Source of the DNA: Nitrospirota bacterium
Lineage (GTDB): Bacteria > Nitrospirota > UBA9217
Reading direction: 5' to 3'
Length of the DNA: 55,840 nucleotides
NCBI GenBank assembly: GCA_029858565.1
Contig: JAOUEV010000016.1
Span: forward strand, 1 to 55,840
The translations under genes were made by a program, and so were the position numbers. Of this stretch, positions 1 to 55,840 are shown in pieces (the stretch's first letter is position 1; every line of letters begins with the position of its first letter). The notes below the pieces were generated by a model. The model saw only the letters and a program-made list of their open reading frames with translations, did not search any database and was not told the DNA's origin.

Positions 1-228
1 GGCCGAGTTTTCGCGGACGAGCGGACGTGGCCTTAGACGGGTCCAAAATTTCGTTCAGGCTGCGAAGGAGATATGCAAAAAAGCCATAGGACCACAAATA
101 GTACCCACACAAAACCCGGAAGACCCTTATTTTTATAGCTTCTCAAGGACTCAAATTTCCATGAAACTTTACGGAAAGAGGGATTTCTGCTATAGTAATT
201 CCGTCACGTTTGCGACGGGGATTCCGCA

Positions 229-627
229 ATGATCATGAAATACTTCATCGCCTGGTTCGGAATGATGGTGCTGGCAGTCCTGAACGGCGCTCTCCGCGAT
301 TTCGCGTATCAGCCGCACCTTGGCGAACTCGCGGGCCACCAGATTTCCACGGTCATCCTCCTCCTGCTGCTGTTCGCCGGCTATTTCCGGTTCCTGACCA
401 GGCGGTGGCCCATCGAATCCGGTAGGCAGGCCTGGGCCATCGGGACCATGTGGTTTCTGATGACCGAAGCGTTCGAGTTCGGCATGATCCTGATGACCTC
501 TGCGCACCCTTGGGACAAGATCTTCGAATCCTATTCCCTGTTCGAAGGGCAAGTATGGCTATTTGTTCCCCTGTGGGTGCTGATCGGACCCTATGTGTTT
601 TATCGCCTTGGACGAAAAGATAGCTGA
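229..627 (+). CDS. Small four-helix membrane protein, unknown function
   Basis: I do not recognise the family of this 132-residue protein. Four hydrophobic segments are visible at about residues 5-20, 39-56, 69-90 and 109-127, so it should be an integral inner-membrane protein with little soluble mass. The start at 229 is followed by a second in-frame ATG at 235, and either could be used. The gene stands alone, and the 290 bases after it hold no convincing gene. Its codon use resembles the GC-rich backbone genes rather than the AT-rich genes that follow, so it probably belongs to the core chromosome. No function can be assigned. Confidence 0.72.
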   Translation: MIMKYFIAWFGMMVLAVLNGALRDFAYQPHLGELAGHQISTVILLLLLFAGYFRFLTRRWPIESGRQAWAIGTMWFLMTEAFEFGMILMTSAHPWDKIFESYSLFEGQVWLFVPLWVLIGPYVFYRLGRKDS

Positions 628-918
628 GGTTAAGAATCACGCATATTTGTTTCTTCCTGAAGTGTGTTCTTTACGGTGAGGACATGGTGTGCTTATTTCA
701 AGCTGAACCTGTGAACATTCCAGGATTCCAAGTCTGCCCCTCTGTGGTTCCATACCTGTTTTATCAGGGTGTGTTATGTATCTCAAAATCCGACAGTATG
801 AAAAGAAAGGTGTTGGCCAAAAAGATAGAAAAAAACAGCGACATTTGTAACCATTCGGCTCTAGAGGGTCGCAAAAACCTCGCCTCTCAGCAGAGCCGTT
901 AGTCAGGAGATAAGAAAT
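628..918. other. Intergenic stretch with an imperfect long hairpin before the first AT-rich island
   Basis: I see no credible gene here; a 72-codon frame at 684-902 lacks coding character. About 848-902 forms an imperfect hairpin: CGGCTCT pairs with AGAGCCG and AGAGG pairs with CCTCT, with an AAC on the left side and GTTAG on the right. This resembles the folded recombination sites of integron cassettes, but the right-hand box does not match the GTTRRRY consensus exactly. It marks the composition boundary before the AT-richer genes that begin at 919. Confidence 0.35.
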
Positions 919-1269
919 ATGATCAGGTACAAAAAACTGATATTACTGTTAGTTGTTTTTGGTTCAATTCATCTACTCTTTACAAGCATTGCAGGCCCAG
1001 CACTCAGCAAATGGCTATTTGAGCAATCAATTGAATCTAAATTACTTCCCACCAATCAGGCAACTTATTTGATTGCGTTCTTTCAATATGCAGCGATTAT
1101 AATCTGGATTCCCGTGTCTATATGGATTTATAAGGACTCAAAAAAAGAGCTATTCGCGCCTCTCCTTTGGTCAATATTAGTTCTGATAGCTCATTATCAA
1201 GGCTTAATCATTTATCTCTTGGTTTTGCTCTTAACTGACAAAGAAAGAGTGTCTGAATGCAAGTTCTAA
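919..1269 (+). CDS. Small AT-rich membrane protein, unknown function
   Basis: This is a 116-residue protein of no family I recognise. Hydrophobic helices lie at about residues 7-24, 50-71 and 81-106, separated by short polar loops, and the C-terminus is charged. It is preceded by an AGGAGA-like ribosome site about ten bases before the ATG. Base composition is clearly more AT-rich than the flanking chromosome, as is that of the two genes that follow, so I read 919-2582 as a horizontally acquired block. The stop codon lies within TTCTAACAA, an arrangement also seen in integron cassettes, but no formal attC can be called. Confidence 0.65.
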   Translation: MIRYKKLILLLVVFGSIHLLFTSIAGPALSKWLFEQSIESKLLPTNQATYLIAFFQYAAIIIWIPVSIWIYKDSKKELFAPLLWSILVLIAHYQGLIIYLLVLLLTDKERVSECKF

Positions 1270-1484
1270 CAATTGTAGGTGATCCGTTATTTGGTTGGTT
1301 CTTCCTGAAATTGAGATTCCGTGAATGGCATGACGGATTATACGTTACAAGGGCTAATTGGTCGTTGGAGTCGGCATAGGTAAGCGAGTCACAGGCATTA
1401 TTCTTGCTAAACTCTTCAAGTACGGAAATCTGTTGTTACAGAGTTAGAGCTAACTCGACACCCACTGGTTGTACGGGAGATAAT

Positions 1485-2168
1485 ATGAACACATGCCCGC
1501 ATTGTAGTAAAGGAATCTATTTTGAAGAGTCCGGAATATCTGCATACTCATATGATACAGAGAAAAAGACGGCAAAAGAAGATGGGTACGCAATAACGCA
1601 TGGCTTTTGTCCTGCTTGCCATCAATTAATTGTACTCCTTCAAGAAGGGAAATATAAAGAGACTCAATATGGGACAACCCTAGAGGATGTTTCTTCCGAG
1701 GAGATACTTTACCCGAAAGCTGCAACAAAACCAGTCCAGCCGGAGGTACCTGATATATACAAAAATGACTTTCTAGAAGCGGTCTCTGTCCTTAACCTCA
1801 GCCCAAAAGCGAGTGCCGCTATCAGCAGGCGACTGCTTCAGTGTGTTCTAAGGGAAGAGCTAAAGGTAAAGAAATCTAGTCTCGCAAAAGAGATTGACGA
1901 TTTCCTAAAAATGAAAACTGCACCATCTTATCTTGCGGAGGCTATCGATGCAGTTAGGCAGGTCGGTAATTTTGCAGCTCATCCTGAAAAAGACATTTCT
2001 ACAGGGGAAATTGTTGATGTCGAAAATGGCGAGGCCGAGTGGCTCCTTGATGTGCTAGAAGCTCTTTTTGATTTCACCTTTGTCCAACCCAAGAGACTAA
2101 AACAACGGAGAGATAATCTTAACGAAAAACTATCACGCATCGGAAAACCACCAGCAAAGAATGAATAG
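1485..2168 (+). CDS. Zinc-knuckle DUF4145 (HEPN-like) protein
   Basis: The 227-residue product opens with two CxxC pairs (C4/C7 and C42/C45) that probably bind one zinc ion. Its C-terminal half has the DUF4145 pattern: a helical region from about residue 95 ending in R158-x2-GN-x3-H166. DUF4145 proteins are HEPN-related and often occur beside restriction or other defence genes; that is family knowledge, not proof here. I chose the ATG at 1485, not an upstream frame start at 1404, because GGGAGA lies at the right distance and the CxxC starts immediately. The gene is AT-rich and lies in the middle of a three-gene island in one orientation. Confidence 0.8.
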   Translation: MNTCPHCSKGIYFEESGISAYSYDTEKKTAKEDGYAITHGFCPACHQLIVLLQEGKYKETQYGTTLEDVSSEEILYPKAATKPVQPEVPDIYKNDFLEAVSVLNLSPKASAAISRRLLQCVLREELKVKKSSLAKEIDDFLKMKTAPSYLAEAIDAVRQVGNFAAHPEKDISTGEIVDVENGEAEWLLDVLEALFDFTFVQPKRLKQRRDNLNEKLSRIGKPPAKNE

Positions 2169-2240
2169 TCCGCCTTTATTGAGACTTGATGTCATCGCTA
2201 GCTTTTTTAAGATCAATCCGATTATATACAAGGAGAAAAT

Positions 2241-2582
2241 ATGAAAATCGAACCAAAATTCTATCGTGTGCGTGTATCAGAAGGTTCACTTGCTGCGGGA
2301 TTAATATGCATCACCTCAAATTTTGATGCAGGAAAGCAGTTTGTTGGCATTGAATATTATGCCCTTGTATGGTCCTTTGATGATACCGTTTTCAGTATTC
2401 CCAGTTCGCGCCAAGCGACCTTTCAGGAAGAACTGAGAGTCCTTCACCATGCAATATCGACATATGAAGGCAAGAGGGTCGATGAGACAAAACACATCGA
2501 AACAAAACTCAAAGAGGCTTATGGCTCTGCTGTCACAGTTACTTTTGAGGAAATCCAAGCGATACCATCTTTAGCGAAGTAA
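2241..2582 (+). CDS. Hypothetical protein, 113 residues
   Basis: I do not recognise this family. The sequence is soluble and mixed α/β in character, without signal peptide, membrane helix or conserved cysteine pairs. A ribosome site (AAGGAG) sits about seven bases before the ATG, which supports expression. It is the last gene of the AT-rich island, 72 bases after the DUF4145 gene and in the same direction, so it may be co-transcribed. About 70 bases after its stop lies the GC-rich double hairpin shared with the island at 29.5-33.4 kb. Confidence 0.65.
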   Translation: MKIEPKFYRVRVSEGSLAAGLICITSNFDAGKQFVGIEYYALVWSFDDTVFSIPSSRQATFQEELRVLHHAISTYEGKRVDETKHIETKLKEAYGSAVTVTFEEIQAIPSLAK

Positions 2583-2644
2583 TCGAAAGACATCACAAAC
2601 TAAAACCTCGGTTCATCTTTCATGACCAACATATGTCTACCAGA

Positions 2645-2696
2645 AACAACCAGCGCCTCGACAGCGACGCGCCGACGGCGGCGCGTCAGGCGCGTG
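2645..2696. repeat. GC-rich double hairpin ending the first island (copy A)
   Basis: An inner stem of eight pairs (GACGCGCC with GGCGCGTC, six-base loop) is enclosed by an outer stem GCGCCT/AGGCGC. A seven-base one-sided bulge separates the stems. Bases 2661-2688 match 33382-33409 at 24 of 28 positions without gaps. The bulged two-stem design resembles integron attC sites, but the terminal GTTRRRY box is not intact. Confidence 0.6.
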
Positions 2697-2783
2697 TTCA
2701 CATGTCAGTTTCGTTCCGTAATTGTTTATTGTTTCGTCAGGTAGAAACTACAGGCTTGTAGGTGTTATCCGCAGGCAGTCAAA

Positions 2784-3353
2784 TTACGCAAACACCAACG
2801 TCCCTAAGCCGAGCAGGATAAACAGGGCACCGGAGATCGGTGAAATGTACTTGGCGGGAATGAACTTATGCAGCCTTCCTGCGATCAGGACGCCGAGCAG
2901 CGTGGCGGCGCTCAGGGCTGCGAGGCTGCCGAGAAACACGGAAAGAAAGCTCTGATACTTCACGGACAACAGCAGCGTCGCGATCTGGGTCTTGTCCCCC
3001 ATCTCCGAGATCGCGATCAGGCTGAATGCGGTAAGAAATCCCGTACGCGCTGACGGTTTAGCCTCCTCTTTTTCTTCTTCCTCTCCCTTCCGAAACAGCA
3101 TGTACAATCCGAAGGCGATGAATACCCATGCCGAGATCCTTGTAATCAGGTCCTGATCGAGGAGCGATCCCAGCCCCTTGCCGATGATGGCGGCGCTGCC
3201 GGAGAGGAGCGCGAAAGCAAGGAACGCTCCGGCCAGCACCGGCTTCCCGCCGTAGCGAAGCGCCAGGGTGAAGACCATGAGCTGCGTCTTGTCGCCCAAT
3301 TCGGCCGTGAAGATCAGGCCGAAGGATATGAGGAAGATAGATATGAAGGACAT
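2784..3353 (-). CDS. TMEM165/GDT1 (UPF0016) family putative Mn2+ or Ca2+ transporter
   Basis: The 189-residue protein has the family's two-fold repeat of three helices. The signature E-x-G-D-K-T-Q occurs twice, at E18-Q24 and E117-Q123, and a charged glutamate/lysine-rich loop at about residues 89-101 separates the halves. Bacterial members export manganese and eukaryotic ones move Mn2+/Ca2+/H+; which ion applies here is unknown. It starts five bases after the rph stop on the same strand, so it is probably co-transcribed with rph at the distal end of the thiamine region. No manganese riboswitch is visible in front of it. Confidence 0.9.
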   Translation of the reverse strand: MSFISIFLISFGLIFTAELGDKTQLMVFTLALRYGGKPVLAGAFLAFALLSGSAAIIGKGLGSLLDQDLITRISAWVFIAFGLYMLFRKGEEEEKEEAKPSARTGFLTAFSLIAISEMGDKTQIATLLLSVKYQSFLSVFLGSLAALSAATLLGVLIAGRLHKFIPAKYISPISGALFILLGLGTLVFA

Positions 3354-3357
3354 AGGT

Positions 3358-4065
3358 TTACTTCAGCACTTCCTTCTGTTTCTTGATCAGCTGCCTGATC
3401 CCCTTCTCGCCCAGGGCGAGCAGTTTCTCCAGTTCCGCCTTGGAAAAAGGGTCCCCCTCCGCAGTCCCCTGGACCTCGACAATGCCGCCCTTCCCGGTCA
3501 TAACCAGGTTCATGTCTGTTTCAGCGCCTGAGTCCTCGGCATAGCACAGGTCAAGCATGGGCTTGCCTTTCACGATCCCCACGCTCACCGCAGCCAGATG
3601 GTCGATAACAGGGATCTCTGTGATCATGCCCTGCTTCTTCGCGTGCCTGAGCGCGTCCACGAGAGCAATGTAGGCTCCGGTGATGGAGGCCGTGCGCGTG
3701 CCGCCGTCGGCCTCGATCACGTCGCAGTCGATCAATACCGATCGTTCGCCCAGCGCGGTCATGTCAACGACCGACCGGAGCGACCTGCCGATGAGCCGCT
3801 GGATCTCATGGGTCCTGCCGCCGACCTTGGACCGCTCCCGCTGGATGCGCTGGGCTGAGGAGCGGGGCAGCATGGCGTATTCAGCAGTGACCCAGCCGGT
3901 CCCCTTGCCGCGAAGAAAGGGAGGAACGCTGTTCTCGACCGTGGCTGTGCAGATGACCCGGGTGTTGCCCATTTCGATCAGCACCGAGCCTTCGGCGGAC
4001 TTGATGTAGTTCCTGGTGATCTTGATGCTGCGGAGCTCGTCCGCTTTCCTGCCGTCGATGCGCAT
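3358..4065 (-). CDS. rph: Ribonuclease PH
   Basis: RNase PH trims the 3' ends of tRNA precursors by phosphorolysis. The 235-residue sequence starts with the typical MRIDGRK and contains the phosphate-binding region [20 protein letters not shown] and the downstream core [13 protein letters not shown] moved the start from an upstream frame start at 4122 to 4065, because a perfect AGGAGG lies five bases before this ATG and the family begins here. Length is normal. It lies between thiD and the cation transporter on the minus strand. The thiD-rph gap of about 210 bases contains a dispersed palindrome, so rph could have its own promoter. Confidence 0.95.
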
Positions 4066-4097
4066 GAAGCCTCCTAAAGATTTCACTGCCGAATTGA

Positions 4098-4246
4098 ACC
4101 ACGGAGTCACAGAGAGAAGCAAAACCCCAGGACTAGTTCTTAAAGATCAGACCAGCATCGGGTTTGATGTTGTCGTGCTTCGCAGCTTCGTATGAGGATA
4201 GGAGTTGACGTTGCCGTCCTCTGCGTCTCAGTGCCTCTGTGGTGAA
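4098..4246. repeat. Dispersed palindromic element, CACGGAG/CTCTGTGG type
   Basis: The left side reads ACCACGGAGTCACAGAG and the right side carries the near-complement CAGTGCCTCTGTGGTG, with about 110 bases between. It is one of many related intergenic palindromes in this window. No coding potential is visible. Confidence 0.55.
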
Positions 4247-4276
4247 AAGGGTTGTCTTTTGATCTTAGGTGTATTC

Positions 4277-5044
4277 TCAGAACTGAAAATACTTCGTCCT
4301 TCCCTTACCCGCCGGTCTCGCCTTCTTCAACATCTTTTCCACAAATTGCTTACCCTTTTCCACAGCCTTTTCCACAGGTAATCCCTGTCCTATGAACAGG
4401 GTTATTGCAGCGGAAAGTACGCAGCCTGTGCCGTGAAAATCGCCTTTTTGACGCTCTGTGGAAAACTCAAGCACCTGTTTTCCGCCGTATAACGTATCCA
4501 CAGCCGGACCGGGCCGGTGGCCGCCCTTGATCAGCACGTACTTCGGCCCCAGGTCAAGAAGTTTACCAGCGGCAAAATCCATGTCCTCGTCGTTCCTGAT
4601 CAAGACACCGGTCAGGACCTCTGCTTCGGGGATGTTCGGGGTGACCAGAAGGGCCAGGGGAAGAAGCTGCTCCTTAAGCGCTTTGATGCCATCAGGCCTG
4701 AGCAGGATCCTGCCCGAGGTCGAGCGAACGATCGGATCCACGACAACGTTGCTGATACCATGCTTTTTGACGCTTTTCGCGACTGCCGCCACGGCCTGCC
4801 TTGTCAGGAGCATTCCCGTCTTGATCGCGTCAGGCCGCATGTCGCTCAACAGGACCTCGATCTGTCGGGTGATCGAGGCCGGAGGCACCGGCTCGGTCCC
4901 CGCGACGCCCCTGCTGTTCTGGAACGTGAGCGCGGCAGGTATGGCCATGCCAAAGGCGCCGAGCGCCTGGAAGGTCTTGAGATCAACCTGGATGCCGGCC
5001 CCGCCTGAAGGGTCTGAGCCGGCAATGGAGAGAAGTTTTATCAT
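4277..5044 (-). CDS. thiD: Hydroxymethylpyrimidine/phosphomethylpyrimidine kinase
   Basis: ThiD phosphorylates HMP to HMP-P and then HMP-PP, supplying the pyrimidine half of thiamine. The 255-residue protein has the ribokinase-fold signatures: the N-terminal SIAGSDPSGGAGIQVDLKTF substrate region, the TGML segment, the KGGH loop and a C-terminal DFHGTGCVLSAA anion-hole/catalytic motif. Its ATG overlaps the stop of the M23 peptidase gene by four bases, so it is translationally coupled to that unrelated gene. It belongs to the riboswitch-led thiamine operon starting near 10,030. Confidence 0.96.
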   Translation of the reverse strand: MIKLLSIAGSDPSGGAGIQVDLKTFQALGAFGMAIPAALTFQNSRGVAGTEPVPPASITRQIEVLLSDMRPDAIKTGMLLTRQAVAAVAKSVKKHGISNVVVDPIVRSTSGRILLRPDGIKALKEQLLPLALLVTPNIPEAEVLTGVLIRNDEDMDFAAGKLLDLGPKYVLIKGGHRPGPAVDTLYGGKQVLEFSTERQKGDFHGTGCVLSAAITLFIGQGLPVEKAVEKGKQFVEKMLKKARPAGKGRTKYFQF

Positions 5045-5907
5045 TCCACTTTCAACTTCATCAGCTGCAGCGGGTCCACTTTCGCGCCCTGCACGCGCGC
5101 GCCCCAGTGCAGGTGCGCGCCGGTCGATCTTCCGGTTGAACCGACCTCGGCGATCACGTCGCCCTTCATCACTGCCTGTCCCGGCCGGACATGGATCTTC
5201 GACAGGTGAAAGAACATGGTATAGATCCCCTGTCCGTGGTCAAGGATCACACTGTTCCCGGAAAAGAACTGTTCGTCAACGAACACCACCACGCCGTCAT
5301 TCGGCGCTTTCACCGGCTCCCCCTCGTCAGCGGTCAGGTCCACGCCGGAGTGGGAATTCTTCGGGATATTATTGATGATCCTGCGCACGCCAAAGGGCGT
5401 CCCGATCTCGTGACCCGGCAGCGGGTCAATGAACTTCCCTTCCCACATCCTGAGGGAATCGACCGGCCAGAGAGCGGCCACCCGTTTCTGCTCCCGCTCA
5501 GCCCGCGCCTCGTTCTCCGGCGAAAGGGTGACCTGGTCCTCGCGCAGCGTGAGCCGCTGAAGGGGGAACCTCTTTTTCCAGATCTTCACATCCCGCGAAA
5601 CGCTCTTGCCGCCGAGATTCATCACCAGGGGATATGATCCGGGCTCAGTGTTCAGATCAATGCCAACGATCGCCTTATAGGCTCCCTTGCTCTCGTTGAA
5701 GTGCAGATGCTTCTTCAGGAACGTCCCTTCCACAGGCCCGGAAGCTCCCTTTACCGTTACGACCGCGATGTCGCCGGGACCCGGCTTCTTCGGAGAAATG
5801 GAAACAACCGGCTTTCCCGCTGGAGCCGCAATAACTGGCAGTGCTGCAATGAGACACAGGATCACAATCAAGACCGGAGTTATTCCCCGCCAATCCGCAC
5901 TCCGCAC
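5041..5907 (-). CDS. M23-family metallopeptidase with N-terminal β-domain
   Basis: This is a probable periplasmic peptidoglycan endopeptidase or amidase activator. After a hydrophobic signal peptide ending near AAPAG come an Ig-like β-domain and a LytM core. The zinc motifs NSHSGVD (HxxxD) and HLHWG (HxH) are both present, so the enzyme may be active. The start is uncertain: the frame remains open into a tandem GTGCGGAGTGCGAAG repeat, giving candidate GTG codons at 5958 and 5907 with no clear ribosome site. I chose 5907 as the one nearest the signal peptide. It sits inside the thiamine operon and overlaps thiD by four bases, with no obvious functional link to thiamine. Confidence 0.88.
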   Translation of the reverse strand: MRSADWRGITPVLIVILCLIAALPVIAAPAGKPVVSISPKKPGPGDIAVVTVKGASGPVEGTFLKKHLHFNESKGAYKAIVGIDLNTEPGSYPLVMNLGGKSVSRDVKIWKKRFPLQRLTLREDQVTLSPENEARAEREQKRVAALWPVDSLRMWEGKFIDPLPGHEIGTPFGVRRIINNIPKNSHSGVDLTADEGEPVKAPNDGVVVFVDEQFFSGNSVILDHGQGIYTMFFHLSKIHVRPGQAVMKGDVIAEVGSTGRSTGAHLHWGARVQGAKVDPLQLMKLKVE

Positions 5908-6000
5908 TCCGCACTTCGCACTTGTCTTATTCCGCACTCCGCACTCCGCACTTCGCACTTGTCTTATTCCGCACTTTCACTTCGCACTTGTCTCATTCCG
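5890..6000. repeat. Tandem GTGCGGAGTGCGAAG-type repeat
   Basis: Units of about 8-14 bases built on CTCCGCACTTCGCACT recur over roughly 110 bases, interrupted by TTGTCTTATTCCG spacers. A related copy lies at 9463-9495 at the end of thiS. The units overlap the presumed 5' end of the M23 gene. The spacing is too short and irregular for a CRISPR array. Confidence 0.7.
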
Positions 6001-6002
6001 TA

Positions 6003-7289
6003 TTATTTTTTCTTGAGGTACTGGCTCACGCCCTTCATGGAGCAGAACTCGCCGCACATGGTACAGACATCGGAGTCCGTGGGCATGCGGGATTCGCGCA
6101 GTTTCCGCGCCCGCTCCGGGTCCACCGACAGTTCGATCTGACCTTTCCAGTCCAGCGCTTTCCTGCGCCGGGCCATCTCGCGGTCCCAGTCCATTGCACC
6201 GGGAACGCCCTTGGCAATGTCCGCGGCATGGGCGGCGATGCGCGAGGCGATGACTCCCTGGCGCACGTCCTCCAGGTCCGGCAGACGCAGGTGCTCCGAA
6301 GGCGTGACATAGCACAGGAAATCCGCGCCAGCAGCACCCGCGATCGCCCCGCCGATGGCTGAGGTGATGTGATCGTATCCCGGCGCCACGTCCGTCACCA
6401 GCGGCCCGAGCACGTAGAACGGCGCGCCCTTGCACAACTCTTTCTGGATCTTGATATTCGTCTCCACCTGGTTGATCGGCACATGGCCCGGCCCCTCGAT
6501 CATGACCTGCACGCCGGCTTCCACGGCGATGTCCCGCAGCTCACCGAGCGTGATCAGTTCCTGGATCTGCGCCCGGTCCGTGGCATCTGCCAGGCAGCCC
6601 GGCCGCATGCCGTCGCCCAGGGAGAGGGTCACATCGAACTTCTTGACGATCTCGACCAGCCGGTCGTACTGGCTGTAGAGAGGGTTCTCCTGTTCGTTCA
6701 CAATGATCCATTCCAGATGGAACGCGCCGCCGCGGCTCACCACGTCCATGATGCGGCCCTGATTTTTGAGACGCTCCACGCTCTCCCGCGTGATGCCGCA
6801 ATGCACGGTGATGAAGTCGACGCCTTCGGCGCACTGTTCTTCGATGACCCGGAACAGGACCTCGGGATCCATCTGGACGATCGCCTTGCCGCCTGCCACG
6901 GTCTCCACCGCCGCCTGGTAGATCGGTACCGTGCCGATGGAGACGGTCGACTGCTTCAGGATCTCTTTTCGTATCTCGATGATCGGCCCGCCTGTTGACA
7001 GGTCCATGACCGCGTCAGCGCCTGCGGCTACAGCGGCCTTCAGCTTGGCGATCTCGTCGGCAACGGACATCTGGTCCTTGGATGTGCCGATATTGGCGTT
7101 GATCTTGGTCCTGAGCCCCCTGCCGATCCCGAGCGGAGTGATGGACTTGTGCGCCTTGTTCCGGGTTATAACGATCGTCCCTTTGGCGATCCCCTCAAGG
7201 ATCGTTCCAGGGCTCACGCTCTCGGCCCGCGCCACAGCCTCCATCTCGGGAGTTATATTGCCTTTACGCGCTTCCAGTATCTGTGTCAT
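6003..7289 (-). CDS. thiC: Phosphomethylpyrimidine synthase (short form)
   Basis: ThiC rearranges aminoimidazole ribotide into HMP-P using S-adenosylmethionine and a [4Fe-4S] cluster. The 428-residue protein is the short bacterial/archaeal form, lacking the long N-terminal domain of the enterobacterial enzyme. The core is intact: NANIGTS, DLSTGG, HCGIT, EGPGHVP and the C-terminal cluster motif C409-x2-C412-x3-C416. The spacing is C-x2-C-x3-C rather than the x4 of the long form. A GAGGTG ribosome site precedes the ATG. It lies 44 bases after thiE in the riboswitch-controlled operon. Confidence 0.97.
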   Translation of the reverse strand: MTQILEARKGNITPEMEAVARAESVSPGTILEGIAKGTIVITRNKAHKSITPLGIGRGLRTKINANIGTSKDQMSVADEIAKLKAAVAAGADAVMDLSTGGPIIEIRKEILKQSTVSIGTVPIYQAAVETVAGGKAIVQMDPEVLFRVIEEQCAEGVDFITVHCGITRESVERLKNQGRIMDVVSRGGAFHLEWIIVNEQENPLYSQYDRLVEIVKKFDVTLSLGDGMRPGCLADATDRAQIQELITLGELRDIAVEAGVQVMIEGPGHVPINQVETNIKIQKELCKGAPFYVLGPLVTDVAPGYDHITSAIGGAIAGAAGADFLCYVTPSEHLRLPDLEDVRQGVIASRIAAHAADIAKGVPGAMDWDREMARRRKALDWKGQIELSVDPERARKLRESRMPTDSDVCTMCGEFCSMKGVSQYLKKK

Positions 7290-7333
7290 CTATGCACCTC
7301 GGTCCTTTCAGGAACTTCCCGCGCTTCATCCGC

Positions 7334-7993
7334 CTATTCCCGGGGAGCGCAGCACTCGCAGATCGCTTTATCAGACATCCGCATTGCTTCCAGAATGTTC
7401 TCAGCCGCCTTTTTAACATCCTCCGCAGCAAGAATGGCAGATATCATTGATATCCCATCAGCTCCGCACCCAATAACCCTGATAATATTCCCACATTTTA
7501 TACCGCCCAACCCAAAAATAGGTATATTTATATTCTTTTTCAACTCTTTTAGCTCACACAACCCCACCGGAGCACCATATTTTTTCTTTGACGGGGTTTC
7601 AAATATAGGTCCGAATGTTACAAAATCAGCCCCATCATCCTGAGCTGTTATTGCCTCACTTTTGTTGTGTGTTGATGCCCCAATCAGCATTCCGCTTCCC
7701 ACTATAGACCTTACTGCATCAACAGGAATGCTGCTATGCCCCACATGAACACCATCAGCATCTACATTAACAGCTACATCAACCCGGTCATTTATGAATA
7801 ACTTCGCCTGAAACTCTTTCGTAAGCTGCCGCATGTCTTTAGCCAGAGCCAGAAGCTCCCGTACAGGCATGTCCTTTTCCCGTAGCTGTATGGCCCTGAC
7901 CCCGCCTTCCAAGGCCAGCCTCACCGCCTCAATAAGAGGCTTTTTTGTCGCATGGCGGTCGGTTATGAGATAGAGACGAAAATCGATAGCCAC
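7334..7993 (-). CDS. thiE: Thiamine-phosphate synthase
   Basis: ThiE joins HMP-PP and the thiazole phosphate to make thiamine monophosphate. The 219-residue TIM-barrel contains RAIQLREKD, FINDRVDVA, ADGVHVG, GASTHN, FGPIFETPSKK and IFGLGGI, all family landmarks. The start is a GTG at 7993 with GAGG about five bases upstream; no ATG fits the domain. The C-terminus carries a cysteine-rich tail (CECC) of unknown role. The middle of the gene is visibly more AT-rich than thiC and thiG on either side, which suggests a separate history for this gene. Confidence 0.95.
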   Translation of the reverse strand: MAIDFRLYLITDRHATKKPLIEAVRLALEGGVRAIQLREKDMPVRELLALAKDMRQLTKEFQAKLFINDRVDVAVNVDADGVHVGHSSIPVDAVRSIVGSGMLIGASTHNKSEAITAQDDGADFVTFGPIFETPSKKKYGAPVGLCELKELKKNINIPIFGLGGIKCGNIIRVIGCGADGISMISAILAAEDVKKAAENILEAMRMSDKAICECCAPRE

Positions 7994-8004
7994 AGTAACC
8001 TCAG

Positions 8005-8088
8005 CTCAAGGATTAAGAGGATTAAGAGGATTAAGGATTATCGACCATTACTCCTCTAGCCCTGCTTCATCTGATCCTCTAATCCTTT
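8005..8088. repeat. Imperfect inverted repeat of GGATTAAGA units between thiE and thiG
   Basis: Three direct copies of GGATTAAGA at 8009-8038 face the near-complement GATCCTCTAATCC at about 8073-8085. The element occupies most of the gap before thiE and shows no coding potential. Confidence 0.5.
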
Positions 8089-8089
8089 A

Positions 8090-8869
8090 TTAGTTTCCTA
8101 TCATTCCTTCCACCGGGCTGCTGGCTGTGGCGTAGAGCTTTTTCGGCATCCTTCCCGCCTTGTACGCCAGCCTTCCGGCAAGCACGCCGTATTTCATGGC
8201 CTCTGCCATCTTGATGGGATCCTTGGCAGCCGAGATTGCCGTGTTCAGGAGCACCGCGTCGCAGCCCAGCTCCATGGCGATCGCCACATCGGACGCTGTG
8301 CCGACCCCCGCGTCAACGATCACCGGCACCTTCACGGTCTCCATGATGATCCGGATATTGTAGGGATTCCTGATGCCGAGCCCTGATCCGATCGGCGCTG
8401 CCAGCGGCATGACCGCGGGACAACCAATGTCCACGAGCTTCCTGGCCATGATCGGATCATCGCTCATGTAGGGCAGCACGATCAGGCCTTCCTTGAGCAG
8501 CACCTTCGCTGCTTCAAGAGTAGCCTCGTTGTCCGGGAAGAGCGTCTTCTCGTCGCCGATCACTTCGAGCTTCACCAGCTTCGTGATGCCCGCCTCGGCA
8601 GCCAGCATGGCGTACCGTATGGCGTCCTTGGCATTGAAGCACCCTGCCGTGTTCGGAAGGATCTTGTATTTCTTCGGGTCAATGAAGTCCAGCAGGTTCT
8701 CCTTGGACTTGTCGATGATGTTCACGCGCCGAACCGCGACCGTGACAACGTCGGTGCCCGAAGCCTCGATGGCCCGCCTCGTCTCGTCAAAATCCTTGTA
8801 CTTGCCCGTGCCCACCCAGAGCCGGGACTGGAACTCTATGCCGCCGATCACCAGCTTATCATTGCTCAT
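8090..8869 (-). CDS. thiG: Thiazole synthase
   Basis: ThiG condenses 1-deoxyxylulose-5-phosphate, dehydroglycine and ThiS-thiocarboxylate into the thiazole ring of thiamine. The 259-residue sequence carries the expected RLWVGTGKY start, TVAVRR, LPNTAGC, KLEVIGD, the C-terminal half-barrel [10 protein letters not shown] and LLNTAI. A GGAGG ribosome site lies eight bases before the ATG, so the start is secure. Upstream in the same operon are an unknown gene and thiS, its sulfur-carrier partner. ThiH or ThiO, which would supply dehydroglycine, is not in this window. Confidence 0.97.
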
Positions 8870-8911
8870 CGTTCGAAACCTCCAAAATCGTTAAGAGCCG
8901 AAACTACTTTA

Positions 8912-9053
8912 CTCTCGCAAAGCCGCTAAGCCGCAAAGAAAGACGTAGTCCTTTGACGTCCTTGGCGCCTTTGCGTCTTGGCGCGAGAACGCAGTTGCCT
9001 TCATCGCTTGTCCTTGCTTCCCTTCGCGTCCTTCGCGTCTTCGCGGTGAACGC
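8912..9053. repeat. Dispersed CGCAAAG-type palindrome
   Basis: CTCGCAAAGCCGCTAAGCCG on the left faces CCTTTGCGTCTTGGCGCGAG, and then CTTCGCGTCTTCGCGGTGAA, on the right. It fills the gap between thiG and the upstream unknown gene. The same family recurs at 13581, 25619, 46161 and 48161. Confidence 0.65.
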
Positions 9054-9055
9054 CG

Positions 9056-9382
9056 TTATTTATTCCTTTTCTTCTTCGTCTTCTTCTCCACCCCGCCCCG
9101 CCCATGGACCTGGATGTAGCAGTTATAGGATGTCAGCGTCTTGCCGCTCTCGCGGTCCGTGCTGCGCTTGTACACCACCTGGAGCCTGGTCTCTTCATTC
9201 TCGCATGCCAGCAGGTCCTTGAGCCGCGACAGCACGCTGTCCACGAAGGTTTTGCTGCCGGTGATCCTGATGCCGTCCTCGGCGTAGGTGCTGCCCTCAT
9301 GGGTGTATCTGACAGGCTTGGGTGCCAGTTTCTGGTTCGCTCTCAGCTTTGCCCAATGCTTCAGGAACGGTTCCTTTTCCAT
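9056..9382 (-). CDS. Unknown protein encoded between thiS and thiG
   Basis: I do not recognise this 108-residue protein. It is soluble, without signal peptide or cysteine motifs. It has an aromatic/basic N-terminal third, a central GxxITGSKTFVDSVLSRL helix region, a β-hairpin-like stretch and a strongly basic C-terminal tail (KKTKKKRNK). A ribosome site (GGAGGG) precedes the ATG. It lies inside the thiamine operon between the sulfur carrier and thiazole synthase, where a role in thiazole formation would be plausible, but the basic tail could equally suggest nucleic-acid binding. No function is claimed. Confidence 0.7.
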   Translation of the reverse strand: MEKEPFLKHWAKLRANQKLAPKPVRYTHEGSTYAEDGIRITGSKTFVDSVLSRLKDLLACENEETRLQVVYKRSTDRESGKTLTSYNCYIQVHGRGGVEKKTKKKRNK

Positions 9383-9470
9383 GGTTCCCTCCTAAAAAAT
9401 AGAGCGATAAGAGATTACGTGATCAGGTGACAAGCGACGAACGACGATGGCCTTTGTTTTTACTCCGCAC

Positions 9471-9698
9471 TCAGCACTTCGCACTCCACACTTCCAAGTC
9501 GCCCCCTCCCATGAACTGCACCACCTCCACCCGGTCGTTCTCCTTGACCAGGACTTCGCCGTAAGTGGCCTTGCGTACGATCTCCTCGTTGATCTCCACT
9601 GCCACACGCTCAGGCTTGATCTCCAGGTGCTGCAGAAGCCCGGAAACGGTCAGACCGTCGGGAACGTCTCTTTTTTCACCGTTCAAGTGTATGTTCAT
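9471..9698 (-). CDS. thiS: Sulfur carrier protein with a C-terminal extension
   Basis: ThiS is the ubiquitin-like carrier whose C-terminal glycine is adenylated by ThiF and loaded with sulfur for ThiG. Residues 1-66 match a complete ThiS (MNIHLNGE start, VAVEIN centre, VVQFMGGG end). Normally the protein stops after the glycines. Here nine more residues (DLEVWSAKC) follow before TGA, and their codons come from the GTGCGGAGTGCGAAG dispersed repeat. Unless the tail is removed, the carrier could not be activated. It is the first gene of the operon, about 180 bases after the riboswitch terminator. Confidence 0.93.
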   Translation of the reverse strand: MNIHLNGEKRDVPDGLTVSGLLQHLEIKPERVAVEINEEIVRKATYGEVLVKENDRVEVVQFMGGGDLEVWSAKC

Positions 9699-9879
9699 GA
9701 TTTTCTAACCGCTTCCACTGACATTCGACAGGATCACAGAATAACGATCCGATCTCAAGCGTATAAATCCTGTTGGTCCTGTCGCCTGGGAGCGCCTACT
9801 TTTGGTATCCTGTCAAAAAAGATCCTCTGATTTTCTCCGCGCCTCTGCGTCTCCGCGCGAGAACCGATTTTATGAGACC

Positions 9880-9910
9880 AAAAAAGCCGCATCCCGAATA
9901 GGATGCGGCT
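9880..9910 (-). terminator. Riboswitch expression-platform terminator
   Basis: On the minus strand GCCGCATCC pairs with GGATGCGGC around a TATTC loop, and six T follow. It lies about 30 bases downstream of the TPP aptamer and ahead of thiS, so it is the likely transcriptional off-switch. Confidence 0.92.
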
Positions 9911-9938
9911 CGAAAGGTGTCATTCCCTCGAATTTCTC

Positions 9939-10022
9939 GCCTTCCCTACGCCGGAACTACCCGGATCAGGTTCCAAGGGTCGCCCTTTTGGAAGGGCTCT
10001 CAGCCATGCGGCTCCCCCGGCT
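9939..10022 (-). promoter_or_regulatory. TPP riboswitch (THI element)
   Basis: The minus strand shows the conserved thi-box parts in order: GGGGGAGC, GGCTGAGAG, a variable P3 stem of CCCTTCC/AAAAGGG type, GACCCTTGGAACCTGATC, GGGTAGTTCC and GGCGTAGGGAAG. Binding of thiamine pyrophosphate should favour the terminator that follows and reduce transcription of thiS, thiG, thiE, thiC and thiD. The sequence match is strong enough to make the call without a covariance search. Confidence 0.96.
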
Positions 10023-10032
10023 CTGTTTCAAC

Positions 10033-10061
10033 AAAATACAGCAGGTTCCGGGTAAAGTCAA
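10033..10061 (-). promoter_or_regulatory. σ70-like promoter of the thiamine operon
   Basis: On the minus strand TTGACT and TATTTT are separated by 17 bases, and the predicted transcription start falls a few bases before the riboswitch. It is the only good promoter between the aptamer and the next gene upstream. Confidence 0.65.
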
Positions 10062-10219
10062 CGGCTAATCCGACCGGATCAGGCAAGCTCAAAGGGTAAA
10101 TATGACCAAAATGACCAACCTGTTTCATTCTTGACCCCCTCAAAACCGTCCTGTAGAATAAGCATAATAAATATACGATCTTCAAGCCTGTTGCTTTGAT
10201 CATTTTAGCGTGCTAAATT

Positions 10220-10456
10220 ATGAGCGTCACCTTCGAGATCATTGGAGAGATCGAACAGGTCGAGATCATCGCAGCCGGCTCAAGCATCCGAGTACTGCCG
10301 TATATCCAGAAGGTCTACGGTCCGGGCCGTTGGCGGAAGCTTAAAGGCGTAGCCGCGATCAGACTCCCGAATGGCATGATCCGGCGCGTGGAACTTCATT
10401 GGTATGAAGCCCATGGTATCGGCAGGAAGGACTTCAAGATCAAGCGGTACTTGTAG
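10220..10456 (+). CDS. Small protein of a conserved-looking two-gene unit
   Basis: The 78-residue product is basic and β-rich, with the stretch GRWRKLKGVAAIRLPNG and a histidine/tryptophan-containing ELHWYEAHGIG segment. I do not know a function, though similar small proteins occur in many genomes next to a partner like the one that follows. The partner starts 12 bases downstream, so the two are probably one transcript that ends at the hairpin at 10767. Position next to a MntA/HepT pair suggests a region where small stand-alone modules accumulate. It could be a toxin-antitoxin-like component, but nothing in the sequence proves that. Confidence 0.65.
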   Translation: MSVTFEIIGEIEQVEIIAAGSSIRVLPYIQKVYGPGRWRKLKGVAAIRLPNGMIRRVELHWYEAHGIGRKDFKIKRYL

Positions 10457-10467
10457 AAAGGATTTCT

Positions 10468-10683
10468 ATGAAAAAAAAATACGCGCTCTGCATCGACAAT
10501 AAAGGCAATGAATCATCGCTCATCCCGAGAAAGATCTACGAGATCCTGCCGGATGACCAGGCAGCCCAGGATGATTTTGTACGGCTGATCGACGAAAGCG
10601 GGGAAGATTACCTTCACCACAAGAGTCATTTCGTATTTGTCGAATTTCCCGAGGAGGTGGAACGAGTACTGCTCGCAGCGTAA
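10468..10683 (+). CDS. Small acidic partner protein
   Basis: The 71-residue product is acidic, in contrast to its basic neighbour, and contains a LIPRKIYEILPDDQA segment followed by DESGEDYLHHKSHFVFVEFP. AAAGGA lies eight bases before the ATG. I recognise the general type as a widespread hypothetical protein, without a known role. The acid/base pairing and 12-base spacing fit a pair of interacting proteins. It has no helix-turn-helix or membrane segment that I can see. Confidence 0.68.
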   Translation: MKKKYALCIDNKGNESSLIPRKIYEILPDDQAAQDDFVRLIDESGEDYLHHKSHFVFVEFPEEVERVLLAA

Positions 10684-10766
10684 TTCCGTTGATGCTGCCC
10701 CGATGAGGAAGCAGACAGATCAAGAAACCCGCCCCTCCCCCGCGGCATCCCGCTAAACACGCTCAC

Positions 10767-10793
10767 GGCAGGCCTCTCCGTCCTGCCTTTTTT
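10767..10793 (+). terminator. Terminator after the small gene pair
   Basis: GGCAGG pairs with CCTGCC across a nine-base loop and is followed by six T. It lies 84 bases after the stop of the 71-residue protein. Confidence 0.85.
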
Positions 10794-10825
10794 GCGTTAT
10801 TATCCATCAGGACGATGTTTCCTTC

Positions 10826-10854
10826 TTGATTTTTCACATGATTTATACTATTTT
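10826..10854 (+). promoter_or_regulatory. Promoter immediately before mntA
   Basis: TTGATT and TATTTT are 17 bases apart. The -10 box ends five bases before the ATG at 10860, so transcription should start at or next to the start codon. An alternative -10, TATACT at 10844, would still give a leader of only a few bases. Confidence 0.5.
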
Positions 10855-10859
10855 TAATC

Positions 10860-11153
10860 ATGGACAAATTAACGACCATAAATTTACTCAAGACAAATTT
10901 AAACTATATTCAGGTCCACTTTGGCGTTAATAAGCTTCTGCTTTTTGGTTCTGTGGTCCATGGTACCGCTAAAGAAGGAAGTGATGTGGATATTCTTGTC
11001 GATTTCAGCGGCCAGCCGGACTTTGACCGTTTTATGGACCTCAAGTTCTTCCTGGAAGACCTCTTGAAAACAAAGGTCGATCTGGTCACCCGCGACGCCT
11101 TGCGACAGGGAATGCGACCGTCAATAGAACGAGAGGCGCTCAATGTCGCGTGA
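10860..11153 (+). CDS. mntA: MntA-type antitoxin nucleotidyltransferase
   Basis: The 97-residue protein has the minimal nucleotidyltransferase core: FGS31 followed by x9-SD42VD44, giving the metal-binding aspartates. In characterised systems MntA adds AMP to a tyrosine of the HepT toxin and thereby neutralises it. The gene overlaps the hepT reading frame by 11 bases, the usual coupling for this pair. Because the toxin frame is interrupted, this antitoxin may now be dispensable. The promoter placement predicts a leaderless or almost leaderless transcript, consistent with the absence of a ribosome site. Confidence 0.92.
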   Translation: MDKLTTINLLKTNLNYIQVHFGVNKLLLFGSVVHGTAKEGSDVDILVDFSGQPDFDRFMDLKFFLEDLLKTKVDLVTRDALRQGMRPSIEREALNVA

Positions 11154-11490
11154 CTGGGCCCTTTATCTTGAGGACATTCTGATTTCCTGCCGGAAGATCC
11201 AGCAATACACGCGCGGAATGGACCCTGTGCAATTTCAGGCTGATGGGAAGACCTATGATGCTGTTCTTCGCAACCTGGAGATCATCGGTGAAGCCGCAAA
11301 GAACATTCCCTTCCCTGTCCAGGCATTGATACCGGAGATTGAATGGCGCAAGCCTGCCGGCCTGCGCGATATGATCGCACACGCCTATTTCGGGATTGAC
11401 AATAATATTCTTTGAGATGTGATACGAAATAAAGTACCTGAACTGCAACAAGCAGTAGAAGCTTTCCAGAAACGTCGAAAACAGGCATAG
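11143..11490 (+). pseudogene. hepT: HepT-type HEPN toxin interrupted by an in-frame TGA
   Basis: HepT is the RNase toxin of the MntA/HepT pair. The first 90 codons encode a normal HEPN domain including the motif R75-x4-H80-x-Y82, the catalytic site and the tyrosine that MntA modifies. A TGA at 11413-11415 stands where the family has tryptophan (after NNIL, before DVIRNKVPEL). The same frame then stays open for 24 family-like codons to a TAG at 11488, giving the expected total of about 115. I therefore call a nonsense mutation. The truncated protein could retain some activity, and other genes here use TGA as stop, so recoding is unlikely. Confidence 0.85.
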
Positions 11491-11511
11491 AAGTTGGCAA
11501 TCTTGAACATA

Positions 11512-12396
11512 ATGCGCATCAGATACCTGACAAAATGGATCACTCCCCTCCTCCTGCTTTTCCTTTCCGCCGCATGCAGCGACGAGGTTTCCCGTGTCGG
11601 GTCCTCGACGATCCGCGCCAGGGACCTTGCGCGCCGCGTAAGCGTTACGGAGATCTACTACCCCGGGAGCGGAAAGAACTACGTCGCGCTCTCCCAGCTC
11701 ATAAAGGGAAACCTGTCGATCGAGATGCTGCGCTCCCTTGGCCGTACTGTTGACGACAGTGTCCTGGAAAAAGAAGCGCAGCGGATCGACCAGAACACCA
11801 AGGCGCCGGAGATGCTGAAAAGGATCAAGGACGTCTACAGGTCGGACCGCAAGGCGTATCTGCGCTCCTTTGTGGCTTTGGTATACGCGGAACGGGTCCT
11901 CTATTCCGAGGTATTCCTGAAATCACCGGACGCCCAGGCAACAGAGCGGAAACAAGCGGAATCCCTGCTGCAGCAGGCTTCCCCGTCCCCCTCGTCGTTC
12001 ATGCAAACGGCACGGAAGCAGGGCCTTTCCGCAGAGCAGTTCCGGGTCTCGCTCAAATATGGCGTTGTCCCGATCGAGCACACGCCGCTTGCCACCCCGG
12101 CTCCCCACGAGGCTGATCTCGAACATGCGGACCGGCTGCACCACCTGCTGGAAACAACCAAGCCAGGCGCGATCTATCCAAAGGTGATCGAATGGCAGGA
12201 GAATTTCCAGGTGGTCCGCCTTCTCAGGAGGACGGGAAAGGACCTGATCATCGAGTCCGCGGCCGTGGCAAAGCGGAGTTATGACGAATGGTTCTGGGAG
12301 AAGGCATCGAAAGTACCTGTGAGGATCACAAACATCGCGCTGAAATCCGAACTGCTCAAGGAAGTATCCTGGGCATCCCGCCTGAAACTGGACTGA
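11512..12396 (+). CDS. Lipoprotein, possibly SurA/PpiC-chaperone-like
   Basis: The 294-residue product has a lipoprotein signal ending in LSAAC, so lipidation at C22 and export to the periplasmic side are likely. The mature part is helical and charged, with a duplicated feel to its first half and a C-terminal stretch that vaguely resembles the non-catalytic chaperone part of SurA-like proteins. That similarity is weak and I do not assign peptidyl-prolyl isomerase activity. I prefer the ATG at 11512 over a TTG at 11494 because the signal peptide starts there. A shared hairpin terminator lies about 60 bases beyond the stop. Confidence 0.8.
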   Translation: MRIRYLTKWITPLLLLFLSAACSDEVSRVGSSTIRARDLARRVSVTEIYYPGSGKNYVALSQLIKGNLSIEMLRSLGRTVDDSVLEKEAQRIDQNTKAPEMLKRIKDVYRSDRKAYLRSFVALVYAERVLYSEVFLKSPDAQATERKQAESLLQQASPSPSSFMQTARKQGLSAEQFRVSLKYGVVPIEHTPLATPAPHEADLEHADRLHHLLETTKPGAIYPKVIEWQENFQVVRLLRRTGKDLIIESAAVAKRSYDEWFWEKASKVPVRITNIALKSELLKEVSWASRLKLD

Positions 12397-12454
12397 TCCA
12401 CTCGCGCAAATACCCCGTATTTACCCATTCTAGATACTTGATTGATAATTAAAA

Positions 12455-12488
12455 CAAAACGGGCAGACCTTTCGGCCTGCCCTTCTTT
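12455..12488. terminator. Bidirectional hairpin terminator
   Basis: GGGCAG pairs with CTGCCC, extended by a further two or three pairs around the loop. T-rich tracts occur on both exits: TTCTTTTA on the plus strand and GTTTTGTTTT on the minus strand. It separates the convergent lipoprotein gene and DUF4384 pseudogene. Confidence 0.78.
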
Positions 12489-12496
12489 TACCTCGA

Positions 12497-12858
12497 TCAA
12501 CTAGTGATTTTCTTGTCCTCAAGCAGACCGAGCTTTTCTTTTGTGGCAATGACCAGCACGGACTCCACGGCCTTCTTCTTTCCCTTGGGCGTGCGCACTA
12601 TCATCTTGAGCCCGCTCCTGCGGAGCGCATCGTCGGGGAAGACAAGCTCCCTGCCTGCTGTCAGCGGCTCGGCATGGCACAGGTCATTGGGATAGAGCTT
12701 GCTGATGCGCCATACTGGTCCACGCTGAAGAGATGCAGGTAGCCTTCCTGGTTCGTCGAGGCCTTCACCTTGATCGGTTCATCATGGGTCGCTAAGACCG
12801 GCGTGGAGAATATTGCCATCAGCACGATAGCGACCGCCGTCAGTCTATGAATTACCAT
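12497..12858 (-). pseudogene. Frameshifted DUF4384-type secreted protein gene
   Basis: The first part encodes a signal peptide (MVIHRLTAVAIVLMAIF) and YLHLFSVDQYG, after which the frame runs to an early stop. Shifting by one base at about 12708-12711 restores family-like sequence: RISKLYPNDL, a P-x-TAGRELVFPDD segment and a C-terminus reaching TGA at 12497. Loss of one C from GGC-CGC explains the break. DUF4384 domains occur in envelope and signalling proteins, and the function here is unknown. An assembly error is an alternative to a true mutation. The gene lies between cobC and a bidirectional terminator. Confidence 0.75.
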
Positions 12859-12942
12859 GATTTCTCCCGGCATCAATGCCTTATTGCTTCTGATTTGATA
12901 CTGACTGCTTACCGCTTATCACTTTAGCCCTTGTTCTGCTCG

Positions 12943-13545
12943 CTAGCCATTAACCAATTTCACCACCGCCATGCCGTCCTCGTAATGATCGATGATGTTC
13001 AGCGCTCCGAAGTTCTGGTCAATACGGAAGAGGTTGAGCGGCGGCAGGCCCAGGGCCTCTGCAAGTATCACCCGGTTCACGCCGCCGTGCAGCAGCATGG
13101 CGATCTCCTGGCCAGGATGGGCCGCCACAATGCGGAGGTACTCGGGCAGGATCCGCTCCCGCACGTCATGCAAACATTCGCCTTCCGGCGGCCGGTAGTT
13201 CAGCAGGTCAGCGCGCCAGGCAGTGTAGTCCTCGGGATAGCGCTCCTTGATCTCCTCTGCGGTCAGACCTTCCCACTTGCCAACGCTCCGCTCCCGAAGC
13301 GTCCTGATGGGTGTGTGCGAAAGACCCAGGCGCTCGGAGATGATCCGGGCGCCCTTGACCGATCGGATCAGGTCGCTCGAGTAGACAGCTGAGACCGGTT
13401 TGCCGTCCAATAGCCCGGCGAGCCGGCGCATCTGCTCAACGCCTTTTTCCGTGATATCCACGTCAATATGGCCGTTGTAGCGTTTTTGTCCGCCATTGGC
13501 CACTTCTCCGTGGCGCATGAGATAGACTCGGGTGAATATCGCCAT
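12943..13545 (-). CDS. cobC: Histidine phosphatase, probable α-ribazole-phosphate phosphatase
   Basis: The 200-residue protein belongs to the phosphoglycerate-mutase-like histidine phosphatases: YLMRHGE carries the phospho-accepting histidine, followed by SSDLIRS, RERSVGKWEGL and LLHGGVNR with the second histidine. The family is broad, but the neighbours cobS and cobU make dephosphorylation of α-ribazole phosphate in cobalamin nucleotide-loop assembly the best reading. I start at 13545 because the domain begins there; the upstream frame overlaps a dispersed repeat. It is the last gene of the cobU-cobS-cobC run. Confidence 0.88.
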   Translation of the reverse strand: MAIFTRVYLMRHGEVANGGQKRYNGHIDVDITEKGVEQMRRLAGLLDGKPVSAVYSSDLIRSVKGARIISERLGLSHTPIRTLRERSVGKWEGLTAEEIKERYPEDYTAWRADLLNYRPPEGECLHDVRERILPEYLRIVAAHPGQEIAMLLHGGVNRVILAEALGLPPLNLFRIDQNFGALNIIDHYEDGMAVVKLVNG

Positions 13546-13580
13546 ACAGCACCTGAAATACAGAATAACGTCAACAACCT

Positions 13581-13690
13581 CGTCTCGCGCAAAGGCGCCA
13601 AGCCGCAAAGGAAAGCAATGATCAAATTCTTGCTTCCTGTACTGAATCCTAAGGCCGTTCTTAGCGTCTTTGCGGCTTTGCGCGAGAACG
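13581..13690. repeat. Dispersed CGCAAAG-type palindrome between cobS and cobC
   Basis: CGTCTCGCGCAAAGGCGCC on the left faces CTTTGCGGCTTTGCGCGAGA on the right, with about 60 bases between. The element fills almost the entire intergenic gap. Confidence 0.7.
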
Positions 13691-13713
13691 CCTTTTGCTT
13701 TTTTGGTCTGTCC

Positions 13714-14478
13714 TTACCGTTCGCTCAACAGGAACACGAACAAAAGCAGCGTCAGCGCCTCGGTCATCTCGCTCACCGCGCCAATGGAATCACCGGTGAC
13801 GCCGCCTACCTTGCGCGTCACGAACCAGCGCCAGAGCAGGGTGAAACAGACCACGGCAACGGGGATCCCGATCGCAAGAACGATGGTGCGAGGTTCATTG
13901 ATGATGACGAAGGCTGATATGCCGAGCGAAACGACCGACGCGGCGACCAGCCCGCCGGACCGGACATGGCCGACAAAGGCCTTTCCCATGCCTTCGTCGC
14001 GGCCGTAGTCGGACTTGTACATCATCAGCATCTGCGCCCAGCGGCTGAACGCGGGGGCCGTGAGCAATGCAGCGGTCTTGTACTCGGTGAAAAGATTGTT
14101 GAGGCAGGCATATTTTATCAGGAATATGAAAATGATGGCCAGCACGCCGGCGGTGCCGATCCTGCTGTCCCTCATGATCGCGAGCCGGGACTCATGATCA
14201 TGGCCGCCCATAATGCCGTCAACGCTGTCCGCGAGGCCGTCCACATGAAGCGCGCGCGTCAGCATGACCGACGCCAGCAGGAGGAAGATGTTGCCGATCG
14301 TGTCCGGGAACAGCCAGAGCAGCGCCTTGTCCGCCTGCACCAGGATAAGGCCGATCAGAAAGCCGATAAAGGGAAAGTAGACCATGGAGCGCGCGAGATC
14401 GTTCTCCGTGGTCTCATGGTCTTTCCTGACCGTGATGACCGTCAGGAACTGCAGCGCTGTGATGAAGTTTCTGAACAT
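13714..14478 (-). CDS. cobS: Adenosylcobinamide-GDP ribazoletransferase (cobalamin synthase)
   Basis: CobS joins adenosylcobinamide-GDP to α-ribazole (or its phosphate) in the membrane. The 254-residue protein starts with the typical FITALQFLTVI and has the conserved ALHVDGLADSVDGIMGGHDHESRLAIMRDSRIGTAG-like core (given here only as a landmark region at about residues 75-110), then five or so hydrophobic helices. Length and order match the family. It lies downstream of cobU with a gap of 130 bases containing low-complexity repeat sequence, and upstream of cobC. Confidence 0.96.
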   Translation of the reverse strand: MFRNFITALQFLTVITVRKDHETTENDLARSMVYFPFIGFLIGLILVQADKALLWLFPDTIGNIFLLLASVMLTRALHVDGLADSVDGIMGGHDHESRLAIMRDSRIGTAGVLAIIFIFLIKYACLNNLFTEYKTAALLTAPAFSRWAQMLMMYKSDYGRDEGMGKAFVGHVRSGGLVAASVVSLGISAFVIINEPRTIVLAIGIPVAVVCFTLLWRWFVTRKVGGVTGDSIGAVSEMTEALTLLLFVFLLSER

Positions 14479-14611
14479 AGGGTTGTCCTGTGGTACCTGC
14501 TAGTCTCTTGTCCCGTGCTTTTGCTCGCTTATTACTTACCACTCATAGCCCTTCTTTTGTTTCCTATCCCTGGTTCTTAATTTTGCCCCTGACCCCTTAC
14601 GGCTTGCGGCT

Positions 14612-15130
14612 TTATTTAATTTTCACCGGCAGTCCCGCTGCGACAAAATAGGCTTCGTCCGCAGCAGCAGCGACCCGCTGGTTCATTATGCCCGCGAGGT
14701 CCCGGAACCTCCGGACAAGCGCGTTGTCCGGAACGATACCGAGGCCCACCTCGTTCGAGACCACCAGGAGCGTGCCGTCATGGGACCTGAGCGCGGCGGC
14801 AAGTTCGTCGATCGATTCCCGCACCTCATCGTCCTTCGATCTCCGCGCCATGACATTGCTGAGCCAGAGCGTAAGGCAGTCCAGCAGCACCACGCTGTAA
14901 CGGCCCGCAAGCTTCCCTACCAGTTCGGCGATGGCCAGCGGCTCTTCAAAGGTGTCCCAGGCGCCCCCGCGTCGCTTGCGATGATGTTCGATCCGCTCCA
15001 CCATCTCGGCGTCCAGCGCCTGCGCGGTTGCCAGATAGGCCCGTTTACCGGTTATCTCTCCCGCGAGCTTCTCGGCAAAGGCCGATTTTCCCGACCGTGC
15101 GCCGCCGGTGATAAATATAAGTTTCGACAT
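14612..15130 (-). CDS. cobU: Adenosylcobinamide kinase / guanylyltransferase
   Basis: CobU phosphorylates adenosylcobinamide and transfers GMP to it. The 172-residue protein has the P-loop GGARSGKS near the N-terminus, the guanylylated-histidine region EHHRKRRG, LLDCLTLWLSN and the C-terminal VSNEVGLGIVP and RDLAGIMNQ motifs, all diagnostic. I start at 15130 (MSKLIFITGG), because the longer frame upstream reads through a palindromic repeat. It leads the cobU-cobS-cobC group. No cobalamin riboswitch is visible in the 200 bases upstream. Confidence 0.96.
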   Translation of the reverse strand: MSKLIFITGGARSGKSAFAEKLAGEITGKRAYLATAQALDAEMVERIEHHRKRRGGAWDTFEEPLAIAELVGKLAGRYSVVLLDCLTLWLSNVMARRSKDDEVRESIDELAAALRSHDGTLLVVSNEVGLGIVPDNALVRRFRDLAGIMNQRVAAAADEAYFVAAGLPVKIK

Positions 15131-15170
15131 TCGAGAAATCTGGCAGCCCTGCCGATAGAAACGATCGTTC

Positions 15171-15253
15171 ACACGAAGGCACAAAGGCACGAAGAAGATC
15201 GGATCAGATCGGGTTATGCCCTCCCTTTGTGGCTTCGTGGCTTTGTGTGAGAA
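15171..15253. repeat. Dispersed CACGAAGGCACAAAGG palindrome
   Basis: TTCACACGAAGGCACAAAGG on the left is the near-complement of CCTTTGTGGCTTCGTGGCTTTGTGTGA on the right (right arm about 27 bases, described by its ends). It forms a long hairpin between cobU and the tRNA terminator. Confidence 0.68.
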
Positions 15254-15278
15254 ATGGTTATTGGCAGTTGCTTAGGTA

Positions 15279-15314
15279 AAAAAACCCTGCGGGAGCATTT
15301 ACTCCTGCAGGGAT
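15279..15314 (-). terminator. Terminator downstream of tRNA-Gly
   Basis: On the minus strand CCCTGCAGGAG pairs with CTCCCGCAGGG with one mismatch, and seven T follow. It ends the tRNA-Gly transcript. Confidence 0.88.
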
Positions 15315-15328
15315 TTCCTAGAGAGTTA

Positions 15329-15403
<75 letters not shown>

Positions 15404-15459
15404 TTTTCATGGGCTATTATAATGATAGCCCCGTGCACTGTCAATCAAATTTCCGGAAC

Positions 15460-15945
15460 TTACAGAAGCGACTTGATGTCCTTTTCCAGATCGCCCTCCT
15501 CGGCGCCGCCGAGATACTGTTTCGCGATCATGCCGTCCTTATTGACGATATAGACCATGGGGATCGCCCGCACCATGTACTTCGCGGCGACCTCATCATC
15601 CCCCCTGAGCACGGGATAGCTGATGCCGAACTCCTTTGCAAAGGACCGTATCTCGTCCAGGCCGGATGTATCCATGGAAACACCAAGGACCACCAGCCCC
15701 TTGCCCTGATAAGCCTTGTGCAGCCGCTCCATGCCGGGAATGGACTCCCGACAGGGCGGGCACCAGGTCGCCCAGAACTCCACGAGCACCACCTTCCCCT
15801 TGAGGTCGCCGAGGTGGACGGCCTTCCCGGCAAGGTCCTTGAGGGTAAAATCAGGCGCCGCTGAAATTGCTGCGGTCTTCTCCTGCCTGGTGCAGCCTGC
15901 CAGCGCCGCCAGGAGAACGATAACCATGACAAACTTGTTCCGCAT
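15460..15945 (-). CDS. TlpA-like thioredoxin-fold lipoprotein
   Basis: This 161-residue protein is a periplasmic thiol-disulfide oxidoreductase of the TlpA/ResA type. It has a lipoprotein signal with LAGC (lipidated C18), the TlpA-specific APDFTLKDLAGK start, the active site WCPPC and a cis-proline region RAIPMVYIV. Such proteins reduce or maintain cysteines of exported proteins, often for cytochrome c maturation; the actual client is not revealed here. Downstream on the same strand lies tRNA-Gly. Upstream is trxA, with a 100-base gap, so the two may be co-transcribed. Confidence 0.92.
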   Translation of the reverse strand: MRNKFVMVIVLLAALAGCTRQEKTAAISAAPDFTLKDLAGKAVHLGDLKGKVVLVEFWATWCPPCRESIPGMERLHKAYQGKGLVVLGVSMDTSGLDEIRSFAKEFGISYPVLRGDDEVAAKYMVRAIPMVYIVNKDGMIAKQYLGGAEEGDLEKDIKSLL

Positions 15946-16044
15946 TGTTTTGCAAAGCTCCTTGTGACACGTTGAAACTATTCCGGCGGCGCCCTGAGAC
16001 GGGAGCCGCCGGTCGATGAACGTCAGGGAAGTACCGTCAAGGGA

Positions 16045-16365
16045 TCAAGCCAGCAGCGCGTCGACCTTCGACTTGAGCTGGGACTTGGGCACCGCGCCCA
16101 CGATCTGGTCCACGGTCTGGCCGTTCTTGAAGAACATGAGCGTCGGAATGCCCATGATCCGGTATTTGCCAGCGATATCGGGATTCTCGTCGGTGTTGAG
16201 CTTCAGCACCTTGATCTTGCCCGCGTATTCCTTCGAGATCTCGTCAACGATCGGCGCCACCATCCTGCAGGGGCCGCACCACACCGCCCAGAAGTCCACC
16301 AGCACCAATCCCTGGGCTTTCAGCACTTCCTGGTCCCACGTTGCACTCGTTACTGCGTCTGCCAT
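16045..16365 (-). CDS. trxA: Thioredoxin
   Basis: The 106-residue protein is a full-length cytoplasmic thioredoxin: FWAVWCGPC with the redox cysteines at 30 and 33, the [14 protein letters not shown] region, the cis-proline MGIPTLMFF and the C-terminal GAVPKSQL helix. AAGGAGGA lies just before the ATG. It follows the ferredoxin gene by 24 bases and so is probably driven by the strong promoter at 16607-16635. Pairing a small ferredoxin with thioredoxin recalls ferredoxin-dependent thioredoxin reduction, but no reductase is visible, so this is only a suggestion. Confidence 0.96.
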
Positions 16366-16389
16366 GCCATCCTCCTTAGGAACCTGATC

Positions 16390-16590
16390 TTATGGTGTTG
16401 CCGGTGCCGCGGCACTTGTCGCCGGTTGCTTCCTGATCGCCCCTTCGGGACATACGCGGGGGCAGGCCCCGCAATCCATGCATTCCAAGCCGATCGTTGC
16501 CTTGCCGTTCAGAACATCGATCGCTTCGGTGGGGCACACATCGGCACAGGCCCCGCAGCCGGAGCACCTGTCTTGATTCACCACATACAT
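16390..16590 (-). CDS. Small 2[4Fe-4S] ferredoxin-like protein
   Basis: The 66-residue protein has two classical cluster motifs: C9-x2-C12-x2-C15-x3-C19-P and C37-x2-C40-x2-C43-x3-C47-P. An alanine/proline-rich tail follows. It should carry electrons in the cytoplasm. A longer frame starting at a TTG at 16635 is excluded, because the consensus promoter lies inside that extension. The ATG at 16590 falls about ten bases after the predicted transcription start. It is the first gene of a unit that continues with trxA. Confidence 0.93.
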   Translation of the reverse strand: MYVVNQDRCSGCGACADVCPTEAIDVLNGKATIGLECMDCGACPRVCPEGAIRKQPATSAAAPATP

Positions 16591-16606
16591 AGGACAACCG
16601 TGCTGG

Positions 16607-16635
16607 ATTATAGACCCCGTCCCAAATGTTGTCAA
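16607..16635 (-). promoter_or_regulatory. Perfect-consensus σ70 promoter of the ferredoxin-trxA unit
   Basis: On the minus strand TTGACA and TATAAT are separated by exactly 17 bases. The -35 box overlaps that of the divergent addB promoter on the plus strand. Confidence 0.9.
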
Positions 16636-16657
16636 TATGTTTTGATTGTGGCATAAT
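16629..16657 (+). promoter_or_regulatory. Divergent promoter of addB
   Basis: TTGTCA and CATAAT are 17 bases apart on the plus strand. The -10 box ends nine bases before the addB ATG, so the leader would be about three bases. Its -35 box shares five bases with the opposing promoter's -35. Confidence 0.65.
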
Positions 16658-16666
16658 CAACGGGCC

Positions 16667-19600
16667 ATGAGAACACAACTGATCCCCTACGGCGCCGACG
16701 GTTGGCGGGAAAAACTGAAGCTTATCGACGAACTTCTCGCCGAACCGGGCGGACCGCCGTTCCTGTATAACGATGTTCTGGTCCTGGTCCCCTCCTCGCG
16801 CCTCAGGAGGACCTACGGCCGGCTCGTTGTTGAGCGCGCGCTGGAGAAGCTGGGGACCGCGACAATATCGCCTCCCGATATCCGGACCCTCCATCAGCTC
16901 CTGCAGCACCTTCACGCACGCTCCGGCGGACGGCCGCTGATCGACGAGAACAGCAGGCTCGTGCTCGTCGAGGGCATTGTGAAGGAGCGCATGGCCTCGC
17001 TGCCTTTCGCGGACCCCATTCCCGACACGCTCGCGCCGTCCCTTGCCGCTGCCGTGGCCGATATGATCGAGGAACTGGGCGCGGCAGGGATAGGCCCGGA
17101 ACGGTTGTCCGGCGCGATCGCCGCGAGCGGCATCGGGGACAAGCGGCAGGTGGCGCTCCTGGAACAGGCCTATTGCCGCTACCAGGAGGTCCTTTCAGCC
17201 AAAGGCCTGAACGATCCGGCTGCCATGATCGTCGAGCTGGCGGAGAATTTCGATCCTGCGTGGCTCGCCCGGTACCGGCGCGTGATCGTCGACGGCCTGC
17301 ATGATGCAGGCGATCTCCAGGCACGGGTGCTCCGCAAGATCGCGCTGCACGAGCAAAGCACCTTCCTGATCGAGGCGCCCGGCGCGGACCTGGTAAGGAA
17401 CGCGTCCGACCAGCACCCGCTTCGGCTGATAAAGGAATTCTGCGCCAGGCTCGGGATCATGCTGGGAGAAGACCGTTCCGCTTCCGGGACCGATGCCGGG
17501 TTCCTGGCTGCCGCCCTGTTCGCGGACCGGCCCTTTGGCGAGTCTGCCGCTTCAGCGCCCCCGTCCTTTGCCCCGCGTCTTGACGCGCTTTCCGGCGTCA
17601 CCATGCGCGAAGAAGTGTCGCTCATCGCAGGCCGGGTCAAGGACTCTCTGCGCAGCGGGACCATTCCGGACTCGGTCCTGGTCGCGTTCCCGTCCCTGGA
17701 CGAGTACGGCCCTCTTGTTGAGGAGATATTCCGGGACTACGGGATCCCCTACAACCGTGCGCTCGGACGCCAGCTCAGCACCTCCGCGGTCGCGACCGCC
17801 CTGGTCTCCCTGCTCCAGACCGTGCAGGACAACTGCTCCGGCCGGTCCCTGCTCCGGGTCCTCAGTTCACCGTTCCTCAAGTTCAGCGAGGACCACTCGG
17901 TCGCCCCGGCATTCGAACGGCTGATGCGCGGCCAGCGGATCCTGGACGGCCGGGAACAATGGCTCAAAGCAGCACGGACCGCCTCATCCGATGAGAAAGG
18001 CCGCGACATCCTGTCCGGCCCTTTGCAGGACCTGTTCACCGCGCTCGACCCCTTCTTTACCAGCGACGCGCTGCCCCTGTCCGGGTGGATGGAACGGGCT
18101 GAAGCGCTCCTTCGGTGGTCCGGCATGGCCGAGCGGGTGGCGCTGATCAAAGGGCCGCTGAACGTGAACCTCCAATCCTTCAAGAAACTGAGCGAGGTCA
18201 TGGCGTCCCTGAGCCGGGCAGGCAGGCTCTTTCCGGAATACCGCTATTCCTTTGACGAGTGGTCCTTCCTGCTCAGAAAGACCTTCATGCATGCCCGTTT
18301 CCAGGTCCCGCCGGACGACGAGGGCGGCGTCCAGGTCCTGGGCCTTGAGGAGAGCGCGAGCCATGCCTGGAGCGAGATCTACCTGGGCGGACTGATCGAC
18401 GGAAAGTTCCCCCAGCGACTGCCGCAGAACATCTTTCTTCCCGAAGCAACGCTTGAGACCCTGGGCGTGCGGCCGCTGGAGCAGGCGCGCATGAACGCGG
18501 CCTATCATTTCTACCGCCTCCTGCTCTCGGCGCCGCGGGTCACGCTCACCTGGCCCGAGAACCAGGGCGACCGGCCGGTCGTTGCATCGCCCTTCCTGGC
18601 GGAGCTGAAGCCCTTGGAGATCGCCGGTCTGCTGAACCGGGGCATGGAAAGAACGCGGCAGTTCCAGTTCAGCCTCAGGCCCGAGGACGCGCGAAGCGTG
18701 GCTGAGCTGGCCAAGGCCATTGCCGTGACCGGCGCTCCTGTCTGTCTCGACGAGGTCCTTCGATCGGATATGGACAGCATGCCGGCTGTGCGCTCGGCAT
18801 ATCAAACACAACCATCTCCCGCGCCGGCTGCGATCCCGATCCCGGGCATTACGACCTTCTCGGTCACGGACCTGGATGTATATCTCAACTGTCCCTACGA
18901 CTACTATGTCAAAAAGATCCTCGGCATCGAACCGCTCGAAGAGGTGACCGAGGACATCTCGCCCAGCGACCGGGGAAGCAGGGTGCACGCCATCCTGAAA
19001 AGGTTCTACGAAGAGTGGCAGGAGCCGGTCACCTCATCCAATCTGGACCAAGCGCGCGGCCTGCTCCTGTCCCTGAGCGAAGGTTACTACAAGCGCGACG
19101 CCGACACCTTCCGCAACCGCAGGGAAAAAGACCTCTTCGTCACCACGGTCGCGGAACGGTTCCTGACTGCGGAAACAGGCTTCTGGACCCAGGGCTTCCG
19201 TCCTTTCTTCCTGGAGCAGCGGATCGACGACTTCACCTTCAACCTCGGCAGCGGCAGGGAGTTCACCCTCACGGCCAAGATCGACCGCATTGATGTGGAC
19301 GACAAGGGGAACTTTGTCGTGGTGGACTACAAGACCGGAAAATACCCGCAGCCGAAGATGGGGCCGGACCAGGAGATATTCCAGCTGCCGGTCTATGCCT
19401 GCATGGCCATACGGTCGCTCGCGGGAAGATCCCCGGCGCTCGGAAAGCCCGTCGGCCTGGCCTATTACGACCTTGCGGGAAAGTTCGGCAATGTTGCGCG
19501 CGATGTGGTGCTCTACGACAAGGACGCCGGATTCGACCAGCCCGCGGTCAAGCCCAAGGCCAGTCCGAGGAGTACGGAAGAGTTCAATGCCATATTGGAT

Positions 19601-19732
19601 CAGAGCATGCGAAAAGCAGCAATGGCGATAGAAGGCATCGTGAAGGGCGATTTTTCAGCAAAGCCGCTGGACAAGAACCGGTGCATGTTCTGCGCGAACG
19701 AGATGATGTGCGGAAAAGAACCGGAGGAATGA
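16667..19732 (+). CDS. addB: AddB-like helicase-nuclease subunit with Fe-S nuclease domain
   Basis: AddB works with AddA to resect double-strand breaks for recombination and to destroy foreign linear DNA. The 1021-residue protein has an inactive UvrD-like N-terminal region without a clear Walker A, and a C-terminal PD-(D/E)XK nuclease. Nuclease landmarks are RGSRVHAIL, the D of KIDRID and the VDYKTGK core. The four cysteines of the Fe-S staple are visible: one in LNCPYDYY and three in CMFCANEMMC. The start at 16667 fits the promoter position. AddA lies downstream after an inserted RAYT gene. Confidence 0.88.
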   Translation: MRTQLIPYGADGWREKLKLIDELLAEPGGPPFLYNDVLVLVPSSRLRRTYGRLVVERALEKLGTATISPPDIRTLHQLLQHLHARSGGRPLIDENSRLVLVEGIVKERMASLPFADPIPDTLAPSLAAAVADMIEELGAAGIGPERLSGAIAASGIGDKRQVALLEQAYCRYQEVLSAKGLNDPAAMIVELAENFDPAWLARYRRVIVDGLHDAGDLQARVLRKIALHEQSTFLIEAPGADLVRNASDQHPLRLIKEFCARLGIMLGEDRSASGTDAGFLAAALFADRPFGESAASAPPSFAPRLDALSGVTMREEVSLIAGRVKDSLRSGTIPDSVLVAFPSLDEYGPLVEEIFRDYGIPYNRALGRQLSTSAVATALVSLLQTVQDNCSGRSLLRVLSSPFLKFSEDHSVAPAFERLMRGQRILDGREQWLKAARTASSDEKGRDILSGPLQDLFTALDPFFTSDALPLSGWMERAEALLRWSGMAERVALIKGPLNVNLQSFKKLSEVMASLSRAGRLFPEYRYSFDEWSFLLRKTFMHARFQVPPDDEGGVQVLGLEESASHAWSEIYLGGLIDGKFPQRLPQNIFLPEATLETLGVRPLEQARMNAAYHFYRLLLSAPRVTLTWPENQGDRPVVASPFLAELKPLEIAGLLNRGMERTRQFQFSLRPEDARSVAELAKAIAVTGAPVCLDEVLRSDMDSMPAVRSAYQTQPSPAPAAIPIPGITTFSVTDLDVYLNCPYDYYVKKILGIEPLEEVTEDISPSDRGSRVHAILKRFYEEWQEPVTSSNLDQARGLLLSLSEGYYKRDADTFRNRREKDLFVTTVAERFLTAETGFWTQGFRPFFLEQRIDDFTFNLGSGREFTLTAKIDRIDVDDKGNFVVVDYKTGKYPQPKMGPDQEIFQLPVYACMAIRSLAGRSPALGKPVGLAYYDLAGKFGNVARDVVLYDKDAGFDQPAVKPKASPRSTEEFNAILDQSMRKAAMAIEGIVKGDFSAKPLDKNRCMFCANEMMCGKEPEE

Positions 19733-19734
19733 CT

Positions 19735-19760
19735 GTAGGGGCGGGTTTCAAACCCGCCCG
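19735..19760. repeat. REP palindrome 1, just after addB
   Basis: GGGGCGGGTTTCAAACCCGCCC forms a near-perfect hairpin three bases after the addB stop. It is the first of three copies around the RAYT gene. Confidence 0.88.
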
Positions 19761-20056
19761 CAAAATAGGATCGACAAACAATGCCATTCAATCCCGACAT
19801 CCATCATCGTAAATCCATCCGCCTGAAGGATTACGATTACTCCCAGAGAGGCGCGTATTTTGTGACGGTGTGCACATGGAATCGGGAACATTCCCTTGGA
19901 ACGATTGAGCAAAACGTTCTGCAACCATCCGGCTGCGGAGATATCGTTCTTGATTGCTGGAATGCTTTGCCGAACCATTACCCACATATCATGCTTGATG
20001 CATTTACTTTGATGCCGAACCATATCCATGGGATTATCATGATCATGAACGATGTT

Positions 20057-20085
20057 GTAAGGGCGGGTTTAAAACCCGCCCCTAC
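20057..20085. repeat. REP palindrome 2, inside the RAYT coding sequence
   Basis: The hairpin is built of GGGCGGGTTT and AAACCCGCCC. It is translated in frame by the RAYT gene and lies between the HUH motif and the catalytic tyrosine. Confidence 0.88.
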
Positions 20086-20299
20086 GGAGAATCATCATGG
20101 CCTGTCTGAAATCGTTCGGGCTTTGAAAACTTTCTCCTCTCGACGGATTAACGCCTCCCGCAAAACTCCGGGCATGCCGGTGTGGCAACGGAACTATTAC
20201 GAACATGTGATCCGGAACGACGACGATCTGAATGCCATACGGGAATATATACAATACAATCCCGCAGGATGGGACAGGGACGAGGAGAATCCCCATTTT

Positions 20300-20328
20300 G
20301 TAGGGGCGGGTTTCAAACCCGCCCCTGC
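20300..20328. repeat. REP palindrome 3, at the 3' end of the RAYT gene
   Basis: GGGGCGGGTTTCAAACCCGCCCC, described by its arms GGGGCGGGTTT and AAACCCGCCCC, lies within the last codons of the RAYT gene and 15 bases before the addA ATG. Confidence 0.88.
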
Positions 20329-20342
20329 CCAGGACAGGAACA

Positions 20343-23300
20343 ATGGATAACAGACCCGACACCTCACGCTCGGTCCACCTCTCGGCCTCGGCTGGCTCAG
20401 GCAAGACCCGCGCGCTCAAGGAACGCTACCTTGCGCTCCTTGACCTGCTTGATCGCGCCGGCCTGGGCATTGACCAGGCCGTGGCCATCACCTTCACGGA
20501 CAAAGCGGCCGCGGAGATCAAGGAACGGGTGATGAAGGACCTGCCCGAGACCATGCTCAGAAAGATCATCCGGGGCAGGCAGGACCTGCGCATCTCCACG
20601 ATCCATTCCTTTTGCATGAACCTGTTGAAGCGCTATCCCCTGGAAGCCGGGCTGCCTCCGGACTTCGGAGTGCTGGACAGCAGGGACCAGGCCGACCGGA
20701 TCAACCGCGCTGTGCTGGATGCGCTGGAAGGATCGGATCGGGACAGCTCTCTCATGTCGCCGCTCAGGACATTCACCGCTGACGAGCTCATAGGCGTGAT
20801 AACGTTCCTGATCTCGATCCGGAGCAGGCTGAAGCGCCTGGAGATCGACGCGGGAGGTCCCGGGCAGCTTATCGACGCGGTCAGGACCGGCATGGCCGCT
20901 GATGCGGCTGAAGCGGAACTGGGGGCACTGGTCGCATCAAGGGACTGGCGGACCTGTTTCGGCCGGATGGAAGAGATCCTGCGTGCTCAGCCGGACCATT
21001 ACGACAGGTCGCTGGGAGATCTGCACCGGCAACTGGCTGAGCCGACGGACAGGGCTTCGCTGCTCAGGATCGCGGCATCGCTTGCGCCGGTCTATTTCAA
21101 CAAAGATGGCGCACCATCGAAGAAGTTCTTTATCGCGAAAAAGAGCTTTGGCAAGGGAGACCGGCAGGGGTACGAAGAATGTTATCTCGCTATCCAGGAC
21201 CTGCTCGTCAGGACGCGCGATCTTGATGCCCGGGTCCGGTCCGCAGGCGAGGCAGCGAGCCTGCTCAGGCTCTATCTCAGCGCCGAGGACCGCTACCATG
21301 ACATGAAACTGCGCGAAGGCGTGCTGGACTTCGACGACCTGGAGGTCCATGCCTATCGCCTGCTCAAGAACATCGATTCCCCGGAGATCCTCTACTGGCT
21401 CGACCGGAAGATCCTTCACTTCCTTGTTGACGAATTTCAGGACACCAGCGACATCCAGTGGGCGATCCTCGAGACGCTGACCGCCGAGATCTTCGCGGGC
21501 CAGGGCGCTGACAAGCCCATGGGGCCCACGCTCTTCGTGGTCGGCGACCGGAAACAGTCCATCTACCGGTTCCGCGAAGCCAACTACCGGCTGATCGACG
21601 ATGTGCGCGAAAAGATGGTACGGAACCTGGCCGAGGGTTCGCGCAGCATCAGGACGCTGGACCGCAACTACCGCTCCGTGCCCGAGGTGATCAGCGCGGT
21701 GAACCAGGTCTTTATCTCCCTCTGGGGCAACGCCTATATTCCGTCGGAGTCCGACCGCAGGGACCACCAGGGGGTGGTTGACCTGATCGAGATCGTTCCT
21801 GACCCGTCAACGGACGACCAGGCCGGCCTGCCCGCGGAAGCTGAGGTGCTTGCCGCGGAGATCGGCCGGCTGATCGACAGCAAAATGCCGGTCCATGAAC
21901 ATAAGGACGGCCGCTGGCTCACGAGGCCGGTTGCCTACGGCGACTGCGCCATCCTGATCCAGTCGCGGACACGATTGAAGGAATACGAAGCAGCGCTCCG
22001 CGGCCGGGGCGTGCCGTTCCGCGTTGTAGGCGGCATCGGTTTCTATGAGCAGGAGGAGATCCAGGCCGTCATCAACGTGCTCTTCTTCCTCTGGAACCGC
22101 GAGGACCGGCTGAGCCTGGCTTCGGCGCTCAAATCCCCCCTCTTCGGACTTTCGGACCGGGACATCCTCGGCCTCTTTTCCCGGGAAGGCGACCCGCTCC
22201 GGCGGCTTGCCGAGAACCATCCTTTTGTCCACGGCCGCCTGGACGCCTGGTCGCGATACGCCGGCACCGAACCCCTGTCCGGCCTGATCCACCGCGTGAT
22301 CATGGACTCCGGCGCCTATGTGATCTTCGGCAGACGAAATTCCCAGGCAGTGTTCAACATCGACAAGCTGCTCGACACTGCCCGGGAGTTCGAACGCAGG
22401 GGCTACACCACGCTCCAGGACTTCGTGGAATGGATCAGGAACATCCGCGAGGCTGAGCAGCGCGAGGCGACCGCGGACATGAACCTGCCGGGGTACGAAG
22501 GCGCGGTCAGCATCATGACCGTGCACAAGGCAAAAGGCCTGGAGTTCCCCGTGCTCTTCCTGCCGGGGATGAACCAGAAACCGAGATCGGTCTCCCACGG
22601 ACCTGCGGCCATTATCGCGTCGGGCAGCGGGGTGCGCATGGCCGTCAAAGGGTCCGGCGGTCCGGTCTATGATGAACTATGGGAACAGGAGAGGGACGAG
22701 CTCCGCCAGGAGCACCAGCGGCTGCTGTACGTTGCCATGACCAGGGCGCGCGACCGGCTTGTGATGATCGGGACATTGGACACCGGCAAGACGCCGGTGA
22801 GCGAGAACAGCTGGCTCGGATTTCTGCGACAGGCAATACCGGCTCTTGACGCTGCCGGATCCCGGAGCCCGGGCCTGTACAGGTCATCGTACCCCGACTG
22901 GGCCGCAGAGACCCTGGAGATACCGGAGACCCGCGAAACCGGGGCCGGGACAAGGACGCCGGAGCGGACCATCGATGCCACCGCGCTTATCGAACGCCTG
23001 AGGCCGGTCACGGGACCGGGAGCCCTTGACTGGAAAAAGACCACGGACCTTATCAGCGCGGACCGCGAATGGTGGAGCGAACATCCGGCGCCGCAGCAGC
23101 CCGGCGGCCTGTCCCCCCTGACCAGGGGGAGCTTCCTGCACCGCTGTCTTGAGCTTATGACAACTGCCAGGGATGCAGATCCCGGGAAGATCAGCCATGA
23201 GTTCCCCGAGATCGAGGCGCTGGAGGGATCGCGCAGGCAAGCGTTCCTGGACGATGCCGCTGCGGTCCTTGGCCGCGTGACCGGGAACAAGGATATGGAA

Positions 23301-23594
23301 TGGATATTCGAACAAGGTCCCGGGGCTTACAGCGAACTGCCCTTCTTGTCGCGCCGGGAGAACGACATCATGAGCGGCATCATGGACCGTGTGGTGGTAC
23401 GGGACGGAATTGCGCGGGTCGTGGATTACAAGGCCATCAGCATCAGGGACCAGGCGGACCTTGCAGCCTGGAAAGATCATTATCTGCCGCAGATACAGAC
23501 CTACTGCGATGCGGCAAAGGCCCTCTTCCGGGTCAATACTGTCGAGGGATATCTGCTCTTCCTGGACAGCGGATTGCTGGAGCGGGTCGTCTGA
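20343..23594 (+). CDS. addA: AddA-like UvrD/RecB helicase-nuclease
   Basis: The 1083-residue protein is the motor subunit of an AddAB complex. Superfamily 1A helicase motifs occur in order: ASAGSGKT near residue 14, TFTDKAAAEI, LVDEFQDTSDIQW, GDRKQSIYRFR, MTVHKAKGLEFPV and YVAMTRARDRL. A C-terminal PD-(D/E)XK nuclease follows, with GSFLHRCLE, the D of GIMDRV and VVDYKA. GGACAGGAACA before the ATG can serve as ribosome site. The start overlaps the end of the RAYT gene, so expression now depends on read-through from addB or on the RAYT region. The last residues pack shortly after the nuclease core, as expected. Confidence 0.93.
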   Translation: MDNRPDTSRSVHLSASAGSGKTRALKERYLALLDLLDRAGLGIDQAVAITFTDKAAAEIKERVMKDLPETMLRKIIRGRQDLRISTIHSFCMNLLKRYPLEAGLPPDFGVLDSRDQADRINRAVLDALEGSDRDSSLMSPLRTFTADELIGVITFLISIRSRLKRLEIDAGGPGQLIDAVRTGMAADAAEAELGALVASRDWRTCFGRMEEILRAQPDHYDRSLGDLHRQLAEPTDRASLLRIAASLAPVYFNKDGAPSKKFFIAKKSFGKGDRQGYEECYLAIQDLLVRTRDLDARVRSAGEAASLLRLYLSAEDRYHDMKLREGVLDFDDLEVHAYRLLKNIDSPEILYWLDRKILHFLVDEFQDTSDIQWAILETLTAEIFAGQGADKPMGPTLFVVGDRKQSIYRFREANYRLIDDVREKMVRNLAEGSRSIRTLDRNYRSVPEVISAVNQVFISLWGNAYIPSESDRRDHQGVVDLIEIVPDPSTDDQAGLPAEAEVLAAEIGRLIDSKMPVHEHKDGRWLTRPVAYGDCAILIQSRTRLKEYEAALRGRGVPFRVVGGIGFYEQEEIQAVINVLFFLWNREDRLSLASALKSPLFGLSDRDILGLFSREGDPLRRLAENHPFVHGRLDAWSRYAGTEPLSGLIHRVIMDSGAYVIFGRRNSQAVFNIDKLLDTAREFERRGYTTLQDFVEWIRNIREAEQREATADMNLPGYEGAVSIMTVHKAKGLEFPVLFLPGMNQKPRSVSHGPAAIIASGSGVRMAVKGSGGPVYDELWEQERDELRQEHQRLLYVAMTRARDRLVMIGTLDTGKTPVSENSWLGFLRQAIPALDAAGSRSPGLYRSSYPDWAAETLEIPETRETGAGTRTPERTIDATALIERLRPVTGPGALDWKKTTDLISADREWWSEHPAPQQPGGLSPLTRGSFLHRCLELMTTARDADPGKISHEFPEIEALEGSRRQAFLDDAAAVLGRVTGNKDMEWIFEQGPGAYSELPFLSRRENDIMSGIMDRVVVRDGIARVVDYKAISIRDQADLAAWKDHYLPQIQTYCDAAKALFRVNTVEGYLLFLDSGLLERVV

Positions 23595-23646
23595 GCCGGG
23601 ACGATCAGCGCACCTTGAGCTTCTTGTCGATCTTCTTATCCCCTGT

Positions 23647-24906
23647 TCAGAACGACTCCCAGGGATAACCGAAAATGATCGAGGTCTCGATCCCTTCCCT
23701 GCCCGTTGCGAAATCGAACCGCAGCACCACGCCCGATGCCGTGACCATGCGGAATCCCGTCCCGTAGGACGACCGGAACACCTCCCGGAGGTCGTCGCGG
23801 TTGTCCGCCACGCTCGCCATCTCGTAGAAAAAGGCGATCTGCAGTGCCGTTCGCACGTCCCTGGCAATGAAGATATCGAACGGACGCGCCTCCTCGGTGA
23901 GGTTCCATCGGATCTCGGTGGCGTAGAACACCGAATGGGCGCCCTTGAAACGGTCATTGGGATAGGAGCGCATCCTGCTCGTGCCGCCCAGCGCGCTCAC
24001 GGTCCCGTAGGTGTTCGCGGCGATGATGTTGTCGATCACCTGTTCGCATTCGGTCCGTTCCGCCGGGTCGGAGATCGTGGAGCAGTTCAGGTTCTGTTCC
24101 GCTGCCACCGTGGCCCGGTCGGTCGAACCCGGACGGTTGACGTGGGCGTCGGACCGGAAATAGTTGATAAGCCAGGTGCTGATCCTGCCGAGCGGAACGT
24201 ATGCCGTGGCGTTGTACTCCATGTTGTAGAAATCCGCATCAATATGGTTCACCGGAGGGGACCACCAGCGGCTGACATCAAGGCGGAATCCGCTGCGCGG
24301 GTCGGCGTAATCATCGCTCAGGTCGATCCGCGTGCCCAGGGCGTAGACCTTGGTGCGCCAGGGCCGGGGGTCATCGATATCAAGGATCACGTTCCCGTTG
24401 TTGTCCCGGATCTTGTCGAGCGTTGACTTGATGTTGTAATTGCCGCCGTAGATCTCGAACCGCCGGTCCGCGAAGGTGGCCGTGAGCCGTTCGCCCACGA
24501 ACCAGAAATTGCCGAGTTCCATGAGGCTGTAATCGTGCTTCCCGGTCTCCATGCCCCGCTGCCGGAAACTCGTCGCCGTTATGGCGTTGAAATTCTGGTT
24601 GAACAGGTCAAGGATCAGCGTTTTCGGCACGAGATGGACGTCCGCCAGGCCGAGCCCCAGTCCGCGCACTTCGCCGCCGAGCAGGAATCCGAAGGCATCG
24701 GTGTGCGTTCCGGCGATGTTATTGGCCAGCCCGATCAGCGCGCCGCCCGCGCCGATGCCCGGAATGCTGTAGGGCGACGGAAACAGATAGTATCCCGGGT
24801 CCGTCTGGAACTGGGGCTTGCGGCGCTCCGGGTAAGAGGTCTCCTCGCACCATGCATTGCCGGCGACGGTGACGATCAACAGCACAACGAACGGAACCAT
24901 GCGCAT
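23647..24906 (-). CDS. Outer-membrane β-barrel protein, Omp85/surface-antigen-like without POTRA
   Basis: The 419-residue protein begins with a signal peptide (VPFVVLLIVTVAGNAWC). It continues with alternating strands, including GIGAGGALIGLANNIAGT and paired aromatic strands, and ends in the outer-membrane signature FGYPWESF with terminal phenylalanine. The layout resembles the barrel half of Omp85/D15 surface-antigen proteins, but there is no room for POTRA domains. Function is unknown and could be lipid or protein export with a partner. I start at 24906, where GAGGA lies about nine bases upstream; the longer frame adds a non-signal extension. Confidence 0.75.
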   Translation of the reverse strand: MRMVPFVVLLIVTVAGNAWCEETSYPERRKPQFQTDPGYYLFPSPYSIPGIGAGGALIGLANNIAGTHTDAFGFLLGGEVRGLGLGLADVHLVPKTLILDLFNQNFNAITATSFRQRGMETGKHDYSLMELGNFWFVGERLTATFADRRFEIYGGNYNIKSTLDKIRDNNGNVILDIDDPRPWRTKVYALGTRIDLSDDYADPRSGFRLDVSRWWSPPVNHIDADFYNMEYNATAYVPLGRISTWLINYFRSDAHVNRPGSTDRATVAAEQNLNCSTISDPAERTECEQVIDNIIAANTYGTVSALGGTSRMRSYPNDRFKGAHSVFYATEIRWNLTEEARPFDIFIARDVRTALQIAFFYEMASVADNRDDLREVFRSSYGTGFRMVTASGVVLRFDFATGREGIETSIIFGYPWESF

Positions 24907-25079
24907 TTTCGCAGTCCTCACCAATGTTTTCCGGAAATACTGGATAAAATATTTCTTTAGGTCCGCTCCGATGTCATCAGGCAACCGGCGCGCTTGCGAC
25001 AGCACGCATGAACTCATTGAAACGCCACCACTCTAGGAGAAAACCCGAATGCCTGCCAATCACACTGAGGGAGACCGGA

Positions 25080-25514
25080 TCAGTCGCGGTCCTTGATCAC
25101 GTCCACCATGGTCTTCGGCTGCTGGCAGAAGAGCTTACGCACCCGTTCCCGGTATTCCTCAGGCGTCACATGCTCCTGGTGCGTGCCGATCACGATGCTG
25201 ATCCCGGGAAACTCCTTTTCCAGCGCGGTCTTGTACTTTTCCTTGAACGGACAGAGCGCTTTCATGCAGTAGGTGAAGTGAATGACATCAACGCGGAACT
25301 CGGTCAGCGCGCGGACGCGGCGGAGCAGCTTTTCCGGTCCTGTGAGCGTGGGGCATCCCGGGCAGTTGATGATCCCGACAAGGTCGAGCGGCTCGCCCGC
25401 GGGATAGTCCGCGAAGGTCCCGCGCCGCTTCCGCAGGTCCGCAAGACAGCTGACCGAGGAGCAGCCCAGGTCCTGGGTGGCGTTGGAACAGGTGAGTATC
25501 CCGATGCGTGCCAT
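25080..25514 (-). CDS. CGGC-domain protein, putative metal-binding
   Basis: The 144-residue protein matches the CGGC domain pattern: an N-terminal GILTCSNATQDLGCSSVSCL stretch, the central INCPGCPT, then HFTYCMKALCPFKEKY. About eight cysteines are spread in a way that suggests metal or cluster binding. No reaction is established for the family as far as I know. The gene stands alone on the minus strand. It is flanked upstream by a dispersed CGCAAAG palindrome and downstream by the barrel protein. Confidence 0.82.
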   Translation of the reverse strand: MARIGILTCSNATQDLGCSSVSCLADLRKRRGTFADYPAGEPLDLVGIINCPGCPTLTGPEKLLRRVRALTEFRVDVIHFTYCMKALCPFKEKYKTALEKEFPGISIVIGTHQEHVTPEEYRERVRKLFCQQPKTMVDVIKDRD

Positions 25515-25618
25515 GGGAGGATTCCTTTCCTGAGTTGCCTACGATAAAGATACGTTATGACTTGGCAGGTAAATTTTGAGCAAAAAACGTACTGCTGTAA
25601 AAAAGCCTAAACCCGTTT

Positions 25619-25710
25619 TCGCGCAAAGCCGCAAAGACGCAAAGGAGATCATAAAAGATTATGTATAACGTTGCCTTTCTTTGCGGCTTGGCGTCTTTGC
25701 GCGAGACGCC
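25619..25710. repeat. Dispersed CGCAAAG-type palindrome
   Basis: TCGCGCAAAGCCGCAAAGAC on the left faces CGGCTTGGCGTCTTTGCGCGA on the right (arms near-complementary; right arm about 20 bases). Around 50 bases separate the arms. It lies between the CGGC gene and the GyrI-like gene. Confidence 0.72.
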
Positions 25711-25742
25711 CTTCTTTTGATTTTTCCGAGGCTAGATTGCTG

Positions 25743-26351
25743 CTACTTCCCGGTCTTCTTCACCTGATACCGGATGATCGTGTAGTACTTCTCCGGATCT
25801 CCCGCAGAGAGCAACCCCGGTCCGCGCAAATATTCTTCCTCATGGGGTCCGGCGATCTTGTAGCCTGCTTTGGCGATGAATGCCAGAAGCTTCTCGATCG
25901 TCGGTTGTTCCGCGCCGTAGGGGCCCACGTGAAGGATCTCGGCAACTTCGCCGTAATTCCACGTCGCGATCTTCACCTCCAGGGAACCTTTCTTTTCAGG
26001 AAGACGCGTCACGTCATCGGGGATCGGGATAGCGTAGATACCGAGCCACTCGCTCCTGGGCGCGGTAAATTCCTTTGGCCACCGCGCCCGGGGCACGGCA
26101 GCACCCGCGTTCGCAGACGACTTAATGACCTTATAGTAAGCGCTGAAGAGATTGCTGAAGGCTCTGTTGCCTGCCACAGAGGGATCTCCGGTCACGATCG
26201 CCTCGATCATCTTTTGGGCCGGAAGCGTGGTAATGCGGGGCTCCCGCAGGTGCTCATAGGAGGAGAGGTCCGGACCGGAAGAAGAGACGAACGAGAGTAC
26301 CAGCAGCACCACAACACCCAGGACCGCACTGACGATCATCGCTTTTTTCAT
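25743..26351 (-). CDS. Membrane-anchored GyrI-like ligand-binding protein
   Basis: The 202-residue protein has an N-terminal membrane helix (MKKAMIVSAVLGVVVLLVLSFV), written here as residues 1-22, and a GyrI-like domain recognisable from ATWNYGEVAEILHVGPYGAEQPTIEKL-type sequence at about residues 140-165 and a final IIRYQVKK strand. GyrI-like folds bind small molecules or proteins in regulators, and an anchored version suggests sensing or binding at the periplasmic face. I start at 26351, because the upstream frame is made of repeat sequence. The final role is unknown. Confidence 0.82.
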   Translation of the reverse strand: MKKAMIVSAVLGVVVLLVLSFVSSSGPDLSSYEHLREPRITTLPAQKMIEAIVTGDPSVAGNRAFSNLFSAYYKVIKSSANAGAAVPRARWPKEFTAPRSEWLGIYAIPIPDDVTRLPEKKGSLEVKIATWNYGEVAEILHVGPYGAEQPTIEKLLAFIAKAGYKIAGPHEEEYLRGPGLLSAGDPEKYYTIIRYQVKKTGK

Positions 26352-26436
26352 AGCAAGTCCCCCCTTGTCACTCGTCTCTTTTCTCTGGTCCAATCCGCAA
26401 TCCGAAATCCGCATTCCGCAATGGAAACCCTTGCCT

Positions 26437-27486
26437 TCAAGCAAAGGCCTTCCTGGCATCTATTGCCAGGTCCTCGGGCAGGGTAAAGATCAGCTCGGAC
26501 TGGAGCATCTTCTGGAGAAAATAATCGTCATTCCGGTAGTTGGCGCAGAAGTTCTGCCTGGTCACGATCTTGAACAAGCACCGGAACCCTATCGTCTCCC
26601 CTCCCCGCGCCGAGTAGAGCGAGAAGTTGAAGCTCAGATGGCCGAGGCCCTCTATCAGGCCGAGCACGCGGGAGATCCCTTCGCTCAGCTCCCGGAGATC
26701 GCGCACCGTGATCTTCCCCAGGTCGCCTTCCTCCTCATGGATTGCCATGATCTCGTTGCTTCCCAGGGGAGAGAAGGCCGTGAGCCAGTGCCAGGCCCCG
26801 TGCTTGACGATGTACCGCTCGTTGGCACGCATCTCCTCCTCCAGGAAATCAGCGAAATAGTAGGTGCCCCGCTGAAGCAGATATTCCGTTGATCCGTTCA
26901 GGAGGCGGGCATGATAGGAGTAAGGAACCGGCGTCACGAGCATCTGCATGTGCGGGTGGACCAGGCTCGCTCCCGCCGGGAGAAGATAGTTGCAGTTCAC
27001 CGTGGCAAAAGCAAGGGTCACGTCCTGCTGATAGATGTCGTTCAGGAAAATGCGGGCCGCCTGGAAGCCGTCGGCCAGCAGCGGCGGACTGAACTGGGAG
27101 GGCCGAAGAAAGTGCGCTTTGGACAGGACAATCACGGGATGGTGAGGCGCCAGCGAGAACAGGTTCGCGAACAGCACGGCTTCGCCCTGCTCCATCCTTC
27201 CGCCGGGCAGCAGGCTGTCGGGATACCGGGCGGTCTTCTGGTGCGCGTTCTCGCCGCAGAAGATGCAGGAACCCGCGCTCTCCTCCACCAACTTCCGTAG
27301 GAGCTCTTCGTCGTTCTGGCCGAAGAAGGCCTTTGCCTTGTCCCTGAGATAGGGGTTGTAGACGCTCGTATCGCCGGTGAGCGGGTCCTTCCGGACCTCG
27401 ACGGTATGCAGTTCCGGCGCGAAGTCGTTGAAGGGGTTCAGGATCGTGAAGCTCGACTCGAACTTCTCAAAGGCGATCTTTCCCAT
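26437..27486 (-). CDS. HIT-superfamily GalT-like nucleotidyltransferase
   Basis: The 349-residue protein resembles galactose-1-phosphate uridylyltransferases: CIFCGENAHQKTARYPD with a CxxC pair, a central VIVLSKAH strand and the active-site HPHMQ (two histidines and glutamine). In GalT the middle histidine carries UMP. Substrate preference here is open; ADP-glucose- or sugar-phosphate-type enzymes of the same fold are possible. The protein starts at 27486 (MGKIAFEKFE) with GGGAGA upstream, overlapping the preceding gene by 20 bases. The much longer frame is an arginine/proline-rich shadow of that gene. Confidence 0.85.
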   Translation of the reverse strand: MGKIAFEKFESSFTILNPFNDFAPELHTVEVRKDPLTGDTSVYNPYLRDKAKAFFGQNDEELLRKLVEESAGSCIFCGENAHQKTARYPDSLLPGGRMEQGEAVLFANLFSLAPHHPVIVLSKAHFLRPSQFSPPLLADGFQAARIFLNDIYQQDVTLAFATVNCNYLLPAGASLVHPHMQMLVTPVPYSYHARLLNGSTEYLLQRGTYYFADFLEEEMRANERYIVKHGAWHWLTAFSPLGSNEIMAIHEEEGDLGKITVRDLRELSEGISRVLGLIEGLGHLSFNFSLYSARGGETIGFRCLFKIVTRQNFCANYRNDDYFLQKMLQSELIFTLPEDLAIDARKAFA

Positions 27487-28060
27487 CATTCTCTCCCATG
27501 CCCTGGCTGCTCTGGCCGGTCGTGGTCTCTCCGCTCGCGGGCCCGCTGCCCGTCTCCTGCCTGCTGCCGAAGTCACTGAAGGTCTCGCGGCTGTAGATCC
27601 CCGGCATGGCGTGTTCTCCCGCCGCGAAGATGAACTCCACGGCCTTGATCGAGGGGCTCTCGGTGAGCGTGTAGGTGGCGGCGGCAAGATACCCCTGGGC
27701 TCCCGAGGTGCCCATGCGCTCGGTCAGATACCCGCTGTTGATGATCTCCACCCGGGCTACGCCCTTGTCAATGGCCTGAAGACGCAAATGGGGAAGTTCT
27801 GCAGCGGCTTCGTCCGGGCCGCTGTCCCGAAAGGAGCGGTTCAGGGCGAAGATCAGCTTGTTCACATCATCCCGTATCTCATTGATCCGCGCGCCGCGAA
27901 CCAGCCGATCCGCGCCGCTGTTCGCGTCCTCTTCCACGGACCAGGCATGGTCGCGGCCATAGTTGGCGAAATCATTCTTCTTCATGAAGCGGATGGTCCC
28001 GATCAGAGCCGCTATCACCACCGCGCTGATCCAGAGCGTCTTGATCATGTGAGGTTTCAT
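27467..28060 (-). CDS. Membrane-anchored GerMN-like protein
   Basis: The 197-residue protein has an N-terminal membrane helix (residues 6-22) and a C-terminal domain with LTERMGTSGAQGYLAAATYT, then FIFAAGEHAMPGIYSR. This pattern is that of GerMN-type domains of exported proteins; I am moderately sure of that assignment. The tail is low-complexity (S, T, G and E rich). It overlaps the GalT-like gene by 20 bases and follows the EndoQ gene by 34 bases, so the three are probably one transcript, although their roles do not obviously connect. Confidence 0.7.
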   Translation of the reverse strand: MKPHMIKTLWISAVVIAALIGTIRFMKKNDFANYGRDHAWSVEEDANSGADRLVRGARINEIRDDVNKLIFALNRSFRDSGPDEAAAELPHLRLQAIDKGVARVEIINSGYLTERMGTSGAQGYLAAATYTLTESPSIKAVEFIFAAGEHAMPGIYSRETFSDFGSRQETGSGPASGETTTGQSSQGMGENDGKDRL

Positions 28061-28093
28061 GGAAACTCCAAAAATGGGATCCCGGCTTCCGTA

Positions 28094-29365
28094 TTACAGC
28101 AGGATTATCTGCCCCTTGGGCTCGCCCTGTTCCAGCCGCTCAAATATCCGTATCTTACCATATTCGCCGTCGTACCCGGGCGCGATGCGGACCTTTCCCG
28201 CGCGCATGAGCGTGACCGCCTCGGCAACAGCGGGCGTTGACGCGGCCTCGATGTCGCGGGGCTCGGCCTTGAGCAACACCGAGAACTCGTTGCCCAGGTC
28301 ATCAAGCATCTTTTCGTGGATCGCGCGGACCTTTTTCGTGTTCACCCCGCACTGCAGGGTCTCGGCAATGATCTCGGCCAGGGGAATGATGCTGGAATAT
28401 CCCGGCGCGTCCTTGGGACGGAATCCCTCCTCGCGGTCAGCCAGTTTGTCCACGCGGTGCATCACGCCCACGGTCACGCGCTTGCCGCAGGACGGGCAGA
28501 GATAGTTGTTCCTGACCGTTTCCCTCGGCGTAAGGCTTACGCCGCAGTCCCGGTGGCCGTCATAATGGTATTTCCCCTCTTCGGGAAAGAACTCGATCGT
28601 TCCGCCGAAGCCCTGCTTCGTCTTGATCGCGTCTATCATCGCACCATAGGAGATATCGGTATCGAAGATATTCGCCTCGCGGCCGAGCTTTGCCGCGGAA
28701 TGGGCATCGGAATTCGAGACCAGCGTGAGATCGTCGAGTTTCGACAAACGCCAGTTCATGGCAGGATCGGAGGAAAGTCCGGTCTCGATGGCGTGAATGT
28801 GCGGGGTCAGGTCCTCAAAGCACTCCTCCATCGTATCAAAGCCCGACATGGCGCCGAAGACCGAGAACCAGGGGGTCCAGACATGGGCGGGGATGAACAT
28901 TCCCTCGGGCGAGGCATCGAGCGTCATCCTGAGCAGTTCCTTCGCATCCAGCCCGAGGATCGGCCTGCCGTCGGAATGGAGGTTCCCGATCTTCGCCAGG
29001 GACGCGTTCAATCGCTCCGCGGACGCGAAGTCCGGCATCAGCACCACGGCATGGACTTTCCGGGTTTTTCCGTTCTTGCTGTAGATGCAGCTGATCTCCG
29101 CGGACAGGATGAACGAGACCTCGGCTGCGCAGGACGCTGGCACGTCATTGGCGCGGTACTTGTTCTTGAGCGAGAACAGCCCCGGCTCCCCCGGCTCCGT
29201 CTTTTCTTTCAGTTCTTTGATCCATGCGGGATGGGTGAAGTCGCCGGTGGCGATCACCCGGATGCCCTTGAGCTGCGCCGCACGCCAGAGCCCCTCCGGG
29301 GACATGTCCTGGCTGGTGGCGCGGGAGTATTTCGAATGCACATGCAGGTCGGCGATAAAAGACAT
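28094..29365 (-). CDS. Endonuclease Q family PHP-domain DNA repair nuclease
   Basis: EndoQ cuts DNA 5' to deaminated bases such as hypoxanthine, uracil and xanthine. The 423-residue protein has the PHP metal motifs DLHVHSKYSR and ATGDFTHP near the N-terminus, AHVWTPWF and SNSDAH further on. It then has a zinc finger formed by CPSCGKRV and the preceding HRDCG, and a C-terminal DNA-binding region. Length and order agree with archaeal and bacterial members. It heads a minus-strand unit with the GerMN-like and GalT-like genes. A family-level name is all I can support. Confidence 0.9.
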   Translation of the reverse strand: MSFIADLHVHSKYSRATSQDMSPEGLWRAAQLKGIRVIATGDFTHPAWIKELKEKTEPGEPGLFSLKNKYRANDVPASCAAEVSFILSAEISCIYSKNGKTRKVHAVVLMPDFASAERLNASLAKIGNLHSDGRPILGLDAKELLRMTLDASPEGMFIPAHVWTPWFSVFGAMSGFDTMEECFEDLTPHIHAIETGLSSDPAMNWRLSKLDDLTLVSNSDAHSAAKLGREANIFDTDISYGAMIDAIKTKQGFGGTIEFFPEEGKYHYDGHRDCGVSLTPRETVRNNYLCPSCGKRVTVGVMHRVDKLADREEGFRPKDAPGYSSIIPLAEIIAETLQCGVNTKKVRAIHEKMLDDLGNEFSVLLKAEPRDIEAASTPAVAEAVTLMRAGKVRIAPGYDGEYGKIRIFERLEQGEPKGQIILL

Positions 29366-29541
29366 GGCGGATTATAACACGAAACAGCGGATTTTCCAGA
29401 GAGAAGCGGCGGAAGGCACGGGAGCGGCTTCGGCTATAGCAGTTTTCCAGGTTTTGCTTGACAACCCCGGGAGGAATGCATATACTCGATTCTCAGCACT
29501 TCCCCATTTATTCACGCATTAAAAATTGAATACCGAAGTCG

Positions 29542-29611
29542 GTAGGTCGGGTAGAGCGTTCATAGCGAAACCCGACATTTGTTGGGTTTCACTGTGGTCT
29601 ACCCAACCTAC
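29542..29611. repeat. GTAGGTYGGG palindrome, left edge of the helicase-peptidase pair
   Basis: GTAGGTCGGGTAGA pairs with TCTACCCAACCTAC (one G-T pair), and an inner hairpin joins GAAACCCGACA with TTGGGTTTC. A related element lies at 32250-32330. No coding potential is present. Confidence 0.82.
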
Positions 29612-29636
29612 AAACTAGTTATACCATAGAGAAAGA

Positions 29637-31097
29637 ATGCGCACCCTATTAACCATAGCCGTAATCATATATGTTATCCACCTTATATCAAATGTCTTTC
29701 GAAGGAGACATGATCTTGCTACCCCTCCAGAGATTGATAGCCCTCAGCAAATATCACATCAACAGCGATCAAGATCCCACAAAAAGGCTCATTCCGATAT
29801 TGATATTGCAGATATAGAAATCAACGAGGACTACAAGGCCGTTCTAAATCTGGTAGAAGTACAGAATAAAAGTGTCTATGTTACAGGCAAAGCAGGAACA
29901 GGTAAATCTACGCTCCTAAAATATCTGATAGCTACGACAAAGAAAAACATGGTTGTATTGGCACCCACGGGACTTGCGGCGATAAACGTTGGCGGCCAAA
30001 CCATTCACTCCTTCTTCAGATTCCCGCCGAAGCTTATCAAGAGGGAAGATATTAAACCCTCTAGAAATGCAATCTTATACCAGAAGCTTGATGCAGTGAT
30101 AATTGATGAAGTATCTATGGTGCGCGCGGACCTCATGGATGGCATTGACCACTCGTTGAGATTAAATAGACGAAGGCCGCACGAACCATTTGGTGGCGTT
30201 CAAATGATATTTTTTGGGGATTTGTTTCAACTCCCGCCTGTTGTCAGGGGTAAAGACCTTGAAGCCTATTTCAAGGAAGTTTATGGGGCACCGTATTTCT
30301 TCTGTTCTAAAGCAATTCGAAACAGCGGCATAGGCTTTATTGATCTGAAAAAGATTTACAGACAATCGGATGGCGACTTCATACAAATATTGAATAGTAT
30401 AAGAGAGAACAAATTGACCGCTGGTACCTTACGAGAGTTAAATAGCAAAGTTGTCACGAACCTCGCGAGTGTGGCACGTAAGGACTGCGTTACCTTGACA
30501 ACTACCAATAAAGCTGCGTTCGAAATTAACGAAGAATTCTTGGGAGCGATAAAGGAAAAGGAGTTTGAGTACTCCGCCGATATTCAGGGGAAATTTGATC
30601 AAAGCGATTATCCAACAGAAGCAAGCTTACGCCTGAAAAGAGGCGCAAGAATCATTCTTCTTCGGAATGACCCATTTAAGAAATGGGTAAATGGCACCCT
30701 AGCCCGAGTGTCTGATTTGGGAGAAAACAGAATCAGCATCGACGTTGATGGTTCTAAATATGAGATTAATAAGGAAATTTGGAAGAAGATCGAATATTAC
30801 TATGATAGGAATACGAAGAAGATAGAAGAGCGAGTGATTGGCAGTTTTGAACAATATCCCATTCGCCTTGCGTGGGCGATCACAATTCACAAGAGCCAGG
30901 GGCAAACGTTTGACCGCGTTTATATTGATCTGGGCAGTGGTGCTTTTGCTCATGGCCAGACATATGTCGCGTTGAGTAGATGTACTTCTTTTAATGGCAT
31001 ACAATTGCGCAGGCCTGTGGAGTCACGAGATGTAATATTCGACCCAAGAGTCTATGGTTACGCAAAAGTAATGGCAAACCACAGCCATAATGTATAA
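29637..31097 (+). CDS. Membrane-anchored Pif1/RecD2-like DNA helicase
   Basis: The 486-residue protein is a superfamily 1B helicase of Pif1 type. Motifs: GKAGTGKST at residues 84-92, APTGLAAINVGG with QTIHSFF (motif Ia), IIDEVSM at 155-161, FGDLFQLPP at 193-201, and the C-terminal TIHKSQGQTFDRV and YVALSRC. Unusually, residues 3-20 form a hydrophobic helix followed by a basic FRRRH, so the helicase should be tethered to the membrane with its motor in the cytoplasm. The gene is AT-rich compared with the chromosome and overlaps the following peptidase gene by eight bases, indicating coupled synthesis. Confidence 0.9.
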   Translation: MRTLLTIAVIIYVIHLISNVFRRRHDLATPPEIDSPQQISHQQRSRSHKKAHSDIDIADIEINEDYKAVLNLVEVQNKSVYVTGKAGTGKSTLLKYLIATTKKNMVVLAPTGLAAINVGGQTIHSFFRFPPKLIKREDIKPSRNAILYQKLDAVIIDEVSMVRADLMDGIDHSLRLNRRRPHEPFGGVQMIFFGDLFQLPPVVRGKDLEAYFKEVYGAPYFFCSKAIRNSGIGFIDLKKIYRQSDGDFIQILNSIRENKLTAGTLRELNSKVVTNLASVARKDCVTLTTTNKAAFEINEEFLGAIKEKEFEYSADIQGKFDQSDYPTEASLRLKRGARIILLRNDPFKKWVNGTLARVSDLGENRISIDVDGSKYEINKEIWKKIEYYYDRNTKKIEERVIGSFEQYPIRLAWAITIHKSQGQTFDRVYIDLGSGAFAHGQTYVALSRCTSFNGIQLRRPVESRDVIFDPRVYGYAKVMANHSHNV

Positions 31098-32244
31098 TCT
31101 GGTGTTCGAGAGGGGCCTTGAAACTGCCCCCTCATCAACCGCGTTGGCTTGGAGTCCTATGATTACGAAGTTTCATGATGCAATGCGACTATATGGCGGG
31201 CGTCTCAACCACGAACACTTAGAAGAGTCAGGGATAACGCTAATTGAAGCCTATCGCACGCGAGCTGAACGCTTAATTGCTAGTGCCCGACGCGATCATC
31301 CTCGCTTACCTGCAATTCACTTCGACTACGTCAATAATAATTCTTTGAATGCCTATGCGTTCAAATGGGGCGGCGACTATTTTATCGGAATTACTTGGGG
31401 CGCCTTCACCATTCTACGGCTTCTGTTTATGCGGATGTTGGCAGATAAAAATGCACTGCTGACAATCGGCGACCCAAATCGAGAAGGTAATAATTTGCTC
31501 CCACTTGACAAGATGATTACGATAGGGCCGTCAGTACAATTACCATCCACTGGTCGCCTAGTTGTCGGTGCACCGCAAGACCCAACTCGTTTGCAGTTTG
31601 CTGTCACCGCTTTTGAAACAGCATTCTCCTTTTTGATCCGACATGAAATTACGCATATCCTCCACGGTCACCTCTCCCACCCTCTAGTAGCCTCCACAGA
31701 AGCGCTGCTCCCAGAGTTTGGTTGGCAACCCAAAACAGCGTCTGCGTCTTCGACTCGTCAAGTTCTCGAATATGATGCGGACAGATATGCTTCAATCGGG
31801 CTAGCAAAGTCTTTTATGTCTCATATTTCGACAGCACAAAATAATAGCATCGATCATCGTGCTTTCATGACGGAAACGTTTGTTGGTATAGGCTCAATGT
31901 TCCGGTTATTTGGCGATGCGAGTGCTTCGGGTTTAGATCTAGGCACCCTCCCGTACCCTCCTGTTAGATATCGCCAATATATTAGCATGACGGGGTTCTG
32001 CGATTACTTGAACATGGCAGCTAATAAAACCTTATTCGAGCTCTCGCAGGCCGTCTTTACCGAATCTTTTGCAGCGATAGAGAACGCATTCCCTAATTTC
32101 ACAAAAGTTGAGCCGTCAATCGAAGGACTTAATGAAGTATTGTCTGCCAATGGACGAAGGCATATCCAATGGCTCTTTGACGAATGGCAGAATCGGGTCA
32201 AGGGCGAATTACTGCCGTATTCCTTTGCTAAATTTTTATCTTAA
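31090..32244 (+). CDS. HExxH zinc metallopeptidase-like protein
   Basis: The 384-residue protein contains H185-E-I-T-H189 followed by HGH, and E227 in the sequence LEYDADRYA. Together they form a gluzincin-type zinc site as in M48-like and phage-associated peptidases. An upstream NAYAFKWGGDYFIGITWG strand pair is typical of the substrate-groove edge in such folds. I see no signal peptide or strong membrane helix, so it is probably cytoplasmic. It is translationally coupled to the Pif1-like helicase. The pairing suggests that the peptidase acts on, or is triggered by, the helicase, but the substrate is unknown. Confidence 0.85.
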   Translation: MYNLVFERGLETAPSSTALAWSPMITKFHDAMRLYGGRLNHEHLEESGITLIEAYRTRAERLIASARRDHPRLPAIHFDYVNNNSLNAYAFKWGGDYFIGITWGAFTILRLLFMRMLADKNALLTIGDPNREGNNLLPLDKMITIGPSVQLPSTGRLVVGAPQDPTRLQFAVTAFETAFSFLIRHEITHILHGHLSHPLVASTEALLPEFGWQPKTASASSTRQVLEYDADRYASIGLAKSFMSHISTAQNNSIDHRAFMTETFVGIGSMFRLFGDASASGLDLGTLPYPPVRYRQYISMTGFCDYLNMAANKTLFELSQAVFTESFAAIENAFPNFTKVEPSIEGLNEVLSANGRRHIQWLFDEWQNRVKGELLPYSFAKFLS

Positions 32245-32249
32245 AGTTG

Positions 32250-32330
32250 GTAGGTTGGGCAAAAGGCTCATCTTGCCCAACTTTTCGTCAATAGCAGACG
32301 CGTTGGGCTTCATGCCTCAGCCCAACCTAC
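32250..32330. repeat. GTAGGTTGGG palindrome, right edge of the helicase-peptidase pair
   Basis: GTAGGTTGGGC at the left end is exactly complementary to GCCCAACCTAC at the right end. Internal TTGCCCAAC and CGTTGGGC segments add a second hairpin. It starts six bases after the peptidase stop. Confidence 0.85.
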
Positions 32331-32364
32331 GACTTACCGCCGCTATTATCTGTAAAGGACCAAC

Positions 32365-33369
32365 ATGTTCAATGACCTAGAAAAAGAAATAAAACGCTTA
32401 AATGGCCAATCAGTATCTGTCCCGATTGAATCAGACGAAAAAGGATATATAGACAAGGAATGCCCATCAGCAGAATGTAAGTTCATCTTCAAGGTAAATA
32501 AGGCTGACTGGGCTAATATATTTAAAGATGAAGCAGTCTGGTGCCCTTTTTGCCGACATGAAGCACCGGCAAAGCAATGGTTCACAACAGAACAAGTCAA
32601 ACACGCTAAAGCCGAAGTGTTTACAGTTGTAAAGGGAATAATTCATAACACTTTAAAGTCACGCGCAGAAAAGTTCAACCGTAGTCAAACTAGAAATGGT
32701 TTTTTCACAATATCCATTGAAGTTAAAGGTGGTGTAAAGCGAACATACCCAATCCCTGTCAAAGCTGCTGAATCGATGAGGCTTGAGATACAGTGTGAAA
32801 AATGCCAGTCTCGTTTCGCAGTTATCGGCAGTGCATATTTTTGCCCTGCATGTGGTCACAACTCAGTTGTCCGAACATTCTCAGACTCACTCAGAAAGAT
32901 CACAGCAAAGAAAGACAGCATTCATATAATCAGAAAGACTCTCATTGAATCAGCAGGAAAAGATGAGGCAGAGTTGGTCTGCCGATCGCTTCTCGAATCT
33001 TGCATTTTGGATGGCGTTGTTGCATTCCAAAAATATTGCGAAGGTTTATACAATCGTTTTGGTGAAGCACCATTCAATTCGTTTCAGCGTCTAGATCAAG
33101 GTAGTAGTCTCTGGCGTAGTGCTATTCAAAAAGGCTATAGTGCTTGGTTGTCTGATCCGGAGCTAGCCGCTCTTAATATTCTTTATCAAAAGAGACATAT
33201 ACTTGCCCATAATGAAGGGATTGTTGACTCACGATATTTAGAAAAATCCGGCGACGTAGCATACAAGGAAGGCCAGCGAATTGTCGTTTCGGAAACAGAC
33301 ATCGATATTCTGGTATCGACACTCGACAAGTTAAGCAAAGGAATTAAAGAAATGTGTGACAATATATAA
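32365..33369 (+). CDS. Double zinc-ribbon protein with HEPN-type RX4H motif
   Basis: The 334-residue protein has two zinc-binding units: C33/C38 with C60/C63, and C144/C147 with C160/C163. The C-terminal helical third contains KR277HILAH282NEGIVD, the RX4H signature of HEPN RNases, then a YLEKSGD strand common to a HEPN subgroup. This makes it a candidate metal-dependent sensor fused to an RNase effector, by inference. It is AT-rich, in the same direction as the helicase and peptidase, but separated from them by a palindromic repeat. It ends at TAA inside TAACAAGCGC, at the start of the island's terminal hairpin. Confidence 0.83.
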   Translation: MFNDLEKEIKRLNGQSVSVPIESDEKGYIDKECPSAECKFIFKVNKADWANIFKDEAVWCPFCRHEAPAKQWFTTEQVKHAKAEVFTVVKGIIHNTLKSRAEKFNRSQTRNGFFTISIEVKGGVKRTYPIPVKAAESMRLEIQCEKCQSRFAVIGSAYFCPACGHNSVVRTFSDSLRKITAKKDSIHIIRKTLIESAGKDEAELVCRSLLESCILDGVVAFQKYCEGLYNRFGEAPFNSFQRLDQGSSLWRSAIQKGYSAWLSDPELAALNILYQKRHILAHNEGIVDSRYLEKSGDVAYKEGQRIVVSETDIDILVSTLDKLSKGIKEMCDNI

Positions 33370-33415
33370 CAAGCGCGACCACAGCGAAGCGCCAAGTGCG
33401 GCGCGTCAGCGCCCC
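33366..33415. repeat. GC-rich double hairpin ending the second island (copy B)
   Basis: The inner stem is GCGCC/GGCGC with a six-base loop, enclosed by GCGC/GCGC with a one-sided bulge. Bases 33382-33409 match copy A at 2661-2688 in 24 of 28 positions. It contains the stop codon of the upstream gene and, on the other strand, the stop of the acetyltransferase. Confidence 0.62.
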
Positions 33416-33909
33416 ATTTCCCGCCACCTCCCATCCGCCAGCACCACCGACGTCTCGGTCTGGCGCTCCGGGATGTTCCAGTACTTCCTGAGCAGCCGCT
33501 CCTTCTCCTCCCACGTCACAAGCCGGAATCCATGCTTCTCGTAGAACCGGACCGCCCAGTCCGCGGCCTGCCAGGTCCCGACCAGCATCGGCCGGGCCGA
33601 GAGCGTCTTGAGGTGCTCGATCAGCCTGCCGCCGACGCCCCTGCCGCGGTCCGCGGTCCGGACATAGGCATGCCGGATTAGCGTTACGTCCTGCACATCC
33701 TGGATGCCCATGACGCCGAGCAGTTTCCCCTCTCCTTCATACCCCCAGAAGACAACGCCTGCTTCCTGTTCATGCCTGAGATAGTCAACTGACATGTACG
33801 GTTCCCGCCACCGGTCAGCCGGAATGCGGCCTTTGTATGCCTGGGCAGCGTCATTGATGATTGCGAGAATGCTGTCGAAGTCATTTGATTCGCAGCAACG
33901 GATCATCAT
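33406..33909 (-). CDS. GNAT-family N-acetyltransferase
   Basis: The 167-residue protein has a GNAT core: an acetyl-CoA loop in VRTADRGRGVGGRLIEHL and the C-terminal AVRFYEKHGFRLV strand-helix unit. The substrate is unknown. Its ATG overlaps the stop of the TgpA-like gene by four bases, so it is coupled to that operon. Its last codons and TGA lie inside the double-hairpin repeat that borders the second island, so the insertion boundary reaches the very end of this gene. Confidence 0.9.
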   Translation of the reverse strand: MMIRCCESNDFDSILAIINDAAQAYKGRIPADRWREPYMSVDYLRHEQEAGVVFWGYEGEGKLLGVMGIQDVQDVTLIRHAYVRTADRGRGVGGRLIEHLKTLSARPMLVGTWQAADWAVRFYEKHGFRLVTWEEKERLLRKYWNIPERQTETSVVLADGRWREMGR

Positions 33910-35852
33910 TCGGTCCTCTGCACAACCGCCCTCGCCTCTTCAAGCCACGTTGCCACGGCCTGCTCAAGCGTTCTTTGCTCCTGACCCGATATCCCCCGGG
34001 GATCGAACCGGTACCGGTAATGGAGCGCGAGCGCTTCGCCAAGTCCCTGCACCGACAGGCCGTTCTGCCCGTTGATCCGTTCGAGCCAGAGGCCGCAGGT
34101 CTCTCCGGACCTGCGCTCCCATTCAGTCGCCTGCAACAGCCTCTCGACTGCGGAAAAAGGCGAATCGCTCCCTAATCGGGGAACGGGAACTTCTTTTTCT
34201 TTCACCGAACCCGGCCTGCGGCGGAACCGCTTTCGCAATTTCCATGCTCCGGACAAAACCAGCGCCAGGACAGCGCCAAGTCCATAAGAACGATAAGCTG
34301 CCATACCGCTCCCCTCGCTCCAACGCCATTTGGAAATCTGAAAGGACAGAAAGGACCACAGATCCCCTGCAGGACCGAGCAGGCCTGTTGACGCCTGTTC
34401 GTCCTTGACCCAGCTCGGCGGCGTGGGATCGAAGGTTTGCCAGGAACCATCAACCCAGACCAGGACCCATGCATGGGCATCGCGGGAACGGACCAGGAAC
34501 GCCTTTTCAAGGGAGCTGTATTCATGGGCAAGGTATCCCACGGCATAGCGCGCAGGCACGCCTGCTTTCCTGAGCAGAAGCGTTGCCGCGGTGGCGAAAT
34601 ATTCGCAGTGGCCTGCCCGCGTTGTTTGCAGAAATCCCGCAAGAGGCGTTTCTGCGCCGTTTCCCGATTTTAGATCGAGCGTATACACGAAGCGGTCTTC
34701 GAAATATCGCTGGACCCTGTCGAGAGCGGCTGTTGGTTTGAGAGATGACAGTTTCAGCTCGGACTCGGTTGCTGAAATCGCTGGTTCTTCCTGCTTTGGC
34801 ACGGCCAGGTCGCTTTCGTCCGGCGGACCGAGGAATGACCTTTTGTCACGAGAGCGTTGCGTCCGGAACACTGCGAGTCCCGGCCCGCCCTCCACCGTGA
34901 CCGCTCCAAGACGGCTCACCACAAGGGACAATGCTTTCAGTCCGCTTACGTTAACACCATCGCTCAACAGGACAAGAGAGCCCTCTCCGTGCCTGAGAGT
35001 CATCGAAATTTCCACTGAATCCGGGGACGGAGTTCCCGGTCCGAGCATCCATCCTCCCTCGCCTGCTGCAGCACGAGCAGAGGACGCTTTTACGCCGTAC
35101 CAGGATTGCTTCCGATACACATTGTAGCTCGTTGAAAAAAGATAGAGCGGATTCCCTGAGGGGGGAATATTCGCGGCGCGCAGGACGACCCTGCTTGATT
35201 GCTTCCGTTTCCCAATATCTCCTATGGCAGTTGCAACGGACGTGGTATCGATCTCCTGCTGGAACGACCGGAGATAGAGACTTTCCACGGTCTTCTGGAG
35301 TTCGCGCAACGAGACTGCGCCGCCGAAACCCATGATCGAGACCGCGCCAAAGAGCGCGATCCAGACAAGGACCGAAGAACCCCTTGGCCGCGCGTTCCAG
35401 AGCATCCAGCCGATCAGGATCGCCAGGCAAGGAAAGAACCAGACAGCCTGCTCCTGCGCTGAGGAGGCAGCGCCGAGCACCAGCATGGCATAGGGGACGC
35501 CGAGATTGAACGGCTCCATCCTGATCCAGAGGAAGAAGATCCGCGAATCGATCCGCGCCGTGGTGCTGAAGGACTGGGCAGCCACAAGAGGGAAGAATAT
35601 GGCCGGCGCCCACTGCAGCGGCCGGAGCGCCTGTTCCCTGTTCACGAGAAAGACCACTCCGAGAATGATCAGGAACAGGACGGACGATAGTCTCCAGATC
35701 CGCGAGAAGTCCCGCTCCGCAAGGTTCATCCGCCAGGCTACGATGCGGTGCGCCTCGAGCACGAGCGCCATCGGCACGGCAGCAGCAAGCAGCCCTGTCT
35801 GCCAGCCCCAGAACAGGAGCGACAGGCCGATCAGGAGCGGCGGCGTGTTCAC
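33906..35852 (-). CDS. TgpA-like transglutaminase domain membrane protein
   Basis: The 648-residue protein has about five N-terminal membrane helices. A large soluble part follows with the transglutaminase-like triad: Cys in RAGHCEYFAT, His in RDAHAWVLVW and Asp in FDPTPP. A further helix and a DUF4129-like tail end the chain. Members with MoxR and DUF58 partners are thought to act in envelope assembly or protein maturation. The start is a GTG at 35852 overlapping the DUF58 stop (GTGA); the longer frame upstream is a shadow of that gene. It continues into the acetyltransferase gene. Confidence 0.92.
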   Translation of the reverse strand: MNTPPLLIGLSLLFWGWQTGLLAAAVPMALVLEAHRIVAWRMNLAERDFSRIWRLSSVLFLIILGVVFLVNREQALRPLQWAPAIFFPLVAAQSFSTTARIDSRIFFLWIRMEPFNLGVPYAMLVLGAASSAQEQAVWFFPCLAILIGWMLWNARPRGSSVLVWIALFGAVSIMGFGGAVSLRELQKTVESLYLRSFQQEIDTTSVATAIGDIGKRKQSSRVVLRAANIPPSGNPLYLFSTSYNVYRKQSWYGVKASSARAAAGEGGWMLGPGTPSPDSVEISMTLRHGEGSLVLLSDGVNVSGLKALSLVVSRLGAVTVEGGPGLAVFRTQRSRDKRSFLGPPDESDLAVPKQEEPAISATESELKLSSLKPTAALDRVQRYFEDRFVYTLDLKSGNGAETPLAGFLQTTRAGHCEYFATAATLLLRKAGVPARYAVGYLAHEYSSLEKAFLVRSRDAHAWVLVWVDGSWQTFDPTPPSWVKDEQASTGLLGPAGDLWSFLSFQISKWRWSEGSGMAAYRSYGLGAVLALVLSGAWKLRKRFRRRPGSVKEKEVPVPRLGSDSPFSAVERLLQATEWERRSGETCGLWLERINGQNGLSVQGLGEALALHYRYRFDPRGISGQEQRTLEQAVATWLEEARAVVQRTE

Positions 35853-37195
35853 AGGCTCATCATCCCTTCGGCGATTTTCCCGGTCTCGAGCACATGAAAG
35901 GATTCGAGCCGGCCACTCATGGGACCGGGATCGAGCGGACGGCCCGCCGGCTCTTGCACAACGATGACCTTGACCGGGATGCCGAGCGCCTGCAGCTTTC
36001 CCACGAAATCCCTGCGCTCCCGGTCCCATGCGAGCAGCACGCAGATGCAACTCGACAGGAGCCCTGCCCTGCCCAGCACGAGGCTTTCGAGCGAGTCAAG
36101 GGAACGGTCCGGACAGGCCCGCGCGCAGGCCAGGACTTCGAGCGCCCGCTCGGCCCGGCCGATGCTCCGGCCGGTGGTGATGCAGTATGCCTCGTTCCCC
36201 ACGAACATGAGGTCAAGAAGCGAATCGTTCGTCTCGACCTGCGCCAGAAAGGACGCGGCAACAGAGAGCGCTTCTTCGAATACCCGGTCCTCGCCAGGGG
36301 AAAAGGTATCGAGCACCAGGGCATGGCGCGCGAAGAACTCGTCAGCATGTTCCTTTACCACCGGTCTTCCGGTCCTTGCCCAGCTCTTCCAGTGGATGTT
36401 CCTGAGCGGATCTCCCTGGCGGTAGTCCCTGAGCGACATGAACTCATCGGAATTTCCGATGTTCGATGCGAGCGTGACGCCGCCCTGGTGGTACTTTCTG
36501 CCTCCGCCGAGCCGCATCTGCGGCAAAGGGTAGCGCTTCGGAAGGATGAGGATCGACTGGGCCGACGGAACTGCCCTGACTGAGCGGAACAGGCCGAAGG
36601 GATCGCTCCTGCCGACTGCCAGGGCCTCGAACTGCAGGCGTCCCCTGCGCAGCGGAACAAGGTCAAGAGAAAGCTCAGTCACTCCCCGTGCAGGCACTAT
36701 GGGAAGATCTTGGCGAGTTGGCTCGGCGATCCGGTCACGGTCCGTGAGCATGCGCCAATCGCGGTACATGGAGTCCCTGATCCATTTGCGGCCGTGAGCA
36801 TACCCGTACTCGACCCGTGCGCTGAACTCGGCAAAGGACGGCCGGGGATCGCTGAAGCGCTCGGTCAGGGAAAGGTTCCTGAGCAGCCTGTGGCCGGTGT
36901 TCCGGAGAGTGATCCGGTAGGTGAAGGGCTGGCCTGCGGTCCCGAACCTGGGCAGGTCGCGGCGCAGTTCAAGGGACGGTCGAAAACGCCTGTTTATGAG
37001 GAAAGCAACAAGGACCAGCGCGGCAAGGAGCGTGAACGCTTCATGGGCCGCGTTCTTGGTCGTGTCCATGCCGAGAACCGCTGACCCCGCAAGGCCCGCG
37101 AGAACGAGGAGGCCCGCAGTCGTGGCCCGCTGGGACAGGCTGTGGCGAAGGCCGGAAACAAGCCGCAGAAGAAAGTAGTAGATCCTGATGGCCAT
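35849..37195 (-). CDS. DUF58-domain membrane protein
   Basis: The 448-residue protein has two N-terminal membrane helices, a β-rich middle portion and the DUF58 signature SLRDYRQGDPLRNIHWKSWA (about residue 250), after which a von Willebrand-A-like fold would follow. DUF58 proteins are partners of MoxR ATPases. The start is 37195; an apparent extension to 37324 is the translation of a MITE-like repeat and not protein. It is coupled by GTGA to the TgpA-like gene. Confidence 0.92.
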   Translation of the reverse strand: MAIRIYYFLLRLVSGLRHSLSQRATTAGLLVLAGLAGSAVLGMDTTKNAAHEAFTLLAALVLVAFLINRRFRPSLELRRDLPRFGTAGQPFTYRITLRNTGHRLLRNLSLTERFSDPRPSFAEFSARVEYGYAHGRKWIRDSMYRDWRMLTDRDRIAEPTRQDLPIVPARGVTELSLDLVPLRRGRLQFEALAVGRSDPFGLFRSVRAVPSAQSILILPKRYPLPQMRLGGGRKYHQGGVTLASNIGNSDEFMSLRDYRQGDPLRNIHWKSWARTGRPVVKEHADEFFARHALVLDTFSPGEDRVFEEALSVAASFLAQVETNDSLLDLMFVGNEAYCITTGRSIGRAERALEVLACARACPDRSLDSLESLVLGRAGLLSSCICVLLAWDRERRDFVGKLQALGIPVKVIVVQEPAGRPLDPGPMSGRLESFHVLETGKIAEGMMSL

Positions 37196-37209
37196 GTTCA
37201 AAAACAAAT

Positions 37210-37357
37210 TAACAGGCTGTTGAAAAAGTCGCTCTCTCCTGCTTAGCTCGTCATCCCCGTGAAAACGGGGATCCAGAACAACTTGAAAACACTGGATTCC
37301 CGCTTGCGCGGGAATGACGGCCAAGGATATAAAAATCGTTTTTCAACAACCTGTTAA
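37210..37357. mobile_element. MITE-like element with TTAACAGG terminal inverted repeats
   Basis: TTAACAGGCTGTTGAAAAA at the left end faces TTTTTCAACAACCTGTTAA at the right end, complementary but for one base, over 148 bases. The inside holds a pair of smaller palindromes of the CGTCATCCCCG...CGGGAATGACG type. There is no transposase. A half copy occurs at 50390. It separates moxR from the DUF58 gene. Confidence 0.82.
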
Positions 37358-37480
37358 GAATTCAGAATTATGAATTAAGAATTGCTACCTTTGCCACGGA
37401 TGAACACGGATGCACACGGATATAATATGAATCAAAATTCAAAGTATTGCTCGCAGTGGTTTTAAATTCCGCATTCCGAA

Positions 37481-38431
37481 TTAAACCGGCGCTTGCACCG
37501 TTTTCACAATCTCCTTCACCACGTTCTCCGCTGTCACACCCGAGAACTTTGCCTGGGGATCGAGGCTCAAGCGGTGGGCGATCACCGGAACGGCGATCTC
37601 CTGAATATGGTCAGGCGTCACGAACTCCCTGCCGTCCATGAGCGCAAGGGCCTGGGCAGCCTTGGTGAGCGCAATCGAGGCCCGCGGGCTCGCCCCGAGC
37701 CGGACCCCCTTCGCTCCCCGCGTTGACGCAACCAGATCAACAGCATACTGCCGCACCTCGGCGCTCATGCGCACATCAGCAGCATGGCCGCGGAGCGCGA
37801 GAATATCGTCCACCGATGCGCAGCTCCTGACGTCTGCGATGGGGTGGCCCTTGCTCTGCGACGCGATGATCGCAGCCTCTTCCCGGCGCGACACATAGCC
37901 CAGGCCGAAATGGAACGCGAAACGGTCCATCTGCGCCTCGGGCAAGGGATAGGTTCCGTGGGATTCCACGGGGTTCTGGGTGGCGATCACGAAGAAGAAA
38001 TCGTCGAGCTTCCTGATTGTCCCGTCCGCGCTCACCCGGCCTTCTGCCATTGCTTCGAGCAGGGCCGACTGGGTCCGGGGCGAGGACCGGTTGATCTCGT
38101 CGGCCAGCACGATGTTCGCGAACACCGGGCCTTCATGGAACCGGAACGCCTGTTCCTTTTGGTCGTAGATCGAGACGCCGGTGATGTCCGACGGCAGCAG
38201 GTCCGGCGTGAACTGGATGCGCTTGAACCGCGCGCTCAGGGAGAGCGCCAGGGCCTTGGCCAGCGTGGTCTTGCCCGTGCCGGGATAGTCTTCGAGCAGC
38301 ACATGGCCTCCGCTCACCACCGCGGCCAGGAGCTTGCGGATCGCGGCGCCCTGGCCGCGGATCACGGTCTCGATGTTCGCCGTGATCCTGTTGAACAACT
38401 CCCTGCTGAACTCCATGTCCTTCTGCGTCAT
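37481..38431 (-). CDS. MoxR-family AAA+ ATPase
   Basis: The 316-residue protein is a standard MoxR ATPase. It has Walker A DYPGTGKTT at about residue 48, Walker B VLADEINRSSPRTQSALLEAM, sensor 1 ATQNPVE, the LPEAQMDRF segment and a C-terminal lid with LGASPRASIAL. These ATPases act as chaperones for DUF58/von Willebrand proteins, which are encoded downstream here. The MITE lies in the 285-base gap before the DUF58 gene and may alter expression of the rest of the operon. Confidence 0.95.
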   Translation of the reverse strand: MTQKDMEFSRELFNRITANIETVIRGQGAAIRKLLAAVVSGGHVLLEDYPGTGKTTLAKALALSLSARFKRIQFTPDLLPSDITGVSIYDQKEQAFRFHEGPVFANIVLADEINRSSPRTQSALLEAMAEGRVSADGTIRKLDDFFFVIATQNPVESHGTYPLPEAQMDRFAFHFGLGYVSRREEAAIIASQSKGHPIADVRSCASVDDILALRGHAADVRMSAEVRQYAVDLVASTRGAKGVRLGASPRASIALTKAAQALALMDGREFVTPDHIQEIAVPVIAHRLSLDPQAKFSGVTAENVVKEIVKTVQAPV

Positions 38432-38814
38432 TCAACACCTCTCCCTGTTGTTCTGTTAACTGGCCGTTGTTGGTTATTCCGTTTTCCTGGCCCGAGCGAT
38501 GAGCTGCCCAAAAATTCAACTCCTTTTGTCACCCTTCTTGCTCGCCCAAAGAAGGGTGACCCCAAGAAGGGCGCCCGGCGGCCATTCTGATCCGTCCTGC
38601 TCAATCGTCCTCGGTACATTTCAGAAACTCGGGCTTCGCCCTCAAACAGTCTGAAATGTTTAACCCTCGGACTCGGTCGCATGACGGGAATGTCCGCATG
38701 GGGAAGAGCGCAAAAAGACCATGGAACAAAGATATTCTTCGGCTTTGCCTTTACCCCCAACCCGGGCTGCTCTGAGCAATAGCCGCAAACAAGCATGCGC
38801 CTGCCGGCACCCAA
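38432..38814. other. Non-coding gap with dispersed repeats
   Basis: I see no gene. A hairpin with arms CATTTCAGA and TCTGAAATG lies at about 38610-38660, and GGGTGACCCC-type sequence at about 38562-38575 belongs to a common dispersed repeat type. Frames here translate as arginine-rich nonsense. The gap separates moxR from the DUF389 gene and may contain the moxR promoter, but none is convincing. Confidence 0.5.
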
Positions 38815-40515
38815 TCATCGCCCAATCGCCTTGTCTTTGGAAGCAGGAACACCATCCCCGCTGACCACGGTCACCCGAACAAGAGGCTCCTTCCGCGATC
38901 TGGCATTGACTGTGGTCTCGATATTCTCCAGTGGCACTCCGCATTGGGTCATCAGGATGTTCTTCACCGCCGCGATCCGTTTTTCCATCAGCTCCCGCCG
39001 CTGCCGTTGCGCGAGTCCGGTTTCGGGGACCGCCTCGACCCGGCATCGCATGCCGTCGACCCGCTTGTACAGATCGCCGATGACAGCGAGCTGCGAGCGC
39101 ATCTCCGCGCTGAGCGCGGCATCGCCGCGCTTGAAGACCAGCGGGGCAACAAAGGGAACTGTCTCGATCGAGAGTTCCACGGGCACGCCAAGCTCCGATT
39201 CGAGCAGCCGCCGGATCCAGACGCGCTCATCGCCGGTCATCGGCGCATCGCGCCGCAGCTTCATGGCAATATCGACGCCCAGGGTCTTGTCGCGGAAGCC
39301 GATTGCCAGATCGGCGACCGTGGACGGAGCAATGATCTTCTCCACTTTTTCCGCTGATTGCCGCACCACGGTCACAACGCTCTCGCGGGAAGCGGCGATG
39401 ATTTCACGGGGCGGACGGGGCGGCGCGATCACCGGCGCCGGGGTTTGCGCGGCCACGGCTTTGAGACCTCCCGGCTGGACCTTCACCTGCTCCAGATTCA
39501 GCGCCGTTGTTTTCCCGAGGCCCTTCGACAGTTCCGCTTCAACGGCAACAACATCCTCCTCGCTCAGCAGCTCAACGGCATTTACCACCGCATTGACCCT
39601 GATCCGGCCTTCCCGTTTCCGGTAATCGAACCCGGTGAGATGGGACCGGCCCTCGCGGTCGAATCCCTTCTTCAGAATAGCGTTCAGCGTGCCGCGCAGA
39701 CGCACCTCGGCAATCGAGGCATGGAGCGTGTAGACAAGGGGGATCGAGATGACCACGAGAACGGCGCTCAGGAACGCGAACCGTTTGCGCAGCTGCCGGA
39801 CATCCATTTCCGTCACCATCCGGGGACGAAAACCGTACACGAACAACACCGTGCAGGTCGCGATCACGATCGCGACAAAGTTCGTGAAAAACAGCAGGAA
39901 CCCGCCGGAAACAACGGCGAAGTTTCCGATGCCTGCGCCGAACCCGGCAACGCTCAGCGGCGGAATGACCGCGGTCGCGATCGCGACGCCCGGCACGATC
40001 GTGAGATAATTGCGCCTGGTGCAGAGGGCGGCCGAGCCCGCGATGCCGGACAGGAACGCTATCACCAGATCATACAGGTTCGGCCGCGTCCTGCTCAGGA
40101 TCTCCGGCGTGATCTCTTTCAACGGGGAAAGAATCGCTGCAAGCGCGGCGATGACGAGCGTGACCGCCACGCTCAGGGATATTTTCCTGATCGAGCGGCG
40201 CCAGACCGTCCGGTCGCCGGTGATGAAGGCGAAACCGAAACTGAGCAGCGGCCCCATGAGCGGCGAGATGAGCATGGCGCCGATGATGACCGGCGCGCTG
40301 TTCGTGATCAGGCCGGAGAGCGCGATCAGGTTCGCCAGGGTCAGCATGACGAAATAGTGGCCCGACAGGTCCGTTTCCTGGACAATGTCCTTGATCACCG
40401 ACTCATGGTTCACGGCCGTTGCCGCGCGCTGCAGGCCGTCTTTCACGGCCCTCTTCAGCAGGTAGGCGATCCGGACAAGCAGGCGGGGCTGCTGTCGCTT
40501 TTCCTCGCCGTTCAT
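38815..40515 (-). CDS. DUF389 membrane protein with periplasmic C-terminal domain
   Basis: The 566-residue protein has a DUF389 region with about six helices, including the family stretch [30 protein letters not shown]-type sequence at residues 60-90 and [14 protein letters not shown] near 180. A long soluble C-terminal part follows with a proline-rich linker ([13 protein letters not shown]) and an OmpA-like flavour near its end. Function is unknown. The start at 40515 overlaps the nitroreductase stop (ATGA), so translation is coupled. The C-terminal extension is longer than in many DUF389 proteins. Confidence 0.86.
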
Positions 40516-41072
40516 GACTTCCACATCTCATTGAAGGCGATCTCTTCCAGCGGCTTCCGCCCCGGCCCGCCTTTGCCTTCCTCAGTCGGATAGCCGAGCG
40601 GGAAGAGGCCCACGACGCGGATGTTCTGCGGAATGCCGAGAATGCCCTTCACCTTCACCTCGTCGTAGATGCCCACGAAGACCGAGCCGAGCCCCTGCGC
40701 CCGGGCGGCGAGCATCAGGTTCTGCGAAGCGATGCCCGCGTCCACGAGGTAGTAGCTCTGGCCCCAGAGCGTGCCGGACTGCTGCGGGTCCGCGCAGAGC
40801 ACGATCACCACCGGCGCCTCGGCAAGCGCCTTTTTAGAAGGGTTCGCCTTGTACCCCTTGGGAGCGAAAAAGGACTCCACATAGGAGAGATCGCTCAGTT
40901 CCTGCTTGACCTTCTTGTCCGTCACCACCACCATGCGCCAACACTGCATGTTGGCCCACGACGGCGCCTGCCGGACCGCCTCGAGCACAGCCTGCAGCTT
41001 TTCCTCCTCCACCGGCTTGTCGAGATATTTCCTGACACTGCGTCTGCTCCTGATCGTTTCGAATAATTCCAT
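40512..41072 (-). CDS. Nitroreductase-family flavoprotein
   Basis: The 186-residue protein shows the family pattern: [12 protein letters not shown] at the N-terminus for FMN phosphate binding, [16 protein letters not shown], and C-terminal [11 protein letters not shown] and GLFPLGYP. Substrates of such NAD(P)H:FMN oxidoreductases vary widely and cannot be told here. AGGAGG precedes the ATG. It is coupled to the DUF389 gene downstream. Confidence 0.94.
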
Positions 41073-41103
41073 GATTGCCTCCTGATAAATCGCTATTGCA
41101 ATA

Positions 41104-41652
41104 TTATAACATCCCTATGATCTCATCCGCACTGAGAATCTTCGCGTAAACCGCACCAAGAGCAGCCATATACGATCCATGCACATGGGCCGCCGGTATT
41201 TCGGCGTTGTTGAACATCAGGTTCCTTGTGGCGCAGGCATCATGAGCCACCACGCAGGTATAGCCCTTGTCGAAAGCGGCCCGGGTCGTGGCATCGATGC
41301 ACATGTGGGACATCATGCCGCAAACGATAAGGTCCGTCACCTCCAGCGTCCGAAAATGTTCATCCAGGTCCGTATTGCGGAAGCTGTTGGGAAAATGTTT
41401 AACAACCGCCTGCTCACCGGGGACAGGGCTCACGTTTTCATGAATCTCGATGCCCACTGTATGCGGAAGCAGGAAGGTCGCGTTCGGCCGCGCGGCAATA
41501 TGCTGAATATGCACGACCGGCAGCGCCTTGGCTCGGAAGTGCTCCAGCAACCTTTTCGCTGCAAGGGAGGCATCCACCGCACCTGCGACTTCCATCCTTC
41601 CACCTGGGAAATAGTCTTTCTGGATGTCGATCAGCAACAATGCCCTTTTCAT
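41104..41652 (-). CDS. Isochorismatase-like cysteine hydrolase
   Basis: The 182-residue protein belongs to the isochorismatase superfamily. The catalytic triad is visible: D9 in [13 protein letters not shown], a lysine in VVKHFPNSF and the cysteine in [19 protein letters not shown] (about C117). The specificity could be nicotinamide, ureidoacrylate or another amide. AAGGAGA lies before the ATG, which overlaps the downstream end of a GNAT gene by four bases. It belongs to a tight run of small metabolic or detoxification enzymes. Confidence 0.93.
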
Positions 41653-42143
41653 AAGTTCTCCTTGCCCAAAGGTCTTCCGTATTCCATGCTGGTCATCACC
41701 ATGTCGATGAAAGCGATATCCTGCCCATGGATGCGGTGTATGCTCTCGCCAATCGGCAGGAATCCGACGCGCTCATACAGCCGCGACGCACGAGGATTGT
41801 TCTTTCGTACGATAAGGCTGATCGTGCACAGGTTCAGTTCCCGGAATCCTTTATCGACCGCTGCAAGCGTGATCGCGCGTCCGAAACCCCTGCCGAGCCA
41901 GTCCCGATGAAGGGCGATGCGAAATTCCGCTTCTCGTTCCGATGTCTTGCTCAGAAGGCAGAACCCGATGAGCCGCTCCAGGAATACACTAGCATAGATC
42001 CACGTGTTCGGTTTTCCCCTGAACTCGTCGAGCCAGCCCTTTTCGCGCAGGGCATAGTCCATCTGCTCGAATCCGTCGCCATAGGACGGCCAGGCTTTGA
42101 TCTGTGATATATCGTCAGGAGTTATTGATCTCAGTTCCGGCAT
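41649..42143 (-). CDS. GNAT-family N-acetyltransferase (RimJ/RimL-like)
   Basis: The 164-residue protein has the acetyl-CoA loop HRDWLGRGFGRAITLAAVDKGF and the C-terminal NNPRASRLYERVGFLPIGE unit common to RimJ/RimL-like acetyltransferases. The substrate is unknown. I start at 42143, where GAAGGAAAG lies five bases upstream; the longer frame begins inside the preceding gene. It overlaps the isochorismatase-like gene by four bases. Confidence 0.9.
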   Translation of the reverse strand: MPELRSITPDDISQIKAWPSYGDGFEQMDYALREKGWLDEFRGKPNTWIYASVFLERLIGFCLLSKTSEREAEFRIALHRDWLGRGFGRAITLAAVDKGFRELNLCTISLIVRKNNPRASRLYERVGFLPIGESIHRIHGQDIAFIDMVMTSMEYGRPLGKENL

Positions 42144-42150
42144 CTTTCCT

Positions 42151-42612
42151 TCAGGATCCTCCGGCGCCCCGGCCAGAGACATCGGGATTCCGTATCACCA
42201 TGAACCGCTCAAGAAGCGGCGTTTCCTTCAGTTTGTGGAATCCGAACTTCCGGTACAGTTCATGCGCATCCTGGGTCCCGAGAATCCAGAGCCGCAGTCC
42301 CTGCAATTCGGGATGATCCATGATCGCCCTGACCAGCCGCTTGCCCAGCCCCTTGCCGCGGTGCGGTTCGAGGATGAAGACATCGCCGAGGTAGGCAATC
42401 GTAGCAAAGTCCGTCACGACCCTGGCGAAACCCACCTGTTGCCCGCCGCAATAGACGCCGAAGCAGAGCGCGTTTTCGACCGACCTTTCGATCGTCGCGC
42501 GCGGGACGCCTTTCGCCCAGTAGGACCGGTTCGACAGGAAATCGTGGATCATGGCGACATCGAGCCAGCCTTTGTCCGCGCTGATCTCGAATGAAGCATC
42601 ATCCTTTTGCAT
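42151..42612 (-). CDS. GNAT-family N-acetyltransferase
   Basis: The 153-residue protein resembles the ElaA/YhbS-like acetyltransferases: FGVYCGGQQVGFARVVTDF, the acetyl-CoA loop LEPHRGKGLGKRLVRAIM, and AHELYRKFGF near the end. The substrate is unknown. It lies eight bases before the next acetyltransferase start, and both are part of a minus-strand run of small enzymes. A glycine-rich end (GRGAGGS) looks non-essential. Confidence 0.91.
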   Translation of the reverse strand: MQKDDASFEISADKGWLDVAMIHDFLSNRSYWAKGVPRATIERSVENALCFGVYCGGQQVGFARVVTDFATIAYLGDVFILEPHRGKGLGKRLVRAIMDHPELQGLRLWILGTQDAHELYRKFGFHKLKETPLLERFMVIRNPDVSGRGAGGS

Positions 42613-42642
42613 CGCGTCCTCCGTTGGAGCTATCGAGGCTGA

Positions 42643-43044
42643 TCAAAGATTCTTTCCTTTTATATACCGGAACTCCTGGGTCGCGCCCGCATAGCCCCAG
42701 GAATCGGCAGCTATGTCCCTGATGATGACATAGCTTGCAGGATGCAGTTTCCCCCAGAGGGCTTCCATCGTTGAGAAGACTTCCTTTACGTATTTTGCTT
42801 TCTCGTCCTTCGTGTTCGTGCCTTCGGTGACGTTGATCTCCAGCAGGAACGTTTTCATGCCCTGAGAAGAGATAGGAGATCCTGCCACGAACCATCGCGA
42901 CCCATCGACGTACTCGACCGTGATAGACGTGAGTTCCTGTTTCTTCCGGAGAATGGACGAGGTCAAGCTTGCCAGCGCATCTGCTACCTGCTTTGTTTGT
43001 TCCGGCGATCCCTGGTCGCTTATTTTGATATTGAGGTACGGCAT
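42643..43044 (-). CDS. Tautomerase-superfamily protein
   Basis: The 133-residue protein starts with MPYLNIKISD, placing the catalytic proline at position 2 as in 4-oxalocrotonate tautomerases. A duplicated β-α-β layout follows, with VEYVDGSRWFVAG in the first half and a second half from about residue 70. Length is that of fused or MIF-like members. The reaction is unknown. GAAAGGAAC precedes the ATG, and a 426-base gap with repeats lies upstream. Confidence 0.85.
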   Translation of the reverse strand: MPYLNIKISDQGSPEQTKQVADALASLTSSILRKKQELTSITVEYVDGSRWFVAGSPISSQGMKTFLLEINVTEGTNTKDEKAKYVKEVFSTMEALWGKLHPASYVIIRDIAADSWGYAGATQEFRYIKGKNL

Positions 43045-43470
43045 GGGGTTCCTTTCGGCGTCCAGAGTACGTTACGAACTGACACCTTGAATTTTGAGTC
43101 ATGTTTTTAAGTCGAAAAACCAGAACCTGATATTCACAGGTCGACACAAAGCTCACGAAGATAATCGTGAATCATCTTTCTTCGTGCCTCATCGTGGTCT
43201 GTGACCATCGTGGCTTCGTGAGAGATAGCTTTTGGTTCACTGGCCTGAGGCTTGGCACTTTTTAATGGCCTCCAAATAGAAACCGATACGAGAAGCACCT
43301 CCCCGCACCCCTCCTTGCCAAGGAGGGGCCACGATTATACCCTCACCTGGCCGCCAAAAGTAGGCGCCTCTCGGCGAGGGGAGGTCAGGTGGGGTGATTT
43401 GTGCGTTCGGAATTCCCTGATCCACCCTGCAAGGATATTTGCCGCTGCGCCATGACTGCGTTGCTGCGAG
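43045..43470. other. Gap holding two dispersed palindromes
   Basis: No gene is evident. At 43141-43228 a hairpin joins ACAAAGCTCACGAAG with CTTCGTG segments. At 43297-43398 CCCCTCCTTG/CAAGGAGGGG is followed by CCTCTCGGCGAGGGGAGGTC (20 bases), which pairs with the CACCTCCCC at its left edge. Both resemble repeat families found across this window. Confidence 0.6.
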
Positions 43471-44295
43471 TCACCTCTTGATCGTTCCCGTGGTATAGAG
43501 CACCCCTACATCGAGCCGGATGCCGTCCTGTGTCCTGAGCTTCTCGACCTCTGCAAGGTGTTCGTCTTTGAACCGTTCCTGTTCCTGCTCCGAAAGTTGC
43601 GCCACCAGCCTCCGGAACCCCGCGTTCCAGACGATGTCCCACCACTCCTCAGCGCTGGCCAGGTGATAGCCAACATTCCGCTTCTCGACAGAGATATCTT
43701 TCAATCCTGCTGTTTCAAAGAGCTGCCGGCATCCATCCTCGTGAGCGATGCGTTTCCAGGCCTGGGGCGGGCTCTGGACCCCGTAGGCTGCAAGCCTATC
43801 CATGAACAAATCCTTCAGCGGATGGAAGTAGCTCTCTTGGAAATTCGAGATCATCACCCTGCCGCCGGGCCTTACCTGCGATGCGATATGGCTGAGCTGG
43901 GTCTCCATGTCCTGGACAAAGAAGATGCCGAAAGCGCAGACCGCGGCGTCGAAAGGCCTGTTCGAAAAACCGAGCTTCTGCATGTCCCCTTCCAGGAACT
44001 CAATGTTCCCGATCCCAAGCGCATCCGCTTTCCGCCGCGCCTGGTCCAGCATGCCGGCGGAGAAATCCACGGCAGTCACCCGGCCCTTCAGCAGTTTCTT
44101 CGCCACCGCAAGGGACGCATGGCCGGTGCCGCAGGCAACGTCGAGGATGTGCTCGTCGCCCTTGAGATCCAGCAGGGCCGCCATGTTCTCGGCGCTCCGG
44201 GGAAAGAACCTGAGGCTGCTGCCGTCATAGCCGGCTGATACCGTATCAAAGGTCTCTTTCAAGGCTATTTTCATCTTTTGTTCGTCCATGCTCAT
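43471..44295 (-). CDS. Class I SAM-dependent methyltransferase (UbiE-like)
   Basis: The 274-residue protein has motif I ILDVACGTGHASLAVAKK, motif II region VTAVDFSAGML and motif III GGRVMISNF, which fit the UbiE/Coq5-like group of methyltransferases. The acceptor is unknown and quinone methylation cannot be inferred. Its ATG overlaps the chorismate mutase stop by four bases, an unexpected partnership. A dispersed-repeat gap lies downstream. Confidence 0.92.
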   Translation of the reverse strand: MSMDEQKMKIALKETFDTVSAGYDGSSLRFFPRSAENMAALLDLKGDEHILDVACGTGHASLAVAKKLLKGRVTAVDFSAGMLDQARRKADALGIGNIEFLEGDMQKLGFSNRPFDAAVCAFGIFFVQDMETQLSHIASQVRPGGRVMISNFQESYFHPLKDLFMDRLAAYGVQSPPQAWKRIAHEDGCRQLFETAGLKDISVEKRNVGYHLASAEEWWDIVWNAGFRRLVAQLSEQEQERFKDEHLAEVEKLRTQDGIRLDVGVLYTTGTIKR

Positions 44296-44582
44296 TCGCT
44301 CCTTTTGAACAACGACATTTCCTTTTGAATAAAACAGTCTATCAGTGTCCGATAGGTCTTTTCCGCGATCTCCGGGTCTAGTCCCGATTCAACCGCCTTT
44401 GCCCTGACCTTTTCGATCACCTGCTCCACGCGCTTCGGGTCCCGCACCCCCTGTTCGTTCTTTTTCAGGGTAGCGGCAGCAGCAACCATATCAGACCGTT
44501 TTGCCAGAAGCGAGATGATCATGCTGTCGAGCTGGTCGATGTTCTTTCGTAGACGTTCCAGTTCCATCTGCCTATCCTCCAT
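44292..44582 (-). CDS. AroQ-type chorismate mutase domain protein
   Basis: The 96-residue helical protein matches AroQ chorismate mutases. Residues expected in the active site are the arginine of LRKNIDQLD, LLAKRSDMV, the lysine in AATLKK and RDPKRVEQVIEKV. It is a stand-alone single-domain form, which would convert chorismate to prephenate for phenylalanine or tyrosine, or belong to a specialised pathway. It is coupled to a methyltransferase gene downstream. Confidence 0.87.
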   Translation of the reverse strand: MEDRQMELERLRKNIDQLDSMIISLLAKRSDMVAAAATLKKNEQGVRDPKRVEQVIEKVRAKAVESGLDPEIAEKTYRTLIDCFIQKEMSLFKRSE

Positions 44583-44597
44583 GAACGATTCCTATTG

Positions 44598-45134
44598 TTA
44601 CAGCTCCAGCGGCAGCGGGTCGTTGTTTTCCAGGGCAGCAAGGACCCGGTCCCGGACCTCCCCCGTGCCGAGGTCCTCCTTGCCGGTCATCTCCTGCACA
44701 TCGATCCTGACAATTGCCGTGATACCGAGTTTCTCCTGGAGATAGGCGCCGGCGACGCCTTCGGGCTGGTATTTCTCCAGGAGGCTTCGGAACGCCGCGG
44801 CCCGCTCCTCCGGATCCGACACCAGGGACGCCCGTCCCTTGATGATAACACTTCGGTACAGGTAATCGGCTTTGCAGGGTTGGCGCCGAGCTTTGATATA
44901 TGCAATCGGCAGGTCTGTTTCAAAGCAGACCCGGTCATCCCGTTTGATATCCTCGATCTTCTCGCCTTCCAGCGCCGAATGAAAGTAGATCTTCCCGTCG
45001 TAATAGGAGAAGTTCAGTGGCTTCACCCTCGGATAGCCGTCCTTTCCATTCGTGGCGAGCCTCCCCACCGGACAGGTCCTGAGCAGTCCTTCGACAACAG
45101 CCCGGTCTTTGATCTCCTTGTTCCCTCTCCTCAA
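44598..45134 (-). CDS. Pyridoxamine 5'-phosphate oxidase-like flavin protein (NimA-like)
   Basis: The 178-residue protein is of the split-barrel PPOX class: RTCPVGRLATNGKDGYPRVKPLNF at the N-terminus, IYFHSALEGEKIEDI and VIIKGRASLV. Such proteins bind FMN, F420 or heme, and some give nitroimidazole resistance; the role here is unknown. I prefer a TTG start at 45134 (LRRGNKEI), because GGGAGG lies six bases upstream and family members start there. An ATG at 45152 is the alternative and would include the ribosome site in the coding sequence. Confidence 0.88.
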   Translation of the reverse strand: MRRGNKEIKDRAVVEGLLRTCPVGRLATNGKDGYPRVKPLNFSYYDGKIYFHSALEGEKIEDIKRDDRVCFETDLPIAYIKARRQPCKADYLYRSVIIKGRASLVSDPEERAAAFRSLLEKYQPEGVAGAYLQEKLGITAIVRIDVQEMTGKEDLGTGEVRDRVLAALENNDPLPLEL

Positions 45135-45228
45135 ATCAGCCTCCCGATGCAAATTCTTTCTGTTCGCCTTTCCTCACTAGGCAGTCCGAACACCGCGCGA
45201 ATGTCCCCCGCGTCTCCCTGTCCCCGTG

Positions 45229-46119
45229 TCAGTTTCTTCTCTGCCCCATCACCACCAGCATCACTCCCACCAGGATGATCCCCATGGCCCAGACTTCGAG
45301 CATCCCGACCTTTTCCCCGCCGATCCAGAGGCCCAGCAGCAGCGCCAGCACCGGATTCACGTAAGCATAACTCGTTGCCAGGCTGGGCCGTACCCTCCCG
45401 AGCAGATACGTGTAAGCATTGAACCCGATGAGCGAGCCAACGATCCCGAGATAGATCACCGCGAGAATCGATTGCGTTGTAGGCATGGTCAAGACCCGTT
45501 CGCCCATCGCAAATCCGACGATCAGGACGATTGCCCCGCCTGTTATCATCTGGGCCGCGCCCCCCATCATTCCCCTCGGAAGCGGCAGATGCCTGCTCCA
45601 GGCTGAGCCGAATGCCCAGGACACGGCGGCAAGCAGCAGAAGGCCGGCTCCAAGCGGACTTGCCCGCAGATCTCCACCCAGGTTCAGCAGCACGATGCCG
45701 CTGAACCCGACTGCAAGGCCCAGCCACTCGATCCAGTTGGGCCGGTGTTTCCAGATGGTCGCGAACAGAACGGTCCAGAGCGGCGTGGTCGCGATCACGA
45801 GCGCGGCAAGGCCCGAGGCGACCCACTGCTCCGCGTAGGCTACGCCGGCGCTGCCACCGAGCATCAGGAACGTACCGATCACCGCAGACCACAGCCACTC
45901 CCGGAGGGAGGGCGTTCTTTCGCCGCGCTTGAGCAGCCAGAAATACATGCCAAGTCCGAACAGGAAGAACCGGATGCCCATCATGAAGAGCGGGGGCAGG
46001 CTTTCAAGCGCAAACTTGATCGCGATGTAGGTGGAACTCCAGGAAAGATACACCGCAAAGAGCGCGATGATCACGTTGGTCCTGCCTGGTTCGGAAGTCT
46101 CCTGTGCTCGTTGCATCAT
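45229..46119 (-). CDS. EamA/DMT-family transporter
   Basis: The 296-residue protein has ten predicted helices in two EamA repeats, as in YedA/RhaT-like drug-metabolite exporters. Landmarks are LSWSSTYIAIKFALESLPP in the first repeat, AYAEQWVASGLAALVIATTPLWT and, in the second, YTYLLGRVRPSLATSYAYVNP. The exported compound is unknown; amino acids and small metabolites are common for the family. The gene starts with two ATG codons. A repeat-filled gap separates it from leuA upstream. Confidence 0.93.
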   Translation of the reverse strand: MMQRAQETSEPGRTNVIIALFAVYLSWSSTYIAIKFALESLPPLFMMGIRFFLFGLGMYFWLLKRGERTPSLREWLWSAVIGTFLMLGGSAGVAYAEQWVASGLAALVIATTPLWTVLFATIWKHRPNWIEWLGLAVGFSGIVLLNLGGDLRASPLGAGLLLLAAVSWAFGSAWSRHLPLPRGMMGGAAQMITGGAIVLIVGFAMGERVLTMPTTQSILAVIYLGIVGSLIGFNAYTYLLGRVRPSLATSYAYVNPVLALLLGLWIGGEKVGMLEVWAMGIILVGVMLVVMGQRRN

Positions 46120-46160
46120 TGTTCTGTCCGGTCCCCGTTAATCAAGATACAAGACAAAAG

Positions 46161-46300
46161 CGTCTCGCGCAGAGCCGCAGAGCTCGCAGAGAATGACGTA
46201 CATTCAACACCAACTGTGTTGTCATTCCCGCGAAGCCGGGTATGACGGCAAATCGCCCATGCGTGCTGCCTTCGTGGCTTCGTGACTTCGTGTGAGTAAG
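46161..46300. repeat. Dispersed palindromes between the EamA gene and leuA
   Basis: CGTCTCGCGCAGAGCCGCAG begins the element and a CTTCGTGGCTTCGTGACTTC segment ends it. A GTCATTCCCGCGAAGCCGGG part at about 46219-46240 resembles the core of the MITE at 37210. No gene is visible. Confidence 0.6.
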
Positions 46301-46376
46301 AGCTTTTGCTCTTAGGCTCACCCCCTGGTCCGGATCTGCCTCTCGCTGTGCTTGTGTAGCAACTTGGTTGCTTGCG

Positions 46377-48104
46377 TCATTTTCCCTTTGCATCTTCACG
46401 ACTTTGCGCGCCAAAAACGTCTCTTTTTCCGGTTTCATCCAGCATCCGGTTCACTGCCGAAAGCACTGCCTTGAATGACGCCCGGTCGATGCTCGTATCT
46501 ACTCCCGCGCCGAACACCCGTTTGCCGTCCGCAATAATGCCGATGTACGCGACGGCGTGGGAATCGGATCCCTGCTCCAGCGCGTGCTCGCTGTAGGTCT
46601 CGATCCGGAAGTCCATGCCGGACTCCTCCCGGAGCGCCGTGCTGAAAGCATCCAGCGGTCCGTTGCCTTGGCCGGAGATGGACCGCTCCTCACCGTTTAC
46701 GCTGATCGCCGCATCGATCGTCGTGGTCCCTTCCGCTTCCCCTGCCCGGTCCGTTATGCTGCAGCGGACGAGCGAAAAGGGCGATTCACTGCGCAAGTAC
46801 TCCCTATCGAAAGTCTCCATGATCTTCTCCGGCGTAACTTCGCCGCCGCTTTTTTCCGCCACTCCCTGGACCATGCGTCCGAACTCGGGATGCATAGCCT
46901 TGGGCAGGGAAAAGCCGAAGTCCTTCTCCATCACATAAGCAGCCCCGCCCTTGCCTGACTGGCTGTTTATCCTGATCACGCCCTCGAAGGTGCGGCCCAC
47001 GTCGGACGGATCGATCGGAAGATAGGGCACTTCCCAGAGATCCGACCGCTCTGCCGCGCGCGCCTTGAGCCCTTTATTGATCGCATCCTGGTGGGAGCCA
47101 GAGAACGCGGTATAGACAAGCTCGCCTGCGTAAGGATGGCGGCTGTGCACGGGCATCCTGGTGCAGCGTTCGTAGACCTCGATGATCCGGTCCATGTCAT
47201 GGAACCGGAGGTTCGGATCGATGCCCTGTGAATGGAGGTTCATGGCAACCGTGACGATGTCCACGTTCCCGGTCCGCTCCCCGTTCCCGAAGAGCGTCCC
47301 TTCCACACGGTCCGCGCCTGCCAACAAGGCGAGCTCGGTAGCGGCCACGGCCGTGCCGCGGTCGTTGTGGCTATGCACGCTGATGATCCTGTTCTGGCGA
47401 TCGTTCACGTTCCGGCAGAACCATTCGATCTGGTCTGCATAAACGTTCGGCGTCGACATCTCCACGGTGGCAGGCAGGTTCAGTATGATCCTGTTCTTCG
47501 AGACCGGCGCCCAGACTTCGCAGACCGCCTCGCAGATCTCGAGGCTGTAGTCCAACTCCGTGCCGGTAAAGCTCTCGGGCGTGTATTCGTACGTGACGTC
47601 CGTGCCTTTGAGCTTCGCAGCTTCAGAGGCGATCCGCCCGGCTCCTTCCACCGCGATCCGCATGATCTCCTGCTGGTCCATGCGGAACACCACCCTGCGC
47701 TGGAGTTCGGACGTGGAATTGTACATATGGACCACCGCGCGTCTCGCTCCCCGGAGCGATTCGATCGTCCTGTCGATCAAGTGTTCCCGCGCCTGGGTCA
47801 GCACCTGGATCGTCACGTCCGAAGGGATGAGGTCCTGCTCGATCAACGTGCGGACGAAGTCGTACTCCACCTGCGAAGCCGAAGGAAATCCCACCTCGAT
47901 CTCCTTGAATCCCATGGTCACGAGCAAATTGAACATCTCGAGCTTCTCGCTGACGCTCATGGGGATAGCGAGCGCCTGGTTCCCGTCCCGGAGGTCCACG
48001 CTGCACCAGGCCGGTGCCTTGGTGATGGTCCTGGACGGCCAGGTACGGTCCGGAAGATCGATGGAGGTATATGGTCTGTATTTATGATAGGGCATGGTAT
48101 TCAT
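46377..48104 (-). CDS. leuA: 2-isopropylmalate synthase
   Basis: LeuA condenses acetyl-CoA with 2-ketoisovalerate in the first committed step of leucine synthesis. The 575-residue protein is the long (LeuA2-type) form: VDLRDGNQALAIPMS with the metal-binding aspartate, EIEVGFPSAS, HSHNDRGTAV with the metal histidines, GTLFGNGERTGN and a C-terminal regulatory domain that would bind leucine. AGGAG precedes the ATG. A damaged methyltransferase gene and a compact promoter-hairpin-terminator unit lie upstream, and the latter could regulate this region. Confidence 0.96.
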   Translation of the reverse strand: MNTMPYHKYRPYTSIDLPDRTWPSRTITKAPAWCSVDLRDGNQALAIPMSVSEKLEMFNLLVTMGFKEIEVGFPSASQVEYDFVRTLIEQDLIPSDVTIQVLTQAREHLIDRTIESLRGARRAVVHMYNSTSELQRRVVFRMDQQEIMRIAVEGAGRIASEAAKLKGTDVTYEYTPESFTGTELDYSLEICEAVCEVWAPVSKNRIILNLPATVEMSTPNVYADQIEWFCRNVNDRQNRIISVHSHNDRGTAVAATELALLAGADRVEGTLFGNGERTGNVDIVTVAMNLHSQGIDPNLRFHDMDRIIEVYERCTRMPVHSRHPYAGELVYTAFSGSHQDAINKGLKARAAERSDLWEVPYLPIDPSDVGRTFEGVIRINSQSGKGGAAYVMEKDFGFSLPKAMHPEFGRMVQGVAEKSGGEVTPEKIMETFDREYLRSESPFSLVRCSITDRAGEAEGTTTIDAAISVNGEERSISGQGNGPLDAFSTALREESGMDFRIETYSEHALEQGSDSHAVAYIGIIADGKRVFGAGVDTSIDRASFKAVLSAVNRMLDETGKRDVFGAQSREDAKGK

Positions 48105-48160
48105 TGTTTTTCTCCTATTCCGGGCTTGCCGGAACTGATAAATTAAAAAGACACTGCGAT

Positions 48161-48306
48161 CTCGCGCAAAGCCGCAAAGGCGCTAAGAAGACCTGTTATT
48201 AAGCAATCGCCGCTAAAGAAGTTAAATTCTTCGATCCATGATGATCTCTAAGTTAATTTCAATAGCATTGGCCTTTCTTTGCGACTTGGCGGCTTTGCGC
48301 GAGACG
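48161..48306. repeat. Dispersed CGCAAAG-type palindrome upstream of leuA
   Basis: CTCGCGCAAAGCCGCAAAGG on the left is nearly complementary to TTGGCGGCTTTGCGCGAG on the right, with about 100 bases between. It fills the leuA-methyltransferase gap. Confidence 0.72.
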
Positions 48307-48308
48307 GA

Positions 48309-49081
48309 CTAGCCTTTTTTCCCAAAAGCAAACAGCCTGGTGAAACGGAACTCTATCCCCTTCTCAGTCCGGTTCTTCTCAAATCCCTCTCCAAAAGCTT
48401 CTATGAAGCAGGGATGGGCGATTTCAGGCAATGACGCGAGATAAGGACGCAAACCCGCTGACGTCCACCAGGCAAGGACATCAGCCCTGTCATTGAACAC
48501 AAGATCATATACCCTGGTAACCACGTCCACTGCCCCGAAGCCGGCATCTGTCAGATAGCCGCATATTCCTCCTGATCAGGGAAATGCCAGGGCGATCGCC
48601 AGCCTTCAAAGAATCGTTCGTACCCCAGTTCCGATATGGCCGTTTCAACGGATGCGCTGAACTCCCTGCAGAAGTTCTTTGCAGGGAACTGAAATGCGAT
48701 CCTGCCGCCCTTTTTGAGCGCCTGATAAGAGGCCATGGCTGCTTTCGGCTGGTCCTGGACCCAGTGCATCGCTGAATTGGAGAACACCAGCTCGAACTGT
48801 TCTGCATATCCGATGTCTTCGGCAGCAGCACGAACCAGGCTCACGTTGCCGTCATCCGACGAGATGATCCGCGCTTTTTTCAGCATCTCCTCTGACGGAT
48901 CAAGGCCCGTGACCCTGCCTTTTGTCGCGAGACGCGCCAGTTCGATCGTCAGCTTGCCCGTGCCGCAGCCCAGGTCCAGGATATGATCGTCCTCCCGCAC
49001 CTGCGCAAGGCTGATAAGCTCCCTGCCCGCGTCGATCTGCGGCGCTTTCACGGCGTCGTACTGCTGCGCGTCCCACTTCAT
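48309..49081 (-). pseudogene. Frameshifted trans-aconitate-methyltransferase-like gene
   Basis: The first 176 codons encode a class I methyltransferase (ILDLGCGTGKLTIELA, LDPSEEML, MHWVQDQ) and run to TGA right after EEYAAI. Moving one base at about 48553-48555 restores a continuous family-like C-terminus (TDAGFGAVDVVTRVYDLVF and on) to the stop at 48309, giving a normal length near 257. Loss of one C from ATC-CTG explains the break; an assembly error is possible. AGGAGG precedes the ATG. The gene follows the promoter-terminator unit at 49.1-49.3 kb. Confidence 0.85.
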
Positions 49082-49108
49082 GCCGCACCTCCTGACAGGA
49101 TGAACAAC

Positions 49109-49143
49109 AAAAAAGGCCGCGGAAATTGTTGATTTCCGCGGCC
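49109..49143 (-). terminator. Strong terminator of the 49.1-49.3 kb unit
   Basis: On the minus strand a perfect 12-pair stem GGCCGCGGAAAT/ATTTCCGCGGCC with a five-base loop is followed by TTTTTTGTTGTT. It lies 28 bases before the methyltransferase start, so it could end a small RNA or act as an attenuator. Confidence 0.93.
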
Positions 49144-49266
49144 TTTGAGATGAAATGCGTCTGTTGTTTCAGAAAAAAGCTAAGACGATCCCCCTTCAGC
49201 CACGGCTATGGTCAGCCATGCTGCGATCTGCAGTCGACGGGTCTGAAGGGCTTTAACGTGCATCAT
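49144..49266 (-). ncRNA. Candidate structured RNA or leader with a 28-codon reading frame
   Basis: Between a near-consensus promoter and a strong terminator lies a foldable segment. CCCTTCAG (49243-49250) pairs with CTGAAGGG (49192-49199) and encloses two hairpins, CTGC/GCAG and CATGGCT/AGCCGTG, giving a three-way junction. The predicted transcription start coincides with ATGATG at 49266. From there a 28-codon frame spans the junction to a TAG, with Leu, Ile, Trp, Leu, Ile and Val in its middle. It could be a small RNA, a leader peptide attenuator for the downstream methyltransferase-leuA region, or a small protein. I do not recognise it as a known riboswitch. Confidence 0.6.
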
Positions 49267-49272
49267 GTATGG

Positions 49273-49301
49273 AATATAGACAAAGTCATTGAGCATGTCA
49301 A
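49273..49301 (-). promoter_or_regulatory. Near-consensus σ70 promoter of the 49.1-49.3 kb unit
   Basis: On the minus strand TTGACA and TATATT are 17 bases apart. The start codon of the 28-codon frame begins seven bases after the -10 box, where transcription should start. Confidence 0.85.
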
Positions 49302-49459
49302 GAGCTTTGTGTCCCAATTAATGATTTTTCTCCGCTCAATGCCGCTGAAACAGGCAGGAGAAGGTCCTTTTTCAACCACATAATGCACAGAAGGCTGCGA
49401 GGGAACATATCTGCGTTCTTGTGCTTTTTGTGGCTAAACCTTGATTATCTGGAGCCTGA

Positions 49460-49758
49460 TCAGAACTCGATCACCGGGATCTCCCGTTCCTTCATGTTCT
49501 GTTCGATCGTCCAGAAATGCGCCTTACCGTGGGACAGGCGCAGCAGTTTGAAGCCGGGATCGTTTGCCCGGTCCTTGAAGGGCTTAAGGTAGTCCCGTTC
49601 ATTCACGAGCTGCTGTTTCTTCGCGTGGTGAAACAGATATTCCCGTCGCCAAACAGGACCGCAAGGAATCCCCGCACCCCCGGCTGGTCCCCATCCATTG
49701 TTGCGATGAAGCGCTCGGGATTCTCCCGCACGAAAGACAGCATTTCTTCCTTTGACAT
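49460..49758 (-). pseudogene. Remnant of a PPOX-family gene with frameshift and internal deletion
   Basis: AGGAGG precedes an ATG opening MSKEEMLSFVRENPERFIATMDGDQPGV-type sequence (residues 1-28) typical of a pyridoxamine-phosphate-oxidase-like protein. The frame stops early. A one-base shift near 49634-49637 gives FHHAKKQQLVNE, then LKPFKDRAN and the family C-terminus LLRLSHGKAHFWTIEQN to TGA at 49460. About 45 central codons expected in the family are absent. I therefore read it as decayed, although a shortened real protein plus an assembly error cannot be excluded. Confidence 0.65.
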
Positions 49759-49876
49759 AGGTCCCTCCTGTCCTTTTTTCGCCCTATCATGGAGCAGGGA
49801 CAGGAGGAACTGCTTTCAAGATGCGATCATTGCTTTTCGAGATCCGACCATCCGGAGAGGGAATGACCAGGCGTAT

Positions 49877-50374
49877 TTACGGTTTCTTCATGAACTTTGC
49901 TATCATGCCGATGGTCCAGACCGCGGTGAATAAGAGGTAAACAACGAGACTTGTCAGGGGATGCTCCAACGCGGCGGCCTTGCCTATGTTCACCCTGAAG
50001 GTTTGATGAAAACCATCCATCAGCATCAGGAGCGTCGCCGATCCGAACCACAGGAACCAGCGGGACAGGAAATCGAACGTCCGCTGCCTGCGTTCCGGCG
50101 ACAGCCAATAGTCCCTGTTCGGCAGACTGATCAATTTATCGGGCACCCGGGAGAGCAGATATCCGGCCAGCGAAAACAGGACAGCGTTAACAGCCGCAAT
50201 GGTGAGATAGGCCTCCAGGAAAGACGCTTTGCCCGTCCAGCCGTCCGGCTGCCCCGTGGCCCCGAAGTGGGACGCGACCCTTTCCGGAAGAAGAGGATAA
50301 TAGTAGGCGGCGTGCGCTAAACAGAGCACGACAAGAGCGATAAATACGAGGTGCGTTATTTTCCGCATAGGCAT
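49877..50374 (-). CDS. DUF1648-domain membrane protein
   Basis: The 165-residue protein has helices at about residues 7-25, 54-74, 104-122 and 141-161. Between the first two lies the DUF1648 signature LPERVASHFGATGQPDGW. Such proteins are membrane components of unknown function, sometimes linked to immunity or bacteriocin regulation in Firmicutes; no such context is present here. The gene is alone on its strand, with repeat sequence upstream. Confidence 0.87.
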   Translation of the reverse strand: MPMRKITHLVFIALVVLCLAHAAYYYPLLPERVASHFGATGQPDGWTGKASFLEAYLTIAAVNAVLFSLAGYLLSRVPDKLISLPNRDYWLSPERRQRTFDFLSRWFLWFGSATLLMLMDGFHQTFRVNIGKAAALEHPLTSLVVYLLFTAVWTIGMIAKFMKKP

Positions 50375-50634
50375 GGTGTGCGTGGTTCATTAACAGGTTG
50401 ATGAAAAAGGCACTTCGAACTGTCATTGCGAGGAGCGAAGGCGACGAAGCAATCTCGTATTTGTTTGAATTTCTTACCTGCGGGCTTTCCGCTTATTCCT
50501 CGCCCCATATGGCATTAAATTCTTCGCGACAAATGTACCTGCCTCTCACCACTCCCCTACGGATCCATTATCCTGATTTCGATTTCCCGACCGCACCCAT
50601 TAGCTCCCTTCCGACGGCAACCTCCTCTTGTCTC
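50375..50634. other. Intergenic region with partial MITE and dispersed repeat
   Basis: TTAACAGGTTGATGAAAAAG at 50390 matches the terminal repeat of the MITE at 37210. It is followed by a CTGTCATTGCGAGGAGCGAA repeat to about 50460. No gene is evident, and the frame that crosses it lacks coding character. Confidence 0.6.
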
Positions 50635-50662
50635 TTGACTTTACCCCGGCGATGTGTAAAAT
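50635..50662 (+). promoter_or_regulatory. σ70-like promoter before the secreted protein gene
   Basis: TTGACT and TAAAAT are 16 bases apart on the plus strand, and the -10 ends 35 bases before the ATG at 50698. Confidence 0.65.
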
Positions 50663-50697
50663 CACTACATTGGTCTCTGCGGGAAAGGCTGATATAT

Positions 50698-51147
50698 ATG
50701 AAGACATTCGTCCGTTCCACCGTGGTATTGTTCTTCGCCGGCGTTAGCCTCGCTGCGGCTTTCGCGATCGCCGCGCCAAATGCGGCAAAACAGGCCCTTA
50801 TGGGATCCTGGAATCTGACAGAACGGTCCATTGATGCCCAAGGCCAGCCCTGCCCCTTTGTGCCCGAGAACATCGAGTTCTTCGGCGATCAAACCCTGAC
50901 TATGTCGAATATGCCGGGCAACCGGCTGCAGTTCAAGACCAACGTTACCGCTGACGAGCGGACAGCCATCGAGGCGAGGATGCCGGGGCTCAAGAGCAAG
51001 TCCCTTCTGCTGATCAGGCCCATGCCCCAGATGGAATGGAAGAACACTCCCATCGCCTACGGGTACTCGCTCTCAAAAAAGAAGGACATTCTCACGCTCC
51101 TCGTTCCCGGGTGGTCCCCGGCGAAGTTCCAGCGGGTAAAAAAATAG
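50698..51147 (+). CDS. Small secreted protein, unknown function
   Basis: The 149-residue product starts with a signal peptide (MKTFVRSTVVLFFAGVSLAA, then AFAIAAPNA). The mature part begins MGSWNLTERSID and continues in β-rich style to a final LLVPGWSPAKFQRVKK. The GSWNL opening and size recall lipocalin-like or META-type small β-barrels, but this is a weak impression. The start at 50698 is supported by a promoter and a GGAAAGG ribosome site; the longer frame upstream crosses repeats. Confidence 0.75.
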   Translation: MKTFVRSTVVLFFAGVSLAAAFAIAAPNAAKQALMGSWNLTERSIDAQGQPCPFVPENIEFFGDQTLTMSNMPGNRLQFKTNVTADERTAIEARMPGLKSKSLLLIRPMPQMEWKNTPIAYGYSLSKKKDILTLLVPGWSPAKFQRVKK

Positions 51148-51177
51148 ACGGGGGACGGAAACCTGCGAAGCTGACCA

Positions 51178-51852
51178 ATGCCATCACTGTTAGAAAGATT
51201 GTTCGGGAAGAGGTCCAGGATACAGCTGGATCACGACAGGATCTGGAAGACCCAGACCCTGAAGCTGAACGGCATCATGGCCCACGCGGCATGGCTCGAC
51301 CGGCATGCCACGCGTGTTCTGATGGTCACGCATTTCATCGACACGTTCCGCACCCTTGAAGCCCTCTTCCACTCCCGCGCTCTTCCCTATACACCCATGA
51401 TGACCGGCAGCAGCGCCGTCCAGCTGCGCGACCTGCAGAATTACCGGCCCGGTCATGTGCTGCTGGCCCTTTCCGATGCTCTTCCCGATATTCCGAAGGA
51501 CCAGGCGAAGCGCGTTGCCGAATGCGGGTTCGACATCTGCATTCTTGTGGCGGAACACCATCCGGTACCTGCCGGGGAAAAAGTGATCGATGAGTTCGGC
51601 GAGAAACTTCCCTGCACCGTCCGCTTGTGCTATCACGAGGCTTTGGACGCAGCGCTGCTAAAGCAGTTCAGCGGCGACCTGATCGGCAATGCCTTGTCCT
51701 TACTGAAAGTTCCGGACACTGAGGCCATCACCCACGCCAGCATCGACCGCGCCATCCGCCAGGCGCAAAAAAAGATCTCCCGGCGTACGAAGACCAATCA
51801 CGCCGCCGATTCCGCGGACCAGTGGTTCAGAAACAACATGCCGCGGGATTGA
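51178..51852 (+). CDS. Unknown protein, 224 residues, possibly Rossmann-like
   Basis: I do not recognise a characterised family. The sequence has alternating strands and helices (THFIDTFRTLEALFHSRALPY, HVLLALSDALP, DICILVAEHHPVPAGE) that suggest an α/β fold. It carries a conserved-looking VAEHHP segment but no P-loop or known catalytic motif. The strand-helix repeat vaguely recalls the second motor domain of SecA-like helicases, without motif support. It follows the secreted protein by 30 bases on the same strand and may share its promoter. Confidence 0.72.
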   Translation: MPSLLERLFGKRSRIQLDHDRIWKTQTLKLNGIMAHAAWLDRHATRVLMVTHFIDTFRTLEALFHSRALPYTPMMTGSSAVQLRDLQNYRPGHVLLALSDALPDIPKDQAKRVAECGFDICILVAEHHPVPAGEKVIDEFGEKLPCTVRLCYHEALDAALLKQFSGDLIGNALSLLKVPDTEAITHASIDRAIRQAQKKISRRTKTNHAADSADQWFRNNMPRD

Positions 51853-51856
51853 GAAG

Positions 51857-51949
51857 AAGCGATAAGCGATAAGCTATAAGTTGTAAGCTTTAAGCAAGCT
51901 TACTACTTACTGCTTTACTGCTTACCACTTACCGCTTATTACTTACCAC
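51857..51949. repeat. GATAAGCGATAAGC/GCTTATC low-complexity palindrome
   Basis: Units of GATAAGC and TAAGCTT on the left face CTTACCACTTACCGCTTATT-type units on the right, forming a loose hairpin between convergent genes. Similar sequence occurs at 12890-12945 and 14505-14560. Confidence 0.6.
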
Positions 51950-53182
51950 TTACTTCGTCACCACCACGATCCCCGAATCGGTCACCAGGCATCCCCGCTC
52001 CCGGTCCTCCTCAAGGTCATAGCCGATCTCCATGCCTTCGGGGATGCAGATGCCCTCGTCGATGATGGCTTTCTTGATCTTCGCGTGCCTTCCGATCTCC
52101 ACATTCTCGAAGAGGATCGAATCCTCGACCCGGGCATAGCTGTTCACGCGGCACGATGGCCCCAGGATGGAACGGCGAACGACGCTGCCGCTCGTGACGC
52201 AGCCGCCGCAGACCAGGGAATCGAGGTTCTGGCCGCGCCGTCCTTCGTCGTCAAAGACAGTCTTCGCAGGCGGCAGGTTGCCCTGGTTGGTCAAGATGGG
52301 CCACTGGTAATTGTAGAGATTCAGTTGGGGCGTGACGCTGATAAGGTCCATGTTCGCTTCGTAGTAAGTATCGAGGGTCCCCACGTCGCGCCAGTACCCC
52401 CGCTCATGAGGTTCCATGCCCGGAATGGAATTGTCGTAGAAACTGTAAGCATAGACCTTGTCCTTTGCCTCCAGCATCAGAGGAATGATGTGCTTGCCGA
52501 AATCCAGGTCCTCGAACTTCTTTTTGCCCTTGTGCAGCAGGTCTATCAGTTTGTCCCGGGAGAAGATGTAGTTCCCCATGGATGCAAAGCAGGTCTTCCT
52601 GCCCGGAATATTGCAGGGTTCGCTGGGCTTTTCCACAAAGGCCTTCACCCGGAAGTCGTCATCCACCTTCATGATGCCGAAGCGCTTTGCCTCCTCGGGC
52701 GACACCTCGAGCACGGCGATGGTAAGGTCCGCCTTGTTCATGCGATGGTACTGGAACATCTGGGACACGTCCATCTTGTAGACGTGGTCCCCTCCGAAAA
52801 TGGCGATCTGCTCCGCATCCGAAGCTTCGATGAACCGGATCGTCTGGTAGATGGCGTCGGCGGTGCCCCGGAACCACTGTTCGCTCATGCTGCTCGTTTC
52901 CGGAGAAATAGTGTCGTAGAACTCGCCGAGGCCGGTCCACTTGCCCCAGGACTCCTTGATGTGCTTGTTCAGGGAATAGGCCTGGTACTGGGTCAGGATG
53001 TAGGCCCGCCGAATCCCGGAGTTGAAGAGGTTGGAAAGAACGAAGTCGATGATCTTGTATTTGCCGCCAAAAGGGACCGACGGTTTGGACCGCCTGATCG
53101 TGATGGGGCTCAACCGCTCGCCCTTCCCCCCGGCCAGCACCATGGCCAGGGTGTTCTTGGTGATATTGCCTGATGAGTACAT
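51950..53182 (-). CDS. glgC: Glucose-1-phosphate adenylyltransferase
   Basis: GlgC makes ADP-glucose for glycogen synthesis. The 410-residue protein contains the N-terminal AMVLAGGKGERLSPIT nucleotide loop, KPSVPFGGKYKIIDFVLSN, the sugar-phosphate region FVEKPSEP, GTADAIYQ and, at the C-terminus, left-handed β-helix repeats (VVRRSILGPSCRVNSYARVE). All regions of the family are present at normal length. It is divergent to gpsA. No other glycogen gene is in the window, so it would be expressed alone or from its own promoter. Confidence 0.96.
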   Translation of the reverse strand: MYSSGNITKNTLAMVLAGGKGERLSPITIRRSKPSVPFGGKYKIIDFVLSNLFNSGIRRAYILTQYQAYSLNKHIKESWGKWTGLGEFYDTISPETSSMSEQWFRGTADAIYQTIRFIEASDAEQIAIFGGDHVYKMDVSQMFQYHRMNKADLTIAVLEVSPEEAKRFGIMKVDDDFRVKAFVEKPSEPCNIPGRKTCFASMGNYIFSRDKLIDLLHKGKKKFEDLDFGKHIIPLMLEAKDKVYAYSFYDNSIPGMEPHERGYWRDVGTLDTYYEANMDLISVTPQLNLYNYQWPILTNQGNLPPAKTVFDDEGRRGQNLDSLVCGGCVTSGSVVRRSILGPSCRVNSYARVEDSILFENVEIGRHAKIKKAIIDEGICIPEGMEIGYDLEEDRERGCLVTDSGIVVVTK

Positions 53183-53280
53183 GTTGGCCCCCCGTTCCCC
53201 GCGTTATCCTGCTGTCAAATAACTAGCATAAAATCAGCTCAATGTCAAAAATCAGCGGGACAGGAGCGGGACGAATCCTT

Positions 53281-53309
53281 TTGACACCCGGGCACAATGG
53301 CTTTATAAT
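53281..53309 (+). promoter_or_regulatory. Perfect-consensus σ70 promoter of gpsA
   Basis: TTGACA and TATAAT are separated by exactly 17 bases. The -10 ends eight bases before the ATG at 53318, so the transcript should begin at or within a few bases of the start codon. Confidence 0.92.
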
Positions 53310-53317
53310 CGATGTCT

Positions 53318-54319
53318 ATGACTGATTCTGTTGCTGTGATCGGCGCCGGAGCATGGGGTACGGCCCTGGCGCTCGTGCTCGCGGACAAGGGTGTTCCCAC
53401 GGCCCTCTGGATGTACGAAAAGGACCTGGCCGAGGAGACCGGCCGGACCCGCGAGAACCGCGTGTATCTGCCCGGGTTCCCGCTTCCGGCCTCAATTTCC
53501 GTGACGTCATCGCTGGAAGAGGCTGTCAAGGGCCGTCCTTTTGTGCTTTCCGTAGTGCCATCCCATACGGTCCGGCCGGTCTCAAAGCAGTTCGCGCCCT
53601 TTCTGGCTCCGGGCGCGATCATCATCAATGCTTCCAAGGGCATTGAGATAGAAACGCTCAGTCCCCTGGCCGAGGTGTTCAAGGACACCCTTCCAGAGGA
53701 ATATCATGACCGGCTCTGTTTTCTCTCCGGACCGAGCTTTGCCAAGGAAGTGGCGAAGAAAATGCCGACCACCGTGGCACTGGCCTGCGCGGACCCGGCA
53801 ACAGGAAAACGGGCACAGCAGCTCATGAGCGCTCCCTATTTCCGCGTGTACACCAACAATGACGTGATCGGCGTGGAACTGGGCGGATCGATCAAGAACG
53901 TGATCGCCATCGCGGCCGGCGTGCTCGAAGGCCTGGGCTTCGGCCACAACACCATGGCAGGGCTGATCACCCGGGGACTGGCGGAGATGTCCCGCCTGGG
54001 CGTTGCCATGGGAGCGGACCACCGTACCTTCGCCGGCCTCGCGGGAATGGGCGATCTGGTGCTCACCTGCACGGGAGACCTTTCCCGGAACCGCACGCTC
54101 GGTGTGCGGCTCGGCAAGGGCGAAAAGTTCGATGATATCATGAAAGGCCTGAAGACCGTTGCCGAGGGTGTGAAGACCGCCAAAGCTGCCCGGGAACTCG
54201 CGAGAAAGCAAGGCGTGGACATGCCGGTCGTCGAAGAGGTCTACCGCATCATCTATGAAGGCAAGGACCCCCGGCTCGCGCTCAAGGACCTGATGAGCAG
54301 GGAGCTGAAGAACGAATGA
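53318..54319 (+). CDS. gpsA: Glycerol-3-phosphate dehydrogenase (NAD(P)+)
   Basis: GpsA reduces dihydroxyacetone phosphate to sn-glycerol-3-phosphate for phospholipids. The 333-residue protein has the dinucleotide loop GAGAWGTALA, SVVPSHTVR, SGPSFAKEVA, the catalytic lysine in GGSIKNVIAIAAGV, GMGDLVLTCTGDLSRNR and a family-typical end. I start at 53318 rather than the in-frame ATG at 53312, which lies only three bases past the -10 box and would usually not be in the mRNA. No ribosome site exists, so initiation should be leaderless. Confidence 0.96.
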   Translation: MTDSVAVIGAGAWGTALALVLADKGVPTALWMYEKDLAEETGRTRENRVYLPGFPLPASISVTSSLEEAVKGRPFVLSVVPSHTVRPVSKQFAPFLAPGAIIINASKGIEIETLSPLAEVFKDTLPEEYHDRLCFLSGPSFAKEVAKKMPTTVALACADPATGKRAQQLMSAPYFRVYTNNDVIGVELGGSIKNVIAIAAGVLEGLGFGHNTMAGLITRGLAEMSRLGVAMGADHRTFAGLAGMGDLVLTCTGDLSRNRTLGVRLGKGEKFDDIMKGLKTVAEGVKTAKAARELARKQGVDMPVVEEVYRIIYEGKDPRLALKDLMSRELKNE

Positions 54320-54444
54320 TCCGAATGCGGAATGAAAGGACCTGTAGCAGGTAGCCGGTAGCAAGTAGCCAGGAAAGACGAATGCTCGTTCTCGCGATGC
54401 ATTGCTCATGACTTCGTGTCTTCGTGGTAACTAGAGGTTTTATC

Positions 54445-55548
54445 ATGAATTTCTTCTCGTTGTTTTTTTCCATAATTGTCGCTCTTATCCTCTATTCCCA
54501 CGCCATCGCCGAGATCAAGGTGATCGAGGCGGACAGCTCCTATGTCATAGGCGACAATGACAGCAAGGTGGATGCCCGCAGGATCGCGACCCAGGAAGCC
54601 AAGCGCAAGGCCCTGGAGCAGGCCGGGACCTTCGTAGCAAGCCTGACGCAGGTGAAGGAATACCGGCTTTCGAAAGACGAGGTGACCGCGTACACCGCGG
54701 GCATTGTAGAGGCCGAGACCATCAGCGATGAGACGCGCGGCAGCCTCCAGCATCCCGAGGCCTACATCAGGATCAGGTGCAGGATCGACACGGACGTGCT
54801 GGTGCAGCAGATCGCCAGGTATCAGGAGAACCAGGAGCTCCGCGACCAGCTCCAGGCCTCGGCAAAAGAGCAGGAAGCGCTGCGCAGGGAGCGCGACACC
54901 CTCGCAGGGCAGCTTGCCGCTGAAAAGGATAAAACAAAGACCGCTGAAACCCGGAAAAAGCTCGGCTCAGTCCTTACCCGGGAAGAGAACATCGACGCCA
55001 CGAACCGGGTCTGGGCGCGAGTTGCTCCGCAAATGGATTTTTACGGCAGTTCCGAGATAAACAAGGAGGTCAGGCTCGGCGACCTTCAGGATAGCGCGGT
55101 GGTCCTTGTCAAAGCTGTCGAGGACAATCCCTCGAACCAGCAGGCGCGCATCCTGCTGGCTTCGGTCTATGAACAGCAGAACGACCGCCCTGCGGCTGAG
55201 CAGCAGCTCAGAAGCGCCCTGGAACTGGACCGGAACAATACGTTACTGCGCCTCCGGCTCGGCATCGTGCTGAGGGAACAGGGCAAATTCCACGAAGCGC
55301 TCCAGGAGTTCCGCGCGATCGAACAAAAGCGGCCCTACCACCCCCAGATGCTCTTCCAGACCGGACTCACGCACCTGGCCATGAAGAACTGCCGGCTTGC
55401 CGGCGCCTACATGAAGCGTTTCCTGCTGTTCACGAAGAAGAGCCGTTCACCCCAGATCGAAAAGGTCAAACCGCGGGCAAAAGAGATCCTGGACAGATGC
55501 GGGGAACCGAAACCGGAGAAAAGGTCCGGCCGCAAGCCGCGCCGTTAG
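54445..55548 (+). CDS. Exported protein with FlgT/LPP20-like N-terminal domain and TPR repeats
   Basis: The 367-residue protein has a signal peptide (FFSLFFSIIVALILYSHAIA). An N-terminal domain of about 100 residues follows with IGDNDSKVDARRIATQEAKR and AGTFVASLTQV, as seen in the N-terminal domain of flagellar-assembly T and LPP20-like envelope proteins. A glutamine/glutamate-rich coiled coil at about 118-170 and three to four TPR units complete the chain, which ends in a basic tail. A paralogue starts 17 bases downstream. The role is probably envelope assembly or stabilisation, by inference. AGAGG precedes the ATG. Confidence 0.8.
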   Translation: MNFFSLFFSIIVALILYSHAIAEIKVIEADSSYVIGDNDSKVDARRIATQEAKRKALEQAGTFVASLTQVKEYRLSKDEVTAYTAGIVEAETISDETRGSLQHPEAYIRIRCRIDTDVLVQQIARYQENQELRDQLQASAKEQEALRRERDTLAGQLAAEKDKTKTAETRKKLGSVLTREENIDATNRVWARVAPQMDFYGSSEINKEVRLGDLQDSAVVLVKAVEDNPSNQQARILLASVYEQQNDRPAAEQQLRSALELDRNNTLLRLRLGIVLREQGKFHEALQEFRAIEQKRPYHPQMLFQTGLTHLAMKNCRLAGAYMKRFLLFTKKSRSPQIEKVKPRAKEILDRCGEPKPEKRSGRKPRR

Positions 55549-55565
55549 AGCAACGGAGAAAAATC

Positions 55566-55840
55566 ATGATGAATATATTCATAGCCCTTTTCTCGGCCAG
55601 TGCGCTCCTTTTCCTGCAGACTCCGGCCTTCGCCGCCCTGAAAACGATCGAGGCCGAGAACTTGTACCATATGGGCGACAACGACAGCAAGCTTGACGCC
55701 CGGCGCATCTCCACGCAGGAGGCGAAGCGGAAAGCGCTGGAACTGGCAGGCACCTATGTCGCCAGCCTGACCGAGGTGAAGGACTACCGCCTCACAAAAG
55801 ACGAAGTTACTGCCTATACCGCGGGGATCATCGAGACCGA
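55566..55840 (+). CDS. Paralogue of the preceding exported protein, cut by the window end
   Basis: Only the first 91 codons are visible. They encode a signal peptide ending near QTPAFA and then the same N-terminal domain: MGDNDSKLDARRISTQEAKR, AGTYVASLTEVKDYRL and TAYTAGIIET. Identity to the neighbour over this domain is high at protein and DNA level, so the pair arose by tandem duplication. Two adjacent ATG codons (55566 and 55569) are possible starts; GGAGA precedes them. Whether it also carries TPR units cannot be seen. Confidence 0.82.
   Translation, partial: MMNIFIALFSASALLFLQTPAFAALKTIEAENLYHMGDNDSKLDARRISTQEAKRKALELAGTYVASLTEVKDYRLTKDEVTAYTAGIIET

Follow-up and report, generated by a model that had tools for sequence, protein, structure and literature searches.

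Background

Transcription attenuators of the E. coli trpL type (Rfam Trp_leader, Leu_leader and His_leader) combine a short translated leader with mutually exclusive 1:2, 2:3 and 3:4 pairings and a terminator in front of the operon. The Nitrospirota leader described here has the same parts, but differs from the trpL type in that it is predicted to be leaderless, has no Rfam match, usually contains one Trp codon together with scattered Leu codons and mostly precedes operons that are not biosynthetic. The nearest leaderless case that we found is trpL of Sinorhizobium meliloti (rnTrpL, peTrpL): the RNA begins at the leader ATG, this trp attenuator encodes a 14-aa peptide and lies upstream of trpE(G), and peTrpL has an additional role in trans in multidrug resistance (PMC7298713). 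The RNA start on the leader ATG is shared (here as a prediction), but the Nitrospirota leader encodes 28 aa and is mostly found in front of methyltransferase or exporter operons; a location before trpE, as in S. meliloti, is restricted to 2 of 72 loci and the additional locus L168, while the leader studied here precedes a methyltransferase gene.

Two further systems show partial likeness. The actinobacterial LEU element upstream of leuA has a run of Leu codons that pairs with the leuA Shine-Dalgarno sequence, and a pseudoknot (PMC1262725); it resembles our element in the leader ORF upstream of leuA and in the alternative RNA structures, but the Nitrospirota leader has an intrinsic terminator and few Leu codons, and leuA is only the second gene behind it. 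Gram-positive bacteria are reported to have uORF attenuators upstream of resistance genes that are relieved by translation inhibitors, such as those of vmlR (PMC9226507) and mef/mel (PMC4335068); the proposed attenuation is the shared feature, and the Nitrospirota scaffold differs in that it also precedes trpE, leuA and ilvE. For Nitrospirae, a search of the open-access literature returned no leader-peptide attenuator, and the best 10 results of a looser search contained no Nitrospirota.

A leader on the minus strand, with a predicted transcription start on the ATG

The window, a stretch of 55,840 nucleotides from a Nitrospirota bacterium (contig JAOUEV010000016.1), had been annotated from its sequence alone, and this original prediction described positions 49109-49301 as an independent small gene with a strong promoter, a transcription start on the ATG, a 28-codon frame, a three-way-junction RNA and a strong terminator. 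All these parts are present, and they lie on the minus strand (49301-49109), which the prediction had left unstated: TTGACA, 17 nt, TATATT, six nt, ATG, the 28-codon frame, the hairpins of the structured RNA and the intrinsic terminator follow each other in this order. The promoter features are:

49296 to 49301, minus strand: -35 hexamer TTGACA, perfect in 69 of 74 homologues
49273 to 49278, minus strand: -10 hexamer TATATT, 5-7 nt away from the ATG in 68 of 74 homologues
49264 to 49266, minus strand: ATG start codon, placed by sequence on the predicted +1 (leaderless), at a conserved position

With its 17-nt spacer, the promoter matches 11 of 12 consensus positions. On its own, the site is weak evidence, since promoter-like sites are common in shuffled DNA (2.5 per 6 kb of the shuffled region); its conservation adds weight. 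Across 74 loci, the highest-scoring promoter in front of the ATG reaches a mean of 10.7/12, compared to 6.8 after shuffling, and the ATG lies 34-36 nt from TTGACA in the aligned genomes of the family. Given the position of the -10 hexamer, a +1 on the ATG (49266) is predicted for nearly all members, as had been proposed for the window. The -10 hexamer is almost never TATAAT, but TATATT, TATACT or TATAGT in most of the 74 loci, with a -35 hexamer that is nearly always perfect.

Distribution in Nitrospirota

A DNA search found the element in nine of the 14 genomes of the family, and in the family alignment promoter, frame and terminator are alike, with one 3-nt indel before the core. The original prediction had hinged on conservation in relatives; of the 396 Nitrospirota genomes sampled, 74 matched a covariance model of the element (about a fifth, representing 53 of 170 genera), a few of these matches being, at the weak end, terminator-only or chance. 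For the comparisons, 74 loci were used, after removal of L147 as a false match. A second model, built from the 74 members, matched 92 of the 396 genomes, with an excess that is mostly weak or false: its matches with E above 1e-6 are mostly gene ends followed by terminators, the exceptions being L162 (EamA) and L168 (trpE). The exact core pattern, searched in the genomes of 84,980 species, occurs on 11 contigs, namely ten of Nitrospirae, Nitrospiraceae or Nitrospiria and one of Bacterium BMS3Abin06; outside the phylum the search was for this strict pattern, and distant relatives may exist elsewhere. Among viral contigs there were two pattern matches, neither of which reached E 0.1 with the model. 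Genome G183 has two tandem copies of the leader, 0.7 kb apart (L142:3001-3142 and L142:3863-4005), and several genomes of family f19 have two or three copies.

A chance arrangement of ORF, promoter and hairpins has a negligible probability: promoter matches in a single sequence are indeed common in shuffled DNA, but the same conserved anatomy is found again in 74 of the 396 genomes, which refutes it.

At gathering score, Rfam searches of the window and 18 other loci identified only tRNAs and a TPP riboswitch, all outside the element, in agreement with the original statement that no known family was recognised. No match to Trp_leader, Leu_leader or His_leader reached gathering score either, the best being His_leader with 22.5 bits (threshold 49), mostly on terminator bases. 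The leader family thus appears to be undescribed, with a mechanism of a known kind. In the window, the Rfam matches are a TPP riboswitch at 9925-10028 on the minus strand (68.3 bits) and a tRNA at 15332-15403.

The operons downstream

The claim of an independent small gene did not hold: the element is the 5' leader (a 160-base RNA) of an operon that starts 27 nt downstream, and 67 of 72 loci have a co-directional gene within 300 nt of the leader. The window operon includes the following genes:

48551 to 49081, minus strand: first operon gene, a Tam-like SAM methyltransferase (Tam/UbiE-related), which follows AGGAGG; frame broken near 48560-48585
46377 to 48104, minus strand: leuA (2-isopropylmalate synthase type), from its translation, with the motif VDLRDGNQAL
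45229 to 46119, minus strand: EamA-type exporter; the homologue in L126 matches the EamA and YedA models
44598 to 45152, minus strand: PPOX / NimA-like protein; the homologue in L127 resembles NimABCDEF, below the curated cut-off
44295-43471, minus strand: second methyltransferase

The leuA gene, to which the original prediction had pointed, is on the same strand, but it is the second gene and the methyltransferase comes first. Compared to intact relatives (L084), the methyltransferase has a frame change near 48560-48585 that is either real or an assembly error, with a remnant in another frame to about 48315. Between this remnant and leuA there is an imperfect inverted repeat, GCGCAAAGCCGCAAAGGCGC / GCGACTTGGCGGCTTTGCGCG, at about 48160-48195 and 48272-48308; a similar sequence is found beside the element in L011. 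After the PPOX gene, the segment 44295-40512 (minus strand) contains ORFs that look like a series of enzymes modifying small molecules: a methyltransferase, two GNAT acetyltransferases, an isochorismatase-like hydrolase and a nitroreductase.

Across the 72 loci, the first gene encodes a methyltransferase in 38, EamA in 8, leuA in 5, a second methyltransferase-like family in 4 and PPOX in 3; trpE (2), ilvE (1), chorismate mutase (1) and others are rarer (the names TrpE, IlvE, LeuA and chorismate mutase rest on motifs recognised by eye and with regular expressions instead of profile searches). Further downstream, metallo-beta-lactamase-fold proteins, nitroreductase, Cys/Met PLP enzymes, cupin, PhzF and an aminotransferase are encoded.

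The compact unit from promoter to terminator could also be read as a gene of its own, which ends at the terminator and has as its main product a small RNA or peptide that is set free to act in trans. In S. meliloti, both the trpL peptide and the RNA that ends at the terminator do act in trans (PMC7298713), and a trans role could coexist with attenuation. As the main function it is improbable: the same-strand gene within 300 nt (67 of 72 loci) comes from recurring gene families, and the conserved antiterminator pairing described below would be useless in a stand-alone RNA.

The leader reading frame is conserved

Two features concern translation:

49180 to 49266, minus strand: 28-codon leader ORF, MMHVKALQTRRLQIAAWLTIAVAEGGSS, with the stop codon TAG at 49182-49180; the frame is open in 74 of 74 homologues
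49216 to 49230, minus strand: predicted control window (codons -4 to 0), with TGG at 49218-49216 as its last codon; putative role

The 28-codon frame that had been claimed for the window is a property of the whole family: with the one false locus removed, all 74 loci have 24 or more open codons from the +1 ATG and 73 have the stop after 26-30 codons, while the two other frames are open in only 9 and 12 of 74 loci. Synonymous changes, the sign by which the original prediction wanted to recognise a peptide, prevail: pN/pS is 0.54 in frame and 1.25 and 0.92 in the shifted frames, with the reservation that the compared sequences are phylogenetically related and p-values overstate their independence. 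The signal lies in the stretch of six codons that precedes the conserved Trp (0.56 versus 2.0 and 2.1 in the shifted frames), although part of it may stem from pairing, because region 1 (see below) is also under RNA-pairing constraint and its unpaired third positions could mimic part of a coding signal. The codons before W-6 have no clear frame-specific constraint (0.53 versus 0.73 and 0.59).

In 62 of 75 model matches, TGG is in frame at codons 13-19, and the best-conserved codon of the stall window is Trp, not Leu. The Trp codon is retained even though a C-G pair would strengthen the U-G pair of hairpin P1 (UG 61, CG 1), and GCC-TGG occurs, in which the neighbouring P1 pair is broken and Ala-Trp is preserved. 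The peptide consensus of the main group is conserved (MFYxNLLIAKRLLKAAWHxNAVAxGGFY). In family f19, the C-terminal part (GPWPEGPV) is read in a frame that is shifted with respect to the RNA element; the element is unchanged and a stop codon is still found at the usual end of the frame. Such a shift would be expected if translation of the leader outweighs its product, and the leader peptide is probably not the effector. We also considered a TnaC-like arrest, with the Trp 12 codons before the stop, and rejected it: there is no Pro before the stop, the stop codon is UAG or UAA, and the C-terminal residues of f19 change with the frame.

Two mutually exclusive RNA folds

The RNA of the minus strand from 49266 to 49109 folds with -58.9 kcal/mol, compared to -40.4 +/- 3.7 for shuffled sequences (z -5.1). 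Its structural features are:

49243 to 49250, minus strand: CCCTTCAG, 5' arm of the stem that closes the three-way junction in the window, with 49199-49192 as its partner; unchanged only in the congener L084
49215 to 49223, minus strand: region 1 (CAGCATGGC), 5' arm of hairpin P1, from alignments
49197 to 49206, minus strand: region 2 (GCCGTGGCTG), which makes either the 3' side of P1 or the 5' side of the antiterminator, from alignments and fold tests
49147 to 49192, minus strand: P2, stem GGGATCGTCT / AGACG..ATCTC, inner part of the antiterminator; swap test z -3.3, and the GGG:CUC pair covaries
49136 to 49143, minus strand: region 3 (GGCCGCGG), partner of either region 2 (49205-49198) or the 3' arm of the terminator, from fold and swap tests
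49109 to 49146, minus strand: intrinsic terminator hairpin (49146-49112) and U tract; 15 pairs, helix 3 covaries, swap test z -10

The three-way junction is found in both the MFE and the centroid structure of the window RNA, as had been claimed, but its arm (CUGC/GCAG) is present only in the window and the congener L084: the junction is genus-specific. Two mutually exclusive folds recur in silico, P1 plus terminator or one long antiterminator. In P1, region 1 (CAGCAUGGC) pairs with region 2 (GCCGUGGCUG) across a loop of 8 nt. The alternative partner of region 2 is region 3 (GGCCACGG or GGCCGCGG), which is also the terminator 5' arm, and stem P2, which lies between regions 2 and 3, lengthens their pairing into the antiterminator. 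The conserved core of the family alignment is GCAGCATGGC-N8-GCCGTGGCTG-GGGGG.

Compensatory changes, the proposed sign of a functional RNA, exceed chance in the 74 sequences: 92% of the cells of the P1/GGG/terminator structure are paired, two-sided changes exceed all 500 shuffles, and pairing collapses when the partners are slid. The terminator is present as claimed, with 15 pairs and a U tail, and is conserved across the 74 loci. In 49 non-redundant members, own partners paired better than swapped partners for the terminator (z -10), the antiterminator core (z -3.5) and P2 (z -3.3); for the P1 arms, own partners were no better than swapped ones, because these arms hardly vary. In fold predictions with the RNA blocked as far as some nine nt downstream of the Trp codon, the antiterminator formed in 48 of 49 members (11% in shuffled sequences). 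Unblocked nascent RNA formed P1 in 41 of 49, and the full RNA, as well as RNA with a ribosome at the stop codon, formed the terminator in 49 of 49. In the window taken alone, the equilibrium MFE before the terminator 3' arm already favours the antiterminator, so that P1 must win kinetically there.

The highly conserved sequences GCATGGC, GCCGTGGCTG and GGGGGATTCTATTAG beside a terminator, together with a first gene that is often a methyltransferase, would also suit a metabolite-binding riboswitch with the P1/P2 region as aptamer and an incidental frame. This is very improbable, as the frame is open in 74 of 74 loci (the others in 9 and 12) and its ATG is fixed at +1, the element has no Rfam riboswitch match, and the conserved bases are largely explained by P1 and antiterminator pairing. 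A SAM-type riboswitch, suggested by the downstream methyltransferase, was rejected for want of Rfam support.

Proposed mechanism

Judged by comparative sequence data, the element is, with a probability of about 0.85, a cis-acting, translation-dependent transcription attenuator. Of the options in the original prediction, the leaderless attenuator peptide is the one well supported by frame, ATG, exclusive folds and a cis-linked operon across the 74 loci. The full statement, in which limitation for an amino acid or a tRNA is the signal, is the reading that we favour with some reserve. From the comparison, in which promoter, ATG position, open frame, exclusive pairings and cis linkage are conserved in sequence, we infer transcription, translation and stalling, as well as the identity of the sensed amino acid or stress.

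The strong promoter would start the RNA at the ATG, and a 28-codon leader peptide would be translated from this leaderless RNA. A ribosome that reaches the stop codon would cover region 2, leaving region 3 free for its 3' arm, and the terminator would form. If there is no translation, P1 (regions 1:2) would form first, with termination again as the result. A ribosome that is slow or stalled within a stretch of about five codons, of which the conserved Trp is the last, would cover region 1; region 2 could then pair with region 3 and, together with P2, make the antiterminator, and transcription would enter the operon. The stall would most likely be slow decoding for lack of a charged tRNA, here Trp and/or Leu.

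Control codons and operon types

The codons of the control window differ between operons. The trpE leaders L131 and L139 encode RLWKAW and WKAWRWPW, and the ilvE leader L109 encodes KVVVRAAW, with Val-Val-Val; the main group has LL-K-x-A-W, and the leader peptide of the window has three separate Leu codons. The leuA leaders mostly have RL(S/T) without Trp: by approximate counts, Trp is present in 2 of 6 leuA leaders and in about 62-64 of 68 others. The pattern hints that the sensed amino acid can be recoded between operons, but is suggestive only, because the leuA leaders are not Leu-rich, and the third trpE-linked leader (L168) has a single Trp; most leaders have no run of identical control codons. 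Specificity for leucine or branched-chain amino acids, suggested by the original prediction, stands only as a possibility: leuA is the first gene in only 5 of 72 loci and the second in the window, and the best-conserved codon is Trp.

Most members precede methyltransferase, exporter or PPOX operons; as these are not amino-acid biosynthetic, starvation sensing is not obviously sensible there. With the same attenuator anatomy, the cause of the stall might instead be a compound that targets translation, or the nascent peptide together with a small ligand, and the leader would then induce a detoxification operon. The regulon would fit, with its methyltransferases, YedA-like EamA exporter, NimA-like PPOX protein, metallo-beta-lactamase fold, nitroreductase and PhzF, and further ORFs of the window operon resemble, by eye, GNAT, isochorismatase and nitroreductase genes. 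Gram-positives are known to have uORF attenuation that antibiotics relieve, S. meliloti has a leaderless trpL whose peptide takes part in multidrug resistance (PMC7298713), and the peptide consensus is conserved in the main group. We nevertheless regard detoxification as unlikely: the leader, with shifted codons, also serves trpE, leuA, ilvE and chorismate-mutase operons, frame-specific constraint is not seen in the N-terminal part of the peptide, and the C-terminal part changes frame in f19 (GPWPEGPV), with the RNA element staying in place. A bolder and less probable reading is that the leaderless leader peptide, with its nearly invariant Trp stall window, may be a phylum-wide general sensor of translation stress (drug or tRNA shortage) that turns on varying enzymes for small-molecule modification and exporters, its scaffold being recoded in some lineages for leucine, tryptophan or valine operons.

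Significance for Nitrospirota

The unusual features of this leader family are its main regulon and its nearly invariant Trp codon. The family adds a widespread regulatory RNA to Nitrospirota and provides a clear comparative case for leaderless leader peptides. Methyltransferase, exporter and PPOX operons, uncharacterised so far, become one regulon with a testable inducer, and the family is likewise a case in which the possible recoding of a single attenuator scaffold from signal to signal can be compared.
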